From Thermus sediminis (lineage in GTDB: Bacteria > Deinococcota > Deinococci > Deinococcales > Thermaceae), in contig NZ_QURO01000004.1 in assembly GCF_003426945.1 (NCBI RefSeq), positions 992,001 to 1,056,000 on the forward strand: a DNA stretch of 64,000 nucleotides, read 5' to 3'. How positions within the stretch are numbered: position 1 is the stretch's first letter; each line of letters opens with the position of its first letter. This document shows, in pieces, positions 1 through 64,000 of this stretch. The notes under the pieces were generated by a model. The model saw nothing but the letters and a program-made list of their open reading frames with translations, had not been told where the DNA came from and made no database searches. Made by a program: the position numbers and the translations under genes.

Positions 1-1
1 G

Positions 2-1147
2 GACTACGTGGTCCGCTACCAGGGCGGGGCCAACGCCGGGCACACCGTGGTGGCCGAGGGGCGGGTCTTCAAGCTGAACCTCCTCCCCTCCGGGGTCATC
101 CACCCCCACGCGGTGAACGTCCTGGCGGACGGGATGGTCCTTGACCCCTTCCGCTTCCAGGAGGAGCTGGAATCCCTGAAGAGGGAGGGCTTCCACCCCC
201 AGGTCCTGGTCTCCGAGAGGGCCCACCTGGTCCTCCCCCACCACAAGCACGTGGAAAGCCGCCACAACTTCGTGGGCACCACGGGGAGGGGGATCGGCCC
301 CGCCTACTCCGACCGGGCGAGAAGGGTGGGGATCCGGGCCGGGGACCTCCTGGACGAGGAGGTCCTGAGGGAGAGGGTGCGCCGCCTCCTCTTTGAGAAG
401 CCTAACTCCACGAAGGAGGCGGGCTGGGACACGGAGGAGAAGGCCCTGGAGGACCTGGGGCGGATGCGGGCCATCCTCGAGCCCTACATCGCCGACACGG
501 GAAGCCTCCTCCGGGAGGCGGTGAGGAAGGGGAAGCGCCTCCTCTTTGAGGGGGCCCAGGCCACCCTCCTGGACCTCAACTACGGCACCTACCCCTACGT
601 GACCAGCTCCCATCCCACCGTGGGGGGCATCCTGGTGGGCACGGGGCTTTCCCACAAGGCCCTCACCAAGGTCTACGGGGTGACCAAGGCCTACGCCACC
701 CGGGTGGGGGAAGGCCCCTTCCCCACGGAGCTCCACGGCCCCCTGGCCCACCACCTGCGTGAAAGGGGCGGGGAGTATGGGACCACCACGGGCAGGCCCC
801 GCCGGGTGGGCTGGCTGGACCTGGTGGCCCTCCGGTATGCCTGCGAGGTGAACGGGTTTGACGGCCTCATCCTCACCAAGCTGGACGTGCTTTCCGGCCT
901 GGAGAAGGTGAGGGTGGCCGTGGAGTACCTGGACGGGAGCCGCCCCGGGGAGGCCAGACCGGAGGCGGTGCGCTACCTGGAGCTCCCGGGCTGGGGGGAC
1001 CTCGCCGGGGTGCGAAGGCGGGAGGACCTGCCGGAAAGCCTCCTCCGCTACCTGGAGCTGGTTGAGGAGCACACGGGCGTCCCCGTGGTGCTCTTCTCCA
1101 CCAGCCCCAGGCGGGAGGACACCTTTGGGGCGGTAAGCTGGGTTTAG
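2..1147 (+). CDS. purA: Adenylosuccinate synthetase (5' end outside window)
   Basis: Catalyses the GTP-dependent condensation of IMP with aspartate, the first step from IMP to AMP, in the cytoplasm. The reading frame is already open at base 2, so about 27 N-terminal residues with the GDEGKGK GTP-binding loop are missing. Visible family signatures are GGANAGHT near the start, the conserved TTTGRPRRVGW block in the C-terminal half, and a C-terminus of ordinary length. Its TAG stop at 1145-1147 also forms the first three bases of a -10 box for the next gene. Identification is by sequence family and is secure. Confidence 0.96.
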   Translation, partial: DYVVRYQGGANAGHTVVAEGRVFKLNLLPSGVIHPHAVNVLADGMVLDPFRFQEELESLKREGFHPQVLVSERAHLVLPHHKHVESRHNFVGTTGRGIGPAYSDRARRVGIRAGDLLDEEVLRERVRRLLFEKPNSTKEAGWDTEEKALEDLGRMRAILEPYIADTGSLLREAVRKGKRLLFEGAQATLLDLNYGTYPYVTSSHPTVGGILVGTGLSHKALTKVYGVTKAYATRVGEGPFPTELHGPLAHHLRERGGEYGTTTGRPRRVGWLDLVALRYACEVNGFDGLILTKLDVLSGLEKVRVAVEYLDGSRPGEARPEAVRYLELPGWGDLAGVRRREDLPESLLRYLELVEEHTGVPVVLFSTSPRREDTFGAVSWV

Positions 1148-1150
1148 ACT
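1145..1150 (+). promoter_or_regulatory. -10 box TAGACT built on the purA stop codon
   Basis: TAGACT is followed by 6 nt and then the ATG at 1157, so transcription would begin at the start codon (leaderless). The TAG is the purA stop. No clear -35 is seen. Promoter activity is inferred from spacing and from the same arrangement elsewhere in the window. Confidence 0.5.
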
Positions 1151-1156
1151 AGGGCT

Positions 1157-1708
1157 ATGGCCCGGAAAGCCCCCCTCTATCAGGCCAGCTTTGAGGAGTT
1201 TTTGGCCCTCGAGGCCACCTCCCCCGAGCGCCACGAGTTCGTGGAGGGCCTGGTCTTCGCCATGGCCGGGGGAACGGACTACCACAACCGCCTGGTGGCC
1301 CGCATCCTCCTCGCCCTCCTGCCGGCGGCGGAAAGGGCAGGGTGTGAAGCCTTCGCCGAGGGCATGCTCCTCAAGGTGGAGGACGCGGCCTATTACCCGG
1401 ATGTGTTCGTCACCTGCGAGGAGCCCTTAGAGGGGGCCCGGTACAAGAGGACCGCCTGCCTGGTGGTGGAGGTCCTCTCCCAGGGAACGGAGGCCATAGA
1501 CCGAGGAGAGAAGCTCCACCGCTACCGCAAGCTCCCCGGGCTTCAGGCCTACGTCCTGGTCTCCCAGGAAGCCAAGCGGGTGGAGGTCTACCGCCGCCTG
1601 CCCGACGGTAGCTTTCGCTACGAGGTGGTGGAGGAGGGCCAGGTACCCCTTCCCTGTGTGGAAGCCTCCTTGGACCTGGAGGCCCTCTACCAGGGGCTTC
1701 CCGTCTAG
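1157..1708 (+). CDS. Uma2-family (DUF820) putative endonuclease
   Basis: A 183-residue protein of the Uma2/DUF820 family, which has a PD-(D/E)xK nuclease fold. Visible hallmarks are the RHEFVEG N-terminal motif (about residues 25-31), YYPDVFV with the metal-binding Asp (about 77-83), and LVVEVLSQGT followed by D, K and Y residues matching the family pattern. The substrate is unknown; these genes are abundant in Thermus and cyanobacteria and are often linked to mobile DNA. It starts 9 nt after the purA stop and ends tail-to-tail with trpD, sharing CTAG at 1705-1708. Confidence 0.85.
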   Translation: MARKAPLYQASFEEFLALEATSPERHEFVEGLVFAMAGGTDYHNRLVARILLALLPAAERAGCEAFAEGMLLKVEDAAYYPDVFVTCEEPLEGARYKRTACLVVEVLSQGTEAIDRGEKLHRYRKLPGLQAYVLVSQEAKRVEVYRRLPDGSFRYEVVEEGQVPLPCVEASLDLEALYQGLPV

Positions 1709-2694
1709 CCCTTGAGGAAGGCCACGTACCGCTCCAGGAGGAGGTAGGCCTCCCCCGAGGCCAGAACCTCCAGGGCCAGGCGCACCCCCTCCTCCAGGGT
1801 GGGGACTTTCCCCGCGGCGTAAAACCCCGCCCCCGCCGCCAGGGCCACGGCCCCCCCTAGGGGCCCCTTCTCCCTCCCCTTGAGGACCCTTCGGGCAAGC
1901 TCGGCGTTCTCCTCGGGGGAGCCCCCCCTTAGGGCCTCGAGGGGGGCCCGCCCCAAGCCCACCGCCTCCGGGGTGAGGGCGTAAGCCCCCTTCCCCACCT
2001 CCACCACCTGGTTCTCCCCCAAGACCAGCTCGTCCGCCCCCTCCCCGTGGACCACGAGGCCCTTGGCCCCAAGCCTCCCTAGGGCCTCGGCCATGGGGGA
2101 AAGCCACCCAGGGCTAAAGACCCCCAGCACATACCGGTCCGCCCCGGCGGGGTTGGTGAGGGGGCCCAGGAGGTTGAAGACGGTGCGGATGCCCAGCTCC
2201 GCCCGCACCGGGGCCACGTGGCGCATGGCGGGGTGGAAGACCCGGGCGAAGAGGAAGCCGAAGCCCAGGGCCTCAATGGCCTCCCCCACCCTTTCGGGAG
2301 GGGCCTCGAGGTCCACCCCCAAAGCCTCCAAGAGGTCCGCGGAGCCCGCCTTGGAACTCGCCGCCCGGTTCCCGTGCTTGGCCACGGCCACCCCGCCCGC
2401 CGCCGCCACCAAGGCCCCCAGGGTGGAGAGGTTCAGGAGGCCCTTCCCATCCCCCCCGGTGCCCACGAGGTCCAGAAGGGGGCGCCGGCCCACCTTGAGG
2501 GGCCTCGCCGCCTCCCGCATGGCCCGGGCCATGGCGGCAATCTCGTGGGGCCTCTCCCCCCTTAAGGCCAGGGCGGTGAGGAGGCCCGCCGCCTTCACCG
2601 GGGAGACCTCCCCCCGCATCAGGGCCCCCATGAGCCCATAGGCCTCCTCCTCCCCCAGCACCTCGCCTAAAAGGGCCTTCTTCAGCGCCTCCAT
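1705..2694 (-). CDS. trpD: Anthranilate phosphoribosyltransferase
   Basis: Transfers the phosphoribosyl group of PRPP to anthranilate, the second step of tryptophan synthesis. The 329-residue length is normal. The PRPP-binding loop GTGGD lies at residues 78-82, KHGNR at 106-110, and the NLLGPLTNPA motif near 175. It is the last gene of the minus-strand trpE-trpG-trpD cluster and its start overlaps the end of trpG by 13 nt, which implies translational coupling. Expression should therefore fall under the attenuator upstream of trpE. Confidence 0.96.
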   Translation of the reverse strand: MEALKKALLGEVLGEEEAYGLMGALMRGEVSPVKAAGLLTALALRGERPHEIAAMARAMREAARPLKVGRRPLLDLVGTGGDGKGLLNLSTLGALVAAAGGVAVAKHGNRAASSKAGSADLLEALGVDLEAPPERVGEAIEALGFGFLFARVFHPAMRHVAPVRAELGIRTVFNLLGPLTNPAGADRYVLGVFSPGWLSPMAEALGRLGAKGLVVHGEGADELVLGENQVVEVGKGAYALTPEAVGLGRAPLEALRGGSPEENAELARRVLKGREKGPLGGAVALAAGAGFYAAGKVPTLEEGVRLALEVLASGEAYLLLERYVAFLKG

Positions 2695-3263
2695 GGGTCC
2701 TCCAGGAAGTTCTTGAGGATGAGTTTACCGGCTTCCGTGAGGTAGCTTTCCGGGTGGAACTGGACCCCGTGGGTGGGGAAGTCCCGGTGGCGGAAGCCCA
2801 TCACCGTCCGCCCCCCCGCCTCCTCCACCCAGGCGTTGACCCGAAGCTCCTCGGGCACCGCCTCCACCACCAAGGAGTGGTAGCGGGTGGCGGGGAAGGG
2901 GTTGGGCAGGCCCCGGAAGACCCCGGTGCCGTCGTGGTGGATGGCGCTCACCTTCCCGTGCATGACGACCGGGGCCAGCACCACCTTCCCCCCGAAGGCG
3001 GCCCCGATGGCCTGGTGCCCCAGGCAGACCCCCAGGATGGGGTAGCGGGGGGCGTAGCGCCCGATGAGGGGAAGGGAAAGCCCCGCCTCCAAGGGGGTGC
3101 AGGGCCCGGGGCTGATGAGGATGCGGTCCGGGTCCAAGGCCTCCACCTCCTCCAGGGCGAACCGGTCGTTCCGCCAGACCACGGGCCTCGCCCCCATCTC
3201 CCCCAGGTACTGGACCAGGTTGTAGGTGAAGCTGTCGTAGTTGTCTATCACCAAAACGGTCAT
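2682..3263 (-). CDS. trpG: Anthranilate synthase glutamine amidotransferase subunit
   Basis: Supplies ammonia from glutamine to TrpE for anthranilate synthesis. The class I amidotransferase triad is visible: the nucleophile Cys80 in GVCLGHQ and the FHPES histidine/glutamate near the C-terminus. It is 193 residues long, starting at MTVLVIDNYDS. The open frame extends upstream, but this ATG overlaps the trpE stop as ATGA (3260-3263) and matches the family N-terminus. The overlap suggests trpE-trpG translational coupling and equal amounts of the two subunits. Confidence 0.95.
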   Translation of the reverse strand: MTVLVIDNYDSFTYNLVQYLGEMGARPVVWRNDRFALEEVEALDPDRILISPGPCTPLEAGLSLPLIGRYAPRYPILGVCLGHQAIGAAFGGKVVLAPVVMHGKVSAIHHDGTGVFRGLPNPFPATRYHSLVVEAVPEELRVNAWVEEAGGRTVMGFRHRDFPTHGVQFHPESYLTEAGKLILKNFLEDPWRR

Positions 3264-4648
3264 AAACCCGCCTCCGCCATCTCCACCGCCTTGAGGAGGG
3301 CCCTCGCCTTGTTCAGGCACTCCTCGTACTCCCTCTCCGGCACCGAGTCCGCCACGATCCCCGCCCCCGCCTGGACGTGCATCCGCCCCCCAGCGATGAC
3401 GAAGGTGCGCAGGGTGAGGGCCATGTCCATGGCCCCGTCGTAGGCCAGGTAGCCGAAGGCCCCCCCGTAGGGGCCCCTCCGGTGGGGCTCCAGCTCCTCG
3501 ATGATCTCCATGGCCCGGATCTTGGGGGCCCCGGAGACGGTGCCCATGGGGAGGACGCTGGCCAGGGCGTCCAAGGGGGTCTTCCCCTCGGCCAGGACCC
3601 CTTCCACCGTGGAGACCAGGTGCATCACGTGGGAGTAGGGCTCCACGTGCAGGGGCTCGAGGACCCGCACCGTGCCGAAGGCGGCCACCCGGCCGATGTC
3701 GTTGCGGGAGAGGTCCAGGAGCATCACGTGCTCCGCCCGCTCCTTTTCGTCCTTTAGAAGCTCCTCGGCAAGCCTCCTGTCCTCCTCCTCGTCCCTCCCC
3801 CGGGGCCTGGTGCCCGCGATGGGCCGGGTCACCACCCTCCTCCCGTCCGAGCGCAGGAGGCTTTCCGGGCTGGCCGAGACCAGGACCACCTCCCCCAGGT
3901 CCAAGTAGCCCATGTAGGGGCTCGGGTTCACGCTCCTTAGGGCGCGGTAGAGGGCGAAGGGGTGGACGGTGAGGGGGGAGGAGAGCCTTAGGGAGAGGAC
4001 CACCTGGAAGATGTCCCCAGCGCGGATGTAGCCGAGGGCCTTCCTGACCGCCTCCAGGTAGGCCTCCCGGCTCATGTCCGCCTGGAAGCTGGCCCTCCCC
4101 CCCGCCCGCTCCCCCGGCACCCCGGGGAGGGGGCCCTTGAGCCTCCCCTCCGCCCAGGCCAGGCGCGCCTCCGCCTCCTCCGCGCTTTGGGCCGGGGCCA
4201 CCAGGTGGAGGAGGCTTTTGGTGTGGTCAAAGACCAGGACCACCTCCGGCTCCACGAAGAGGAGGTCGGGGAGAGAGAGGTCGTCGGGCTTGAGGCTAGG
4301 AAGTTTTTCGTAGTAACGGATGAGATCGTAGGCCGCGTACCCCACCACGCCCCCGAAGAAGGGGGGGAGGTCGGGGTGGCGCTCCAGGGGGGCGGAGACG
4401 GCTTCGTAGAGGGTGCGCAAGGGGTCTTGGGCCTTCACCTTCTCCCCGTTCACGGTGAAGACCCCGTCCTTAAGGCGGAAGGTGCGCCTCGCCCCCACCC
4501 CCACGATGGAGAAGCGGCTCTGCCGCCCCCTTTCCACCGATTCCAGGAGGAAGCTCACGGGGGCCTTTTCCGAAAGCTTCAGGTAGGCGGTCACCGGGGT
4601 TTCCAGGTCCGCGAGGAAGGTCCTGCGAAAGGGTCTTATGGGTTCCAT
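3260..4648 (-). CDS. trpE: Anthranilate synthase component I
   Basis: Converts chorismate to anthranilate together with TrpG, the committed step to tryptophan. At 462 residues it is full length. The LLES motif at residues 34-37 is the known tryptophan feedback-binding element of this family. The chorismate-binding core carries IAGTRPRGR and the EKERAEHVMLLDLSRND stretch. The leader region at 4658-4756 contains a short peptide gene with two adjacent Trp codons and a terminator-like hairpin, so regulation by attenuation as well as feedback is likely. Confidence 0.96.
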   Translation of the reverse strand: MEPIRPFRRTFLADLETPVTAYLKLSEKAPVSFLLESVERGRQSRFSIVGVGARRTFRLKDGVFTVNGEKVKAQDPLRTLYEAVSAPLERHPDLPPFFGGVVGYAAYDLIRYYEKLPSLKPDDLSLPDLLFVEPEVVLVFDHTKSLLHLVAPAQSAEEAEARLAWAEGRLKGPLPGVPGERAGGRASFQADMSREAYLEAVRKALGYIRAGDIFQVVLSLRLSSPLTVHPFALYRALRSVNPSPYMGYLDLGEVVLVSASPESLLRSDGRRVVTRPIAGTRPRGRDEEEDRRLAEELLKDEKERAEHVMLLDLSRNDIGRVAAFGTVRVLEPLHVEPYSHVMHLVSTVEGVLAEGKTPLDALASVLPMGTVSGAPKIRAMEIIEELEPHRRGPYGGAFGYLAYDGAMDMALTLRTFVIAGGRMHVQAGAGIVADSVPEREYEECLNKARALLKAVEMAEAGL

Positions 4649-4657
4649 GCCGCCCCC

Positions 4658-4688
4658 TAAAAGAACCCCCCGGGGCCTACCCCGGGGG
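4658..4688 (-). terminator. trp attenuator hairpin
   Basis: On the minus strand a perfect 9-bp stem (CCCCCGGGG, 4688-4680; CCCCGGGGG, 4675-4667) with a 4-nt loop is followed by TTCTTTT. This is an intrinsic terminator shape just before the trpE start at 4648. The upstream segment around 4710-4700 can pair with the first arm as an antiterminator. Confidence 0.75.
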
Positions 4689-4711
4689 AAAGACCGCCTC
4701 CCTCCCGGGGC

Positions 4712-4744
4712 CTAGCCGGGCCACCAGAAGGAGGTCGGGGTCAT
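4712..4744 (-). CDS. trpL: trp leader peptide
   Basis: A 10-residue open frame reads MTPTSFWWPG then TAG, with tandem tryptophan codons at residues 7-8 (4726-4721). It lies just upstream of the attenuator hairpin, as in classical trp operon leaders, where ribosome stalling at Trp codons favours an antiterminator. Its ATG sits exactly 6 nt after a TATCCT box, so it would be translated from a leaderless transcript. No homology search was possible; the assignment rests on position, the WW codons and the downstream hairpin. Confidence 0.75.
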   Translation of the reverse strand: MTPTSFWWPG

Positions 4745-4747
4745 GCT

Positions 4748-4780
4748 CCCAGGATAGCCCAAGGGGGCCTCCTGGGTCTA
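4748..4780 (-). promoter_or_regulatory. trp promoter and inverted repeat
   Basis: On the minus strand TAGACC (4780-4775), an 18-nt spacer and TATCCT (4756-4751) precede the trpL ATG by 6 nt. A 7-bp inverted repeat, CCCAGGA/TCCTGGG (4748-4754 and 4770-4776), brackets the -10 box and could be an operator. It lies right after the P5C dehydrogenase stop, making trp an independent transcription unit. Confidence 0.6.
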
Positions 4781-4787
4781 GGGGGTC

Positions 4788-6338
4788 CTAAAACCGCTCG
4801 GCCACGGTCTTCATCTCCAGGAAGTGGAGGAGGTAGTCGGGGCCGCCCGCCTTGGTGTCGGTGCCGGAGAGGCCGAAGCCGCCAAAGGGCTGGACCCCCA
4901 CCAGGGCCCCGGTGATCTTGCGGTTGAAGTAGAGGTTCCCCACGTGGAACTCCCGCCTCGCCCTCTCCAGGTGCTCCCGCTTCCTGGAGTAAACCCCGCC
5001 CGTGAGGCCGTAGACGGTGTTGTTGGCCACCTCCAGGGCCTCGCCGAAGTCCCCCACCCGGATCACGGAGAGCACGGGGCCGAAGATCTCCTCCTGGGCG
5101 ATCCTGGCCGTGGGGGGCACCTCGGTGAAGACCGTGGGGGCGAGGAAATAGCCCTCCCCTTCCAGTCGCTTTCCCCCAAGGACAAGCCTTCCCTCCCCCT
5201 TGCCGATCTCGATGTAGGAGAGGATCTTCTCCTCCTGGGCCTTGGAAGCCACGGGGCCCAGGTCGGGGTTCTCCTCCGCCGGGCCCACGGTAAGGCGCCG
5301 GGCCCGCTCCAGCACTCGCTCCAACACGGGCTCGTAGGCCCCTTCCGTGAGGATGAGGCGGCTTGCGGCGGAGCACTTCTGCCCCTGGAAGCCGTAGCCG
5401 GAGACCAGGATGCCCTCCGTGGCCAGGTCAAAGTCCGCGGTCTCGTCCACGATGATGGCGTCCTTGCCGCCGAGCTCCAGGAAGACCCGTTTGAGCCACC
5501 TCTGCCCCGGGGCCAGGCGGCTTGCCGCCTGGTGGATGAAGAGGCCCACTTCGAGGCTCCCCGTGAAGTTGATGAACCGGGTCCTGGGGTGGTCCACCAG
5601 GTAGGCCCCCACCTCCCGCCCCTCCCCGGGGAGGAGGTTCACCACCCCCGGGGGGAAGCCCGCCTCGTGGAAGACCTCGAAGGCCTTGGCGGCGATGACC
5701 GGGGTGACCTCCGCGGGCTTGGCCACCACGGTGTTCCCCACGGCCACGGGCCCGGCGATCATCCCGGTGAAGATGGCCAGGGGAAAGTTCCAGGGGGCGA
5801 TGACCACCCCCGCCCCCAGGGGCAGGTAGAAGCTCTCGTTGTCCTCCCCGGGGTAGGGGACCACCTCCACCGAGGGGTACTTGTACTTGAGGGCCTGGCG
5901 GGCGTAGTACTCCAGGAAGTCGATGGCCTCGGCCACCTCGGCGCTGGCCTCGGTCCAGTTCTTGCCGATCTCGTAGACCAAGGTGGCCTCCAGCTCCCGC
6001 CGCCTCCTCTTCATGAGGGCCGCCGCCTTGAGGAGAAGGCGGCTACGGTCCTCCTGGGGCCAGTCCTTCCAGGCCTTAAAGGCCTTCCAGGCGGCCTCGA
6101 GGGCGGCCTCGGCCTCCGCCTTCCCCCCCTTGGCCACCGTCCCCACCACCTCGCCCGGGGCGGAAGGGTTTAGGGAGGCGATCCTCTCCCCCGTGTCCAC
6201 CCACTCCCCCCCGAGGTAGAGGGGCCAGTGGCGGCCAAACTCGGCCCTGACCCGCCTCAGGGCCTCCCGCATCTCCCGCCTGGTCTCTTCGCTGGCGAAG
6301 GTCTCTATGGGCTGGTTCCGGAAAGTTTCCACGGTCAT
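4788..6338 (-). CDS. pruA: 1-pyrroline-5-carboxylate dehydrogenase
   Basis: Oxidises P5C/glutamate semialdehyde to glutamate with NAD+, the second step of proline degradation. The 516-residue aldehyde dehydrogenase shows [14 protein letters not shown] (NAD pocket, about 178-190), the catalytic Glu288 in LELGGKD and catalytic Cys322 in FQGQKCS. It closely resembles the structurally known T. thermophilus enzyme. It lies 9 nt after the proline dehydrogenase stop with a strong AGGAGGAG ribosome site, so the two are co-transcribed. Some databases use rocA for this function. Confidence 0.95.
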
Positions 6339-6347
6339 AAGCTCCTC

Positions 6348-7271
6348 CTAGCCTCCTAAGAGGCTTCTCAGCACCAGAAACAGGTTCTCCGGCCTCTCGG
6401 CGATGCGCCGGGTCAGGTAGGGGTACCAGTCCTTGCCGTAGGGCACGTAGGCTCTTACCCTGTACCCCTCCTGGGCCAGGCGCCTTTGCGCCTCGGGGCG
6501 CACCCCGTAGAGGAACTGGAACTCAAAGCCCTCCCTGGGGACGCCCATGGCCTTTGTGTAGCGCTTCACCTCGGCGATGAGGCGGGGATCGTGGGTGGCG
6601 AAGGCCACGTAAAGGCCTTCCTTTAGGGCCAGCTTCCCCAGGTGCAGGAACTCGGCGTCAATGAGCCGCTTGTCCTGGAAGGCCACCTCCTTGGGCTCCC
6701 GGTAGGCCCCCTTGACCAGGCGCAGGTTGGGCCGGTAGGGGAGGAGGTCCCAGAGGTCCTTTTCCGTGCGGAAGAGGTAGCTCTGGAGGACGAGGCCCAC
6801 CTGGGAAAACCCCTCCTCCCTTAGGCCCTTGTAGAGGCGCAGGGTGGCCTCCACCCGGGGGGAGTCCTCCATGTCCAGGCGGACGAAGACCCCCCTGGGC
6901 TCGGCCTCCTTGAGGATTTCCCTTAGGAGCTCCCGGGCCAGCCCCTCGGAGAGGTCCAAGCCCAGCTGGGAGGGCTTGAGGGAGACGTACTTGGGCCAGG
7001 GCCTTTGGGCCAAGGATCGGACTAGATCCAGGATCTGCCCCTGAAAGGCCCTGGCCTCCCCCTCGCTCCTCACCATCTCCCCTAGGAGGTCCAGGATGGC
7101 GTGGACGCCCTTCTCCTCCAGGGCCTCCGCCGCCTTTAGGGCCTCCTCTAAGGTCTCCCCGGCCACGTAGCGCCGCACCAGGCCCCGGGCCCGGGTCTTG
7201 ATGAGGCGCTCCACCCCCTTCCTCCCCGCCACGCTAAGGACAAAGGACCGATAGGCCAAGTCCAGGCTCAT
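6348..7271 (-). CDS. Proline dehydrogenase (monofunctional, FAD)
   Basis: Oxidises proline to P5C and passes electrons to quinone; peripheral membrane flavoenzyme. The 307-residue length fits the monofunctional Thermus/Deinococcus enzyme rather than the long PutA fusion. Visible motifs are [28 protein letters not shown] and the C-terminal [10 protein letters not shown], which form the TIM-barrel flavin and substrate site. Its ATG overlaps the stop of the GntR gene as ATGA (7268-7271), so the regulator and the catabolic genes form one operon: regulator, proline dehydrogenase, P5C dehydrogenase. Confidence 0.95.
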
Positions 7272-7927
7272 ACCTCCTCCAAAAGCCGCCCTACCACCAG
7301 GTCGCGGAAGCGGAAGACGTGGGCTTCCACCGCCCGCCTGGCCCCCTCGGGGTCCCGGGCCCTCAGGGCCTCCAGGATAGCCTGGTGCTCCCGCCGGGTG
7401 GCCTCCTCCTGGGAGAGCATGGGCACCGCGCTTCGGACCAGGGCCAGGGTGGCGAGGAGGTCCTCGTAGAGCCCGTAGAGGGTCTTGTTCCCGGAGAGGC
7501 GCACCAGGGTGCGGTGGAACTCTAGGTCCCGGCGCATCTGCTCCGGGTAATCCCCCTCGGGGGCCTCGTCTATGGCCTTAAGGGCGGCCTCCAGCTGGGA
7601 TAGCTCCCACGGCGTGGCCCGGAGGGCCGCCTCCCTGGCCGCCTCCCCCTCCAGAAGGGCCCGTGCCCCATAGACCTCCTCCACCTCTTCCGGGGTGAAG
7701 ACCCTGACCCTGGCCCCCTTGCCGGGGACGAGCTCCACCAGCCCCTCCTCCGCTAGGCGCATGAGGGCCTCCCGCACGGGGGTGCGGGAAACCCCAAGCT
7801 CCTTGGCCAGGAGGGGCTCGGAAAGCCTTTCCCCAGGGGCGAAGCGGCCGGAGAGGAGGAGGCCCCTGAGGTGGCCGTAGACCGCCTCGCGCACCTGGTT
7901 GGGCCGGCGGAAGCCCGTGACCTGCAT
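7268..7927 (-). CDS. GntR/FadR-family regulator of the proline operon
   Basis: A 219-residue regulator with an N-terminal winged helix ([28 protein letters not shown]) and a C-terminal FCD ligand-binding domain; [11 protein letters not shown] and EHQAILEAL carry candidate metal/ligand residues. The open frame runs 29 codons upstream, but the ATG at 7927 fits the FadR N-terminus and sits at the edge of a perfect palindrome that looks like its operator. It is first in the operon with the proline genes, so it probably controls them in response to proline or P5C and represses itself. The ligand is inferred from context only. Confidence 0.88.
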
Positions 7928-7941
7928 CCTGTATACAGGAT
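7926..7941. promoter_or_regulatory. Palindromic GntR operator over the regulator's start
   Basis: A perfect 16-bp palindrome, ATCCTGTATACAGGAT, includes the first bases of the regulator's ATG and its probable -10 (TATCCT/TATACA on the minus strand). The GTATAC core is typical of FCD-type GntR operators. Binding here would block transcription at the start site. Confidence 0.7.
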
Positions 7942-7968
7942 AACCCGAGCCTCGCCCTGGGGCAACCC

Positions 7969-8859
7969 CTATCGGCCAAGAAGCCCCTTGAGGCCACCCC
8001 CAAGCCGCTTCCACCAGGACCCAAACCGCGCCTCGTAGCTCCGCGCCGCCTCCTCGAGGCCCAGGCCCACCCCCAGCTCCTGGGCCAGGAAGTGGCGGTG
8101 GTCCATGACCCAGAGGTAGAGGTCGGCCTCCGCGCGCCCGGGGAAGCCCCTGAGAAGCCCCAGGCGGCGGATGGCCTCGAGGGTGGGCCGGTAGAGGTTC
8201 TGGTACCAGTCCACCACGGCCTCCTCCCAGGAGACCTCCCGCCCCTCCTCCAGCCCCTTGAAGTACCGCCGGGTGACGATGTGGTCCAGGAGGAGGTCGT
8301 ACCGGCCTAGGGTGGTGAAGCGGATCTCCTCGGCCTCGGGCACCAGCTCCTTGAGCCTGGTCTTCTCCAGGAAGTGGGCGTACTCCGCCTTGAGGATCAG
8401 GTCCTTGAGGGTATCCCCTGGCTCCACGGGAACGGGGACCTCCAGGGCGATGACGTAGGCGTCTAGGTACCTCTGCCCCGTGGCCTTGGCCAGGGCCACC
8501 CGGTGGTTCCCGTCCTTGACGAAGTAGGCCTCCCCCACCTGGTAGACCTCAATGGGGGGAAGCTCCACCCCCTCGAGCTGGAGGGCCCTGAGCCTCTTCC
8601 AGCGCTCCAGGGTGTGGGGGGTCTTGGGGAGGAAGGTGTGGTCAAAGTCCTCATAGCGGTCCACGGAGCCCACCACCCTGTCCACCTCTATGGTCTTTAG
8701 GCCCAGGTGGTGCTCCCCCTTGGGCCTCAAGGCCAGGGCCTGGTGGAAGGGGAGGAGGGCGTTGGGCTCTCCCTTTAGGCGGTGCAGAAGCTCGTGGAGC
8801 CTGGCCCTGAGCTCCAGGCGCTCCTTTTCCGACTGCACCTGCCACGCCTTCATGTCCAT
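7969..8859 (-). CDS. ParB/sulfiredoxin-fold-like conserved protein
   Basis: Predicted 296-residue cytoplasmic protein of unknown function. A ParB/Srx-like motif, DGNHRVALAKATG, in the middle follows a segment setting out VELPPIEVYQVGEAYFVKDG, the arrangement seen in ParB-type nuclease/CTPase domains. No helix-turn-helix or partner ParA is visible. The open frame continues upstream to 9015, but that extension runs through a promoter region and into the kbl coding sequence, so MDMKAWQVQ at 8859 (or M at 8853) is the likely start. A weak promoter TTGTTC-17-TACCCT lies upstream. It diverges from kbl. Confidence 0.65.
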   Translation of the reverse strand: MDMKAWQVQSEKERLELRARLHELLHRLKGEPNALLPFHQALALRPKGEHHLGLKTIEVDRVVGSVDRYEDFDHTFLPKTPHTLERWKRLRALQLEGVELPPIEVYQVGEAYFVKDGNHRVALAKATGQRYLDAYVIALEVPVPVEPGDTLKDLILKAEYAHFLEKTRLKELVPEAEEIRFTTLGRYDLLLDHIVTRRYFKGLEEGREVSWEEAVVDWYQNLYRPTLEAIRRLGLLRGFPGRAEADLYLWVMDHRHFLAQELGVGLGLEEAARSYEARFGSWWKRLGGGLKGLLGR

Positions 8860-8930
8860 GGGATTTGGAAGCGCTCCCAAGCGCTCCTGGGCCCAGGGTA
8901 GCATGGCTTTGTCAAGAGAACAAGAGGACC

Positions 8931-8960
8931 TAGACAAAGCGGGAGCTTGGGCGTTAGATA
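8931..8960 (+). promoter_or_regulatory. kbl promoter
   Basis: TAGACA (8931-8936), an 18-nt spacer and TAGATA (8955-8960) end 5 nt before the GTG at 8966, predicting a leaderless transcript. Confidence 0.55.
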
Positions 8961-8965
8961 GGGGC

Positions 8966-13789
<4,824 letters not shown>

Positions 13790-13790
<1 letters not shown>

Positions 13791-16075
13791 TGGACTGGAT
13801 GGGAGAGGCGGTGGCCCTCCTCAAGAAGGGGGGCCGCCTCCTCCTCAAGGCCTACCCCGGGGCGGGGAAGAGCACCCTCTTTCCCCTAAAGCTCCTCCCC
13901 GCTCTGCCTGGGAAGATCCTCCTCTTCCAGCCCAGGCGGGTGGCGGCCCGGGCGGTGGCGGCAAGGCTGGCGGAGAACCTGGGGGAGCCCTTGGGGAGGA
14001 CCGTGGGCTACCGGGTGCGCCTGGAGGGGCGGGAGGGCCGGGAGACCCGCCTCCTGGTCATGACGGAGGGGCTTCTCCTCCGCCTCCTCCTGGAAGACCC
14101 CACCCTAGAGGGGGTCTCCGCCGTCCTCCTGGACGAGGCCCATGAGCGCCACCTGGAGGGGGACCTGGCCCTGGCCCTCCTCCTCAAGGTGCAAGAGGCC
14201 CTCCGCCCCGACCTCAAGCTCGCCCTCCTCACCGCCACCCCCGACGGGGACCTGGAGAGGGCCCTGGGAGGGGAGGTCCTGGCCCTCGAGGGGGAGGGCT
14301 ACCCGGTGGAGGTCTTCCACCTGGACCGCCCTCCCCAGGGCCCCCTGGAGCCCCTGGCCGCCCGCTACGCCCGGAAGGCCTTCCTGGAGGGGGAGGGGGA
14401 CGTCCTGGTCTTCCTCCCCGGCAAGGCGGAGATTGAGCGCACCCGGAGGCTTCTAGAGGACCTCCCCACCTTCCCCCTCCACGGGGGGCTTCCCCTTAGG
14501 GAGCAGGCCGCCCTCCTCAAGCCGGGCCCCAGGAAGATCGTCCTGGCCACGGACGTGGCCGAGACCAGCCTCACCCTGCCCCAGGTGCGGGCGGTGGTGG
14601 ACACGGGCCTGGCCAAGAAGCCCCGCTTTGACCCCAGGACCGGCCTCACCCGCCTGGCCCTCGTCCAGATCCCCGAGGACTCCGCCCGCCAAAGGGCGGG
14701 CCGGGCGGGGCGCACCGGGCCGGGGCGGGTCTATCGCCTCTACCCCAAGGGCCCCTTCCCCCCCAAGCGGCCGGAAATCCTGGAAGCGGACCTCTCCCGG
14801 GCCCTCCTCCTGGCCCTGGCCTTCGGGGAGAGGCTGGAGGGGCTTCCCCTTCCCACCAAGCCCCCCAAGGGAGCCCTGGAGGCCGCCTGGAGCCTCCTCC
14901 GCCTCCTGGGGGCGGTGGAGGAGGAGGCCCTGACCCCTTTGGGGAGGCGGATGCTCACCCTCCCCACCCACCCCCGCCTGGCCCGGCTGGCCCTGGAGGC
15001 GGAGGAGGCGGGCCTCCTCCCCCTAGCCGCCGACCTCATGGCCCTCCTGGAGGAGGGCCTCCCGGAGGGGGAGAAGGACCTCATGGCCCATCTGGAGGCG
15101 CTCCTCGAGGCCCGCCGGGGAAGCCCAAGGGGCCTGGCCCAGGTGGAGAGGACGAGCGCCCTCTGGCGGGGGCGGTTCGGCGTGGACCCCCTTAGGACCC
15201 TTCCCCACCCCGAGGCCGTGGGGAGGCTCCTCCTCGCCGCCTACCCCGACCGGGCCGCGGAGCGCCTGGCCCCCGGGCGGTACCGCCTGGCCACCGGTCC
15301 CGCCCTGCGCCTGGAGGAGGGCCCCCCTTACCTGGTGGCCGTGGGGGCGGACCTCTTGGAAAGGGAGGGCCGGGTCCAGCTCTACGCTCCCCTCTCCCGG
15401 GAGGACCTTCTGGAGCGAGCGGAGGTGGCCCTGTGGACCGGATGGGAGGAGGGGAGGCTTAAGGGCTACCTGGAAAGGCGCCTGGGAGCCCTGGTCCTGG
15501 AACGCCTTCCCGTGGACCCCGGCCCCCCCACGGAGGCCCACCTCAAGGAGGCCCTGAAGGAGGGCCTCCCCCTCCCCGAGGAGGCCAGGCAGGTGCTCCT
15601 CCGCCTCCGCTTCCTGAGGTCCCAGGGGGTGGGGGTGCCCGATCTCTCCGAGGAGGCCCTCCTGGAGAACCTCTCCTGGCTTTTAACCTGGACGAAGGGG
15701 GTGCGCCGCCAGGAGGACCTGAAGGCCCTCCCTTGGAAGGAGATCCTCCTGGGCCTCCTGGGGGAGGGGCGGGCCCTTCTGGAGAGGCTGGCCCCGGAGA
15801 GCGTCCCCCTCCCCGGTGGGAGGAGGAAGCGCCTCCGCTACCGGGAAGATGCCCCGCCCCTCCTCTCCCTCCGGGTGCAGGAGGCCTTCGGCCTCAAGGA
15901 GACCCCGAAGGTCCTGGAGGGCCGCATTCCCGTGGTGGTGGAACTCCTCTCCCCCGCCGGACGGCCGGTCCAGGTCACCCAGGACCTGAGGAGTTTTTGG
16001 GAAAAGCGCTACCCCGAGGTGCGCAAGGAGCTCATGCGCCGCTACCCCAAGCACCCCTGGCCAGAGGAGCCCTAG
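13790..16075 (+). CDS. hrpB: ATP-dependent helicase HrpB
   Basis: DEAH-box RNA helicase-like protein of 761 residues. Walker A AYPGAGKST is at 21-29, followed by QPRRVAARAVA (motif Ia), DEAH in LLDEAHERHLEGD, TATPDGD (motif III), DVAETSLTLPQV and the motif VI stretch SARQRAGRAGRTGPG. The C-terminal half has the helicase-associated and HrpB-specific regions, including the late LPVDPGPPTEAHL and PKHPWPEEP ending typical of HrpB. Its cellular role is not well defined. It overlaps gyrB by 1 nt and ends tail-to-tail with the next gene, sharing CTAG at 16072-16075. Confidence 0.92.
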
Positions 16076-16500
16076 GGCCTGAAGAGCTCCGCCCTCACCC
16101 CAAGCCCCTGGGCCCTGGCCACCCAAAGGGGGTTGTCGTCCAGGTAAGTGGCCTCCTCCGGGGAGAGGCCCAGAGCCAGGAGGGCCATCCGGATGGCGGA
16201 AAGCTTCTCGGGGTGGTAGAAGGCCCCAATGCCCTCGGGAGGCGGCAGGTCCGCCACCAGGTAGAAGGGCTCGGGGAAGGTCAGGAGCCGCCTCCGGAAG
16301 GCCTTTGGGTAGAGGCGGGAGGCCCCGGGGAAGAGGGCCTCGAGGGCCCCTGGCCCCTCCTCCTTCAGGCGGGGAAGGAGCCCGTAGAAGGCCTGGGAGA
16401 GGTAGAAGAGGGGCTCCCCGCTCTGCTCCGAGAGGAGGCGGAGGAGGTGGGGCTCCACGGGCTCGCAGTAGACCCCGGAGAGGTCCAAGAGGTAGACCAC
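16072..16500 (-). CDS. Small HAD-like protein
   Basis: A 142-residue protein resembling the HAD phosphatase superfamily. The N-terminal LLDLSGVY matches motif I, but the second catalytic aspartate (DxD) is replaced by serine (D6-L-S), so classical phosphatase activity is doubtful. The C-terminal LGLSPEEATYLDDNP matches motif IV. A short helical cap lies between. GTG start at 16500, 6 nt after TAAGCT (16512-16507) on the minus strand, indicating a leaderless transcript. Its substrate is unknown. Confidence 0.7.
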   Translation of the reverse strand: MVYLLDLSGVYCEPVEPHLLRLLSEQSGEPLFYLSQAFYGLLPRLKEEGPGALEALFPGASRLYPKAFRRRLLTFPEPFYLVADLPPPEGIGAFYHPEKLSAIRMALLALGLSPEEATYLDDNPLWVARAQGLGVRAELFRP

Positions 16501-16506
16501 GGCCCA

Positions 16507-16530
16507 AGCTTACCCAAAAGGGTTTATACT
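16507..16530. promoter_or_regulatory. Divergent promoters for HAD-like and SCP2 genes
   Basis: On the minus strand TAAGCT (16512-16507) ends 6 nt before GTG 16500. On the plus strand TATACT (16525-16530) precedes an AAAGGAGG ribosome site (16537-16544) and the ATG at 16550. One gene is leaderless, the other has a leader with a strong Shine-Dalgarno sequence. Confidence 0.55.
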
Positions 16531-16549
16531 CGGCGCAAAGGAGGAAGCC

Positions 16550-16942
16550 ATGGAGCTTTTCGGGGAGGCGTGGGCAAAGGCGTACTGCCAGAATCTGAAC
16601 GCGAGCGAGGCCTACAAGAAGGCGGCCAGCACCTGGGAGGGCTCCTTGGCCCTGGCGGTGCGCAAGGACCCGGGGGCGGGGTTCCCCCAGGGGGCGGCCG
16701 TGGTCCTGGACCTCTGGCACGGGGCCTGCCGGGGGGTGAGGGTGGTGGAGGGGGAGGCCGAGGCCGACTTCGTCATTGAGGCCGACCTCGCCACCTGGCA
16801 GGAAGTCCTGGAGGGCCGGCTAGAACCCCTCACCGCCCTGATGCGGGGGCTTTTGGAGCTCAAGAGGGGCACCATCGCCGCCCTGGCCCCCTACGCCCAG
16901 GCGGCCCAGGAGCTCGTCAAGGTGGCCCGGGATGTGGCGTGA
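16550..16942 (+). CDS. SCP2 sterol-transfer-like protein
   Basis: A 130-residue single-domain protein of the SCP2 lipid-binding fold. The alternating hydrophobic strands and the ADFVIEADLATWQEVLEGRLEPLTALMRGLLELKRG segment, with the LxGKL-like helix near the end, are typical. It probably binds a hydrophobic ligand in the cytoplasm; the ligand is unknown. It has a strong ribosome site and its stop overlaps the GTG of the alcohol dehydrogenase as GTGA (16939-16942), so the two products are made together and may share a lipid-related substrate. Confidence 0.8.
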   Translation: MELFGEAWAKAYCQNLNASEAYKKAASTWEGSLALAVRKDPGAGFPQGAAVVLDLWHGACRGVRVVEGEAEADFVIEADLATWQEVLEGRLEPLTALMRGLLELKRGTIAALAPYAQAAQELVKVARDVA

Positions 16943-17973
16943 AGGCGGTGTTCTACCACGGCCCCTTCCAGGTGGCCGTGGAGGAGGTGCCTGAGCCCCG
17001 CCTGGAGGCGGACACCGACGCCATCATTCAGGTGGAACTCGCCGCCATCTGCGGCTCCGACCTCCACATCTACCACGGCAAGATCGCCGGGGTCCTCCCT
17101 GGCACCATCCTGGGCCACGAGTTCGTGGGACGCATTGTGGAGAAGGACCCCCTGGTCCCCTTCGCCCTGGGGGAGCGGGTGGTGGGGAGCTTCCAGGTGG
17201 CCTGCGGGGACTGCCCCGCCTGCCGCAAGGAGCAGTACTTCGCCTGCCTCAGGGGCGAGGTCTACGGCTTCGGCCTGGCCCTGGGCAACCTCCAGGGGTC
17301 CCAGGCGGAGCGGGTGCGGGTCCCCTTCGCCCGCCAAGGCCTCTTCCCTATAGGGGACCTCCCCGCCGAGGAGGCCATCTTGGCCGGGGACATCCTCACC
17401 ACCGCCTACGGGGGGGTTAGACCCTTCCTCACGCCGGGGATGAGCGTGGCCGTGGTGGGCTCGGGCCCCGTGGGGCTTCTCGCCCAGATGGTGGCCCACG
17501 CCCTGGGGGCGGGCCCCGTCTTCGCCATAGACCCGGAGGAGGCCCGCCTGGAAAAGGCCAAGGGCCTGGGAAGCGTGCCCATCAACCCCAAGGCCGAGGA
17601 CCCCATCGGGCGGATCCGCCAGGCCACCGAGGGCCTGGGGGCGGAGCTGGTGGTGGAGGCGGTGGGCGGGGAGGGGGAGGCCCTGAAGACCGCCTTCAAG
17701 CTAGCGGCCCCGGGTGGGGTGGTCTCCAGCCTAGGGGTGCCCACGGCGGAGAAGCTGGACTACCCCTGGTTTCCCGCCTTCAGCCGGGGCATCACCCTGC
17801 GAAGCGCCTTGACCAACATCCCCCGCTACATTGGGGAGGTGCTTTCCCTCCAGCGGGTGGGCCGCCTGAGGGGAAGCTTCGTCTTCAGCCACCGCCTGCC
17901 CCTGGAGGAGGCGGCGGAAGGGTACCGCCTCTTCCACGAGCGGCGGGCCACCAAGGTGGCCCTGGCGCCCTAA
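16939..17973 (+). CDS. Zinc-dependent alcohol dehydrogenase
   Basis: A 344-residue medium-chain dehydrogenase/reductase. Catalytic zinc ligands are expected in AAICGSDLHIYHG and GHEFVG; the structural zinc cysteines are in CGDCPACRKEQYFAC. The Rossmann glycine motif is VVGSGPVGLLAQ. It resembles glutathione-independent formaldehyde/alcohol dehydrogenases, but the substrate cannot be read from sequence. It is coupled to the SCP2 gene by a 4-nt overlap and followed at once by a terminator. Confidence 0.88.
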   Translation: MKAVFYHGPFQVAVEEVPEPRLEADTDAIIQVELAAICGSDLHIYHGKIAGVLPGTILGHEFVGRIVEKDPLVPFALGERVVGSFQVACGDCPACRKEQYFACLRGEVYGFGLALGNLQGSQAERVRVPFARQGLFPIGDLPAEEAILAGDILTTAYGGVRPFLTPGMSVAVVGSGPVGLLAQMVAHALGAGPVFAIDPEEARLEKAKGLGSVPINPKAEDPIGRIRQATEGLGAELVVEAVGGEGEALKTAFKLAAPGGVVSSLGVPTAEKLDYPWFPAFSRGITLRSALTNIPRYIGEVLSLQRVGRLRGSFVFSHRLPLEEAAEGYRLFHERRATKVALAP

Positions 17974-17983
17974 AACAAAGTCC

Positions 17984-18006
17984 GCCGCCCGCAGGCGGCC
18001 TTTTTT
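17984..18006 (+). terminator. Rho-independent terminator after the SCP2-ADH operon
   Basis: GCCGCC/GGCGGC stem (17984-17989 and 17994-17999) with loop CGCA, followed by TTTTTT at 18001-18006. Confidence 0.85.
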
Positions 18007-18023
18007 CCTCTGACCCCTTTACT

Positions 18024-18055
18024 ATACCACGGGTTGCCAGTATGTAAAGTGGTAT
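18024..18055. promoter_or_regulatory. ATACCAC/GTGGTAT inverted repeat
   Basis: Two 7-bp inverted copies (18024-18030 and 18049-18055) lie just after the terminator. The same ATACCAC motif borders the 43-nt hairpin repeats elsewhere. On the minus strand TTTACA-16-TATAGT could be a promoter pointing back into the dehydrogenase gene. The rest of 18056-18206 holds an A/T-rich stretch (about 18098-18122) and the AAGGAGG ribosome site (18194-18200) of the next gene. Confidence 0.35.
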
Positions 18056-18206
18056 GCAGGAAATCCCGCCCCAAAGGGCGATCTTGGGGGGTGGGGAAAG
18101 CAAAATAAAACTTTTACAAATAGGCCGGTAGGGGCAAATGTGCCCTCTCTCCTTCGCAAAGGGGACAGGCCTGCCATGCTGAGGGAAGCGGACAAGGAGG
18201 TGCTCC

Positions 18207-18619
18207 ATGGCCCAGTACCTGGTGGTGGCCCACCGCACGGCCAAGAGCCCCGAGCTGGCGGCCAAGCTGAGGGAGGTCTTGGAGAAGGACCGCGAGGCCC
18301 GCTTTGTCCTCCTGGTGCCCGCCGTGCCTCCGCCCGGGTGGGTCTACGAGGAGAACGAGGTGCGGAGGAGGGCGGAGGAGGAAGCCGAGGCAGCCAAGAA
18401 GGCCCTCGAGGCCCAGGGCCTTCCCATCGCCGAGGCCAAGGCGGGGGACATCTCCCCGCTTCTCGCCATAGAGGAGGAGCTCCTAGCCCAACCCGGGGCC
18501 TACCGGGCCATCGTCCTCGCCACCCTGTCCCGGGGCTTTCCCGCTGGCTCAGGCTTGACGTGCACACCCAAGCGGAGCGCTTTGGCCTCCCCGTGATCCA
18601 CGTGATCGCCCACCCCTAA
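18207..18619 (+). pseudogene. UspA-like protein gene with a -1 frameshift
   Basis: Encodes a universal-stress-protein-like domain: N-terminal YLVVAHRTAKSPELAAKL, middle LLVPAVPPPGWVYEENE, then AIVLATLS in frame 1. The expected continuation GLSRWLRLDVHTQAERFGLPVIHVIAHP lies one frame away and ends at TAA 18617-18619. One base appears to be missing from the CCCGGGG run at 18529-18535; restoring a C gives the family motif LSPGLSRWL. As written, translation goes out of frame and stops at 18596 after 129 residues. The role of the family (nucleotide binding, stress) is only generally known. Strong ribosome site AAGGAGG. Confidence 0.75.
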
Positions 18620-18677
18620 TACCCTTCTTCCAGATTCCTTCGCTCCACCAGCTCAAAAGCCTCCTGGGAACCTTCCG

Positions 18678-18720
18678 CCGGGGCCCCCATGCTGGCTTGC
18701 GCCAGCATGGGGTGGTATCA
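18678..18720. repeat. 43-nt hairpin repeat, copy 1
   Basis: Begins CCGGGGC and ends TGGTATCA. Core is a perfect 12-bp stem CCCCATGCTGGC/GCCAGCATGGGG (18685-18696, 18701-18712) with a TTGC loop. Directly followed by a second copy of the same length. Confidence 0.85.
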
Positions 18721-18763
18721 CCGGGGTCCCCACGCTGGCTTAGGCCAGCGTGGGGTGGTATAA
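18721..18763. repeat. 43-nt hairpin repeat, copy 2
   Basis: Tandem with copy 1. The stem is CCCCACGCTGGC/GCCAGCGTGGGG with loop TTAG. Compared with copy 1, T to C in one arm is matched by A to G in the other, so base pairing is conserved. It ends about 25 nt before the lptF -10 box. Confidence 0.85.
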
Positions 18764-18787
18764 AAGCCTTTTCTCATCCCTCGCCCG

Positions 18788-18793
18788 TATACT
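18788..18793 (+). promoter_or_regulatory. -10 of the lptF operon
   Basis: TATACT followed by 6 nt and the GTG at 18800: leaderless arrangement. Confidence 0.6.
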
Positions 18794-18799
18794 GCCCCC

Positions 18800-19810
18800 G
18801 TGCTAGGGCGGTACGTGCTCAGGGAGGTCCTCCTCCCCTACCTGGTGGGGGTCCTCCTCTTCGTCGCCCTCCTCACCTTTGACCTCCTCTCCAGCCTCTC
18901 CGGGGTCCTCCTGAGCCGGGGGGCGGGGGTGGAGGAGATCGCCCTTCTCGTCCTCTACCGCCTCCCCTGGACCCTGAGCCTGGCCCTGCCCCTGGGCCTG
19001 GTCTTCGCCATCCTGGTGGGGCTATCCCGCCTCATCCGCCACTCGGAGCTCAAGGCGGCCTACGCCGCCGGGGTGCCCCCTTGGGCCTTCCTCAGGCCCC
19101 TTCTCCTCCTCTCCCTCGCCGTGGCCCTGGTGAACCTCTACAACCTGGCGGAGGTGAGACCAAGGGCCCTCGAGGCCTACGACCAGGCCCTGGGCCGTCT
19201 GCTCTACGGGGAAGGAGGGCCCAGCGGGGTCCTGAGGCGGCAGGTCTACGCCCTGGAGGGGCTTGGGGTCTACTACGCCGAGGAGGTGCGCCCCGAGATC
19301 GGGCAGAACCGCCTCTTTGGCCTCCGGGTGGTGGACGAGGAGGGAAGGGTCTTCAGCGCCCAAGAGGGGGTCTGGGACCGGGAGGGGTGGCAGTTTTTGG
19401 GCCACGTCCTAGAGGAGGGGGGGCCTAAGCCCTTCCAGGGCACCCTCCCCTTCCCCGCCTTCTTCCGCCCCAAAGAGAGCCTGGGCTCCCGGGACCCCTA
19501 CGACTCCAGCACCCTGGGGGAGCTCCGGGAGCGGGCCCAAGTAGAGGCGGGGGCCCGCTTTGCCCTCCACCGCCGCCTGGCCGATGCCCTGGGAGGGTTT
19601 TTTTTGGGCTTTGTGGCCGCCGCCCTGGGCCTTTCCCTTAGGGAGGCCGCCTGGGCCTTTTTGGGGGTGGTCCTCCTCATCTTCGGCTACTACGTCCTCT
19701 GGACCTTCGCCGCCCAGCTCGCCCAGTACGACGTGAGTCCCCTCTGGGCCTACCTGCCCAACGCCCTCTACGGCCTCTTGGCCCTCTGCCTCGCCTGGAG
19801 GCTCAGGTGA
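18800..19810 (+). CDS. LptF/LptG-family permease (first copy)
   Basis: A 336-residue inner-membrane protein of the YjgP/YjgQ (LptF/LptG) family. N-terminal YVLREVLLPYLVGVLLF, three N-terminal helices, a periplasmic beta-jellyroll-like region (about 120-245), then three C-terminal helices (HRRLADALGGFFLGFVAAALGLSL onward). In Gram-negative bacteria LptF and LptG with the LptB ATPase extract LPS. Thermus is generally held to lack typical LPS, so the cargo is unknown. GTG start 6 nt after a -10 box. Its stop overlaps the next GTG by GTGA (19807-19810). Confidence 0.88.
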   Translation: MLGRYVLREVLLPYLVGVLLFVALLTFDLLSSLSGVLLSRGAGVEEIALLVLYRLPWTLSLALPLGLVFAILVGLSRLIRHSELKAAYAAGVPPWAFLRPLLLLSLAVALVNLYNLAEVRPRALEAYDQALGRLLYGEGGPSGVLRRQVYALEGLGVYYAEEVRPEIGQNRLFGLRVVDEEGRVFSAQEGVWDREGWQFLGHVLEEGGPKPFQGTLPFPAFFRPKESLGSRDPYDSSTLGELRERAQVEAGARFALHRRLADALGGFFLGFVAAALGLSLREAAWAFLGVVLLIFGYYVLWTFAAQLAQYDVSPLWAYLPNALYGLLALCLAWRLR

Positions 19811-20850
19811 AGACCCTAGACCGCTACCTGCTCCGCGAAGCCCTCCTCCTCTTCCTCGGGGGGCTTGCCGTCATCGTCCTCCTCTTCCTGGCAGGGGCGG
19901 TCTACGAGGTCCTGGCCCCCCTGGTGGCCAAAGGGGCTGACCCCTACACCCTCCTCCGCTACCTCCTCTACCGCACCCCCGAGGCCTTGGCCCGGGGGGC
20001 CCCCGTGGCCTACCTCTTCGCCCTCCTGTTCCTCCTCTCCCGCATGGCGGAGGACTCGGAGCTGAAGGCCCTCCTGGCCCTGGGGGTGCGGCGGGAGCGG
20101 GTCCTCCTTCCCTTCTTGCTCCTCGGGGGGGGCATCGCCCTAGGGGGCTTCCTCCTGGGGGAGAGCCTGGTACCGAGGTCCCTGGCTGCCGGGCAGGACC
20201 TCCTGAGGCGGCAGGTGCTAGAACAGCCCCGGGCCCTCCTCTCCCCGGGGGCCACCTTCCAGGACGCTAGGGGGCGGGTGGTCCACGTGGGGGAGGTGGC
20301 AGGGGACAGGATTGGCAGGCTCAGGGTCCTCTCCCGGGAGGAGGTGCTCCTGGCGGAGAGGGGAAGGTTCCAAGGAGGGGTGCTCCAGGTGGAGGAGGGC
20401 CTGAGGGTCACCTACGAGGGGGACCGCCCCCGGACCCTCACCCGCTTCCAGAGGGGGGAGATCGTCCTCCAGGAACTCACCTTTGAGCCTTGGCAGAACC
20501 CGGCCAACCGCATGACCCTGGGGGAGCTGAGGCGGGAGGTGGAAAGGCTCAGGGCCCTGGGGGTGAGGGCGGGCCTCGAGGCCACCACCTACCACCGCCG
20601 CTTCGCCGAGCCCGCCTCCACCCTGGCCTTCGCCCTCTTCGCCGCGGGCCTGGCCTTCTACCTCCTCGGGGGGAGCCGGAGCCTGGGCCTCGTGGGGGTG
20701 GCCGTCCTCACCTTCTTCTACTACGCCACCTGGAGCGTGGGGCGGATCATGGGCGAGCAGAACGCCCTGGATCCCTTCCTCGCCGCCTGGGGGCCCAACC
20801 TCCTCTACGGGCTTTTGGGCCTCCTCCTCTTTCTGGGAGGGCGGCGGTGA
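19807..20850 (+). CDS. LptF/LptG-family permease (second copy)
   Basis: A 347-residue paralogue of the preceding gene with the same plan: LDRYLLREALLLFLGGLAVIVLLFLAGAVYEV at the N-terminus, a periplasmic domain, and three C-terminal helices starting at YHRRFAEPASTLAFALF. The pair presumably forms the heterodimer that works with an LptB-type ATPase encoded outside this window. It overlaps both neighbours by 4 nt, so the operon is tightly coupled. Which copy corresponds to LptF and which to LptG cannot be decided here. Confidence 0.88.
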   Translation: MKTLDRYLLREALLLFLGGLAVIVLLFLAGAVYEVLAPLVAKGADPYTLLRYLLYRTPEALARGAPVAYLFALLFLLSRMAEDSELKALLALGVRRERVLLPFLLLGGGIALGGFLLGESLVPRSLAAGQDLLRRQVLEQPRALLSPGATFQDARGRVVHVGEVAGDRIGRLRVLSREEVLLAERGRFQGGVLQVEEGLRVTYEGDRPRTLTRFQRGEIVLQELTFEPWQNPANRMTLGELRREVERLRALGVRAGLEATTYHRRFAEPASTLAFALFAAGLAFYLLGGSRSLGLVGVAVLTFFYYATWSVGRIMGEQNALDPFLAAWGPNLLYGLLGLLLFLGGRR

Positions 20851-23321
20851 GGTGGGGCCTCCTCCTCTTCCTCTTCCTCCTCCCCTACGCCCTGGGCCAG
20901 ACCCTAAGGGTCCTGGAGGCGGAAAGGCTGGAGATCCGGGAGGAGGGTGGGGAGGAGGTCTATGTGCTCGTGGGAAGCCCCGTGCGCCTGGAGCGGGAGG
21001 GGGAGGCCCTAGAGGCGGAACGGGTGGTCTACTTCCGGGAAAGGAGGCTCCTCCTCCTCTCGGGGAAGGTACGCTACAAGGATAAGGAGGGCCGCCTCAT
21101 CGAGGCGGAGGAGCTCCAGGTGGACCTAAAGGACGAGAGCTTCGACGCCATGGAGGTGCGCCTCGAGGCCGAGGGGCTCCTCCTCACCGGGCCCCTCTGC
21201 CAAAGGGCGGCGGGGGCCATCCTCCTCCAGGAGGGGTACGCCACCCCCTGCGCCCCTTGCGGCCAGGAGGTGCCGGACTACGCCTTCCGCGCCCGGGAGA
21301 TCGTCCTCTACCCCGGGGACCGGGTGGTGGCCCGGGGCGTGGTCCTCCTGGTCCAGGAAAGGCCCATCCTGGAGCTCCCCATCCTCCTCCTCTTCCTCTC
21401 CGAGAGGCGGCCTAGGCTGGAAGTGGGCCAGGACGCTTTGGGCTTCTACCTGAAGGCGGCCCTTCCATACGTAGCCGAGTTCGGCCTGGGCTACACCCTC
21501 CTCCACTACTACCAGGGGAGGGGCTACGGCTTTGGCTTCGACCACTTCGGGGTAGGGGAGGCCAAGGAACGCTACTTCTTCCTCCACACCCCCCCGGACA
21601 CCTTCCAGTACCGGGGGGAGTACAGCTTGAGGAGGCAGGAGTTCTCCCTAAGCGCCCTCCTGGAGCGGGACGATACCCGGGAGAGGCTCTCCCGCTTCCG
21701 CCTAGAGGCCCTCCTCCCCGGCATCCCCAGGCCCTCCGACTGGCGCTTCGCCCTGAGGGCCGAGGGCTTCCTGGACCACGACCCCAGCACCCCCCCGCCC
21801 CGCACCCTCCAGCGCCTCCCCGAGGTGGAGGCCCAAAGCCCCACCCTCCGGGAGGGCCCCTTCACCCTCCAGGGGGGGCTGGTCCTGGGGCGGTACCTGG
21901 CGGAGACCAACCCCCTAAACCGCTCCGCCCGCGCCCTGGGGCCCTACGGGGAGGCCTGGAGGGCCCTCGTCAGCCACGCTGAAACCCTCGCCCTCACCCC
22001 CTGGCCCGGGGCCAGCTTGCAGGCGGAAAACCGCTTCCGGGGCTTCTACTACACCACGCAAAACCCGGGCGGGGAGTACGAGCGGCAGGTGGACTGGACC
22101 ACCACCGCCACCTTCCGGCAGGCCCTCGGGGATCTTAGCCTGGAGCTGGCCTACAGGAGGAGCGTCCAGGAGGGGGAAACCCCCTTCCGCTTTGACGCCT
22201 TACCGAGCCGGCGGACCCACCAGGCCCTCCTCGGCCTGGGCTACGGGCAAAGGCCCCTCTTCCTGGGCCTGAGGGGCGGGCGGGACCTGGAGGCGGGGAG
22301 GTACCTCCCCTTGGAAGGGGAGGCCCGGCTGCAGGAGGGGGCTTACGCCGTGCGGGTCGCCCACCAGCAGGGCCTCGAGGGGGAGGGCCCCCTGGAGACC
22401 CGGGCCGAGGCCGCCCTCACCCCCTTCCCCTTCTCCTTAAGGGCGGGCCTCCGCTACGACCACGTGAGGGCCCTCTTTGACCCCCTCCTCCTCCAGGCGG
22501 CCTACGCCCTGCCCGGGGGGAGCCTGAACCTCACCCACCGCCACGGCCTGAACGGGGAAGGCCCCCTGGACACGGGCCTCACCTTCTCCCTCCGGGAAGG
22601 GGTCAACGCCTACACCTTCCAGGCCCGAAGGGACTGGACGCGGGACACCCTAGGCCTCCTGGGCCAGGCCATCCTGGGCCCCACCAGCCTGGCCCTCCAG
22701 GTGGGCCTTGACCCCCAGGCCCTGGCCTACCAGGCGGGGCTCCGCTTTGGCCTCCCCCCAGGGCCCCTGTGGGACCTCGCCCTCTCGGGCCGCTACCAGG
22801 AGGGCTTCCGTGGGACCAACCTCCGCCTCGCCCTCACCCAGGCCCTCCCCGAGGTGGGCTTCCGCCTCGCGGCCAACCTCCACCTGCCCGAGGTGGGGGA
22901 CCCCGAGGTCTACCTCAGGGACGCCACCTTTAGCGGGGGAGCGGAGCTTTGGCGGCCCACCCCCCCGGACGAGAACGGGGAGAACGCCATCCCGGGGCTT
23001 TCCTTCTCGGGGAGCCTCACCTATGCCCGCCGCCCCGACCGGCCCGAGGGGTATAGCCTCTCTTTGCGCAACTTCGGCCCCACCCTCACCTTCCTGGGGC
23101 GGGAGAACACCAAGCTCCACCTCTCCGCCCTCCTCACCCAGAACCTGCCCGGGGAGCCCCTGAAGCCCCGCTTCCTCCTGGTCCTGGACCGCTGCTGCTG
23201 GGCCATGCGGGTCACGGTGGACGCCAGGGGGGGAGGCTTTGGCCTGGCCTTCCTCTACGGGGGCCAGGCGGCAGGGGTCCTCCTCTCCGAGGAGGGCGTG
23301 AGGCTGGGAGGTCTGCCGTGA
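20847..23321 (+). CDS. LptD/OstA-like outer-membrane protein
   Basis: An 824-residue secreted protein: signal peptide RWGLLLFLFLLPYALGQ, an OstA N-terminal domain (about 20-110: LEAERVVYFRERRLLLLSGKVRYKD), a cysteine patch ATPCAPCGQ near residue 130 similar to the conserved LptD cysteine motif, then a long region of alternating beta-strands consistent with a C-terminal barrel. The frame is open from 20490, but the GTG at 20847 overlaps the previous stop as GTGA and starts a clear signal peptide. Likely forms the outer-membrane exit for the substrate of the two permeases. No lptE or lptA homologue is obvious nearby. Confidence 0.85.
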   Translation: MRWGLLLFLFLLPYALGQTLRVLEAERLEIREEGGEEVYVLVGSPVRLEREGEALEAERVVYFRERRLLLLSGKVRYKDKEGRLIEAEELQVDLKDESFDAMEVRLEAEGLLLTGPLCQRAAGAILLQEGYATPCAPCGQEVPDYAFRAREIVLYPGDRVVARGVVLLVQERPILELPILLLFLSERRPRLEVGQDALGFYLKAALPYVAEFGLGYTLLHYYQGRGYGFGFDHFGVGEAKERYFFLHTPPDTFQYRGEYSLRRQEFSLSALLERDDTRERLSRFRLEALLPGIPRPSDWRFALRAEGFLDHDPSTPPPRTLQRLPEVEAQSPTLREGPFTLQGGLVLGRYLAETNPLNRSARALGPYGEAWRALVSHAETLALTPWPGASLQAENRFRGFYYTTQNPGGEYERQVDWTTTATFRQALGDLSLELAYRRSVQEGETPFRFDALPSRRTHQALLGLGYGQRPLFLGLRGGRDLEAGRYLPLEGEARLQEGAYAVRVAHQQGLEGEGPLETRAEAALTPFPFSLRAGLRYDHVRALFDPLLLQAAYALPGGSLNLTHRHGLNGEGPLDTGLTFSLREGVNAYTFQARRDWTRDTLGLLGQAILGPTSLALQVGLDPQALAYQAGLRFGLPPGPLWDLALSGRYQEGFRGTNLRLALTQALPEVGFRLAANLHLPEVGDPEVYLRDATFSGGAELWRPTPPDENGENAIPGLSFSGSLTYARRPDRPEGYSLSLRNFGPTLTFLGRENTKLHLSALLTQNLPGEPLKPRFLLVLDRCCWAMRVTVDARGGGFGLAFLYGGQAAGVLLSEEGVRLGGLP

Positions 23322-24295
23322 GGAAGTGGCTTTTCCTCTTTCCCCTAGCCTTGGCCGCCTGCACGGGGAGCCAGGAGCCCCCCCTTCCCGCCCTCCTGGC
23401 GGCGGGAGGCGAAGGCGAGGTGCGCTTCTATAGGGCCTCCGACCTCCAGCGGGGGCTGGCCAGCCCCGTGGCCACCTGGGCCACGCCCGGCCTCCAGGAC
23501 CTGGCCTACCTGGGAAGGGAGGAGCGGCTTTACCTCCTCTTCGGGGACCGCCTCGAGGCCTACGACGCCGCGGGCTTCACGGAAAGCGCCGTTCCCCAAA
23601 CCCTCCTGGCCAGCGCCTACCTCCCCGACTGCACCGGAGGCTACCTGCGCCTGGGGCAGAACCGGCTCCTCGTCCACTGCCCGGGAGCGGAAAAGGCCTT
23701 CCTCCTTCCGCCCGACCTGGGGAGCCTAGAGGAGGCCGACCTCACCGGCCTCGAGGCCCCCCTCCGCCTCGCCCTCCTCCCCCGGGGGACCCTGGACCTC
23801 TTGGCCTACATGACCCCGGGCGCCCTGGGCTTCCGCCCGGCCCAGGACCCCAGGGGCACCCCCGGGTTGGAAAGGTTCCTGGACCCGCCCCTGGCCCAGG
23901 GCCCCTTTGACCTAAAGGCGGACGGGAGCCGGGGAAGGCTTCTGGGCCTGGGGGCCACGCTCTCGGAAACCCGGATCTACGCCCTCCAGGGGGAGTCCCT
24001 CACGGGGCGCAGGGTCCTGGGAGACTTCCCCCGCCCGGCCCGGCTAGCCCTGGACCCCGTAGCGGGGCTTGCGGTCTTGGGCCAAGGCTTCCAGGTCCTG
24101 GAGCCCAGGGACTCAGGGCTTCAGGAGGCCTTCCGCACCTTCTCCGCCGGCCTGGTGGGGGTGGACGCCTACCTGTACCTGGTTGCGGGCAACACCCTCC
24201 AGGTCTGGGACCTCTTCCCCTCCCCGCCCCAGCGGGTGGCCTCCCCCCTTTTGGGTTTCTCGCCCAAAGCTCTGGCCTTCCTCCCCGTAGAATGA
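23318..24295 (+). CDS. Lipoprotein of unknown function
   Basis: A 325-residue predicted lipoprotein: signal LFLFPLALAAC with the lipobox cysteine at residue 15. The rest looks like a repetitive beta-rich, propeller-like protein, with recurring short segments ending in leucine-rich strands; only two further cysteines are seen, C106 and C121 approximately. It is the fourth gene of the LptF/LptG/LptD operon, with a GTGA overlap (23318-23321). By position it could take the place of LptE as a partner of the outer-membrane protein; that is inference only. Confidence 0.75.
   Translation: MRKWLFLFPLALAACTGSQEPPLPALLAAGGEGEVRFYRASDLQRGLASPVATWATPGLQDLAYLGREERLYLLFGDRLEAYDAAGFTESAVPQTLLASAYLPDCTGGYLRLGQNRLLVHCPGAEKAFLLPPDLGSLEEADLTGLEAPLRLALLPRGTLDLLAYMTPGALGFRPAQDPRGTPGLERFLDPPLAQGPFDLKADGSRGRLLGLGATLSETRIYALQGESLTGRRVLGDFPRPARLALDPVAGLAVLGQGFQVLEPRDSGLQEAFRTFSAGLVGVDAYLYLVAGNTLQVWDLFPSPPQRVASPLLGFSPKALAFLPVE
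24288..24293 (+). promoter_or_regulatory. -10 TAGAAT overlapping the lipoprotein stop
   Basis: TAGAAT shares its last T with the TGA stop of the lipoprotein gene and ends 6 nt before the ATG at 24300. Confidence 0.5.
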
Positions 24296-24299
24296 GGCC

Positions 24300-24983
24300 A
24301 TGCTGGAAGGAAAGGCTTTTCTCATCACCGGGGCTGGGGGAGCCCTCTCCCGGGCCCTGATCCCCGCCTTCCACCGGGCGGGGGCCAGGCTCTTCCTCTC
24401 CGACCCCCGCCCAGAGCCCATGGCGGAGCGGGCCGAGGCCGTAGGGGCCAAGACCTTTGTGGCGGACCTCACCAAGTTGGAGGAGGCCCAGGCCCTGGCG
24501 CGCTTCGTGGAGCAGGAGGCCCCGCTTTACGGCGTGGTCCACACCGTGGGGGGCTTCGCCGCCGGGCGCTTCCTGGACTCGGACCCAGGGCTTTACGACT
24601 GGATGCTGGACCTGAACCTGCGCACCACCTACAACCTCCTGAGGGCGGTCCTCCCCTACATGGAGGGGCGGGGTGAGGGCTTCTTCGCCGCCTTCGCCGC
24701 GGGCCCCGCCTGGACGGGCGTTGGCCCGGGACGGGCCCTCTACACCCTGGCCAAGGCTGCCCTGGCGAGCCTCCTCCGATCCTTACAGGAGGAGGTGGAG
24801 GGGGTGCGCTTCCTCCTGGTCTACCCCATGGGCACCCTGGACACCGAGGCCAACCGCAAGGCCATGCCCGAGGCCGACCCCAGCCGCTGGATCGCCCCTG
24901 AGTTGGTGGCCGAGCTGGTGGTCCAGGCAGCGGGGGCTAGGGGCGGGCGCCTTTTGGAGCTTCCCATCTACCCCCCCACCTAG
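24300..24983 (+). CDS. Short-chain dehydrogenase/reductase
   Basis: A 227-residue SDR oxidoreductase. The NAD(P) loop is TGAGGALSRAL (about 9-19) and the active-site pair is YTLAK (about 148-152); HTVGGF replaces the usual NNAG. The substrate is unknown. Leaderless start predicted. It ends tail-to-tail with the VanZ gene; its TAG lies in the CTAG at 24980-24983. Confidence 0.85.
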   Translation: MLEGKAFLITGAGGALSRALIPAFHRAGARLFLSDPRPEPMAERAEAVGAKTFVADLTKLEEAQALARFVEQEAPLYGVVHTVGGFAAGRFLDSDPGLYDWMLDLNLRTTYNLLRAVLPYMEGRGEGFFAAFAAGPAWTGVGPGRALYTLAKAALASLLRSLQEEVEGVRFLLVYPMGTLDTEANRKAMPEADPSRWIAPELVAELVVQAAGARGGRLLELPIYPPT

Positions 24984-25272
24984 CCCCCAGGTAGGCCCCG
25001 AAGGCATCGGCGAGGAGGTCCCAAAAGGACACCTCCCGCCCCGGGAAGAAGCCCTGGTGCGCCTCGTCCACCAGGCCATAGAGGAGGGCGAGGAGGAAGG
25101 CGGGGCGGAAGCGCCCGAGCCCCCGCCCGAGGAGAAGGCCCAAGAGGGCGTAGGCCAGGAGGTGGGCCCTCTTGTCCCAGGGGTGGGGCAGGCCGGCTCC
25201 GGGGGCGGGCTGGGCGGAGAGGAGCCAAAGAATCGCCATCCAGCCCAGGGCCAGGTAAAGGCCCCTCGGCAC
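24937..25272 (-). CDS. VanZ-like membrane protein (3' end possibly frameshifted)
   Basis: VanZ-family protein with about four hydrophobic segments: LYLALGWMAILWLLSAQ, WDKRAHLLAYALLGLLLGRGL, AFLLALLYGLVDEAHQGFFPGREVSFWDLLADAFGAYLG. The D-K-x-x-H and DExHQ motifs are family marks. GTG at 25272 overlaps the epimerase stop by 1 nt. As written, 111 codons overlap the SDR gene by 47 nt. One extra G in the run at 24984-24988 would end the protein at LGG, on a CTAG shared with the SDR stop. The function of VanZ in non-resistant bacteria is unknown. Confidence 0.7.
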   Translation of the reverse strand: MPRGLYLALGWMAILWLLSAQPAPGAGLPHPWDKRAHLLAYALLGLLLGRGLGRFRPAFLLALLYGLVDEAHQGFFPGREVSFWDLLADAFGAYLGARWGGRWEAPKGARP

Positions 25273-25664
25273 TAGGCCTCCACCAGCTCCCAGAGGACCC
25301 CAAGCCCAAAGGAGGGGTGGAGGAAGGCCACCCGGTGCCCCCCGAAGCCGGGCCGGGGCACCTCGTCTATGAGCCTGGCCCCTTCCGCCCGGAGCCGGGC
25401 CAGCTCCTCCTCTAGGCGCTCCGTGGCGAAGGCCAGGTGATGAAGCCCGGGGCCCCGCTTCTCCAAAAAGCGGCCCACGGGGGTGTCCGGGCCCAGGGGG
25501 GCGAGGAGCTCCAGAAGGGCCTCCCCCTCCCCCTTCAGCAGGGCCACCCGCACCCCCTGGGCCGCCACCTCCCCCTCCGCCTCCACCTGGAAGCCCAATA
25601 GACGGTAGCGGGCCTTGGCCGCCTCCAGGTCCTCCACGGCGATGCCCACGTGGTGAAGCCGCAT
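25272..25664 (-). CDS. mce: Methylmalonyl-CoA epimerase
   Basis: Interconverts (R)- and (S)-methylmalonyl-CoA in propionyl-CoA metabolism. A 130-residue glyoxalase/VOC-fold protein with two beta-alpha-beta repeats; probable metal ligands are His in LHHVGIAVEDLE, His in GLHHLAFATE and Glu in LWELVEA. The ATG is 6 nt after TAGAAT, whose TAG is the stop of the upstream polyferredoxin gene. It is followed by VanZ with a 1-nt overlap. Confidence 0.9.
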   Translation of the reverse strand: MRLHHVGIAVEDLEAAKARYRLLGFQVEAEGEVAAQGVRVALLKGEGEALLELLAPLGPDTPVGRFLEKRGPGLHHLAFATERLEEELARLRAEGARLIDEVPRPGFGGHRVAFLHPSFGLGVLWELVEA

Positions 25665-25670
25665 GGGGCC

Positions 25671-25676
25671 ATTCTA
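25671..25676 (-). promoter_or_regulatory. -10 TAGAAT built on the polyferredoxin stop
   Basis: On the minus strand the stop TAG (25676-25674) begins TAGAAT; six nt later is the mce ATG (25664). Confidence 0.5.
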
Positions 25677-26621
25677 CAGGTCGTACCAGGGGGGCTTGCC
25701 CCGGAAGAGCTCCAGCTCCTGGCCCACCTCCTCCTTCGGGGCCTCCTCGAGGCGGATCACCTGGGGCGGGCAGCTCTCCACGCAGGCCCCGCACCCGGTG
25801 CAGGCCTCCACCTGGAGGTAGAGCACGTACTCCTCCCCCTCCCTAACCCGGTTCACCGCCCCCGTGGGACAGACGTTGGTGCACACCGGGCAGAGGGTGC
25901 ACCCCTCCTCCACCCGGATCCTGGGCCAGCGCACCTCGGAAGCCCGCCTGGAGGCGAGTAGGCGGAGGCGAAGCTCCGGGGGAAGGCCCCTTTCCTCCCC
26001 TTCCTCGGGAAGGGGCAGGGGAAGCTCGGGTGCCAGGTCGGCGGCGGTGCGCTTGGCGCTCCCCAGAAGGGCCTGGAAGAGCTCCCTTCGCCCCACGGGC
26101 TCCCCCGGTAAGCTCCCCTCCACCACCTCCACCTCCACGGGGTGGTAGCGCCTGGCCTCCTCGGCCATCCTTTCCAGGTGCTGGGGGACGGAGGGCCCCC
26201 CAATGCGGCAGGAGGCGCAGTCCCCCCGGGCCAGGACCACCTTCCCAAAGCGGCTTCCCGCCTCGGCGAGAAGCCCCGGGGTGAGGCGGCCCAAGCAGAG
26301 GACCTCCTCCCCCTTCCCCTCCGCCTTGGAGCAGCGGAGTTGCCCCTTTCCCCGGATCAGGGCCTCCTGGATGGCCCCTAAGGGGTACTCCAGGGCGATG
26401 CCGGGGCAGACCCCGGTGCAGAGGCCGCACCCCGTGCAAAGCACCTCGTCCAGCTCCACCCGCCACCCCTCGAGGCGCACCGCCCCCTTGGGGCAGGCCT
26501 GGTAGCAGCGGTCGCACCCCCCCACGCTGTTCTTGTAGAGGAGGCAGCGGGCCTCGGTGTAGCGGGGCCGGGGGTCGGTGGCCTTGAGGAAGGCGTTTAG
26601 GAGGTTGTCCAGGAGGCCCAT
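25674..26621 (-). CDS. Polyferredoxin-type 4Fe-4S protein
   Basis: A 315-residue iron-sulfur protein with two ferredoxin pairs. The N-terminal cluster motifs are CDRCYQACPKG and CTGCGLCTGVCPG; the C-terminal ones are CTLCPVCTNVCPTG and CTGCGACVESCPP. Between them (about 95-165) is a domain with RCSKAEG, VLCLGRL and GDCASCRIGG, which recalls the MvhD/hydrogenase delta-type iron-sulfur domain. It is probably a cytoplasmic electron carrier; partner enzymes are not evident nearby, and no membrane segments are seen. Confidence 0.75.
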   Translation of the reverse strand: MGLLDNLLNAFLKATDPRPRYTEARCLLYKNSVGGCDRCYQACPKGAVRLEGWRVELDEVLCTGCGLCTGVCPGIALEYPLGAIQEALIRGKGQLRCSKAEGKGEEVLCLGRLTPGLLAEAGSRFGKVVLARGDCASCRIGGPSVPQHLERMAEEARRYHPVEVEVVEGSLPGEPVGRRELFQALLGSAKRTAADLAPELPLPLPEEGEERGLPPELRLRLLASRRASEVRWPRIRVEEGCTLCPVCTNVCPTGAVNRVREGEEYVLYLQVEACTGCGACVESCPPQVIRLEEAPKEEVGQELELFRGKPPWYDL

Positions 26622-26643
26622 GGCAGCTTAGAGGGTCAAGGGT

Positions 26644-27723
26644 CTAGGGTCTGGGGGCGTGGGCCTTGAAGAGGTCCTGGATGGCCTCGAGGAAGCGCTC
26701 AAACTGGGCGAAGTCCAGCTGCTGCCCGTTGTCGGAGAGGGCCACCTTGGGGTTGGGGTGGACCTCCACGTGCACCCCGTCCGCCCCCACGGCCAAGGCG
26801 GCCCGGGCCAGGGGGGCGAGAAGGTCCGTGCGCCCAGCGGCGTGGGTCACGTCCACGATCACGGGGAGGTGGGTCTCCTGCTTGGCCAGGGCCACGGCGG
26901 AGAGGTCTAAGGTGTTCCTCGTCCAGCGCTCAAAGGTGCGGATCCCCCTCTCCGCCAGGATCACCTGTTCGTTCCCCTGGGAGAGGATGTACTCGGCGGC
27001 GTAGAACCACTCCTCCATGGTGGCGGCAAGCCCCCTTTTGAGGAGGACGGGCTTTCGCGCCCGCCCCACCTCCTTGAGGAGGGCGAAGTTCTGCATGTTC
27101 CGGGCCCCGATCTGGAGGATGTCGGCGTACTCCGCCACCACCTCCACGTCCCGGGTGTCCATGACCTCGGTGACGAAGATCATGCTGAAGGCGTCCGCCG
27201 CCCTCCTCCCCAGCCTTAGCCCCTCCACCCCCAGGCCCTGGAAGCCGTAGGGGCTGGTGCGGGGCTTGAAGGCCCCGCCCCTTAGCACCCTCACCCCCCT
27301 GGCCGAGAGGAAGCGGGCGGTCTCCATCATCTGCTCCTCGCCCTCTATGGAGCAGGGCCCGGCGATGAGGAGGGGGCCTTCCCCGAAGACCACGTCCTTC
27401 ACCCGCACCCGGGTGGGCTCGGGCTTGGTCCTTTTGGAGTAGAGGAACCGCTTCTGGTCCTCCTTCTCCTCGAGGTCCAGGCTGGCCTTGAAGATCTCCT
27501 TGAAAAGCTTCCGGATGGTCTCCGCGGGGAAAGGCCCCGGGTTTTCCCGGGTGAGGTAGGAGAGCATCTCCTCCTCCCGCTTGGGGTCGTAGTGGGGGAG
27601 GCCCAGCTCCGTCTGGATGCGGCCGATCTCCTGGACCAAGCGGCCCCGCTCGGAAAGGAGCCTGAGGATCTCCCGGTTGACCCGGTCCACCTCCCTCCTA
27701 AGGGCCTGGATGCGCTCGTCCAT
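26644..27723 (-). CDS. aroF: Bifunctional chorismate mutase / DAHP synthase
   Basis: The first enzyme of the shikimate pathway (PEP plus erythrose 4-phosphate to DAHP), fused to an N-terminal AroQ chorismate mutase. Residues 1-85 carry MDERIQALRREVDRVNREILRLLSERGRLVQEIG, typical of AroQ; 105-355 form the type I-beta DAHP synthase barrel with IAGPCSIEG, RGGAFKPRTSPYGFQG and DVTHAAGR. The fused mutase usually serves as a feedback sensor for chorismate or prephenate. The enzyme feeds the trp pathway at 1.7-4.7 kb. The symbol is the common one for this family; aroA(G) is also used. Confidence 0.93.
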   Translation of the reverse strand: MDERIQALRREVDRVNREILRLLSERGRLVQEIGRIQTELGLPHYDPKREEEMLSYLTRENPGPFPAETIRKLFKEIFKASLDLEEKEDQKRFLYSKRTKPEPTRVRVKDVVFGEGPLLIAGPCSIEGEEQMMETARFLSARGVRVLRGGAFKPRTSPYGFQGLGVEGLRLGRRAADAFSMIFVTEVMDTRDVEVVAEYADILQIGARNMQNFALLKEVGRARKPVLLKRGLAATMEEWFYAAEYILSQGNEQVILAERGIRTFERWTRNTLDLSAVALAKQETHLPVIVDVTHAAGRTDLLAPLARAALAVGADGVHVEVHPNPKVALSDNGQQLDFAQFERFLEAIQDLFKAHAPRP

Positions 27724-27728
27724 GGGCT

Positions 27729-27760
27729 ATTTTATGGGGAAAACCTTCCCGGGTTGTCAA
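27729..27760 (-). promoter_or_regulatory. Promoter of the chorismate mutase/DAHP synthase gene
   Basis: TTGACA (27760-27755) lies at the end of tatC, with TAAAAT (27734-27729) 5 nt before the ATG at 27723. The 20-nt spacer is long; with CATAAA as the -10 it would be 18. Confidence 0.5.
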
Positions 27761-28500
27761 GCGGCTTCTTCCTTGGGCCTCCTCCTTTCCGCCACCCGGG
27801 CCACCAGGACGGAGATCCAGTAAAGGACCAGGAGAGGCCCCGTGACGATGGCCAGGCTCACCACGTCCACCGTGGGGGTGATGACCGCCGCCAGGGTGAG
27901 GAGGAGGACCACGGCGATCCGCCAGTTGCGGGCCAGGAAGTCCGAGGAAAGGAGGCCCAGCCGGGCCAGAAGGTAGCTCACCACGGGCATCTCAAAAACC
28001 AGGCCCATCACGGTCATCATCATGAGGACCTGGCCCATGTAGCGGCCGATGGAGATCTGGGGGGTGATCACGTCCCCCAGGAAGCCCAGCAGGAAGGGAA
28101 CGGCGAAGGGCAGGAAGCCATAGTAGGCGAAGAGGGCCCCCAGGGCGAAGCTAAAGCCCGCCCCCAGGAGGAAGGGAACCGCAAGGCGCTTCTCGTGCTC
28201 GTAAAGCCCGGGGGCGATGAAGGCCCAGACCTGGTAGACGATAAAGGGGAGGGCCAGGACGAGCCCGCCGAAGGCGGCCACCTTCAAGGAGACCAAGAAG
28301 GGCTCGGTGATGTCCAGGACGATGAGGTTGACCTGGATGCCGTTCTGCTCCGCCGCCAGATCCAAGGGGCGCTTCAGCCACGCCAGGAGCTGCACCCGGA
28401 AGGCCCAGGCCACCCCCAGGCCCACCGCCCAGGCGAGGAGGGCCCAGATCAGGCGGGCGCGGAGCTCCTCTAGGTGCTCTACCAGGGGGGCTTCCTTCAA
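27757..28500 (-). CDS. tatC: Sec-independent translocase TatC
   Basis: Twin-arginine translocase receptor, 247 residues with six membrane helices. The signature LVEHLEELRARLIWALLAW at the N-terminus is the Tat signal-peptide recognition site; the glutamate in FGVRF-like FEMPVVSYLLARLG is also in place. It overlaps tatA by ATGA (28497-28500). It would export folded cofactor proteins across the inner membrane. The two-gene tatAC arrangement without tatB is the minimal type. Confidence 0.94.
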   Translation of the reverse strand: MKEAPLVEHLEELRARLIWALLAWAVGLGVAWAFRVQLLAWLKRPLDLAAEQNGIQVNLIVLDITEPFLVSLKVAAFGGLVLALPFIVYQVWAFIAPGLYEHEKRLAVPFLLGAGFSFALGALFAYYGFLPFAVPFLLGFLGDVITPQISIGRYMGQVLMMMTVMGLVFEMPVVSYLLARLGLLSSDFLARNWRIAVVLLLTLAAVITPTVDVVSLAIVTGPLLVLYWISVLVARVAERRRPKEEAA

Positions 28501-28736
28501 GCCTTGCGCTCCTCGGCCTCAGGGGCCTGGGAAGAGGGGGCCTCCATGGGTTTGGGCTTGGGCTCTTCCCGCACGTCCACGGACTTCTCCAGCTCCTCGC
28601 GGATCTCCTGGGCCCCCCGCCTGAACTCCCGGATGCTCTGGCCCAGGGAGCGGCCCAGCTCGGGGAGCTTCTTGGGCCCGAAGAGGAGGAGGGCCACCAC
28701 CAGGATCACCAGGATTTCCGACATGCCCAGGTTCAT
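28497..28736 (-). CDS. tatA: Sec-independent translocase TatA
   Basis: About 79 residues: one N-terminal helix (SEILVILVVALLLFGPKKLPELGRSLG), the FGPKKLPELGR hinge, an amphipathic helix IREFRRGAQEIREEL and an acidic, Pro-rich tail. A GTG further upstream is possible, but this ATG fits the family and lies 7 nt after a TAAACT box, which suggests a leaderless tatAC mRNA. TatA forms the translocation pore with TatC. Confidence 0.92.
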   Translation of the reverse strand: MNLGMSEILVILVVALLLFGPKKLPELGRSLGQSIREFRRGAQEIREELEKSVDVREEPKPKPMEAPSSQAPEAEERKA

Positions 28737-28781
28737 GCTCCCCAGTTTAGCACCCACAGGCTGAGGGGAGGGTGAAAGGGT

Positions 28782-30143
28782 CTACTCTTCCCCCAGCTTC
28801 TTGAGGGCGTAGCCCTCGAGGTTCCGCTGCCGCCCCCGGGCCACGGCCAGGGCCCCTTCGGGCACGTCCTGGGTGATGACGCTCCCCGCCCCCACCATGG
28901 CCCTGTCCCCCACCCTCACGGGAGCCACCAGGACGCTATCCGAACCGATGAAGGCCCTTTGGCCGATCACCGTCTTGTGCTTGCGCTTGCCGTCGTAGTT
29001 GGCGGTGATGACCCCGGCCCCGATATTCGTCCCCTCCCCCACCTCGGCATCCCCCAGGTAGGCCAGGTGGCCCGCCTTGACCCCTTTGTGGAGGCGGCTA
29101 TTCTTCACCTCCACGAAGTTGCCCACGTGGACCTCCTCCTCGAGGACCGCCCCTGGCCTCAACCTGGCGAAGGGGCCGGCCTCCGCCCCCGGGAAGAGGT
29201 GGGCCCCCTGGGCCACGGTGTGGGCGTGGACCCGGGCCCCGGGCTCCAGGACGGTGTCCTCCAAGACGCTGTAGGCCCCCACCTCGCACCCCTCCCCGAT
29301 CCGGGTCCTCCCCTTCAGGACCACCCCGGGCCAGAGGGTGACGTCGGGGGAAAGCTCCACCGTGGGCTCCAGGTAGATGGTCTCCGGCAGGATCATCCGC
29401 ACCCCCTGGCGCATCCAGTGGGCGCGAAGCCCTCCCAGCAAGACCCCCTCCACCCGGGCCAGCTCCTCCCGGGTGTTCACCCCCAAGGCCTCCTCCGCCC
29501 TTCCCCGCACGGCCACCACCCGCTTCCCGTGGGCCCGGTAGACGGCGATGAGGTCGGGGAGGTAGTACTCCCGGGCGGCGTTCTCGTTCTTCACCTCCTT
29601 GAGGGCCTGGAAGAGGAAGCCGTCCAAGGCGTAGGCCCCGGCGTTCACCTCCTTGAGGGCCTTCACCCCGGGAGGGGCGTCCTTCTCCTCCACGTTGCCC
29701 AAGACCTCCTCCCCTTCCCGGAGGATGCGGCCGTAGCCCGTGGGGTCGGGGAGCTCCACGGTGAGGAGGGCCATGCCCAGCCCCTCCTCCACCTTCTCCA
29801 GAAGGGCCCTCAGGGTCTCCGGGCGGAGGAGGGGGGTGTCCCCCTGGGTGACCAAGAAGGGGCCAGGAAAGCCCTCGAGGAGGGCCTCCGCCTGCAAGAG
29901 GGCGTGGGCGGTCCCAAGCTGCTCCCTTTGCCTTGCGAAGAGCACGGGGTAGCCCTCCAGGGCCTCCTGCACCCTTTCCGCCCCGTGGCCCACCACCACG
30001 ACAAGCCTCTCGGGGTTCAAGGCCAAGGCGGCCTCCACGGCGTAGATCACCATGGGCTTGCCCAGAAGGGGATGGAGCACCTTGGGCAGTCGGGACCGCA
30101 TCCTGGTCCCCTGCCCCGCGGCCAGGATCACGTGGACGTGCAT
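28782..30143 (-). CDS. glmU: Bifunctional GlmU (UDP-GlcNAc synthesis)
   Basis: Acetylates glucosamine-1-phosphate and then couples it to UTP, giving UDP-GlcNAc for the cell wall. 453 residues. The N-terminal uridylyltransferase has LAAGQGTRMRSRLPKVLHPLLGKP; the C-terminal left-handed beta-helix hexapeptide region includes ITANYDGKRKHKTVIGQRAFIGSD with the acetyltransferase site. The ATG at 30143 sits 6 nt after TAAGAT, whose TAA is the lgt stop; a GGAGG overlaps this spacer, so a leadered transcript from lgt could also be read. Confidence 0.95.
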   Translation of the reverse strand: MHVHVILAAGQGTRMRSRLPKVLHPLLGKPMVIYAVEAALALNPERLVVVVGHGAERVQEALEGYPVLFARQREQLGTAHALLQAEALLEGFPGPFLVTQGDTPLLRPETLRALLEKVEEGLGMALLTVELPDPTGYGRILREGEEVLGNVEEKDAPPGVKALKEVNAGAYALDGFLFQALKEVKNENAAREYYLPDLIAVYRAHGKRVVAVRGRAEEALGVNTREELARVEGVLLGGLRAHWMRQGVRMILPETIYLEPTVELSPDVTLWPGVVLKGRTRIGEGCEVGAYSVLEDTVLEPGARVHAHTVAQGAHLFPGAEAGPFARLRPGAVLEEEVHVGNFVEVKNSRLHKGVKAGHLAYLGDAEVGEGTNIGAGVITANYDGKRKHKTVIGQRAFIGSDSVLVAPVRVGDRAMVGAGSVITQDVPEGALAVARGRQRNLEGYALKKLGEE

Positions 30144-30149
30144 GCCTCC

Positions 30150-30155
30150 ATCTTA
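30150..30155 (-). promoter_or_regulatory. -10 TAAGAT built on the lgt stop
   Basis: The lgt stop TAA (30155-30153) begins TAAGAT; 6 nt later is the glmU ATG. Confidence 0.5.
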
Positions 30156-30995
30156 GCCGGCTTGGGTGCGAAGCCGCCTCAGCATGTAGAGGGAGAGCAG
30201 GATGAGGGGCAGGCTCGCCACCTGGGTGGCGGTGAGGAGGCCGATGCCCAGTTCCTCGTTGCGGTAGACGGGGAGCCACAAGGGGTTGAGGCGGAAGGGC
30301 TCCTCTAGGACCGAGCGCAGGACGCTATACCAGAGGATCAGTTGCCAGAAGGCGTAGCCGTAAAAGGGCTTTTTCTTGAGCCAGTAGTAGGCAAGGGGGA
30401 GGAGGATGAGCCCCACCAGGGCCCCGTAGACCTGGGTGAGGTGGACCGGGCCCCTGAGGAGCTCCGCGCACTGGTAGACCTGGGAGATGTCGTCGATCCC
30501 GGGGCAGACCCCGGGGAAGCCCTTGGCCCACTCCGGCCAGGTGAAGCCGATGGGCAGGGTGGTGAGGCGGCCCGCGGTGTCGGAGCCATTCATCAGGTTG
30601 CCGATCCGACCGGCGAGGATGCCCAGGGCCACCCCCGGGGTGGCGGCGTCCAGGTAGGGCCAGAGGGGGTAGCCCCTCCTCTTGTGGTGGTAGAGGAAGG
30701 CCAAAGCCCCGCCCAGAATGGCCCCGTGGAAGGAGAGGCCCCCGTGCCAGACGTAGAGGATCTCCAGGGGGTTTTCCAGGAAGTAGCCGGGGGAGGTGAG
30801 GACGTAGCCCAGTCTGGCCCCCACCACGCCGAAGACCACGGCCCAGAAGGCGGCGGTTTCAAACCTCTCCGCGTCCAGGCCCCAGGCCTTCAGGCGGCGC
30901 CTAGCCAGCTCAAAGCCGACAAAGATGGCCAGGGTGAGGAGAAAGCCGTACCACTGGATGCGCAAGGGGCCGATCTCTATCATGGTGGGGTTCAC
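30153..30995 (-). CDS. lgt: Prolipoprotein diacylglyceryl transferase
   Basis: Attaches diacylglycerol to the lipobox cysteine of prolipoproteins at the inner membrane. 280 residues, about seven helices. The family signature appears as [11 protein letters not shown], where many Lgt proteins have GRxGNFxNxE. After it is an insertion of roughly 25 residues with two cysteines ([17 protein letters not shown]), periplasmic and possibly disulfide-bonded. GTG at 30995 overlaps the glutaredoxin stop as GTGA; an ATG four codons later is an alternative. Confidence 0.93.
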
Positions 30996-31228
30996 GCCTC
31001 ACCTCCCAAGATGCCTTCCATGACCTTCAGGAGCTCTTTCTCGCCAAAAGCGCCCTCCAAGAGCACCTCTCCTTCCCAAAGGAGGACGGGCACGCGGAAG
31101 GAGTAGGGCTGAAGCTCCGGCTCCCGGTCCACGTCCCGCCGCACGTAGGAGACCCCCAGGGTCCAGAGGGCCCTCTCCGCCTTCTCGCAAAGCCCGCACC
31201 CCTCCCGGGTAACCAGGACCAAACCCAT
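30992..31228 (-). CDS. Glutaredoxin-like protein
   Basis: A 78-residue thioredoxin-fold protein with the redox motif CGLC at residues 11-14, the cis-proline segment [10 protein letters not shown], and nothing beyond the minimal fold. It belongs to the DUF836/glutaredoxin-like group. Its partner is unknown. ATG 31228 lies 7 nt after TAGGCT, whose TAG is the DUF456 stop. Co-transcribed with lgt. Confidence 0.82.
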
Positions 31229-31235
31229 GGGCCTA

Positions 31236-31241
31236 AGCCTA
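31236..31241 (-). promoter_or_regulatory. -10 TAGGCT built on the DUF456 stop
   Basis: The stop TAG (31241-31239) begins TAGGCT; 7 nt later is the glutaredoxin-like ATG. Confidence 0.4.
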
Positions 31242-31760
31242 CCCGAAGATGGCCCGCACCACCAAAAGCCCCATGGCCAGGTGGACCAGCACCTTGGCCA
31301 CCACGCCCCCCATGAGGCCCACCAGGGTGCCCCAGGCCGCCCTCAGGGCCTCCTTTGGCCTCCGGCCGGAGAGGTACTCCAAAAGCCAGGCCAGGAGGAA
31401 GGGGAGGAGGAGGACCCCTAGGACGCCGAAGAAGAGGCCCAGGAGGCCGCCCAAAAAAGCCCCCCAAAGCCCCGCCCGCCCCGCCCCGTAGCGCCTGGCC
31501 CCCAGGAGGGCGGCCAAGTTGTCCAGGGTCATGGCCAAAAGGGCCAGGAGGCCGAGAAGAAGCCAGGTCTCCCAGGAGAGCCCTTGGAAGCCCAGGAGGA
31601 GCTCGCGCAAAAAGGCCGCCAGGAGGATGACCAAGGTGGCGGGGACGAAGGGGACGAAGGTGAGGAGCAGCCCAAGGAGCCAGAGGACCACGAAGAGCCA
31701 GTTGGCGAAGGCCTCCACGGGAAAAAGCCTAAGGGAAAGGCCCATGGGGAGGAGGGGCAC
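31239..31760 (-). CDS. DUF456 membrane protein
   Basis: A 173-residue protein with four to five helices matching DUF456: LFVVLWLLGLLLTFVPFVPATLVILLAAFL, TWLLLGLLALLAMTLDNLAALLGARRYGAGRAGLWGAFLGGLLGLFFG, and a glycine-rich C-terminal pair. The function is unknown. The start may be GTG 31760 or the ATG at 31745. A TAAGCTTA palindrome upstream may serve this gene and the diverging dehydrogenase gene. Confidence 0.8.
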   Translation of the reverse strand: MPLLPMGLSLRLFPVEAFANWLFVVLWLLGLLLTFVPFVPATLVILLAAFLRELLLGFQGLSWETWLLLGLLALLAMTLDNLAALLGARRYGAGRAGLWGAFLGGLLGLFFGVLGVLLLPFLLAWLLEYLSGRRPKEALRAAWGTLVGLMGGVVAKVLVHLAMGLLVVRAIFG

Positions 31761-31781
31761 ACCCCCCTTCTCGCTTTCCCG

Positions 31782-31789
31782 TAAGCTTA
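31782..31789. promoter_or_regulatory. Symmetric -10 element TAAGCTTA
   Basis: The palindrome reads TAAGCT on both strands (31782-31787 plus; 31789-31784 minus), between the diverging DUF456 (start 31760) and dehydrogenase (start 31832) genes. One element may start both transcripts. Confidence 0.45.
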
Positions 31790-31800
31790 GGGTGGAGTCC

Positions 31801-31819
31801 TTTGGGGCCGGGCCCCAAA
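31801..31819 (+). promoter_or_regulatory. Leader hairpin TTTGGGGCC/GGCCCCAAA
   Basis: A 9-bp inverted repeat around one base; in RNA, a 7-bp stem with a 5-nt loop. It lies in the predicted 5' leader, just before a GGGAGGGG ribosome site and the ATG at 31832. It could affect mRNA stability or translation, or be an operator. Confidence 0.5.
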
Positions 31820-31831
31820 AGGGAGGGGATT

Positions 31832-32893
31832 ATGGACATCGGCCTACCCAAGGAGCGCATGGTGCTCAAGACCCTCCCCCCCTTCGGGGAGGAGGTGCGG
31901 GAAGGGCGGGTGGCCCTCACCCCTCAAGGGGTGCGGGAGCTCGCCGCCAAGGGGCACCGGGTCTACGTGGAGCGGGGGGCCGGGGAGCGGGCGGGCTTCC
32001 CCGACGCCCTTTACGAGGCGGCGGGGGCCCGGTTGGTGAGCCGGGAGGAGGCCTTCGGCCGGGGCGAGGTGGTGCTGAAGGTATCCCGGCCCACCCTCGA
32101 GGAGGTGGCCCTCCTCCGCCCCGAGGCCACCCTCATGGGCTTTTTGCACCTGGCGGTGGCGGAGTCGGGCCTCATCGAGGCCATGGCGGAGAAGGGGATC
32201 ACCGCCATCGGCTACGAGCTCATCGGGGACGAAAAGGGGCGGCCCGTCCTCAAGGCCATGAGCGGGATCGCGGGGAGGCTCGCCCCCCAGATCGCCGGGA
32301 GGCTCCTCGAGGCCCCCCTGGGCCCCGGGGTCCTCCTCTCCGGCCTTCCCGGCATCCCCCCCGCCGACGTGGTGATCCTAGGGGCGGGGGTTTTGGGCCG
32401 GGCCGCCGCCCGGGCCTTCCTGGGGGCCGGGGCCTCGGTCTACCTCCTGGACCAGGCCCTCCCCGCCCTGGAGGAGGCGGCCAAGGAGGCCCCGGGGGCG
32501 GTGACCGCCCTCGTCACCCAAAGCCGCCTGGAGCGCTACGTGGCCTTCGCCGACGTCCTGGTGGGGGCGGTGGCCGTGCCGGGGGAGCGCACCCCCCTCC
32601 TCCTCACCCGGGACCACCTCTCCCGCATGCGCCCGGGAAGCGTCCTCCTGGACTTCGCCATAGACCAGGGGGGCATCGCCGAAACCAGCCGGGTGGGCCT
32701 CTACCAGGAGATGGGCGTTACCCACTTCTGCCTGCCCAACGTCCCCGCCCTGGTGCCCCGCACCGCCAGCCACGCCCTCACCGCCACCCTGCTCCCCTTC
32801 CTCCTAGCGATGGAGGAGGACCCCCTGAAGGTCCCCGCCCTGCGCCAGGGCGCCTACCTGGCCCTGGGCCAGAAAGGAGGCCACCTGGAATGA
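31832..32893 (+). CDS. Alanine dehydrogenase/PNT-family protein
   Basis: 353 residues with the two-domain alanine dehydrogenase/transhydrogenase fold: N-terminal IGLPKE...GRVALTPQGVRELAAKGHRVYVERGAG, LMGFLHLAVAES with the catalytic His, NAD loop VVILGAGVLGRAAARAFLGAGASVYLLD, and LLDFAIDQGGIAETSR. Compared with true alanine dehydrogenases the stretch after DQGGxxETS is about eight residues shorter and lacks the usual histidine-rich PTTH segment, so substrate preference may differ. The frame opens at 31802, but the ATG at 31832 has the ribosome site and the family start. Its stop overlaps the next gene as ATGA. Confidence 0.82.
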   Translation: MDIGLPKERMVLKTLPPFGEEVREGRVALTPQGVRELAAKGHRVYVERGAGERAGFPDALYEAAGARLVSREEAFGRGEVVLKVSRPTLEEVALLRPEATLMGFLHLAVAESGLIEAMAEKGITAIGYELIGDEKGRPVLKAMSGIAGRLAPQIAGRLLEAPLGPGVLLSGLPGIPPADVVILGAGVLGRAAARAFLGAGASVYLLDQALPALEEAAKEAPGAVTALVTQSRLERYVAFADVLVGAVAVPGERTPLLLTRDHLSRMRPGSVLLDFAIDQGGIAETSRVGLYQEMGVTHFCLPNVPALVPRTASHALTATLLPFLLAMEEDPLKVPALRQGAYLALGQKGGHLE

Positions 32894-34212
32894 GCTACCG
32901 CAAGAAGCTCACCTCCCCCGAGGACGCCGTCACCCTGATCCAGTCGGGGATGCGGGTCTTCGTCTCCGGTAACGCCGCCACGCCCACGCCCCTCCTCGAG
33001 GCCCTGGCCGCCCGCAAGGACGAACTGGAAGGGGTGGAGCTCGTCCACCTCCTGCAGATGGGCCACGACCCCTTCGCCAGTCCCGAGATGGAGGGCCACT
33101 TCCGCCGGCGCTCCCTCTTCGTGGGCCCCGCCGACCGGGAGGCGGTGAACCAGGGCCGGGCCGACTACGTGCCCATCACCCTCCACCAGGTCCCCTGGCT
33201 CTTCAAGCGCCGGGTCCTGCCCCTGGATGCCGCCATCGTCCAGGTCTCCCCCCCCGACGAGCACGGCTTCTCCTCCTTGGGGGTGGAGGTCATCGCCTCC
33301 AAGGCCGCCCTGGAGGCCGCTCCCCTCGTCATCGCCATGGTGAACCCCAGGATGCCGAGAACCCTGGGGGACACCTTCGTCCACGTCTCCCGCTTCACCG
33401 CCATCGTGGAGATGGACCACCCCCTGCCCGAGCTCCGGCGGGAGGGCTTCGGGGAGGTGGAGAGGCGCATCGGGGAGCACGTGGCGGGCCTCATCGAGGA
33501 CGGGGCCACCCTGCAGATGGGCATCGGGGCCATCCCGGATGCCGTCTTGGCCAGCCTCGAGGGGCGCAAAGACCTCGGGGTGCACACGGAGATGATCTCC
33601 GACGGGGTGCTGGAGGCCTGGGAAAAGGGCCTCATCACCGGGAGGGAGAAGGCCCTCCATCCGGGCAAGATCATCGGCACCTTTGTCCTGGGCTCGGAAA
33701 GGCTCTACCGCTTCGTCCACGACAACCCCCTCTTTGAGCTCCACCCCGCGGACTACGTGAACGACCCCTTCGTCATCGCCCAAAACCGCAAGATGGTGGC
33801 CATCAACTCCGCCATAGAGGTGGACCTCACTGGCCAGGTGGTGGCCGACTCCATCGGCACCCGGATCTACTCGGGCTTCGGCGGGCAGCTGGACTTCATC
33901 CGGGGGGCGGCCCGGAGCGAGGGGGGGAAGCCCATCATCGCCCTCCCCTCCACGGCCAAGGGGCATAGCCGCATCGTCCCCTACCTAAAGCCGGGGGCCG
34001 GGGTGGTCACCACCCGGGCGGACGTGCACTACGTGGTCACCGAGTGGGGCGTGGCCGAGCTCTTCGGCCGCTCCCTCAGGGAAAGGGCCCTGGCCCTCAT
34101 CGGGGTGGCCCACCCCGACTTCCGGGAGGACCTCCACAGGGCCGCCTGGGAGCGGAAACTCCTCCCCAGGGGCCACCCCGGGGTGGAACTTCCGGGTAAG
34201 GGCCAGGCTTGA
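32890..34212 (+). CDS. Acetyl-CoA hydrolase / CoA-transferase family protein
   Basis: 440 residues of the Cat1/4-hydroxybutyrate CoA-transferase family: N-terminal SGMRVFVSGNAATPTPLLEAL, central ATLQMGIGAIPDAVL, the catalytic-glutamate region GVHTEMISDGVLE, and the C-terminal ADVHYVVTEWGVAELFGRSLRERA. It moves CoA between acids or hydrolyses acetyl-CoA; the exact substrate cannot be told. ATGA overlap with the dehydrogenase gene (32890-32893) argues for a joint pathway, for instance handling amino- or keto-acid fermentation products. Confidence 0.88.
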   Translation: MSYRKKLTSPEDAVTLIQSGMRVFVSGNAATPTPLLEALAARKDELEGVELVHLLQMGHDPFASPEMEGHFRRRSLFVGPADREAVNQGRADYVPITLHQVPWLFKRRVLPLDAAIVQVSPPDEHGFSSLGVEVIASKAALEAAPLVIAMVNPRMPRTLGDTFVHVSRFTAIVEMDHPLPELRREGFGEVERRIGEHVAGLIEDGATLQMGIGAIPDAVLASLEGRKDLGVHTEMISDGVLEAWEKGLITGREKALHPGKIIGTFVLGSERLYRFVHDNPLFELHPADYVNDPFVIAQNRKMVAINSAIEVDLTGQVVADSIGTRIYSGFGGQLDFIRGAARSEGGKPIIALPSTAKGHSRIVPYLKPGAGVVTTRADVHYVVTEWGVAELFGRSLRERALALIGVAHPDFREDLHRAAWERKLLPRGHPGVELPGKGQA

Positions 34213-34238
34213 CAAGGCCGCCCTCACCCCCCTAAATA
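34209..34238 (+). promoter_or_regulatory. topA promoter
   Basis: TTGACA (34209-34214), 18-nt spacer, TAAATA (34233-34238), then 7 nt to the ATG at 34246. A consensus -35 and a leaderless start. Confidence 0.75.
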
Positions 34239-34245
34239 GGGGGCG

Positions 34246-36714
34246 ATGCCGAGGAAGCCCAAGACCCAGGGGAAAGAAGGCCGGGCCGCCACCTTGGTGG
34301 TGGTGGAGTCCCCCGCCAAGGCCAGGAGCATCCAGAAGATGCTGGGGCCCGGCTACGAGGTGCGGGCCAGCAAGGGCCACGTGGCCGACCTCCCGGAGAG
34401 GACCCTGGGGGTGGACGTGGAAAGGGACTTCGCCCCCACCTACGAGGTGAAGAAGGACAAGAAGCCCGTGCTGGAGGAGCTGAAACAGGCCGCCCAGGGC
34501 AGGAGGCTCCTCATCGCCACCGACCCCGACCGGGAGGGGGAGGCCATCGGTTGGCACGTGGCCAGGCTCTTGGGGCGGGACCCCCGGGAGCCCATCCGGG
34601 TGGAGTTCCACGAGATCACCCCGAAGGTGGTGCGGCAGGCGGTGGAGAGGCCCAGGCCCATAGACCAGAACCTGGTGGATGCCCAGCAGGCCCGGCGGGT
34701 CCTGGACCGCCTGGTGGGCTACAACCTCTCCCCCCTCCTCTCCCTGGAGTTCCGCAAGCGGGCCCTCTCCGCGGGGCGGGTGCAGAGCGTGGCCCTGAGG
34801 CTCGTGGCCGAGCGGGAGGAGGAGATCGAGGCCTTCCGGGAGGAGGCCTACTTTGTCCTCTCCGGCCGCTTTGGGGCGGAGGGGAAGGAGGTCTGGGCCA
34901 GCCTTTACGAGGTGGAGGGGAAGCGCCTCTGGACGGGCCAAGGGGAGAAGGAGGGGAAGCTCCACATCGCCACGGAGGAGGAGGCCCGGCGCCTGGCCCA
35001 GGCGGCCAGAGGCCTCCCCTACGGGGTGGCCCAGGTGGAGACCAAGGAGCGCCGCAAGGCCCCCCCACCCCCCTTCACCACCTCCACCCTGCAGCAGGCG
35101 GCCAGTAGCCGCCTGGGCTACACCGCAAGCCGCACCATGCGCATCGCCCAGCGGCTCTACGAGGGGGTGGACCTCCCAGAAGGAACGGTGGGCCTCATCA
35201 CCTACATGCGCACGGACTCGGTGCGCGTCGCCCCCGAGGCCCTCCGGGCGGCCCGGGAGGTCATCGGGGCGCTCTTCGGCCCCGAGTACCTGCCCGAGGC
35301 CCCCCGGGTCTATAGGAACCGGAAGGAAGGGGTGCAGGACGCCCACGAGGCCATCCGCCCCACGGACCCCAGGCGCACCCCCGAGGCCGTGCGCCAGCAC
35401 CTCTCCGAGGAGGAGTACCGCCTTTACGACCTGATCTGGCGCCGCTTCCTGGCCAGCCAGATGCGGGAGGCCCTCTACGAGGGGACGGTGGTGCTCCTTC
35501 AGGACGAGGGGCCAAGCCCCCGGTTCCTCTTCCGGGCCTCGGGCTCGGTCCTCCGGTTTGAGGGCTACCTGAAGGCCTGGGGGAGGGAAGGGGAGGAAGA
35601 GGAGGAGCCCCCCGTGCCCGCCCTTTCCCCGGGAGGGAGGGCGGAGCTTTTGGAAGTAAAGGCGGAGGAACGCCGGACCGAGCCCCCGCCCCGCTACACC
35701 GACGCCACCCTGGTGAGGACCATGGAGGAGCTCGGCATCGGCCGCCCCTCCACCTACGCCCCCACCCTGGAGACCCTGGAGAAGCGGGGGTACGTGGAGC
35801 GCCGGGGCCGCACCCTCCTCCCCACCCCCTTGGGCCGGGAGGTGACCCGCTACCTCAAGGAGCGCTTCCCCCAGGTGGTGGCCTACGGGTTCACCGCCCG
35901 CGTGGAGGAGCGCCTGGACCAGGTGGAGGAGGGCAGGGCTCCCTGGCCCCAGGTGGTCTTGGAGTTCTATGAGCCCTTCCTGGCCGAGCTCGCCCGGGTG
36001 CCCAAGAAGACCTGTCCCCGGTGCGGCCGCCCCCTGGAGCTCAAGGTGAGCCGCTTCGGGCAGTTCCTGGGGTGCACGGGCTACCCAGAGTGCACCTACA
36101 CGGAGCCTCTGGAAAAAAGGGAGGCCGAACCCCTGGGGGAGGCCTGCCCCGAATGCGGCCGCCCCCTCCTCAGGAAGGAGGGGCGGTATGGGAGCTTCAT
36201 CGCCTGCTCCGGCTACCCGGAGTGCGGCTACACCCGGGACGACGGCGCCCCCACGGGGCAGGCCTGCCCCCAGTGCGGGGGGCGGATCCTGGAAAAGCGG
36301 AGCAAACGGGGCAAGCCCTACTACAAGTGCGAGAGCCGGGCCTGCGACTTCCTCGCCTTCCACCCCCTCCTCCCCACCCCCTGCCCGGCCTGCGGCTGGC
36401 CCCTGGTGGAGAAGGGCAAGAGGGCGCTCTGCATGAACCCCGCCTGCCCGGAGCACGACCCGAGCCTGGTGCCAGGCCCCAAGGAGGCCCGGCCCCAAAG
36501 GCCCGCTATAGGGAAAAAGGGGGCCACGCCCCCCAAGGACTGGGAAGAGCTCCAGGCCTTCCTCCCCGAGCTCCCCGAGGCGGAGAGGCGGGCCCTCGAG
36601 GGCCTGGTCCAGGGAAAAGCCCAGAGCGAGGAGGAGGCCAGGCTGGCCCAGAGGGCCCTCTTCAAGCTCCGGATGCGCAAGGGGCGGGCCAGGAAGGAGG
36701 TGGCCTCTGCCTGA
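34246..36714 (+). CDS. topA: DNA topoisomerase I
   Basis: Type IA topoisomerase that relaxes negative supercoils. 822 residues. Toprim domain with VVESPAKARSIQKML and ATDPDREGEAIGWH; DAQQARRVLDRLVGY; catalytic tyrosine in GLITYMRTDSVRV; EELGIGRPSTYAPT near the C-terminal core. The tail carries four zinc-ribbon-like modules (CPRCG..., CPECG..., CPQCG..., CPACG...), two with the CxGYPEC signature, and a basic end. Gyrase B is also in this window, but far away on its own promoter. Confidence 0.96.
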   Translation: MPRKPKTQGKEGRAATLVVVESPAKARSIQKMLGPGYEVRASKGHVADLPERTLGVDVERDFAPTYEVKKDKKPVLEELKQAAQGRRLLIATDPDREGEAIGWHVARLLGRDPREPIRVEFHEITPKVVRQAVERPRPIDQNLVDAQQARRVLDRLVGYNLSPLLSLEFRKRALSAGRVQSVALRLVAEREEEIEAFREEAYFVLSGRFGAEGKEVWASLYEVEGKRLWTGQGEKEGKLHIATEEEARRLAQAARGLPYGVAQVETKERRKAPPPPFTTSTLQQAASSRLGYTASRTMRIAQRLYEGVDLPEGTVGLITYMRTDSVRVAPEALRAAREVIGALFGPEYLPEAPRVYRNRKEGVQDAHEAIRPTDPRRTPEAVRQHLSEEEYRLYDLIWRRFLASQMREALYEGTVVLLQDEGPSPRFLFRASGSVLRFEGYLKAWGREGEEEEEPPVPALSPGGRAELLEVKAEERRTEPPPRYTDATLVRTMEELGIGRPSTYAPTLETLEKRGYVERRGRTLLPTPLGREVTRYLKERFPQVVAYGFTARVEERLDQVEEGRAPWPQVVLEFYEPFLAELARVPKKTCPRCGRPLELKVSRFGQFLGCTGYPECTYTEPLEKREAEPLGEACPECGRPLLRKEGRYGSFIACSGYPECGYTRDDGAPTGQACPQCGGRILEKRSKRGKPYYKCESRACDFLAFHPLLPTPCPACGWPLVEKGKRALCMNPACPEHDPSLVPGPKEARPQRPAIGKKGATPPKDWEELQAFLPELPEAERRALEGLVQGKAQSEEEARLAQRALFKLRMRKGRARKEVASA

Positions 36715-36757
36715 GAGCCTGAAGCTCCACCTCCTGCGCCTGGCCCGGGAAGGGGAG

Positions 36758-36973
36758 GTGGTGGTGCCGGGCCTCCCCCTAAAGGCCTATACCCTAAAGG
36801 AGCCGGAAGAACGGGAGGAAAGCGCCTTCTACCTCCTCCTGGAGGGGGAGCTGGTCATGGACCTCCCCGAGGGGCGCTACCTGCACCTCCGCCCTGGGGA
36901 GGCGGCTTGGGTGCGGGAGCCCCACCGCCTCCTTCCCGTGAAGCGGGCGGTGCTCCTTTTCCTTCCGGCCTAG
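36758..36973 (+). CDS. Small cupin-domain protein (start uncertain)
   Basis: At least 71 residues: a single cupin-like beta-barrel (FYLLLEGELVMDLPEGRYLHLRPGEAAWVREPHRLLPV). The metal histidines of enzymatic cupins are mostly absent, so a binding or structural role is more likely. Coding character continues upstream of the GTG at 36758 for about 13 codons (LKLHLLRLAREGEV), but there is no ATG, GTG or TTG in frame; a CTG at 36719 or a base missing near the topA stop would explain this. Its stop lies in a CTAG at 36970-36973. Confidence 0.55.
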   Translation: MVVPGLPLKAYTLKEPEEREESAFYLLLEGELVMDLPEGRYLHLRPGEAAWVREPHRLLPVKRAVLLFLPA

Positions 36974-38042
36974 GCCCCACCAAATAGACCGCCCCCCAAG
37001 GGCGGTAGAGGCTCACCACCCTGTCCTCCCAGGCCCTCCCGCCCTGGTGGCGGACGGAGCGCCGCCACTCCACCCGGGCCCCTTCGGCGGCGAAGTCCAC
37101 CTGCCTGCGCACCCCCGGGGGCAGGCTGGGATCCGGGATCTCCCGGGGAGGGAGGGGGGGCTTCCGGTCCGAGACCAGGGGCCCCTCCCAACGCACCTCC
37201 CGGTCCTTGGTGCCGAAGAGGTGGAAGCGGAGCCTGGTGCCCACCACAGAGCGCTGGACGAGGATGTGCCCTGGGGTGTCGTTCAGGACCTTCAGGTCCT
37301 TGTGGGGTTGGAAGACGGCGGCGTCCAGCCCCGGGGGCTGGTAGTAGGCCACCTGGTAGCTGTGGGCGTGGCGCTCCCGGATGGGGAGCCCGGCGAAGAA
37401 GAAGGCCCTGAAAAGGGTGGTGGACACCTGGCAGACCCCGCCCCCCACGCCCTGCTCCGTGCGGTCCCCCACGATCACGAAGGCCTCCTTGTACCCCGCC
37501 TCCCGGGTGATGGGCCCCAGGGCCCGGTTTAAGGCGAAGGGGCCCGGGGGGATGAGGAGGCCGTCCAGCCTGCCCGAGGCCAGGAGGAGGTTGTGGGTCC
37601 GCTCCCGGCTGGAGCCCCGGAAGTCCGTCTCCCCCGTGGCCAGGTGCTCCCGTACCCCTAGGGCGTAGAGGTCCTTGAGGCTCGGGGTGGGAGGGGTGTA
37701 GCGGACGGGGAGGCGGAAGCTCCGCCTCCCCTGGGCCCTGGCCTCCCGGTAGGCGGCCAAAGCCTCTTTCTCGTCAAAGGCCAGGCCCTTTTTCTCCACC
37801 CCCCGCCAACCCCCTTCCCCGTAGACAAAGCGGGGGGGACGGGGCTCTCGGGCAAGCTTCCTTAGGAGGGCCATAAGCTCCGCCTCCGAGGCCACCGGGT
37901 AGCGCTGGACCCCGGTGTAGGTGCGGAGTGCCCCTCCCTCTATCACCTCCTCCTGGAGGACCAAGAGGGCCTCCAAGGCCCTCTCCCCTCCCTGGCCCAA
38001 GGCCAGGCCCAGGAGGAGGGCCAAGGCCGGAAACCCTTTCAT
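36855..38042 (-). CDS. VanW-family secreted protein (3' end probably frameshifted)
   Basis: 395 codons as written. Signal peptide MKGFPALALLLGLALGQG, an N-terminal domain, and a VanW domain with TDFRGSSRERTHNLLLASGRLDGLLIPPGPFALNRALGP and VGGGVCQVSTTLFRAFFFAGLPIRERHAHSYQVAYY, then a G5-like C-terminal part. The last 35 or so residues are low-complexity Pro/Gly and lie opposite the cupin gene. One more G in the run at 36975-36978 would end the protein at VYLVGA, on a CTAG shared with the cupin stop, giving about 357 residues. Function unknown; VanW proteins are linked to the cell envelope. Confidence 0.8.
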   Translation of the reverse strand: MKGFPALALLLGLALGQGGERALEALLVLQEEVIEGGALRTYTGVQRYPVASEAELMALLRKLAREPRPPRFVYGEGGWRGVEKKGLAFDEKEALAAYREARAQGRRSFRLPVRYTPPTPSLKDLYALGVREHLATGETDFRGSSRERTHNLLLASGRLDGLLIPPGPFALNRALGPITREAGYKEAFVIVGDRTEQGVGGGVCQVSTTLFRAFFFAGLPIRERHAHSYQVAYYQPPGLDAAVFQPHKDLKVLNDTPGHILVQRSVVGTRLRFHLFGTKDREVRWEGPLVSDRKPPLPPREIPDPSLPPGVRRQVDFAAEGARVEWRRSVRHQGGRAWEDRVVSLYRPWGAVYLVGPRPEGKGAPPASREGGGGAPAPKPPPQGGGAGSAPRGGP

Positions 38043-38085
38043 GAAGGCGAGGCTACCACGCCCCTGCGAAAACCCTGTGAAATCC

Positions 38086-38796
38086 TCACGGGGCGAGGCC
38101 CACCGCTAGGTAAAGGGCCCCTTCCTCCTCTGGGGTCAGGGGACGGACCCCGCCCGGGGGAAGGTCCCCGAGGGTGAGGGGCCCCAAGCCCAAGCGCTTC
38201 AGGTAGAGGACCCGGTTGCCCCGGGCCCGAAACATGCGCTTCACCTGGTGGAAGCGCCCCTCCAGGAGGGTGAGCTCCACCCAGATGGGGTCCTCCCCCA
38301 GGCGGAGCCTGGCGGGGAGGGTCCTTTCCCCGTCCAGAAAGATGCCCTCCTGGAAGGCGCGCGCATCGGCCTCGGTGGCCGGGTGGAGGAGACGGACCAG
38401 GTAGCGCTTTTCCACCTTGTGCCGGGGGTGGGTGAGGCGGTGGAGGAGCTCCCCATGGGTGGTGAAGAGGAGGAGGCCCTCGGCGTCCTTGTCCAGGCGG
38501 CCCACCGGGGAGAGGTCCCGGGTGGGGAAGCCCTGGAGGAGGGCGTAGACGGAGGGGCCCTCCTTGCGGCTTGTCACGTACCCCGCGGGCTTGTGGAGGA
38601 GGAGGTGGAGGTGGCGGCGCGTGGCCAGGGGCCTCCCCTCCACCTCGAGGCCCGCCCTCTCCGGCACGTGGAAACCGGGGTCCAGGACCACCTGGCCCTC
38701 CACGCGCACCCTCCCCGAGCGCACGAGCCGCCCCACCTCCTTGCGGCTTCCTAGGCCCAGCCGGGCCAGGAGCCGGTCCAGCCTCTCCCCCCTCAC
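38086..38796 (-). CDS. RsuA/RluB-family pseudouridine synthase
   Basis: 236 residues: an N-terminal S4 RNA-binding domain (ERLDRLLARLGLGSRKEVGRLVRSGRVRVEG) and a catalytic domain with LHKPAGYVTSRKE and the catalytic aspartate in PVGRLDKDAEGLLLFT; VELTLLEGRFHQVKRMF is a further mark. It modifies a uridine in rRNA; whether 16S (RsuA-like) or 23S (RluB/E/F) is not clear. The frame is open from 38820, but GTG at 38796 overlaps the previous stop as GTGA and fits the family. Confidence 0.88.
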   Translation of the reverse strand: MRGERLDRLLARLGLGSRKEVGRLVRSGRVRVEGQVVLDPGFHVPERAGLEVEGRPLATRRHLHLLLHKPAGYVTSRKEGPSVYALLQGFPTRDLSPVGRLDKDAEGLLLFTTHGELLHRLTHPRHKVEKRYLVRLLHPATEADARAFQEGIFLDGERTLPARLRLGEDPIWVELTLLEGRFHQVKRMFRARGNRVLYLKRLGLGPLTLGDLPPGGVRPLTPEEEGALYLAVGLAP

Positions 38797-39122
38797 AGCT
38801 CCTTTGCGCCTTCCAGCCACCAGAGAGCCCCCTTGGCCTCTAGCCTAGCGAACTCCTCCGGTAGGAGGCCCCGGGGCTCCACCTGACCCCCCCCAAGGCG
38901 GTGGAGGAGGGCGAGGCGTTCCAAGGGATCTTGGGGTAGGTGAGGAGAAACCACCAGCAGGTCTATGTCGCTTTCCAGGTTGAACTCCCCTCGGGCCACG
39001 GAGCCAAAGAGATAGACCCTGGCCTCCCCTAAAGCCTCCCGGACCCTATGGGCGTAGGCCCTGGCCTCCTCCAAAAGGGCCTCCCATTCCGCCTGTCTCC
39101 GCTTCAGGGCCTCAGAGAGCAT
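38793..39122 (-). CDS. Minimal nucleotidyltransferase (MNT), HEPN partner
   Basis: 109-residue nucleotidyltransferase of the DNA-polymerase-beta fold. The motif GSVARGEFNLESDIDLLV (about 41-58) contains GSxARG and the two catalytic aspartates of DxD. In known HEPN/MNT systems the MNT protein inactivates its HEPN ribonuclease partner by adding AMP. Its start overlaps the end of the HEPN gene by 11 nt, and its stop overlaps the pseudouridine synthase start by 4 nt. Confidence 0.85.
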   Translation of the reverse strand: MLSEALKRRQAEWEALLEEARAYAHRVREALGEARVYLFGSVARGEFNLESDIDLLVVSPHLPQDPLERLALLHRLGGGQVEPRGLLPEEFARLEAKGALWWLEGAKEL

Positions 39123-39519
39123 AAAGCGCCTCCACCCAAGCCAATAGGGCCTCCGCCGCCTCCAAAGCCTGAGAAGCCCGCCTGGCTGTGTAATAAAGGT
39201 GAGGGCTCCCCTCGGGGTAGGCGTCGGGGTAGCGGGCGGGAATGTAGTGGAGGTCCAGCTCCTTGGCCGCCTCCAGGAGATCCCCGGGGACCTCCAGCCC
39301 CACCTCCTTTAAGCCCTCCAAGAGCCGGGAAAGGGCGTGTCCGTAGGCGGGGCGGCCCAGCCCCCTAAGAAGGCCCTTCAGGGCATACTCCGCCGCCTGC
39401 TGGGCCTTGAAGGCGGCCCAGTCGTAGTCCCCCTCCTCGGCATCCCTCCTGGCGGAGTCCAGGGTGTGCCGGGCTTGGGAAAGCCAGCGGCCAAACTCCT
39501 CCCGGTCCAGGGGCACCAT
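39112..39519 (-). CDS. HEPN-domain protein (putative RNase toxin)
   Basis: 135-residue all-helical HEPN protein: WLSQARHTLDSARRDAEEGDYDWAAFKAQQAAEYALKGLLR and the RPAYGH motif (R-x4-H), the proposed RNase active site. The tyrosine found two residues after the His in the best-studied HepT toxins (HxY) is absent here (HAL); a Tyr lies inside the x4 loop instead. The later LHYIPARYPDAYPEG stretch is typical of the archaeal/thermophile subgroup. The frame extends upstream to 39894, but the ATG at 39519 follows AAGGAGG and a -10 shared with the diverging AlaX gene. Confidence 0.82.
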   Translation of the reverse strand: MVPLDREEFGRWLSQARHTLDSARRDAEEGDYDWAAFKAQQAAEYALKGLLRGLGRPAYGHALSRLLEGLKEVGLEVPGDLLEAAKELDLHYIPARYPDAYPEGSPHLYYTARRASQALEAAEALLAWVEALYAL

Positions 39520-39525
39520 CCTCCT

Positions 39526-39532
39526 TATCCTA
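39526..39532. promoter_or_regulatory. Bidirectional -10 box TATCCTA between HEPN and AlaX
   Basis: Plus-strand TATCCT (39526-39531) is 6 nt before ATG 39538; minus-strand TAGGAT (39532-39527) is 7 nt before ATG 39519. The two hexamers share five base pairs and the start codons are only 18 nt apart. Confidence 0.65.
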
Positions 39533-39537
39533 AGGGG

Positions 39538-40665
39538 ATGAGGCTTTACCAGCTGAACAGCTACGCCACCCGCTTCCAAGCCCGGGTGGAACGGGCCTGG
39601 AGCGACGAGAAGGGGCACTACGCGGTCTTGTCCCAAACCCTCTTCTACCCGGAGTCCGGGGGCCAGCCCGCGGATACCGGTGTCCTGAGGGGGGCTTTTG
39701 GCGAGGTCCAGGTCCTCCACGCCTACGAGGAGGCGAAGGCCTTCGGGGACGTGGTCCACGTCCTCTCCGCCCCCATCCCCGAGGGGGTGGAGGTGGAGGG
39801 GGAGATTGACTGGAAGAGGCGCTTTCGCCACATGCAGCGCCACACCGCCCAACACCTCCTCTCCCAGGCCCTCCTCCGGGCCGGGGGGTACCACACGGTG
39901 GCCGTGAGCCTGGACTCCCCCCTTTGCACCCTAGACCTGGAGGAGGAGGTGGAGGAGGAAAGGGTCCGCCAGGCGGAGGCCCTGGCGGCCTTCGCCGTCT
40001 ACGCCGACTACCCGGTGGAGGCCTTCTGGGTGAGGGAGGAGGAGCTGGCCCAATACCCCCTCCGCCGCCCCCCCAAGGTCCAGGGGGAGGTGCGCCTGGT
40101 CCGGATCGGGGACTTTGACCTGGCGGCCTGCGGGGGCACCCACCTGAAGAGTAGCGCCCAGGCCGGGCCCATCAAGGTGCAGAAGTGGGAAAGGTACAAG
40201 GGGGGCACCCGCGTCTACTTCCTGGCGGGGTGGGAGGCCCTCGAGGACTACCACGCCAAGCACGCCCTCCTCTCCCGCTTGGCCCTGGCCTTCTCCACGA
40301 GCGCCCTGGATCTGGAAAAGCCCATCAAGAGGCTCCAGGAGGAGGTCTACGCCCTAAAGGGGGAGAACCTGGCCCTCAGGGAGGCCCTGGTGGAGGCCCT
40401 CCTGCCCCGGGCCCTGGAGGAGGGGGTCCTTCTGGTCCCCGCCCCCGTCCTCCCCGACCTAGCCAAGAAGCTCCTCGCCTGGAGCGAAAAGACCTTCCTC
40501 CTCCTCTCCCCCGAAGGACGCTTCGCCCTCCTGGGGCCGGGGAGGGAACAGGTCCTCGCCGCCCTCAAGGCCCTGGGGGGCAAGGGCGGGGGGAGGGAGA
40601 TCCTCCAGGGAGCCCTGCCCCGGGAGAAGGTGGCCCTAGCCCTGGACCCGAGGCTCGTAAGCTAG
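39538..40665 (+). CDS. AlaX-type alanyl-tRNA editing protein
   Basis: 375 residues. An AlaRS-like editing domain: [11 protein letters not shown], the zinc ligands HxxxH in [12 protein letters not shown] and Cys/His in [14 protein letters not shown]-terminal DHHA1-like region with a coiled-coil segment ([25 protein letters not shown]) follows, so it is the long AlaX type. It hydrolyses mischarged Ser- or Gly-tRNA(Ala) in trans. Leaderless start predicted. It diverges from the HEPN/MNT pair over a shared promoter element. Confidence 0.88.
40658..40663 (+). promoter_or_regulatory. -10 TAAGCT at the end of the AlaX gene
   Basis: TAAGCT, 6 nt, then ATG 40670; the final T overlaps the AlaX stop TAG. 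Confidence 0.5.
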
Positions 40666-40669
40666 GGCC

Positions 40670-41440
40670 ATGGGGCTCTTTGAGGGAAGAGGGGTGCTGG
40701 TTACTGGGGCGGCCCGGGGCATCGGCCGGGCCATCGCGGAGGCCTTCGCCCGGGAAGGAGCCTTGGTGGCCCTTTGCGACCTCAGGCCGGAGGGGCGGGA
40801 GGCGGCGGAGGCCATCGGGGGGTTTTTCGTCCAGGCGGACCTGGCCGAGGATCGGGACCGGGAGCGCTTCGTGGTGGAGGCGGCCCACGCCTTGGGGCGG
40901 GTGGACGTCCTGGTCAACAACGCCGCCACCTCTGCCCCGGGCTCGGCCCTCACCGTCCCCTTGTCGGCATGGCGGAGGGTGTTGGAGGTGAACCTCACCG
41001 CCCCCATGCACCTCTCGGCCCTGGCTGCCCGGGAGATGCGGAAGGCGGGGGGCGGGGCCATCGTAAACGTGGCCAGCGTCCAGGGGCTCTTCGCCGAGCA
41101 GGAAAACGCCGCCTACAACGCCTCCAAGGGGGGCCTGGTGAACCTGACCCGCTCCCTGGCCCTGGACCTCGCCCCCTTGGGCATCCGGGTCAACGCCGTG
41201 GCCCCGGGGGCCATCGCCACGGAGGCGGTCCTCGAGGCCATCCTCCTCTCTGAGGACCCAGAGAGAACCCGGAGGGACTGGGAGGACCTCCACGCCCTGA
41301 GGCGGCTGGGAAGGCCCGAGGAGGTGGCGGAGGCCGTCCTCTTCCTAGCCTCGGAAAGGGCGGGCTTCATCACCGGGGCCATCCTCCCCGTGGACGGGGG
41401 GATGACCGCTAGCTTCATGATGGCGGGCAGGCCCGTCTGA
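40670..41440 (+). CDS. Short-chain dehydrogenase/reductase
   Basis: 256-residue classical [13 protein letters not shown] (NAD(P) loop), [21 protein letters not shown] with the catalytic Ser, YNASKGG with Tyr/Lys, and a PGAIATE segment. Substrate unknown. Starts 4 nt after the AlaX stop from a predicted leaderless promoter. The following 22-nt gap before the converging flavoprotein gene has a short GCCCC/GGGGC stem without a U-run. Confidence 0.88.
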
Positions 41441-41462
41441 GCGCCCCGAAAGAGGGGGCCAG

Positions 41463-42005
41463 CTATTTGGCGTGGTCCTTGTAGGGTTCGCCCCTGAGGT
41501 CGGAGACCAGCTGTACGGCCACATAGGCCCCATCCCCGGCGCTCACGATGGCGTGGCCCGGCACCTTGCCCCGGGCCACCCCGGCGGCGTAGACCCGGGG
41601 GTAGCTGGTCCGCCCCCCTTCGTCAGCATCTATAAAGACCCCCCTGCGGGTAAGGCCCAGCAGGGAAGGCAGGGTGGGGTCCTTGTGGGTGCAAAGGAGA
41701 AGCCTCTCCGCCTCTACCACCCCCTCCCCCGTCTCCACCGCAAAGACCCCCCCCATGTCCCGCACGCCCTGGACCACGCCCTGGCGGATCTCCGCCCCGT
41801 AGCGGCGGGCGTGCTCCCTTAGGCGCTCCAAAAGCTCCTCGCCCGAAGGCTCGTCCAGAAGCCCGGGGTAGTTGGGAACCCGGCTCACCGTGAGGACCTG
41901 GGAACGCCCCCCGTCCAGAACCAGCACCCGAAGGCCCGCCCGGGCCAGGAATAGGGCGGCGGAGAGCCCTGAAGGCCCCCCGCCCACCACCAGCACATCC
42001 CACAT
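41463..42005 (-). CDS. Short FAD-dependent thioredoxin-reductase-like protein
   Basis: 180 residues with an FAD-binding loop VVGGGPSGLSAALFLARAGLRVLVLDGG and a C-terminal FAD motif SYPRVYAAGVARGKVPGHAIVSAGDGAYVAVQLV. It is about half the size of thioredoxin reductase: the NAD(P)H domain and the CxxC active site are missing. Such short flavoproteins occur in Thermus and related phyla, with unknown partners. A TATACT box (42020-42015) lies 9 nt upstream of the ATG. Confidence 0.78.
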   Translation of the reverse strand: MWDVLVVGGGPSGLSAALFLARAGLRVLVLDGGRSQVLTVSRVPNYPGLLDEPSGEELLERLREHARRYGAEIRQGVVQGVRDMGGVFAVETGEGVVEAERLLLCTHKDPTLPSLLGLTRRGVFIDADEGGRTSYPRVYAAGVARGKVPGHAIVSAGDGAYVAVQLVSDLRGEPYKDHAK

Positions 42006-42030
42006 ACCACCCTGAGTATAAGGGGCGGGA

Positions 42031-42068
42031 ATACCACCCCACCCCGGTTTGGGCCGGGATGGCGCCGG
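42031..42068. repeat. Degenerate hairpin repeat (decayed copy)
   Basis: Begins ATACCACCCCA and ends GGCGCCGG like the 43-nt repeats, but is 3-5 nt shorter and its stem has a mismatch. The rest of 42069-42143 holds a second short inverted repeat (CCTGGGCTGGG region) and the -10 of the next gene. Confidence 0.5.
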
Positions 42069-42128
42069 CAGGCGCCTAAGCGCGGCCTTCCCTGGGCTGG
42101 GAAGGGTAAAGGACCGGGAAGAAAAGGG

Positions 42129-42134
42129 TATAAT
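42129..42134 (+). promoter_or_regulatory. -10 TATAAT of the PASTA gene
   Basis: Consensus TATAAT 9 nt upstream of ATG 42144; no clear -35. Confidence 0.55.
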
Positions 42135-42143
42135 TGGCGGGGC

Positions 42144-43469
42144 ATGCTCTTGGACGACCGCTACCCGGTGCTGGAAACCCTGAGGGAGGAGGCAGGGGTC
42201 ACCCTCTTTCGCGTGGAGGGCGGGTGGGTGTATTTCTTTGCGGTCAAGACTCCCGAGGACAAGGAGCGCTTCTACCGCTACCGAGCTGCGGTGCGCCGCT
42301 TGCAGGAGCTAGGGCTCCTGGAGGCCCAAATCTCCGCCAAGCCCGGGCGGCACTACGTCTTCTTTACGGAAAAGCCCCTCTCCGGCAAACCTCCTCCTAA
42401 AGAGGCCCTGGCCGCCCTGGCTCCCCTGGGGTTTGGCGGGGACCACCTGGCCATGGCCGAAGAGGGGGTGGCCTACCTCTCCCCTTGGCCCCTGAAGGGG
42501 AGGAAGGGGGCCACGGGAAGAGGGCGAGGCTTCCTCCTGGGGGTGGCCCCCGGCCTGCTCCTCCTCGCCCTGGGCCTCTGGCTTTTCTCCCAGGGGCTTT
42601 ACCGCTACTTCAACCCCCCGGAGTACCCCGTTCCAGACCTGGTGGGCAAGACCGCCCGGGAGGCCTTCCTGCTCCTCAAGGACACGGGGCTCAGGCTGGA
42701 GGTTAGCGAGGGGAACGACCCCACCAAGCCCAAGGAGGTGGTCCTGGCCCAAGAGCCCCCGCCCGGCACCCGGCTGAGGGAGGGGCGCACCGTGCGCCTC
42801 ACCCTCAACCAGGCCCGCCTCAACCCCCTGCCCAACCTCCAGGGCCTGAGGGAGGAGGCAGCGGAGGCAAGGCTAGGGGAGCTGGGCTTCCGGGTGGAGG
42901 CCAAGGCCCTCTTGGAAAGCCCGGAGCCTCTGGGAACGGTCCTGGCCACCGACCCGCCCCCCGGAACCCCCCTGGCCCCGGGGGCTGGGGTGCGCCTCCT
43001 CCTCTCCCGGGGGCAGGGAGTGGGGTCCACGGTCCCCCTGCCCCAGCTCACGGGCCTCACCCGGGAGGAGGCCCTCTTCCTCCTCAACGCCGCTGGGCTC
43101 CAGGCCCAGGTGGAGGAGGTGCCCGCCGGAGCCCCTCCGGGCATGGTTCTGGCCCAGGAGCCCGCTCCCGGAACCCCCATGCCCCCGGGGGGCGGGGTGC
43201 GCCTGAGGGTGGCGGTGCGGGGCGAGGTCCTCCTTCCCCCGGCGCCCCCCAAACCGAGGGAGCGCACCCTAAACCTGACCCTGAGCCTTCCTCCGGAGGC
43301 CACAGGCCGCCAGGTGCGCCTGGTGCTTTGGGACGAGAGGGGGGAGCAGGTGCTCTACGAGGGGCCGGGCCAGGAGGGTCTAGGGCTGGAGGGCGCTTAC
43401 ACCATCCAGGGGGAGGCCCGCTTCCGCCTCTACCTGGACGGATTCCTCTACCAGGAATGGACACCCTGA
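42144..43469 (+). CDS. PASTA-repeat membrane protein with kinase-N-lobe-like head
   Basis: 441 residues. Residues 1-60 ([23 protein letters not shown]...[14 protein letters not shown]) resemble the first strands of a Ser/Thr kinase N-lobe, including an AVK like the VAIK lysine strand, but there is no HRD, DFG or C-lobe. A single membrane helix (about 130-150) follows, then three PASTA domains (about 161-228, 230-296, 300-368), then a beta-rich C-terminal domain. PASTA domains bind peptidoglycan/muropeptides. It may be an envelope sensor without kinase activity. It overlaps YraN by 13 nt. Confidence 0.8.
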
Positions 43470-43795
43470 GGGGGCGCTGGGCGGAGGAGGTGGCCCTGGG
43501 GCACCTCCTGGAAAAGGGCTACCGCCTCCTTGGGCGAAACCGCCGTACCCCCTTCGGCGAGGTGGACCTCCTCATGGAAAGGGACGGGGTCCACGTGGTG
43601 GTGGAGGTCAAGCAGAGGTCCTCGAGGGCCTTCGGCACCCCCCTGGAGGCCCTCACCCCGGGGAAGGTGGCCCGCCTCCTGGCTAGCGCCCGCTTCCTCC
43701 TGGGCCGGGATGACCTCCCGGTGCGCCTCGAGGCCGTCTTGGTCCACGGGAACCCGAGGGGCTTCCGCCTGGAGCACCTGGTCCTGGAAGTGTAG
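43457..43795 (+). CDS. YraN/UPF0102 family nuclease-fold protein
   Basis: 112 residues. [50 protein letters not shown] carries the D...ExK core of an endonuclease-like fold. The role is not established. The ATG at 43457 lies inside the end of the PASTA gene, in another frame, so translation is likely coupled. Confidence 0.87.
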
Positions 43796-43826
43796 CCCCA
43801 AGCCTGCCCCCCTTCCCCCCTTCTGG

Positions 43827-43832
43827 TAAGCT
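43827..43832 (+). promoter_or_regulatory. -10 TAAGCT of the UbiD-family gene
   Basis: TAAGCT, 6 nt, then GTG 43839: leaderless. Confidence 0.55.
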
Positions 43833-43838
43833 CGAGGG

Positions 43839-45625
43839 GTGTTTAGGAACCTTCGCACCTATCTGGAGGCCCTGGACAGGCGAGGGGAGCTCAGGCGGGT
43901 GCAGGTGCCGGTCCAAAGCGAGCTGGAGATCACCGAGATCGCCGACCGCATGGTGAAGACGGGGGGGCCCGCCCTCCTCTTTGAAAGGGTGGTGGGCAAG
44001 GACTTCCCCGTGGCCATCGGGCTCTTCGGCACCCGGGAGCGCACGGCCTTCGCCCTGGGGGTGGCGGACCTGGACGAGCTCACCCGCAAGGTGGAGCGCC
44101 TCCTGGCCCTGAACCCGGGCAAGGGGGGCTTTCCGCCCTCCTGGGCCTCCTCCCCAAGCTCCCCCTCCTCCGGGGCTTCTTCCCCAAGCGGGTGCGCAAA
44201 GCCCCGGTCCAGGAGGTGGTCCTCAAGGGGGAGGAGGTGGACCTCTCCCGCCTGCCCATCCTCAAGTGCTGGCCCCTGGACGGGGGGCCCTTCCTCACCC
44301 TGCCCCTCGTCATCACCAAGGACCCGGAGACGGGGGAGCTCAACCTGGGCATGTACCGCATGCAGGTCCTGGACCGGCGGAGCACGGCCATGCACTGGCA
44401 GCTCCACAAGGTGGGCCGCCGCCACCTGGAGAAGGCCAGGAGGCTTGGGCAGAAGCTCCCCGTGGCCGTGGCCCTGGGGGGGGACCCGGTCCTCACCTAC
44501 GCGGCCACCGCCCCCCTTCCCCCCCTTCCCGGGGTGAGCGAGTTCCACCTGGCGGGCTTCCTCCGGGGGGTCCCCATAGAGCTCGCCCGGGGGGTCACCG
44601 TGGACCTGCCGGTGCCCGCCGAGGCGGAGATCGTCCTCGAGGGCTACGTTGACCCCGAGGAGCCCCTGGTGGAGGAAGGGCCCTTCGGCGACCACACGGG
44701 CTTCTACACCCCCGTAGACCTCTACCCCCGCTTCCACGTGACCGCCATCACCCACCGCCGGGGGGCCATCTACCCCGCCACCATTGTGGGCATGCCCCCC
44801 ATGGAGGACGCCTACCTCATCGAGGCCACGGAGAGGCTCTTCCTGCCCGCCCTCCGCCTGGTCCTCCCCGAGGTCGCCGACTACTACATGCCCCCCGAGG
44901 GCGTGGCCCACAACTGGGTGAACGTGGCCCTGAGGAAGGAGTACCCCGGCCAGGCCTACAAGGTGGCCCAGGGGATGCTGGGCCTAGGGCAGATGATGTT
45001 CGCCAAGGCCATCGTGGCCGTGGACCAGGGGGTGCCCCTGAAGCCGGGGTTTCCCGCCCTGCAGAAGGCCCTGGAGCACGCCCTCCCGGGGCGGGACACC
45101 CTCCTCCTCCGGGGGCCCATGGACGTCCTGGACCATAGCTCCCGGGCCTTCGCCTTCGGGGGCAAGCTCTTCATTGACGGCACCCGGAAGCTGCCCGAGG
45201 AAGGGGGGGAGGTCCCCTTCACCCCCAGGGCCCACGCCCACCTCCCCAGGGAACCCGAGGCCCTGGGCCAGCGGCAGTGGCCTGGGGTCTGGGGGGTGGT
45301 CCTGAGAAAGGAGAGGCCCCACCAGGCCTTCGCCCTGGCGGAAAGGCTCCTGAGGTGCCCGGAGAGCGCGGGGATCAGGCTCATGCTCCTCGCCGACCAC
45401 GACACCGCCCTCACCCCCGAGGAGCTCCTCTGGGCGGTCCTCAACAACATAGACCCCGAGCGGGACGCCCGGGTCATGGCGGGGGTGGAGGGGCCGGTTC
45501 TGGTCCTGGACGGCACCAGGAAGCTTCCTGAGGAGGGCTTCCGCAGGGTCTGGCCGGAGCGGATCCGCATGGACCCTGAGGTGAAGGCCCTGGTGGAGGC
45601 CCGCTGGGGGGAGTACGGGCTTTAG
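43839..45625 (+). pseudogene. UbiD-family decarboxylase gene with a -1 frameshift
   Basis: Prenyl-FMN-dependent decarboxylase family, likely menaquinone-related. About 595 codons in two frames. The first (43839-about 44128) reads MFRNLRTYLEALDRRGELRRV...LLALNPGKGG; the second, ending at 45625, continues LSALLGLLPKLPLLRGFFPKRVRKAPVQEVV and includes LGMYRMQVLDRRSTAMHWQ and VEEGPFGDHTGFYTP with the metal/catalytic residues. One G seems to be missing from the G6 run at 44123-44128. In the current sequence only a short product forms, or an N-truncated one from ATG 44192. Both halves look otherwise intact, so a recent event or a base-calling error is likely. Confidence 0.85.
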
Positions 45626-46569
45626 CGGGGCCCCAAGGCCCTTTTGCGGACGAGGCCGCTCCTAAGGGCCCACACCGCCTCCTGGGAGAGCCTCCCCTCC
45701 CTGGCCTCCTTTTCCAGGACCTCGAGGGCCTCCTCCCCTTTGAGGGGGGCACGGTACGCCCTCCCGCTGGTGAGGGCGTCGTAGATGTCCGCCGCACTCA
45801 GGACCTGGACCAAGAGGGGGACCTCCCTGAGGCCGTCCGGGTAGCCCGAGCCATCGGGCCTCTCGTGGTGCCAGCGCACGTAGGGCCGAAGGCGGGGGTG
45901 GGCCTTGAGGGGCCTCAGGATCTCGTCTCCCAGCACCGGGTGCCTGCGGATGTAGGCCCGCTCCGCCTCGGTGAGGGGGTGGTCCCCCCGCAGGATATGG
46001 TCGGGGATGCCCACCTTGCCGATGTCGTGCAGGAGAGCCCCCATGCGCAGGTCCTTGAGTTCCTCGGGGGAGGCCGAAAGTTCCTCCGCTCCAAAGAGGG
46101 CGTACCGGGCCACCCGCTCCCCGTGCCCCGCGGTGTAGGCGTCCTTGGCCTCCACCGCCCGCACCAGGACCAAGAGGGTCTTCTCCAGCTCCTCCAGCTC
46201 CTCCTGAAGCCGCCGCCTCTCCAGATGTCCCTTGACCCGAAGCCTGAGCTCGGAGAGATCCACGGGCCGGTTCAGGAAGTCGTCGGCTCCCACCTGGAGG
46301 CCCTTTAGGCGCACCTCCCTCTCCCGGTCTGCGGTGAGGAGGATGACGGGGAGCAAAGGGTCCTGGGCCTTGAGGGCCTGGGTGAGCTCGAGGCCGTCCA
46401 TCACCGGCATGTGGAGGTCGGTGAGGACCAGGTGGAAGGGCTTTTCCTGGAGGAGGTCCAAGGCCTCCCTCCCGTTCCTGGCCTCGCCCACCTCCACCCC
46501 CAAAGGGGCCAAGGCCCGCATGAGGAGGAGGCGCTGCAAGGGCTCGTCGTCCACCAGGAGGACCCGCAC
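45622..46569 (-). CDS. Response regulator with HD-GYP domain
   Basis: 315 residues. An N-terminal receiver domain (VLLVDDEP acidic pocket, phospho-acceptor Asp in LVLTDLHMPVMDG, T and K of LLTAD and NRPVD with Lys replaced) joined by a coiled coil to an HD-GYP domain: HGERVARYA, HDIGKVGIP, HPVLGDEIL, HHERPDGSGYP. HD-GYP domains hydrolyse cyclic-di-GMP or related dinucleotides. NRPVD replaces the common KPxD, so the switch lysine may be lost. GTG start after GGGGAGG. It shares TTAG with the UbiD gene end. Confidence 0.88.
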   Translation of the reverse strand: MRVLLVDDEPLQRLLLMRALAPLGVEVGEARNGREALDLLQEKPFHLVLTDLHMPVMDGLELTQALKAQDPLLPVILLTADREREVRLKGLQVGADDFLNRPVDLSELRLRVKGHLERRRLQEELEELEKTLLVLVRAVEAKDAYTAGHGERVARYALFGAEELSASPEELKDLRMGALLHDIGKVGIPDHILRGDHPLTEAERAYIRRHPVLGDEILRPLKAHPRLRPYVRWHHERPDGSGYPDGLREVPLLVQVLSAADIYDALTSGRAYRAPLKGEEALEVLEKEAREGRLSQEAVWALRSGLVRKRALGPR

Positions 46570-46764
46570 GGACTACCTCCCCAGGGTGGGGCGCACAGCC
46601 CCCAAGGCTTCCTGGGGGCGCAAGCGGAGGGTCGCGCCGGTCCAGGGACCCCCTGGCTTTTGGGCGGTCTCCTCCAGGGAAGCGCCGAGGTTTGCCAATG
46701 GGGCCATGGCCCACCCCCAAGGGCCAAGCTAGAGGGAAGGTATGAAAATCCCTTGAAAATCTGC
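46570..46764 (-). other. Structured intergenic region upstream of the HD-GYP gene
   Basis: About 200 nt with no gene. It contains an inverted repeat GCCCCCAAGG/CCTGGGGGC (46598-46619, one bulge) and a 12-bp perfect palindrome GGGCCATGGCCC (46701-46712). These would fall in the 5' leader or promoter of the HD-GYP gene. I do not recognise a known riboswitch class. Confidence 0.4.
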
Positions 46765-46770
46765 TAGAAT
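46762..46770 (+). promoter_or_regulatory. Extended -10 of trmB
   Basis: TGC followed by TAGAAT (46765-46770), then 8 nt to GTG 46779. Confidence 0.5.
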
Positions 46771-46778
46771 GCCCCCTC

Positions 46779-47714
46779 GTGCTGGTTCGGCCCGCCCTTC
46801 TACCCGAGCTTCCCCCAAGCCCCAAGGCCCTCTTCGGCCGGGAAGGCCCCCTGGCGGTGGAGGTGGGTTTCGGGGACGGCCGCTTCACCGCCCTTTACGC
46901 CAAGGCCCACCCCGGGAGGCTCATCCTGGGGGCCGAGGTCTCGGCGGGGAGCGTCCAGCGGGCCCTCAGGCGGCTTAGGCGGGAGGGGATCGGGAACGTC
47001 CGCCTCTACCTGGGGGAGGGAGGCTTCGCCCTCAGGAACCTGGTGCCGGAAAGGAGCATCCTGGAGGTCATCGTCAACTTCCCCGACCCCTGGCCCAAGA
47101 AAAGGCACCAAGGTAGACGCCTCCTAAGGGAGGCCTTCTTCCGCCGCCTCTCCACCCGGCTGGCCCAGGGGGGAAGGCTCCTCCTCACCACCGACCACGA
47201 GGAATACTTCCGCTTCGCCTTGGAGGAGGCGGAAAGGACGGGGCTTTACCGCATAGAGACCGCGCCGCCCCCGGAGGCCCACCTCCTGACGAAGTACGCC
47301 CTCAAGTGGCGGGAGATGGGGCGGCCCTTCTTCCACGCCGTCTTCACCAAGGAGGCCGAGGACCCCCATCCCTGGCCTCCCATAAGGAGGTACCCCATGG
47401 CCCACGCCCTTCTAAGAGGCCCCCTGCCCGAGGCCCTCGCCCTGCCCCAGGCCCCCATCCGCTTCCCCCAAGGGGTGGCCCTCTTCCTAGAGGTCGCCAA
47501 AGGGGAAAGGGGCTTCTACGTCCTCACCCATGTGGAGGAGGAGGACCTCACCCAGGACCTCCTCCTGGAGGTGCGCCAAAGCGCCCACGGCCTTTATGCC
47601 GGAGTGAGCCGCCTCGGCCACCCCCTGATCACCCAAGGGGTCAAGGAGGCGGTAAAGGCCCTGGTGGGGGCCTTGGAGGGGATGGGCCTCGAGGTGGTCC
47701 AGGACCACACCTAA
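46779..47714 (+). CDS. trmB: tRNA (guanine-N7)-methyltransferase with C-terminal extension
   Basis: Methylates G46 of tRNA with SAM. 311 residues. The SAM site is [15 protein letters not shown], then [13 protein letters not shown]; the substrate motif is [18 protein letters not shown]. The catalytic part ends near residue 205 ([12 protein letters not shown]). Another 105 residues follow ([12 protein letters not shown]... to QDHT) that typical bacterial TrmB lacks; they form an alpha/beta domain of unknown role, found in thermophile versions. Confidence 0.92.
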
Positions 47715-47724
47715 GGCCCTCGGG

Positions 47725-47730
47725 TAAGAT
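47725..47730 (+). promoter_or_regulatory. -10 TAAGAT of the PatB-like gene
   Basis: TAAGAT, 6 nt, then ATG 47737. Confidence 0.5.
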
Positions 47731-47736
47731 GGCCCC

Positions 47737-48807
47737 ATGAGGCTTCCTCCCCGCAAGGACTCCCTGAAGTGGGGCTCCTACCCCGAGGACGTGCTCCCCC
47801 TCTGGGTGGCGGACATGGACTTCCCCGTGGCCGAGCCCATCCGGAGGGCCATAGGGGAGCGGGCGGAAGGGTTTTTGGGCTACCCGCCCCGGGAAGGGGA
47901 CCGGGAGCTTAAGGCCCTCCTCCTGGAGAGGGGGGGCCTCGAGGGCGAGGTGGCCCTCCTCCCGGGGGTGGTGGTGGGGCTCTACGCCGCTGTGGCCGCC
48001 TTCACCGCTCCCGGGCAGGGGGTCCTGACCCAGGTGCCCATCTACCCCCCTTTCCTTTCCGCCATCCGCGAGCAGAAGCGCACCCTCCTGGCCAACCCCC
48101 TCCTGGAGACCGAGGCGGGCTACCGCCTGGACCTGGGGGGTCTCGAGCGCCTGGCCTACGCCAGCCGGCTCCTCCTCTTCTGCCACCCCCAGAACCCCAC
48201 GGGCCGGGTCTTCGCCGAGGAGGAGCTTTCGGCCCTGGCCCAGATCGCCCGCAGGCACGACCTCATCGTGGTCTCCGACGAGCTCCACGCCCCCCTCACC
48301 TACGAGAGGCCCCACGTCCCCCTGGCCCGCTTCCTCCCCGAAAGGACCCTCACCCTTCTGGGCCCCGGCAAGGCCTACAACCTGGCGGGCCTGCCCATGG
48401 GGGCGGCCATCGGCCCCAAGCCCCTGGTGGAGGCCTTAAGGCGCCACCTCCCCCCCACCTTCCCCAACGTCCTGGCCATGGCCGCCTGGAAGGCGGCCCT
48501 CCTGGAGGGGGAAGGGTGGCTTAGGGAGATCCTTGGCAAACTGCGGCAGAACCGGGATCGGGTGGCGGCCTGGGCCCGGGAGATGGGCCTCTTCCACTTC
48601 CCCCCCGAGGGAACCTACCTGGCCTGGCTGAAGACCCCCATTCCCCAGGCGGCCTCCCACCTCCTGAAGGAGGCCCGGGTGGCCCTGAACCCCGGGGAGA
48701 ACTTCGGAGAGGGGTACGACCGCTACGTGCGCCTCAACTTCGCCACCTACCCCGAGGTCCTGGAGGAGGCCCTGCGGAGGCTCACCCAGGCTTTAAGGAA
48801 AGCCTAA
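47737..48807 (+). CDS. PatB/MalY-type aminotransferase class I/II (C-S lyase)
   Basis: 356 residues of a fold-type I PLP enzyme. N-terminal [27 protein letters not shown] is the hallmark of the PatB/MalY cystathionine beta-lyase group. [24 protein letters not shown] and the PLP lysine in [15 protein letters not shown] follow, ending in YVRLNFAT. It may cleave cystathionine or act as an aminotransferase. It ends near a hairpin that terminates the converging hsp20 gene. Confidence 0.88.
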
Positions 48808-48836
48808 AAAATAACCCCCCGGGTTGTTCCCGGGGG
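48806..48836 (-). terminator. Terminator of hsp20
   Basis: On the minus strand an 8-bp stem (CCCCCGGG/CCCGGGGG, 48836-48816) with a 5-nt loop is followed by GTTATTTTTT. The same stem read on the plus strand has no U-run. Confidence 0.8.
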
Positions 48837-48848
48837 CCGCCTCAGGCC

Positions 48849-49313
48849 TTACTGGACCACCTCAATGGGGATCCGCTTGGCCCGGGCCTCGGCCACCTTG
48901 GGCAGGGTGAGCCGGAGGATGCCGTGGCGGAACTCCGCCCTGGCCTCGTCCCCCTTCACCTCCACGGGGAGGGCGAAGGTGCGCACGAAGGAGCCATGGG
49001 GGATCTCCTGCAGGTAGTAGCGGCGGGCCTTGGCCTCCTCCACCGGCTTCACCTGGCCCCGTACGGTGAGCTTGTTGCCCTCGAGGCTCACCTCCAGGTC
49101 CTCAGGGGCCAGGCCGGGCGCGGCCATCTCCAGGACCAGGGCCTCGTCGGTCTCGTAGAGGTCCGACGGGGCCACGTAGGTGGCCATGGGGCGACCAAAA
49201 TCGCCCAAGACCTCCTCAAAGAGCCGGTTGGCCTCCTCCAGGAGGGAGAGGGGACCCCAGGTCCTGAAGGGCGTAACCTCGGTGGAACGAGCATCCCTAC
49301 GCACCAGGGCCAT
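48849..49313 (-). CDS. Small heat-shock protein (Hsp20/alpha-crystallin)
   Basis: 154 residues: a short N-terminal arm and an alpha-crystallin domain (MATYVAPSDLYETDEALVLEMAAPGLAPEDLEVSLEGNKLTVRGQV through FRHGILRLTLPK), with a C-terminal IPIEV anchor (I-x-I/V). It holds unfolding proteins as an oligomer. The frame opens a few codons earlier, but ATG 49313 has GGAGGTG placed 6 nt upstream. The promoter has a consensus -35 and two direct repeats. Confidence 0.93.
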   Translation of the reverse strand: MALVRRDARSTEVTPFRTWGPLSLLEEANRLFEEVLGDFGRPMATYVAPSDLYETDEALVLEMAAPGLAPEDLEVSLEGNKLTVRGQVKPVEEAKARRYYLQEIPHGSFVRTFALPVEVKGDEARAEFRHGILRLTLPKVAEARAKRIPIEVVQ

Positions 49314-49333
49314 CGCTATCACCTCCATCTCTG

Positions 49334-49362
49334 CTTATATCACCTGCGCTTATGTTTGTCAA
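49334..49362 (-). promoter_or_regulatory. hsp20 promoter
   Basis: TTGACA (49362-49357), 17-nt spacer, TATAAG (49339-49334). The sequence AGGTGATA occurs twice, once overlapping the -10 and once at the ribosome site, and ATAAGC twice in the spacer and -10. It may hold a heat-shock regulator site; no CIRCE element is seen. Confidence 0.7.
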
Positions 49363-49377
49363 GTACCCTAATGTCCT

Positions 49378-49404
49378 TTGACTTATCCATAGCCCCCCTA
49401 TAAT
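49378..49404 (+). promoter_or_regulatory. Promoter of the sulfurtransferase gene
   Basis: TTGACT (49378-49383), 15-nt spacer, TATAAT (49399-49404), 6 nt, ATG 49411. A leaderless start back-to-back with the hsp20 promoter. Confidence 0.65.
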
Positions 49405-49410
49405 CAGGTC

Positions 49411-50103
49411 ATGGAGCTTCCTAAAGACGCGGTCCTGGTGGACACGAGGCCCCGCCCTGCCTACGAGGCGGGCCACCTCCCCGGGGCCCGGCACCTGGAC
49501 CTCTCCGCTCCTCGGCTTCGCTTGAGGGAAGAAGCGGAGCTAAGGGCCCTCGAGGCGGCTCTCACCGAGCTCTTCCAGAGCCTGGGCCTGAAAGGCCGGG
49601 TGGTCCTCTACGATGAGGGCCTCACCAGCCGCCTCTGCCGCACCGCCTTCTTCCTGGGGCTTGGGGGGCTGGAGGTGGAGCTTTGGACCGAGGGCTGGGA
49701 GGCCCTAGCCACGGAGAAGGAGGAGCCCAAGCCCGAGCCCACGGACACCGTGGCCCGCCTCAGGCGGGACTGGCTCCTCACCGTTGATGAGGCCGCCCGC
49801 CACCCCCTCCTCCTGGACGTGCGGAGCCCCGAGGAGCACAAGGGCCTGGTCTACCCCCCCTGCTGCCCCCGGGGGGGGCGCATCCCCGGAAGCAGGAACG
49901 CCCCCCTGGAGCTCTTTCTGGAACCAAGGACCGTGCTGGAGCGGCTGGGGCTGGAACCGGGGCAGGAGGTGGGACTCTACTGCCACTCCGGGGCCCGGAG
50001 CTCCCTCGCCTTCTTCATCCTGAGGAGCCTCGGGGTCAAGGCCCGGAACTACCTGGGTTCGCTGCACGAGTGGCTCCAGGAGGGCCTGCCCACGGAGCCA
50101 TGA
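49411..50103 (+). CDS. Tandem-rhodanese sulfurtransferase
   Basis: 230 residues with two rhodanese domains. The second (about 125-225) has the active-site loop YCHSGARS, with Cys as sulfur carrier; the first has LYDEGLTSR, where the Cys is replaced by Asp, so it is structural, as in classical thiosulfate sulfurtransferases. An extra PPCCPRGGRIPG element has two adjacent cysteines. Its stop overlaps the MBL gene as ATGA (50100-50103), so it may act with it in sulfur handling. Confidence 0.88.
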   Translation: MELPKDAVLVDTRPRPAYEAGHLPGARHLDLSAPRLRLREEAELRALEAALTELFQSLGLKGRVVLYDEGLTSRLCRTAFFLGLGGLEVELWTEGWEALATEKEEPKPEPTDTVARLRRDWLLTVDEAARHPLLLDVRSPEEHKGLVYPPCCPRGGRIPGSRNAPLELFLEPRTVLERLGLEPGQEVGLYCHSGARSSLAFFILRSLGVKARNYLGSLHEWLQEGLPTEP

Positions 50104-50723
50104 GGGCCTTCCGCCTCACCGTGGGCCCCTTGGGGGAGAACGCCTACCTGGTGGAAACCCCCCTGGGCGGGGTCTTCGTAGACCCGGGGGACGAGGCCCC
50201 AAGGCTCCTCGCCCTAGCGGAGGAGGCGGGGATCCCCCCCAGGGCCATCCTCCTCACCCACGCCCACTTTGACCACCTGGGGGCGGTGGCCCCCCTGGTG
50301 GAGGCTTTGGGCCTTCCCGTCTTCCTCCACCCCCTGGACCTGCCCCTCTACGAGAAGGCAGCGGAGACGGCCGCCCTCTTCGGCCTCACCATCCCGCCCC
50401 CGCCCCCCGGGGTAGAGCCCCTGGAGGAGGGGATGGAGGTCTATGGCCTAAAGGTCTGGCACCTGCCTGGGCATAGCCCCGGTCACGTGGCCTTCTTGGA
50501 CCAGGAAGGGAACCAGGTCTTCTCCGGGGACCTCCTCTTCCAGGGAAGCGTGGGCCGCTACGACCTCCCCGGGGCCGACCCCGAGGCCCTCTTTTCCTCC
50601 CTCAAGCGCCTCCTCACCCTGCCCCCGGAAACCCAGGTCCACCCCGGGCACGGGCCAAGCACCACCTTGGGCCTCGAGGCCCGCACCAACCCCTTTCTTC
50701 TGGGTTTAGAATGGGAGGCGTGA
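50100..50723 (+). CDS. Metallo-beta-lactamase-fold hydrolase (glyoxalase II-like)
   Basis: 207 residues, very similar to T. thermophilus TTHA1623. Metal motif THAHFDH (about residues 57-63), later His in LPGHSPGH, Asp in FSGDLLFQGSVGRYD and His in VHPGHGP. The neighbouring sulfurtransferase fits a persulfide-dioxygenase or thioester-hydrolase role, but the sequence alone does not separate these. The ATG at 50100 overlaps the previous stop, which is preferred over upstream codons. Confidence 0.9.
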   Translation: MRAFRLTVGPLGENAYLVETPLGGVFVDPGDEAPRLLALAEEAGIPPRAILLTHAHFDHLGAVAPLVEALGLPVFLHPLDLPLYEKAAETAALFGLTIPPPPPGVEPLEEGMEVYGLKVWHLPGHSPGHVAFLDQEGNQVFSGDLLFQGSVGRYDLPGADPEALFSSLKRLLTLPPETQVHPGHGPSTTLGLEARTNPFLLGLEWEA

Positions 50724-51442
50724 ACGGGGCGGAGGCACTGAGGGCACTGCACGCGCTACAGGAAAAGGACCTGGAAATAGACCGATTGCAAAAGGAAGCG
50801 GAAACCCTTCCCGAAGACCTCCTTGCCCTAAAGGCCCGGGTGGAGGCCCTGGAGGCGGAGCTCATGGCCCTCCTGGAACGCCAGGCGGAGCTCAGAAAAG
50901 CCTACGCCCGCCACAGCCTGGACATAGAGGACCTTGCGGCCAAGGAAAAGCAGGCGGAGGCGGAGCAGCGCCAGGCGCAGAGCGCCCGCGAGCAGACCCA
51001 GTACGAGAACCGCATCCAGCAGATCAAGGACCGCATCCGGGAGCTTTTGGAGCTCTCCACCCCCATCATGGAGGCCATGGAGGAGGTGGAAGCGGCGATC
51101 GCCCGGGTGGAGGAGGTCCTTACGGGCCTCAAGCCCCGCCTAGAGGAACTTCTGAGGGAAAACGCTGAGCGGGTGGAGGCCCTAAAGGGGGAGATCCTCA
51201 AGCTCCAGGGGGAGCGGGAGGCCATGGCCCAGGGGATCCCTGCCCCTGTGCTCAAGGAGTACGAGGCCATCCGCAGGGCCAAGCGGGGGACCGGGGTGGT
51301 GCGCATGCTGCCGAAGGGCCAGGTCTTTCGCTGCGAGGGGTGCAACGTGGTCCTGCCCACCCACGTAGCCCAGAAGGTGATCCAGGCGCACCTTACCCGC
51401 TGCCCCTCCTGCGGCCGCCTTCTCTGGAAGGGAGAGGCCTAG
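50720..51442 (+). CDS. Coiled-coil protein with C4 zinc ribbon
   Basis: 240 residues. Residues 10-175 are a long charged coiled coil (LHALQEKDLEIDRLQKEAE...), followed by a zinc ribbon: CEGCNVVLP...CPSCGRLLW. It belongs to the CT398/DUF164-like family. The function is not established; homologues are discussed in relation to flagella, secretion or transcription. GTG at 50720 overlaps the previous TGA as GTGA and is 7 nt after TAGAAT (50707-50712); an ATG at 50711 is the alternative. It shares CTAG with the OsmC gene. Confidence 0.83.
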   Translation: MNGAEALRALHALQEKDLEIDRLQKEAETLPEDLLALKARVEALEAELMALLERQAELRKAYARHSLDIEDLAAKEKQAEAEQRQAQSAREQTQYENRIQQIKDRIRELLELSTPIMEAMEEVEAAIARVEEVLTGLKPRLEELLRENAERVEALKGEILKLQGEREAMAQGIPAPVLKEYEAIRRAKRGTGVVRMLPKGQVFRCEGCNVVLPTHVAQKVIQAHLTRCPSCGRLLWKGEA

Positions 51443-51867
51443 AGAAGGCGGGCCTCGAGGGCAATCTCCCCCACTCCCGCCAGAGCCCGGGAAACGGGAC
51501 AACCCTCCTTGGCGGCCTGGGCGATCTCCTGGAACTTCTCCGGGGCGATCCCCGGCACCTCCGCCTCGGTAAAGAGCTCAATACGGGTAATGGTAGGCTT
51601 GCCCTCCACCATCTCCAGGTGCACCCGGGCCTCGGTGGAGACCCGCTTGGGAGGGAACCCCTCCCGCTCCAGGGAAGCGGAAAGGGCCATGGAGAAGCAC
51701 CCCGCATGGGCTGCGGCGATGAGCTCCTCGGGGTTGGTCCCCTCCCCCTCCTCAAAGCGGGAGGGGAAGGAGTAGGGGCCCTGGAAGGCCTGGCTGCCGA
51801 GCTTCATAACCCCTTGCCCCGAACGCAGCCCGCCTTCCCAAACCGCTTCGGCTTTTCTCACCGCCAT
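51439..51867 (-). CDS. OsmC-family peroxiredoxin
   Basis: 142 residues. The two catalytic cysteines are in AHAGCFSMALS and AKEGCPVSRAL, and EGEGTNPEELIAAAHAGC is the family signature. It reduces organic hydroperoxides using the two cysteines. The frame is open far upstream, but the ATG at 51867 with GGAGGT upstream gives the normal N-terminus. A TATCCT box lies further upstream. It diverges from the metalloenzyme gene. Confidence 0.9.
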   Translation of the reverse strand: MAVRKAEAVWEGGLRSGQGVMKLGSQAFQGPYSFPSRFEEGEGTNPEELIAAAHAGCFSMALSASLEREGFPPKRVSTEARVHLEMVEGKPTITRIELFTEAEVPGIAPEKFQEIAQAAKEGCPVSRALAGVGEIALEARLL

Positions 51868-51911
51868 AGGCTTACCTCCACCCGCAGGATACCCCGATCC
51901 ACCCCCTCCCT

Positions 51912-51940
51912 TTGCGCACGGGCGCACCTTTTGCCAAACT
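51912..51940 (+). promoter_or_regulatory. Promoter of the metalloenzyme gene
   Basis: TTGCGC, 17-nt spacer, CAAACT, 6 nt, then the GTG at 51947. Coordinates may be off by one base. Confidence 0.5.
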
Positions 51941-51946
51941 GGGAGG

Positions 51947-52723
51947 GTGCTCTTCCTCTTTGTGGACGGCCTGGGCCTGGGGGAGGCGTTGGAAGGCCTC
52001 TTCCCCTTGCTCCTGGAGCTGAACCCCCACCCCCTGGACGCCACCTTGGGGGTGGAGGGCCTGCCCCAGTCGGGCACGGGCCAGACCGCCCTCCTCACCG
52101 GGGTGAACGCCGCCAGGCTTCTGGGCCACCACCAGGGTCCCTTTCCCAGCCCCCGCTTAAGGCCCCTCCTGGTAAAGAGCCTCTACGCCTGGGCTAGAGA
52201 ACGGGGCCTCCGCGTCCTCCACGCCAACGCCTACCGCCCCGAGTACCTGGAAAGGGCCATCCGCGGAGGGCGGCTCCTCCTCTCCGCCTTCGCCCAGGGG
52301 GCCCTTCTCGCCGGCCTTCCCCTCCTGCGCCTAGGCCACCCCCTGGCCCTTCCCCCTGGCTTCTGGGAAGACCCCTACGGCGTAGGGGCCAAGGCGGCGG
52401 CCCTGGCCCGGGACTTCCCCCTGGTGGTTCTGGAGTACTGGGCCCTGGACCTGGCGGCCCATCGGGACCCGGAGGCCGTTCCCGGGCGCTTCCGGGAGCT
52501 TTCCGGATTTCTCCGGGGCTTCTTGGAGGAAGGGGGGGAGCTCCTCCTCTCCTCCGACCACGGGAACGCCGAGGAGCCCTGGCACCCCCGGCACACCCAA
52601 AACCCCGTTCCCCTGGTTTACACCAGCCAGGCGCCCCCGCCCCCTTCGGACTTGACGGGGTTTTTCCCCTGGATGCAAGCGATTCTCACTTCTAAACTCA
52701 ATAAACCCGACCGGAATACTTGA
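51947..52723 (+). CDS. Alkaline-phosphatase-superfamily metalloenzyme
   Basis: 258 residues related to the phosphoglycerate mutase (iPGM)/phosphopentomutase metalloenzyme superfamily. N-terminal LFLFVDGLGLG supplies a metal-binding Asp, SGTGQTALLTGVNAARLLGHH the nucleophile Thr/Ser region, and SSDHGNAEEP the second metal cluster. It is half the length of a true iPGM and lacks its inserted domain. The substrate is unknown, perhaps a nucleotide or phosphosugar. Confidence 0.8.
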   Translation: MLFLFVDGLGLGEALEGLFPLLLELNPHPLDATLGVEGLPQSGTGQTALLTGVNAARLLGHHQGPFPSPRLRPLLVKSLYAWARERGLRVLHANAYRPEYLERAIRGGRLLLSAFAQGALLAGLPLLRLGHPLALPPGFWEDPYGVGAKAAALARDFPLVVLEYWALDLAAHRDPEAVPGRFRELSGFLRGFLEEGGELLLSSDHGNAEEPWHPRHTQNPVPLVYTSQAPPPPSDLTGFFPWMQAILTSKLNKPDRNT

Positions 52724-52748
52724 CTTTTGCTCCCCCCCAGGGTAGAGT
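52720..52748 (+). promoter_or_regulatory. fbpA promoter
   Basis: TTGACT (52720-52725), 17-nt spacer, TAGAGT (52743-52748). Downstream are a 12-bp perfect palindrome (GAGGGCGCCCTC, 52758-52769) and a CCCGGG hairpin (52772-52787) in the leader; the palindrome is well placed for a repressor. Confidence 0.65.
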
Positions 52749-52807
52749 GCTCAGGCGGAGGGCGCCCTCGCCCCGGGAACTCCCGGGAAACCCTAAAGGA
52801 GGTACGC

Positions 52808-53803
52808 GTGGAACGCAGAAAGCTCCTCATCCTTATCGGCGTGGCGGCTCTAAGCCTGGGCCTAGCCCAGGGGCAGACCCTCACCATCTACTCCGGTCGT
52901 GGCCAGGCCTTGGTGGAGCCCCTGGTGAGGCAGTTTGAGCGGGAGACAGGCATCCGGGTCCAGGTGCGCTACGGCACCGACGCCCAGATGCTGGCCGCCT
53001 TGCAGGAGGAGGGAAGGCGCTCCCCCGCGGACGTGTTCTGGGGGAACACCTCCGGAGCCTTGGGCCAGGCGGCGGCCAGGGGGCTCCTGAGGCCCCTGGG
53101 GGAAACCCTCTTGCGCCAGCCCGTGGCCTTTACCCCGGCCTCCAAGGCCTGGGTCCCCGTGACCCTGCGCCTCAGGGTCCTGGCCTACAACCCCGAGAAG
53201 TTCCGGGCCCAGGAGTTCCCGCAAAGCATCCTGGACCTACCCCGCTTCGCCCGGGAGAGGGGCCTTGGGGGGCGGGTGGGCTGGACCCCCACCTACTCCA
53301 GCTTCCAGGACATGGTGGCGGCGATGATCGCCCTCCACGGGGAGGCCAGGGCCCGGGAGTGGCTGGAGGGGATGCGGGCCCTCTCCCCCAGGGTCTACGC
53401 CTCCAACACGGCCATGCTGGACGCCATCCGGGCAGGGGAGATCGACCTCGCCTCCACCAACCACTACTACGTGGTGCGCTTCCAGCGGGCGGGATACAGG
53501 CTTGACATGTACCAGTTCCCCGACGGGGACGTGGGCAACCTGGCCCTGATCACGGGGGCGGGGATTCTGAGGACGAGCAACAACCTCACCGCTGCCACCC
53601 GCTTCCTCACCTACCTCCTCTCCCCCAAGGCCCAGCAGTACTTCGTGGGCAACATCGGCGAGTACCCCTTGGTGGGAGGCGTCGTGGCCGACCCGAGGCT
53701 CCTTCCCCTCGAGGAGGCCCTGGCCAAAAGCCCCAGGCCGGACCTTGAGCAGCTCCCCCTGGACCAGGCCCTGAGGCTGCTTCGGGAACTGGGCATCCTG
53801 TGA
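52808..53803 (+). CDS. fbpA: Ferric-iron ABC transporter, substrate-binding protein
   Basis: 331 residues. Signal peptide RKLLILIGVAALSLGLAQG, then TLTIYSGRGQALVEPLVRQFERETGI, the start of the FbpA/Idi fold. LASTNHYYVVRF holds the pair of tyrosines that bind Fe(III) in this family. It is periplasmic, with no lipobox. GTG at 52808 follows AAAGGAGG; the open frame upstream runs through the promoter. It is the first gene of the fbpABC operon, and the stop codon is the first triplet of a hairpin repeat. Confidence 0.9.
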   Translation: MERRKLLILIGVAALSLGLAQGQTLTIYSGRGQALVEPLVRQFERETGIRVQVRYGTDAQMLAALQEEGRRSPADVFWGNTSGALGQAAARGLLRPLGETLLRQPVAFTPASKAWVPVTLRLRVLAYNPEKFRAQEFPQSILDLPRFARERGLGGRVGWTPTYSSFQDMVAAMIALHGEARAREWLEGMRALSPRVYASNTAMLDAIRAGEIDLASTNHYYVVRFQRAGYRLDMYQFPDGDVGNLALITGAGILRTSNNLTAATRFLTYLLSPKAQQYFVGNIGEYPLVGGVVADPRLLPLEEALAKSPRPDLEQLPLDQALRLLRELGIL

Positions 53804-53843
53804 GACCACCCCATCCTGGCCCAGGCCAGGATGGGGGCCCCGG
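53801..53843. repeat. 43-nt hairpin repeat, copy 3 (opposite orientation)
   Basis: Starts at the fbpA TGA. Stem CCCCATCCTGGC/GCCAGGATGGGG (53809-53820, 53825-53836), loop CCAG. Relative to copies 1 and 2 another stem position has changed in both arms. It lies between the binding-protein and permease genes. Confidence 0.85.
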
Positions 53844-53903
53844 GAGCCCCATGGAGACATCCCGCATGGGTTTAAGAAGGCGGAGGATCCAGGAGGAAGG
53901 GGC

Positions 53904-55451
53904 ATGACCCTAAGGCTTCCCCACCTCCCGGGGCTCATACCCTTCCTCATCCCCGCCCTCCTCACGGGGGGCGGGGTGGCCCTGCCCCTCCTCTACCTGG
54001 TCCTGAGGGCCCTGGAGGCCGAGCCCGAGGCCCTCTGGGAGATCGTCCTCAGGCCCAAGAACCTGGAGCTTCTGGGGAACACCCTCCTCCTCCTCCTGGG
54101 GGTCCTCCTCCTCACCACCCTCCTCGCCCTTCCCCTGGCCTTCCTCACCACCCGCACGGACCTCAAGGGGAAGCGCCTCTTCGCCCTTCTCCTCACCCTG
54201 CCCCTGGCCATCCCCGGCTACGTGGGGGCCTACGTCCTCCTGGCGGCCACCGGGCCCGGGGGCATCCTGCCCCTGCCGCGGCTCGAGGGGTACTGGGGGG
54301 CTCTTCTGGTCCTCTCCTTCATCACCTACCCCTACCTCTTCCTCTCCCTCAGGGCGGCCTTCTTGGGGCTAGACCCCTCCTTGGAGGAAGCGGCCCGCAC
54401 CCTGGGGCTAGGGCCCTTCAGGGCTTTCCTCAGGGCCGCCTTCCCCCAGCTCCTCCCCGCCCTCCTCGGGGGCCACTTGGTGGTGGGCCTCCACGTCCTG
54501 GGGGATTTCGGCACCGTGAGCCTCCTGCGCTACGAGACCTTCTCCTACGCCATCTACCTGCAGTACAGCGCCGCCTTTGACCGGGTCTACGCCGCCTGGC
54601 TAGCCCTCTTCCTCCTCCTCCTCACCGGAGGGCTTCTCCTCTTGGAAGGCCTCCTCCTCCGCCGCCTGGCCCTGGCGCGAACGGGCAAGGGGGCGAGCCG
54701 AAGGGCCCGGCCGGTGCACCTGGGGGCCTTCGCTCCCCTGGCCTACCTCCTGGTCCTCCTCCCCGTCCTCCTGGCCCTGGTCCTGCCCCTCTACGCCCTC
54801 CTCCACCTGGCAAGCCGCTTCCCCAGGGAAAACCTCCAGGGGGTCTCCGAGGCCCTCTTCCACTCCGCCCTGGCGGCCGCGCCCACGGCCCTCCTCGCCG
54901 TGGGCATGGCCCTGCCCATCGCCTACTTGGCGGTGCGCTACCCCTCTTCCGCCTCCCGCCTTCTGGAGCGCCTGGCCTACCTGGGCTACGCCATCCCACC
55001 CCTGGCCTTCGCCCTGGCCTGGATCTTCTTTAGCCTCCGGAGCCTCCCCTTCCTCTACGCCAGCCTCCCCCTCCTCATCCTGGTCCTGGCCCTCCACTTC
55101 CTGGCGGAAAGCCTGGGGCCCATCCGGGGAGCCCTGCACCAGGTGCCCCGGAGGCTGGAGGAGGCGGCCAGGACCCTGGGGGAGACCCCCACGGGGGCCT
55201 TCTTCCGGGTCACCTTCCCCCTCCTCTGGCGGGGGGCGGCAGCAGGAGGGGCTTTGGCCTTCATCGGGGCGGTGAAGGAACTCCCGATCACCCTCCTCCT
55301 GGCCCCCATGGGCTACAGCACCCTGGCCACCCGGGTTTTGGGCTACACTCAGGAAGCCATGTTCGCCGAGGCCGCCCCCTTCGCCCTCCTCATCGTCCTC
55401 CTCTCGGCGGCCTTCGTGGGGGTGTTGCTTTGGAGCGAGCGCCGCTTCTAG
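53904..55451 (+). CDS. fbpB: Ferric-iron ABC transporter, permease
   Basis: 515 residues, two fused permease halves (about 12 helices). Each half has an EAA loop: LDPSLEEAARTLGLGPFRAFLRAAFPQLLPAL and RRLEEAARTLGETPTGAFFRVTFPLL. This is the FbpB/ThiP-type architecture. It has a good AGGAGG ribosome site. The hairpin repeat between fbpA and fbpB probably keeps permease output below that of the binding protein. Its end overlaps the ATPase gene by 22 nt. Confidence 0.92.
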   Translation: MTLRLPHLPGLIPFLIPALLTGGGVALPLLYLVLRALEAEPEALWEIVLRPKNLELLGNTLLLLLGVLLLTTLLALPLAFLTTRTDLKGKRLFALLLTLPLAIPGYVGAYVLLAATGPGGILPLPRLEGYWGALLVLSFITYPYLFLSLRAAFLGLDPSLEEAARTLGLGPFRAFLRAAFPQLLPALLGGHLVVGLHVLGDFGTVSLLRYETFSYAIYLQYSAAFDRVYAAWLALFLLLLTGGLLLLEGLLLRRLALARTGKGASRRARPVHLGAFAPLAYLLVLLPVLLALVLPLYALLHLASRFPRENLQGVSEALFHSALAAAPTALLAVGMALPIAYLAVRYPSSASRLLERLAYLGYAIPPLAFALAWIFFSLRSLPFLYASLPLLILVLALHFLAESLGPIRGALHQVPRRLEEAARTLGETPTGAFFRVTFPLLWRGAAAGGALAFIGAVKELPITLLLAPMGYSTLATRVLGYTQEAMFAEAAPFALLIVLLSAAFVGVLLWSERRF

Positions 55452-56467
55452 AGCTAGAGGGGATCCGGAAGCGCTTTGGCGAGCACGAGGTGCTGAAGGG
55501 GATAGACCTCAAGGCCTACCCCGGGGAGATCCTGGCCCTCCTCGGCCCCTCGGGGTGCGGCAAGACCACCCTCCTCCGGATCGTCGCCGGGCTGGAAAGC
55601 CCCGAGGTGGGGCGGGTCCTCCTCGAGGGGCGGGACATCACCCCCCTGCCCCCAGAGCGGCGTGGGATCGGCTTCGTCTTCCAGGACTACGCCCTCTTCC
55701 CCCACCTCACCGCCCTCGGCAACGTGGCCTTCGGCCTCAAGGGCAAAGACCGTCTGGAGCGGGCGAGGAGGGCCCTGGAGCGGTTGGGGATGACCCTCTT
55801 CCAGAACCGCAGGCCGGGGGAGCTCTCCGGGGGGCAGCAGCAGCGCATCGCCCTGGCCCGGGCCCTGGCCCCTGGACCCAAACTGGTCCTCCTGGACGAG
55901 CCCTTCTCCAGCCTGGACGCCGGGCTCAGGGCCGCCACCCGGGAGGAGGTGCGCAAGGTCTTGAAGGAGACGGGCACCACCGCCATCCTGGTGACCCACG
56001 ACCAGGAGGAGGCCCTCTCCTTCGCCGACCGCCTGGGGGTCATGCGGGGGGGGAGGCTTCTGCAGGTGGGGACCCCTGAGGAGATCTACCTCCGGCCCCA
56101 GACCCCCTTCGTGGCCCAGTTCCTGGGGCGCACCAACCTCCTCCCCGGGGAGGGAAAGGGGAGGTACGCGGAGACCTGCCTGGGCCCCGTGCTCCTGGCC
56201 GAGCCCGCCAAGGGCCCCCTCCTCCTCTCCCTGAGGCCGGAGGCCCTGAGGCTCGTCCCCCCAGGAAAGGGGCCTCTGGGGGAGGTGGTGGCCCGGGAGT
56301 TCAAGGGGCACGACCTCACCTACCGGGTGCGCCTCCTTTCGGTGGAGCGGGAGGTGCTGGTGCAGGAAAACCCCACCACCCCCTACCGGGTGGGGGACCG
56401 GGTGGGCCTGGAGGTCGTGGGGGAAGGGGTGGCCCTCGAGGCCAAGACCCCCGTGGGCACGGACTAA
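55430..56467 (+). CDS. fbpC: Ferric-iron ABC transporter, ATPase
   Basis: 345 residues. Walker A GPSGCGKTT, Q-loop VFQDYALFPHLT, signature LSGGQQQRIALARAL, Walker B LVLLDEPFSSLD, H-loop LVTHDQEEAL, then a TOBE-type C-terminal domain. The start is probably the TTG at 55430, inside the end of fbpB. Its TAA stop also begins the TAAGCT box of truA. Confidence 0.92.
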   Translation: MERAPLLELEGIRKRFGEHEVLKGIDLKAYPGEILALLGPSGCGKTTLLRIVAGLESPEVGRVLLEGRDITPLPPERRGIGFVFQDYALFPHLTALGNVAFGLKGKDRLERARRALERLGMTLFQNRRPGELSGGQQQRIALARALAPGPKLVLLDEPFSSLDAGLRAATREEVRKVLKETGTTAILVTHDQEEALSFADRLGVMRGGRLLQVGTPEEIYLRPQTPFVAQFLGRTNLLPGEGKGRYAETCLGPVLLAEPAKGPLLLSLRPEALRLVPPGKGPLGEVVAREFKGHDLTYRVRLLSVEREVLVQENPTTPYRVGDRVGLEVVGEGVALEAKTPVGTD

Positions 56468-56470
56468 GCT
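56465..56470 (+). promoter_or_regulatory. -10 TAAGCT built on the fbpC stop
   Basis: The TAA stop (56465-56467) begins TAAGCT; 6 nt later is the truA GTG (56477). Confidence 0.5.
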
Positions 56471-56476
56471 AACCCC

Positions 56477-57247
56477 GTGCGCCGCCTCCTCCTCCTCGCC
56501 GAGTACGACGGGACCCATTTCGCCGGCCTGCAGAGGCAGAGGGAGGGCCTGCGCACCGTCCAGGGGGAGCTGGAAAGGGCCCTCTCCCGGATCGGGGCCC
56601 TCCCCAAGGCGGTGGCCGCGGGGCGCACCGACGCTGGGGTCCACGCCCTCGCCATGCCCTTCCACACAGACCTCGAGGGCCGGATCCCCGTGGAAAAGGT
56701 GCCCGAGGCCCTGAACCGCCTCCTCCCCGAGGACCTGAAGGCCGTGGCCGCCAGGGAGGTGGCCCCGGATTTCCACGCCCGGAAGGACGCACTCTGGCGG
56801 GCCTACCGCTACCGGGTCCTCCTGCGACCCCACCCCTCCCCCCTCCTCCGCCACCGGGCCCTCTGGCTAAGGGGGCCCCTGGACCTCCCGGCCATCCGGG
56901 AGGCCCTCCCCCTCCTCCTCGGGCGGCACAACTTCCTGGGCTTCGCCAAGGAGGAAACCCGGGAGGGGGCGCGGGAGCTTTTGGAGGCCCGCCTCGAGGT
57001 CCTGGAAGGGGAGTGGGGCCTGGAGGTGCGCTTCTACTTCAAGGGCAGAAGCTTCCTCCGGGGCCAGGTCAGGGGCATGGTGGGGACCCTTCTGGAGGTG
57101 GGCCTGGGGAAGCGGCCCCCGGAGAGCCTCAGGGCCATCCTGGAGACCGGGGACCGCCGCCTGGCCGGCCCCAGCGCCCCGGCCATGGGGCTTTACTTCC
57201 TCGAGGCCGCCTACCCGGAGGAAAAACTGAAGCCCCCGGGCCCTTAG
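56477..57247 (+). CDS. truA: tRNA pseudouridine synthase A
   Basis: Makes pseudouridine at tRNA positions 38-40. 256 residues. Catalytic Asp in [15 protein letters not shown]-terminal [15 protein letters not shown]-terminal [27 protein letters not shown] start, leaderless by prediction, 9 nt after the fbpC stop. It faces the peptide transporter operon; the 41-nt gap has only a weak GGGC/GCCC repeat. Confidence 0.94.
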
Positions 57248-57288
57248 GCTTAGGCAGCCCAGGGGCTTAGGCCCTCCCCGGCGTCCCC

Positions 57289-58479
57289 CTAGAGGCGGCT
57301 CCTGGGGTCTAAGGCATCCCTAAGGCCATCCCCCACGAAGTTGAAGGCCAGGACGGTGATGAAGATCATGAACCCCGGGGGCAGGGCCAGCCAAGGGGCC
57401 ATGAAGATGTACTCCTGGGCATTGGCCAGCATGTTCCCCCAGGTGGCCACCGGAGGCTGGATGCCGAAGCCCAGGAAGGAGAGCCCCGACTCCACCAGGA
57501 TGGCGTAGCCCACCTGCAGCGTGGCCAGGACGATCAGGGGGGCCAGGGCGTTGGGGATGAGGTGGCGGAAGAGGATGCGCCCGTCCGTGGCCCCCAGGGC
57601 CTGGGCCGCGGTGGTGTAGTCCTGCTCCCTCAGGGAGAGGATGTTGCCCCGCACGATCCGGGCCGGGGTGAGCCAGCCGAAGAGGAGGAGGATGGCGATG
57701 ATGATGAAGACGCTAGCCGCGTCCCCCAAGACCCCCTGGGCCCACTGGCCCACGGGCACCCGGGGGTCCCGCAGGAGGGCGGAGAGGACGAGGAGGAGGG
57801 GAAGGGTGGGGATGGTGAGCATGAAGTCGATGAGCCGGCTGATGGCGGTGTCCAAGTCCAGCCGGATCTCGCCCCAAAGCCCCCAGAAGGCGGCGTAGAG
57901 CACCAGGGCTGAACCCAGCACCAGGAATACGTAGGAGCCCAAGGCGCCCTCAGCCCGGCCCACCTCGGTGACGCCCAAGAACATCTGGAAGAGCAGGAAG
58001 AGAACGCCGTAGTAGAGGCCCCAGGAGAGGACGCGCCAAAGGGCGAAGCTCCAGGGATAAAACCCCTCCTTGGCCTGGCGCAGGGGTCCCAGGTAGAAGC
58101 GCAGGGGCCGCCCGGCGAAGTACCCCGCCAGGGCGCCCATGAAGAGGCCCACCAGCACGCTGGAGAGGGCCACGGAGAAGCCCACGAGGAGGGAGACCCT
58201 GGCCCCGTACATGAGGCGGGAGAGCACGTCCCGCCCCAGGTCGTCGGTGCCCAGGAGGTGCTCCCGGCTCGGGGGGGCGAAGATGCGCTCCGCCAGGTCC
58301 TCCCCTCGAGGCTGGGCAAAGGGATCGTAGGGGGCGATCCAAGGGGCCAGGAGGGCCATCAGGAGGAGGGTGGCGATCACCGCTAGGCTGGCCATGGCCA
58401 GCCGGTGCCGACGGAACCGGCGCCAGAAGGTCCTCCAGAAAGTCCTGGGTTCGGAAGGGGAAACCATTGCCCGCTGCAT
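57289..58479 (-). CDS. Peptide ABC transporter permease (DppC/OppC-type) with membrane insertion
   Basis: 396 residues; usual OppC length is about 300. Normal start (RFRRHRLAMASLAVIATLLLMALLAPWIAPYDPF), LLGTDDLGRDVLSRLMYGARVSLLVG and an EAA loop (AAQALGATDGRILFRHLIPNALAPLIV). Between about residues 115 and 200 there is an insertion (FYLGPLRQAKEGFYPWSFALWRVLSWGLYYGVLFLLFQMFLG... SYVFLVLGSALVLYAAFWGLWG) with roughly two extra helices. AGGAGG ribosome site. It is the last gene of a minus-strand operon; no ATPase genes follow. Confidence 0.87.
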   Translation of the reverse strand: MQRAMVSPSEPRTFWRTFWRRFRRHRLAMASLAVIATLLLMALLAPWIAPYDPFAQPRGEDLAERIFAPPSREHLLGTDDLGRDVLSRLMYGARVSLLVGFSVALSSVLVGLFMGALAGYFAGRPLRFYLGPLRQAKEGFYPWSFALWRVLSWGLYYGVLFLLFQMFLGVTEVGRAEGALGSYVFLVLGSALVLYAAFWGLWGEIRLDLDTAISRLIDFMLTIPTLPLLLVLSALLRDPRVPVGQWAQGVLGDAASVFIIIAILLLFGWLTPARIVRGNILSLREQDYTTAAQALGATDGRILFRHLIPNALAPLIVLATLQVGYAILVESGLSFLGFGIQPPVATWGNMLANAQEYIFMAPWLALPPGFMIFITVLAFNFVGDGLRDALDPRSRL

Positions 58480-58489
58480 GCACCGCCTC

Positions 58490-59500
58490 CTAGCTGTAGC
58501 GGATCCTGGGGTCCACCAGGGCGTAGGCCAGGTCCGCCAAGAGGTTGAAAAGGGCCACCATCAGGGCCAAAAAGGCCAGGGCGGCCATGGCCACGCTGTA
58601 GTCCTTCTCCACCAGGGCGTCGAAGATGGCCCGCCCCATCCCGGGGTAGCTGAAGATGGTCTCGGTGAGAACCGCCCCGCTCATCACCCCAGGGATGGCC
58701 AGGCCCACCAGGGTGACGATGGGGATCAGGGCGTTCCTGAGGGCGTGCTTGTAGAGGACTAGCCGCTCGGCGAGCCCCTTGGCCCGGGCGGTGCGGACGT
58801 AGTCCTGGGAGAGCACCTCCAGGAGGGAAGCCCGCATGAACCGGGTCCACTCCGCCATGGAGGAGGTGGCGAGGACCAGAACCGGGAGGACCAGGTGCCA
58901 GGCCCAAAGCCCCAGGAAGGTGCCGAGGCTCACCAACCCCTGGCGCACCTCCTCAAAGAGGAAGGGGGGCACCCCCCCGGTGGGGAACTGGGGAAAGCCG
59001 GGTATGAGCTCCGGCAGGCGGACGGCGAAGAGGTAGAGGAGGAGGATGCCCAGGAAGAAGTTGGGGATGGAGAGGCCGACGAAGGCGAGAAAGGTGATGG
59101 TGTAGTCCGCTGGGGTGTACTGGCGCACCGCGGAGAAGACCCCCACGGGGATGGCCACCACCAAGGCCAAGAGCAGGGCCAGGCCCGAGAGGAGGAGGGT
59201 GCGGGGGAGGCGCTGCTCAAAGATGTACTCCGCTGCGGGGATGCCGTAGGTGCGGCTGTAGCCCAAATCCCCTTGGAGAGCCCGGGTGAGCCACTTGGCG
59301 TAGCGGATGTGCAGGGGATCGTCCAGGCCGTAGGCCTTGCGCAGGGCCTCTAGCTGCTCGGCGGTGATGCGGGGGTTTTGCATCCGCACCTCGTCCAAGG
59401 GGTCCCCCGGCTGGAGGGCCAGGAGGGCGAAGATGACGAAAGAGGCCGCCAGGAGCAAAGGGATCATCTGCAAAAGCCTCCTTACGGTGTAAGCGAACAT
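58490..59500 (-). CDS. Peptide ABC transporter permease (DppB/OppB-type)
   Basis: 336 residues, six helices. N-terminal YTVRRLLQMIPLLLAASFVIFALL, the family DPLDEVRMQNP extracytoplasmic stretch, EAA loop VRTARAKGLAERLVLYKHALRNALIPIVTLVG, and the C-terminal DPRIRYS. Co-transcribed with the other permease (10-nt gap). Upstream is the terminator after the binding-protein gene, so expression depends on read-through or a separate promoter. Confidence 0.9.
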   Translation of the reverse strand: MFAYTVRRLLQMIPLLLAASFVIFALLALQPGDPLDEVRMQNPRITAEQLEALRKAYGLDDPLHIRYAKWLTRALQGDLGYSRTYGIPAAEYIFEQRLPRTLLLSGLALLLALVVAIPVGVFSAVRQYTPADYTITFLAFVGLSIPNFFLGILLLYLFAVRLPELIPGFPQFPTGGVPPFLFEEVRQGLVSLGTFLGLWAWHLVLPVLVLATSSMAEWTRFMRASLLEVLSQDYVRTARAKGLAERLVLYKHALRNALIPIVTLVGLAIPGVMSGAVLTETIFSYPGMGRAIFDALVEKDYSVAMAALAFLALMVALFNLLADLAYALVDPRIRYS

Positions 59501-59523
59501 GCCACCTCCTTTTATGCGTCGGC

Positions 59524-59554
59524 AAAAAGCCTGCTGGGGAGACCCCCAGCAGGC
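59524..59554 (-). terminator. Intrinsic terminator after the peptide-binding-protein gene
   Basis: An 11-bp perfect stem GCCTGCTGGGG/CCCCAGCAGGC (59529-59539, 59544-59554) with a 4-nt loop, then TTTTT on the minus strand. It is placed between the binding-protein gene and the two permease genes. Confidence 0.88.
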
Positions 59555-59569
59555 CCGACTATACCACGC

Positions 59570-61417
59570 CTAGCGGACGGTGAGGGCGTAGCGGGCCTGG
59601 TCCCAGCGCTTCTCCGCCCCCCGCTGCGTCCAGCCGATGGTCCAGGGCTCCCAGTTGGGGTAGTTGTAGCCGCCGGAGTAGGCGGCGCTCACGTAGTTCA
59701 CCAGACCCCTGCGGACAATGAGGGGGTCGGCGCGGAAGTAGAGGGGCAGGGAGGCCACCTCCTCGGCCCAGATCTCCTGCATCCGGTCAAAGAGGGCCTT
59801 GCGCCGAGCGGGGTCAAACTCCACCACCGCCTGGTCCCGAAGGCGGTCGTACTCCTCGTTGCACCAGCCGCCCACGTTCTGCCCCTGGTAGTTGTTCTCC
59901 CGGGTGGGGCGGAAGCGGCAGGAGAAGAGGTCCCCGTTCTCCACCAGGCTGGAGACCCAGGCGAACATGAACATGCCCGTCCAACGGCCCTCGGAGGCCC
60001 GCTGGATGAAGTCGTCGGCGAAGACCACGGCGCTGGGGGCGTTGTTGATCCGGACGGCGATGCCGATCCTGCGGAAGTCCTCGGCCACGAACTGCTGGAA
60101 CCGTTCCCGCACCACGTTGCCCGCCGTGGTCACCCACTCGATCTCAAAGCGCACGGTGCGGCCGTCCACGGTGCGCTGCAGGATCCCGTCCGGCCCCGGC
60201 CGCCAGCCCATCTCCGCCAGGAGGGCCCGGGCCCGGTCCAGGTTGTACTCGTACCTCCGCACGTTGGGGTTGTACAGGGGGTTGACCGGGGCGATCCAGG
60301 TGTGGGAGACGGGCTGGAGGCCCTGGAAGAAGGTGCGCACGAAGCCCTCGCGGTTGATGGCGTGGAGAAGGGCCTGGCGGGTGCGCTTATCGTTCAGGCC
60401 CAGGTCCCGCACCTGGGGTACGTTGGCGAACTGGTTCACGTCGATGTGCTCCCAGATGGCCCCAGGGACGAACCAGGTGTCAAAGCTCCCCCGGGTCCGC
60501 TGCACCAGCTGGGGCGCCCGGGCCTGGTCAAAGGTCAGGCCCACCCGGGAGAGAGCGTCGATGCTCCCGCCCATGATGGCCACCTGGAGGGAGTTGGTGT
60601 TCTGGATGAAGCGGTAGACCACCCGCTGCACGTACCTGTCGGCCCCACCCGGAGGGGTGATGGGGAACTGCGGGTTGCGGGCCAGCTCCACCGTGCTCCC
60701 GGGCACCCAGCGCCGGAAGACGAAGGGCCCGGAGTAGACCATCTCGCCCCGGTTCAGGTAGGCGGGGGTGGAGAACTGGGTGAAGAAGGCGCGGTAGATC
60801 TCCGCTAGCCGGGCGGCGTCCCTCTGGGGGTCCAGGGCTGCGGTCTGGCGCTTCACCTGCTCCCAAGCGGGCCCCATGATGTGCCTGGGAGCGTAGCCGA
60901 TGGGGCTCCCGATGAGGTCCGTGGCAAAGGCGGGCTCAAAGATCACCGTGAAGTTGCGGGCATCCCGCACCCGGAGGTTCACCCGCTCCCAGTAGTCGGG
61001 GTTGAGGACGGGCATCCCTTTGGCCTTGCCCACCTCAAAGTAGAACTGCACGTCCTCGGTGGTGATGGGGCGGCCATCGGACCAGCGGGCGTCAGGCCGG
61101 ATGGTGATGTCGATCTCCAGGCGCCTCCGCCCCTGGCCGATGTCCGTGAAGCGGACCCGGCCGTTTTGGATGGTGGGCACCTCCGTGGCCAAGACGGCGG
61201 TGTTCTGCCCGTCCAGGTTCAGGGTGATGAAGGGAACGTAGAGGTAGTTCTCGATCTCCGCCTTGATGGACTGGTTGGAGATGATGGAGAGGAAGTCCCC
61301 CGCCAGCACCCTGGGCTCCTGGGAGGCCCCGATGACCAGGCTGTTATCCGCAGGCCCCGCTAGGGCCAGGCCCAAGGCTGTTAAACCGAGTACAACCAGC
61401 TTACCTACTCTCCTCAT
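59570..61417 (-). CDS. Peptide/oligopeptide ABC transporter, substrate-binding protein
   Basis: 615 residues of the DppA/OppA (SBP family 5) fold. Signal MRRVGKLVVLGLTALGLALAG without a lipobox Cys, so it is a free or signal-anchored periplasmic protein. DNSLVIGASQEPRVL, ARWSDGRPITTEDVQFYFEVGK and the DRARALLAEMGWRPGPDGILQR segment are family marks. Strong AAGGAGG ribosome site. It is the first gene of an operon with two permeases. The transported peptide or sugar is unknown. Confidence 0.9.
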   Translation of the reverse strand: MRRVGKLVVLGLTALGLALAGPADNSLVIGASQEPRVLAGDFLSIISNQSIKAEIENYLYVPFITLNLDGQNTAVLATEVPTIQNGRVRFTDIGQGRRRLEIDITIRPDARWSDGRPITTEDVQFYFEVGKAKGMPVLNPDYWERVNLRVRDARNFTVIFEPAFATDLIGSPIGYAPRHIMGPAWEQVKRQTAALDPQRDAARLAEIYRAFFTQFSTPAYLNRGEMVYSGPFVFRRWVPGSTVELARNPQFPITPPGGADRYVQRVVYRFIQNTNSLQVAIMGGSIDALSRVGLTFDQARAPQLVQRTRGSFDTWFVPGAIWEHIDVNQFANVPQVRDLGLNDKRTRQALLHAINREGFVRTFFQGLQPVSHTWIAPVNPLYNPNVRRYEYNLDRARALLAEMGWRPGPDGILQRTVDGRTVRFEIEWVTTAGNVVRERFQQFVAEDFRRIGIAVRINNAPSAVVFADDFIQRASEGRWTGMFMFAWVSSLVENGDLFSCRFRPTRENNYQGQNVGGWCNEEYDRLRDQAVVEFDPARRKALFDRMQEIWAEEVASLPLYFRADPLIVRRGLVNYVSAAYSGGYNYPNWEPWTIGWTQRGAEKRWDQARYALTVR

Positions 61418-61465
61418 GTGGCCTCCTTTTCTAAAACTAGCGGCACCCTCTTAGTGGCCAGGGGC

Positions 61466-61494
61466 ATTTTAACCCGGCTCGCCCCTAAGGTCAA
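61466..61494 (-). promoter_or_regulatory. Promoter of the peptide-transport operon
   Basis: TTGACC (61494-61489), 17-nt spacer, TAAAAT (61471-61466). About 40 nt of leader precede AAGGAGG (61428-61422) and ATG 61417. Confidence 0.75.
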
Positions 61495-61496
61495 TG

Positions 61497-61526
61497 AAAA
61501 AAGGGTTAGAAGCCTGAGATCAGGCT
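61497..61526 (-). terminator. Weak terminator after erpA
   Basis: AGCCTGA/TCAGGCT stem (61526-61511) on the minus strand, then 8 nt and TTTTTT. The U-run is not directly adjacent, so this is uncertain. Confidence 0.4.
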
Positions 61527-61537
61527 CCCTCCAGGGC

Positions 61538-61918
61538 TTAGTGGCCGCAGGTGCGGGCCTCCCCCTCCTGCTCCTTGGTGCGGAAGGAGTGGCCGCAGCC
61601 GCAGGTGCTTATGGCGTTGGGGTTGTGGACGGTGAAGCCGCCCCCCATGAGGCTTTCCACCCAGTCTATCTCCGAGCCCGCCAGGTAAGGGAGGGACCTG
61701 GGGTCCACCACCAGGCGCACCCCGTGCATCTCCACGAAGGTGTCCCCCGCAAGCTCCCTTTCGTCCACGGCCATGCCGTACTGGAAACCCGAGCAGCCCC
61801 CAGACTTGATGTAGACCCGGATGGCCGCGTGCTCCTTCCCGTAGCGGGCCAGGATCTCCTTGGCCTTTTCCGCCGCCAAAGGGGTGATGCGGACGACCGC
61901 TTCCTGGGCTTCTACCAT
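61538..61918 (-). CDS. erpA: Iron-sulfur cluster insertion protein (ErpA/IscA type)
   Basis: 126 residues. The three conserved cysteines of A-type carriers are visible: [11 protein letters not shown] and CGCGHSF (C-x-C). It receives and delivers Fe-S clusters to client enzymes in the cytoplasm. The segment [40 protein letters not shown] is typical. It stands alone between the peptide operon and the M24 gene. The erpA/iscA/sufA distinction is not firm. Confidence 0.9.
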
Positions 61919-61987
61919 TCCTCAAACCTCCCTAGCAGTAAGGCTAGCACGGTGGGGATGGGGAAAGGTGAGGCAGGTTCCAAGGGG

Positions 61988-61993
61988 TAGGAT
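61988..61993 (+). promoter_or_regulatory. -10 TAGGAT of the M24 gene
   Basis: TAGGAT, 6 nt, then ATG 62000. Confidence 0.5.
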
Positions 61994-61999
61994 GGGGGC

Positions 62000-63130
62000 A
62001 TGGACGTGTCCTGCGTGCAGGGGGTCCTAAGGGAAGAGGGGTTTGACGGCTGGCTCCTCTACTCCTTCGGGCGGAGCAACCCTTTGGCCCTTCAGGTCCT
62101 GGGCCTCAGCCACCTCCACCTCACCCGCCGCCTGGCCTACTTCATCCCGAGGGAGGGGGAACCCACCCTCCTCGGCCACGCCATAGAGGCGAGCCTCCTC
62201 CCTTCCCTGCCCGGAAGGCAGCTTCTCTACCACACCTGGCAGGGATTCTTGGAAGGCCTTTCCCAGGCCCTCGAGGGCTTCAGGCGCATCGCCTTGGAGT
62301 ACGTCCCCGGGGGGCAGATCCCCTACCTCTCCCGGGTGGACGGGGGCACCCTGGACCTCCTCAGGGGGATGGGCTTGGAGCCCGCCTCCTCCTGGCCCCT
62401 CCTCCTCCTCTTTCAGACCTGGGACGAGGGGAAGCTAAAAAGCCACAAAAGGGCCGCAGCCGGGCTCGTCCAGGCCCGGGATGCAGGATTGGCCCTCCTC
62501 CGGGAAAACCCCAAGGCCACGGAACGGGAGGTCCAGGGGAGGATGGCCCAGGTCCTGGAGGGGCTTGGCCTGGTCTTTGACCACCCCCCCATGGTGGCCT
62601 TCGGCAAAAACAGCGCCAACCCCCACCACACCCCGGGGGAGAAGGGCCTCGAGGCGGGGGAGGTGGTCCTCCTGGACCTCTGGGCCAAGGAACTGGGCGG
62701 GGTCTACGCCGACCTCACCTGGATGGCGGGGCTCGGGGTGGGCGAGGCCGCCCACCGGGCCTTCCAGGCCGTGAGGGAGGCCCGGGACCGGGCCATCGCC
62801 TTCGTGGAGGGGGCCCACCGGGAAGGGCGCCGCCCCAAGGGGTACGAGGTGGACCGCGCGGCCCGGGGGGTCCTCGAGGCCCTGGGGTACGGCCCCTACA
62901 TCCGCCACCGCACGGGGCACCACCTGGGGGAGGAGGTCCACGGCTCCGGGCCGCACCTGGACGACCTGGAAACCCACGACTTCCGCCCCCTGGTGCCGGG
63001 CCTGGCCTTCACCGTGGAGCCCGGGGTCTACCTGCCGGATTTCGGGGTGCGCACGGAGGTGGACGTCTACCTCCATCCCCAGGGCCCGGAGGTCACCACC
63101 CCCCTCCAAGAGGCCATCACCCCCCTCTAA
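62000..63130 (+). CDS. M24-family aminopeptidase (Xaa-Pro type)
   Basis: 376 residues. N-terminal creatinase-like domain ([28 protein letters not shown]) and a C-terminal pita-bread metallopeptidase domain with metal ligands Asp in [19 protein letters not shown], His in [16 protein letters not shown], and Glu in [20 protein letters not shown]. It probably removes residues before proline in the cytoplasm. Leaderless start predicted. Its TAA is the beginning of a decayed hairpin repeat. Confidence 0.9.
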
Positions 63131-63165
63131 CCACCCCATCCCGGCCCTCGCCGCAGCGGGGGCCC
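63128..63165. repeat. Degenerate hairpin repeat before prs
   Basis: Begins at the TAA of the M24 gene and reads ACCACCCCATCC..., like copy 3, with the right arm diverged, ending GGGGGCCC. Only the outer part can still pair. Confidence 0.45.
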
Positions 63166-63197
63166 TGATCCGGGGGCGTGGTATCTTGGGGAACGGC

Positions 63198-64000
63198 ATG
63201 GACCGCCCCTTGCTCCTCTTCTCTGGCCAATCCAACCGGCCCCTGGCCCAGGCCATCGCCGAGGCCCTGGACATCCCCTTGGGCAGGAGCACCACCCAGC
63301 GCTTCGCCAACGACAACCTCTTCGTCCGCTTTGAGGAGAGCCTCAGGGAAGGGGACGTCTTCCTCGTCCAATCCCTGACCCCCCCGGTGCAGGACCACCT
63401 CATGGAGCTCCTCATGATGGTGGACGCCGCCAAGGGGGCCAGCGCCGCCCGGGTCACCGCCGTCATCCCCTACTTCTCCTACGCCCGCAGCGACAAGAAG
63501 GACGCCCCCCGGATCTCCATCGCCGCCCGGCTCGTCGCCGACCTCCTGCAGACCGCCGGGGCCGACCGGGTCCTCACCATGACCCTCCACTCCCCCCAGG
63601 TCCACGGCTTCTTCAAGATCCCCGTGGACCACCTCTCCGCCGAGCCGGTGATCGCTAACCACTTCGCTACCCGGGTGGACCTGGAGGAGGCTGTGGTGGT
63701 GGCCCCGGACGCCGGGAACCTCAAGCGGGCAAGCTCCTTGGCGCGAAGGCTTGGCCTCCCCCTGGCCTTCATCGACAAGGAACGGGTCTCCGACACCGAG
63801 GTGCGGGTGAGGATGCTGGTGGGGGAGGTCAAGGCGAGGACGGCCCTCATCGTGGACGACGAGATCTCCACCGGGGGGAGCCTGGTGGAGGCGGTGGAGG
63901 CCCTCCTGCAGGCGGGGGCCAAGGAGGTCTACGCCGCCGCCACCCACGGGGTCTACGTGGGCCCGGCCCTGGAGCGGATCGCCGAAAGCCCCGTGAAAGA
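63198..64000 (+). CDS. prs: Ribose-phosphate pyrophosphokinase (3' end outside window)
   Basis: Makes PRPP from ribose 5-phosphate and ATP, feeding purine, pyrimidine, histidine and tryptophan synthesis (PurA and TrpD are nearby in the window). 267 residues visible. [66 protein letters not shown] and the PRPP loop [12 protein letters not shown] are family marks. A TATCTT box ends 10 nt before the ATG. Only the last part of the C-terminal domain is cut off. Confidence 0.95.

Follow-up and report, generated by a model that had tools for sequence, protein, structure and literature searches.

The trpE leader and its conservation

The element considered here lies on the minus strand of the window (the whole 64-kb stretch of Thermus sediminis DNA that was analysed), with a P5C dehydrogenase gene, ending at 4788, on one side and trpE on the other. 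The encoded dehydrogenase resembles, without being identical to, a PDB chain of this enzyme that is probably from T. thermophilus. The genes that follow it form a trpE–trpG–trpD operon. They comprise trpE for anthranilate synthase component I (3260–4648, TIGR00564 above cut-off), trpG (2682–3263, TIGR00566 above cut-off), which overlaps the trpE stop codon in an ATGA, and trpD for anthranilate phosphoribosyltransferase (1705–2694, TIGR01245 above cut-off). trpE has a Shine–Dalgarno-like sequence of its own, AGGGGG (4653–4658), at which many other Thermus carry AGGAGG.

The region upstream of trpE is densely packed. A −35-like hexamer TAGACC (4775–4780) is separated by an 18-nt spacer from a −10 box TATCCT, and 6 nt after this box a short ORF begins (ATGACCCCGACCTCCTTCTGGTGGCCCGGCTAG, 4712–4744), the predicted start of which coincides with the first base of the transcript. 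The 10-codon frame MTPTSFWWPG-stop that the initial annotation had placed 6 nt past a TATCCT box was thus found at 4744–4712, with the box at 4756–4751. Four pairing segments accompany the ORF. Segment 1 (TGACCCCGACCTCCTT, 4728–4743) has segment 2 (GCCCCGGGAGGGAGGCGGTCT, 4691–4711) as its partner if it is not covered by a ribosome, and its duplex with nucleotides 4707–4691 amounts to −22.8 kcal/mol. Segment 2 is at the same time the 5′ arm of an antiterminator. Segment 3 (CCCCCGGGG, 4680–4688) can act either as the 3′ arm of this antiterminator or as the 5′ arm of the terminator, in which it forms 9 perfect pairs with segment 4 (CCCCGGGGG, 4667–4675). Both structures had been claimed from the first inspection of the sequence and both are present: the perfect 9-bp hairpin CCCCCGGGG-TAGG-CCCCGGGGG (4688–4667, loop TAGG, −21 kcal/mol) with the U tract GTTCTTTT (4666–4659) of an intrinsic terminator, and a stretch behind the stop codon, GCCCCGGGAGGG (4711–4700), that pairs with the terminator 5′ arm. 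On both strands of the 64-kb window there are 2 cases of a TANNNT box standing 5–7 nt ahead of an ORF of 7–36 codons, and only the trpE leader has a strong terminator downstream.

Searches with TrpE covered 111 genomes of the class and upstream regions were obtained for many of those outside Thermus; the family names used below for the relatives are our own assignments. By DNA similarity, each of the 27 Thermus genomes has a homologue of the leader, while all 33 other Thermaceae/Marinithermaceae genomes examined possess an ORF with Trp codons, arranged in a run of two or three. All 60 of these leaders have a terminator with a T-rich tail before trpE. Two deeper families, represented by 8 genomes, likewise have a W-rich leader followed by a terminator in every case (8/8), with endings such as NWWWQLG-stop and QQWWPS-stop. 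At several Thermus loci no P5C dehydrogenase gene could be found next to the leader, which argues that the leader tracks trpE and not the upstream gene. The comparison proposed in the initial annotation, for WW codons and compensatory changes in the stems, came out strongly in its favour: every one of the 27 Thermus and of the 33 other Thermaceae/Marinithermaceae genomes has a leader with Trp codons and the terminator, and the stems show signs of compensatory change. Judged by this comparison, the leader and its terminator are not the product of chance. A pattern scan across the genus for further WW leaders proved too loose for interpretation, most of the matches listed resembling ordinary −10/ATG starts.

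The variation among the leaders is unevenly distributed. In Thermus the Trp run, the PG and the stop codon are nearly fixed while the preceding codons vary, each of the five positions before the Trp run (−1 to −5) being occupied by six or seven different residues. Pro-Gly-stop (4712–4720 in the window) ends 50 of the 55 distinct leaders, and the codon changes within it are synonymous; of the 32 distinct leaders from the other Thermaceae/Marinithermaceae, 28 have this ending. Outside Thermus all four codons are used for the Gly and two for the Pro, which indicates that it is the end of the peptide that is kept, rather than the DNA alone. Individual leaders depart from the common form: the Thermus genome L009, with a TrpE 94% identical to that of the window species, has a single Trp codon (MNLTSLRPWPG-stop) in an otherwise intact leader, L016 has three Trp codons and L013 ends in WWSG-stop.

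Covariation of the arms and the computed switch

We compared the native arms of each species with arms exchanged between species in 2000 permutations. For 1:2 the native pairing was reached by 3/2000 permutations in Thermus and by 0/2000 elsewhere, and for 3:4 by 0/2000 both in Thermus and elsewhere. The antiterminator pairing 2:3 was reached by 8/2000 permutations outside Thermus; within the genus, where segments 2 and 3 hardly vary, 1814/2000 permutations attained the native value. Covarying arms are illustrated by CCTCCCTCC with GGAGGGAGG in L005 and CCTCCGCCC with GGGCGGAGG in L007, and for the antiterminator by CTCCAGG with CCTGGA in L072. Kinship between the species inflates the permutation counts, and the covariation of the arms therefore supports the pairings without proving them.

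Folding was computed at 65 °C with the ribosome footprint blocked out. With the whole hairpin present and at equilibrium, the median terminator probability in the other genera was 0.94 with no ribosome, 0.13 with a ribosome at the first Trp codon and 0.96 with one at the stop codon. The Thermus terminator at equilibrium was mostly favoured despite a stalled ribosome (0.92–0.95 for the window sequence at 65 °C). Since equilibrium folding did not yield a full switch in Thermus, we adopted a nascent-RNA model, in which the transcript ends after segment 3 and the readout is the fraction of segment 3 that is paired with segment 2. Under this model the Thermus median of 2:3 pairing was 0.13 in ribosome-free RNA, rose to 0.96 when a ribosome occupied either the first or the last Trp codon, and was 0.06 when it stood on the stop codon; the window sequence gave 0.14, 0.98 at Trp and 0.12, respectively. 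In the other genera the medians were 0.02 without a ribosome, 0.91 at the first Trp codon, 0.81 at the last and 0.00 at the stop. The native contrast between the Trp and the stop positions was reached by 5% of shuffles on average when segments 1 and 2 were shuffled. In these computations the antiterminator excludes the terminator, and which of them is formed is set by the position of the ribosome; termination is allowed when the ribosome stands on the stop codon or is absent. Given the stability of the Thermus terminator at equilibrium, we infer that the switch must act during transcription, through the order in which the segments are synthesised. That the order of synthesis decides the fold is the usual assumption for attenuators.

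Probable attenuation of trpEGD and the competing explanations

Taken together, these data make it very probable that the trpEGD leader is a classical ribosome-mediated transcription attenuator, about 85 nt long and situated on a transcript that is predicted to be leaderless. The first transcribed base would be the A of the leader ATG (4744), where the ribosome would initiate without a Shine–Dalgarno sequence. When Trp-tRNA is scarce, the ribosome would stall on the two Trp codons and cover segment 1, so that segment 2 would be free, on emerging, to pair with segment 3; the terminator could then not nucleate and RNA polymerase would continue into trpEGD. When Trp is plentiful, the ribosome would proceed to the UAG and cover segment 2, or depart so that 1:2 forms. 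With segment 2 occupied, segments 3 and 4 would pair and transcription would stop near 4660. C-terminal Pro and Gly are poor contexts for termination, and a delayed release of the peptide may for this reason belong to the switch: the near-invariant Pro-Gly probably holds the ribosome at the stop codon for longer, so that segment 2 stays covered. The trp attenuator with a WW leader that had been proposed for this site is supported by the ORF, the terminator, the computed switch, the covariation and the agreement of 60/60 relatives.

The terminated leader might additionally, or even mainly, be a trans-acting small RNA, or the peptide itself might be active, in the manner of rnTrpL/peTrpL. Terminated leaders of such a kind do act in trans in Sinorhizobium meliloti (PMC7298713), and the retention of the (W)WPG end of the peptide through synonymous codon changes would fit an active peptide. 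The residues ahead of the Trp run vary, however, and a switch operating in cis accounts for the anatomy of the leader without any trans role; we regard this explanation as unlikely.

Attenuation could also operate on an mRNA that is initiated further upstream, the leader being translated from a 5′ UTR. The spacing between the −10 box and the ATG, which is often 7–9 nt outside Thermus, where a few of the −10 assignments are weak, allows that a few 5′ nucleotides may precede the ATG there, and the values of up to 9 nt in Meiothermus-like genomes speak for such a reading. Against it, a −10 box accompanied by a −35-like hexamer stands exactly 6 nt from the leader ATG in all 27 Thermus, a spacing at which the usual start site falls on the A of this ATG. 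The box itself reads TATCCT or TATTCT in 25 of the 27 (that of L016 is an odd TAAGGT), and CTAGAC or CTGGAC is kept at the −35 position in nearly all species of the genus. The 6 nt of the gap, GGGAGC in the window, contain no Shine–Dalgarno sequence for the leader ORF, nor do they leave room for a properly spaced one. Leaderless expression is moreover a habit of the phylum: leaderless genes are predicted to make up about 39% on average in Deinococcus-Thermus (PMC3160421), and according to a paper of 2025 a −10 region adjoining the ORF is an important mode of expression in this phylum and yields leaderless mRNA (PMC12340547). An upstream start is consequently quite improbable in our view, and the trpE leader mRNA is predicted to be leaderless. 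The placing of the leader ORF at the 5′ end of the transcript in the initial annotation is thereby upheld as a prediction, by the fixed spacing and the habit of the phylum; this feature, there called unusual, has precedents in S. meliloti and Streptomyces.

The two remaining explanations dispense with the leader peptide. A strong hairpin does sit between the P5C dehydrogenase gene and trpE, and it might be a constitutive terminator of the former, the WW frame being accidental and the trpE promoter lying elsewhere; yet 60 genomes have kept the Trp codons, the ORF, the −10 box and the terminator as a set, even where the upstream gene is different, and a plain terminator has no use for a folding switch or for 1:2 covariation, which leaves this reading very little credibility. 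Finally, sensors such as the T-box, TRAP and riboswitch-like folds are generally known to govern trp genes elsewhere in bacteria, but control by one of them, with the ORF secondary, is scarcely conceivable here, as the Rfam 15 covariance models gave no match at gathering thresholds in the 64-kb window (and weak, unrelated matches only when seven related loci were scanned at E up to 1), and as the ORF and segments 1–4 take up the leader of about 85 nt with little space left.

Comparison with other leaders and implications for the Deinococci

The leader interpreted here as an attenuator resembles trpL of Escherichia coli in several respects. Both have a short leader ORF with tandem Trp codons, four segments that can pair and a terminator ahead of trpE, and in both the outcome would be set by the position of the ribosome. 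The E. coli trpL leader is led by a Shine–Dalgarno sequence and has a longer 5′ UTR, whereas the Thermus ORF has 10 codons, is predicted to be leaderless and has its segment 1 ahead of the Trp codons. Because the Thermus leader has no Rfam match, sequence homology with E. coli trpL is not established. An attenuator-like structure before trpE of T. thermophilus HB8 is reportedly mentioned in the abstract of Sato et al. 1988 (BBA 950:303).

Leaders that begin at their own ATG are known from two other phyla. The 5′ end of the S. meliloti trpL RNA is its own ATG (PMC7298713), and the same paper, citing Bae and Crawford 1990, states that this trpL attenuates anthranilate synthase. The Thermus leader, with its predicted start at the ATG, is similar to this rnTrpL/peTrpL element before trpE(G); the phylum and the sequence differ, however, and the trans role belongs to S. 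meliloti. In Streptomyces lividans the leaderless leader peptides leuL, thrL and metL stand ahead of genes for biosynthesis, transport or tRNA charging (PMC8079986). They share with the Thermus leader a short ORF at the 5′ end of the transcript (in Thermus, a predicted one), but several of these actinobacterial leaders are without a typical terminator, while that in Thermus is strong. Our literature search found no paper joining Deinococcus, leader peptide, leaderless mRNA and attenuator. The kind of element is already known; the comparative picture may be new.

A different leaderless-type ORF precedes trpE in 10 Trueperaceae-like genomes of 8 genera (L083, L087, L088, L089, L096, L100, L101, L114, L118 and L119). 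It carries the motif WTG[AV]LGRW, mostly as SWTG[AV]LGRWR and in the general form [SR]WTG[AV]LGRW, and a TATACT box lies 6–8 nt ahead of its ATG. The motif occurs once per genome, in every case upstream of trpE, and most of the 10 leaders have no convincing terminator before this gene. Among them the codons CGA-TGG are invariant, and the T, G, L and G codons of the motif show 125 synonymous versus 0 non-synonymous pairwise differences. This pattern suggests that selection acts on the nascent peptide, possibly an arrest or sensor peptide. In a pattern scan of the genome collection the motif matched 6 contigs with the labels Trueperaceae, Truepera, Deinococci or Thermus/Deinococcus group, together with 5 contigs from other phyla, about as many as chance could produce, and the motif was not found in any paper in our literature search. 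Nine further Trueperaceae-like genomes (L102–L108, L111 and L112) have no such leader; their trpE is located close behind another gene, the C-terminus of which we read by eye as that of an enoyl-ACP reductase (fabI), and the regulation of trpE must differ there.

It is conceivable, though we advance it only tentatively and think it rather doubtful, that a leaderless trpE leader is ancestral to the Deinococci, with leaderless initiation and a Pro-Gly-stop that holds the ribosome as its working parts, and that the Trueperaceae, with their SWTG[AV]LGRWR leaders, have moved to a terminator-free control dependent on the peptide sequence. As far as the computational signs go, the textbook logic of trp attenuation would work with a leader ORF that begins at the first nucleotide of the RNA, and such a leader spans most of a bacterial class that is rich in leaderless genes. 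At about 85 nt the attenuator is very short for its type, and this brevity, in a thermophile the ribosome and RNA polymerase of which are standard structural models, would make it a clean system for tests of the coupling between leaderless initiation and transcription.
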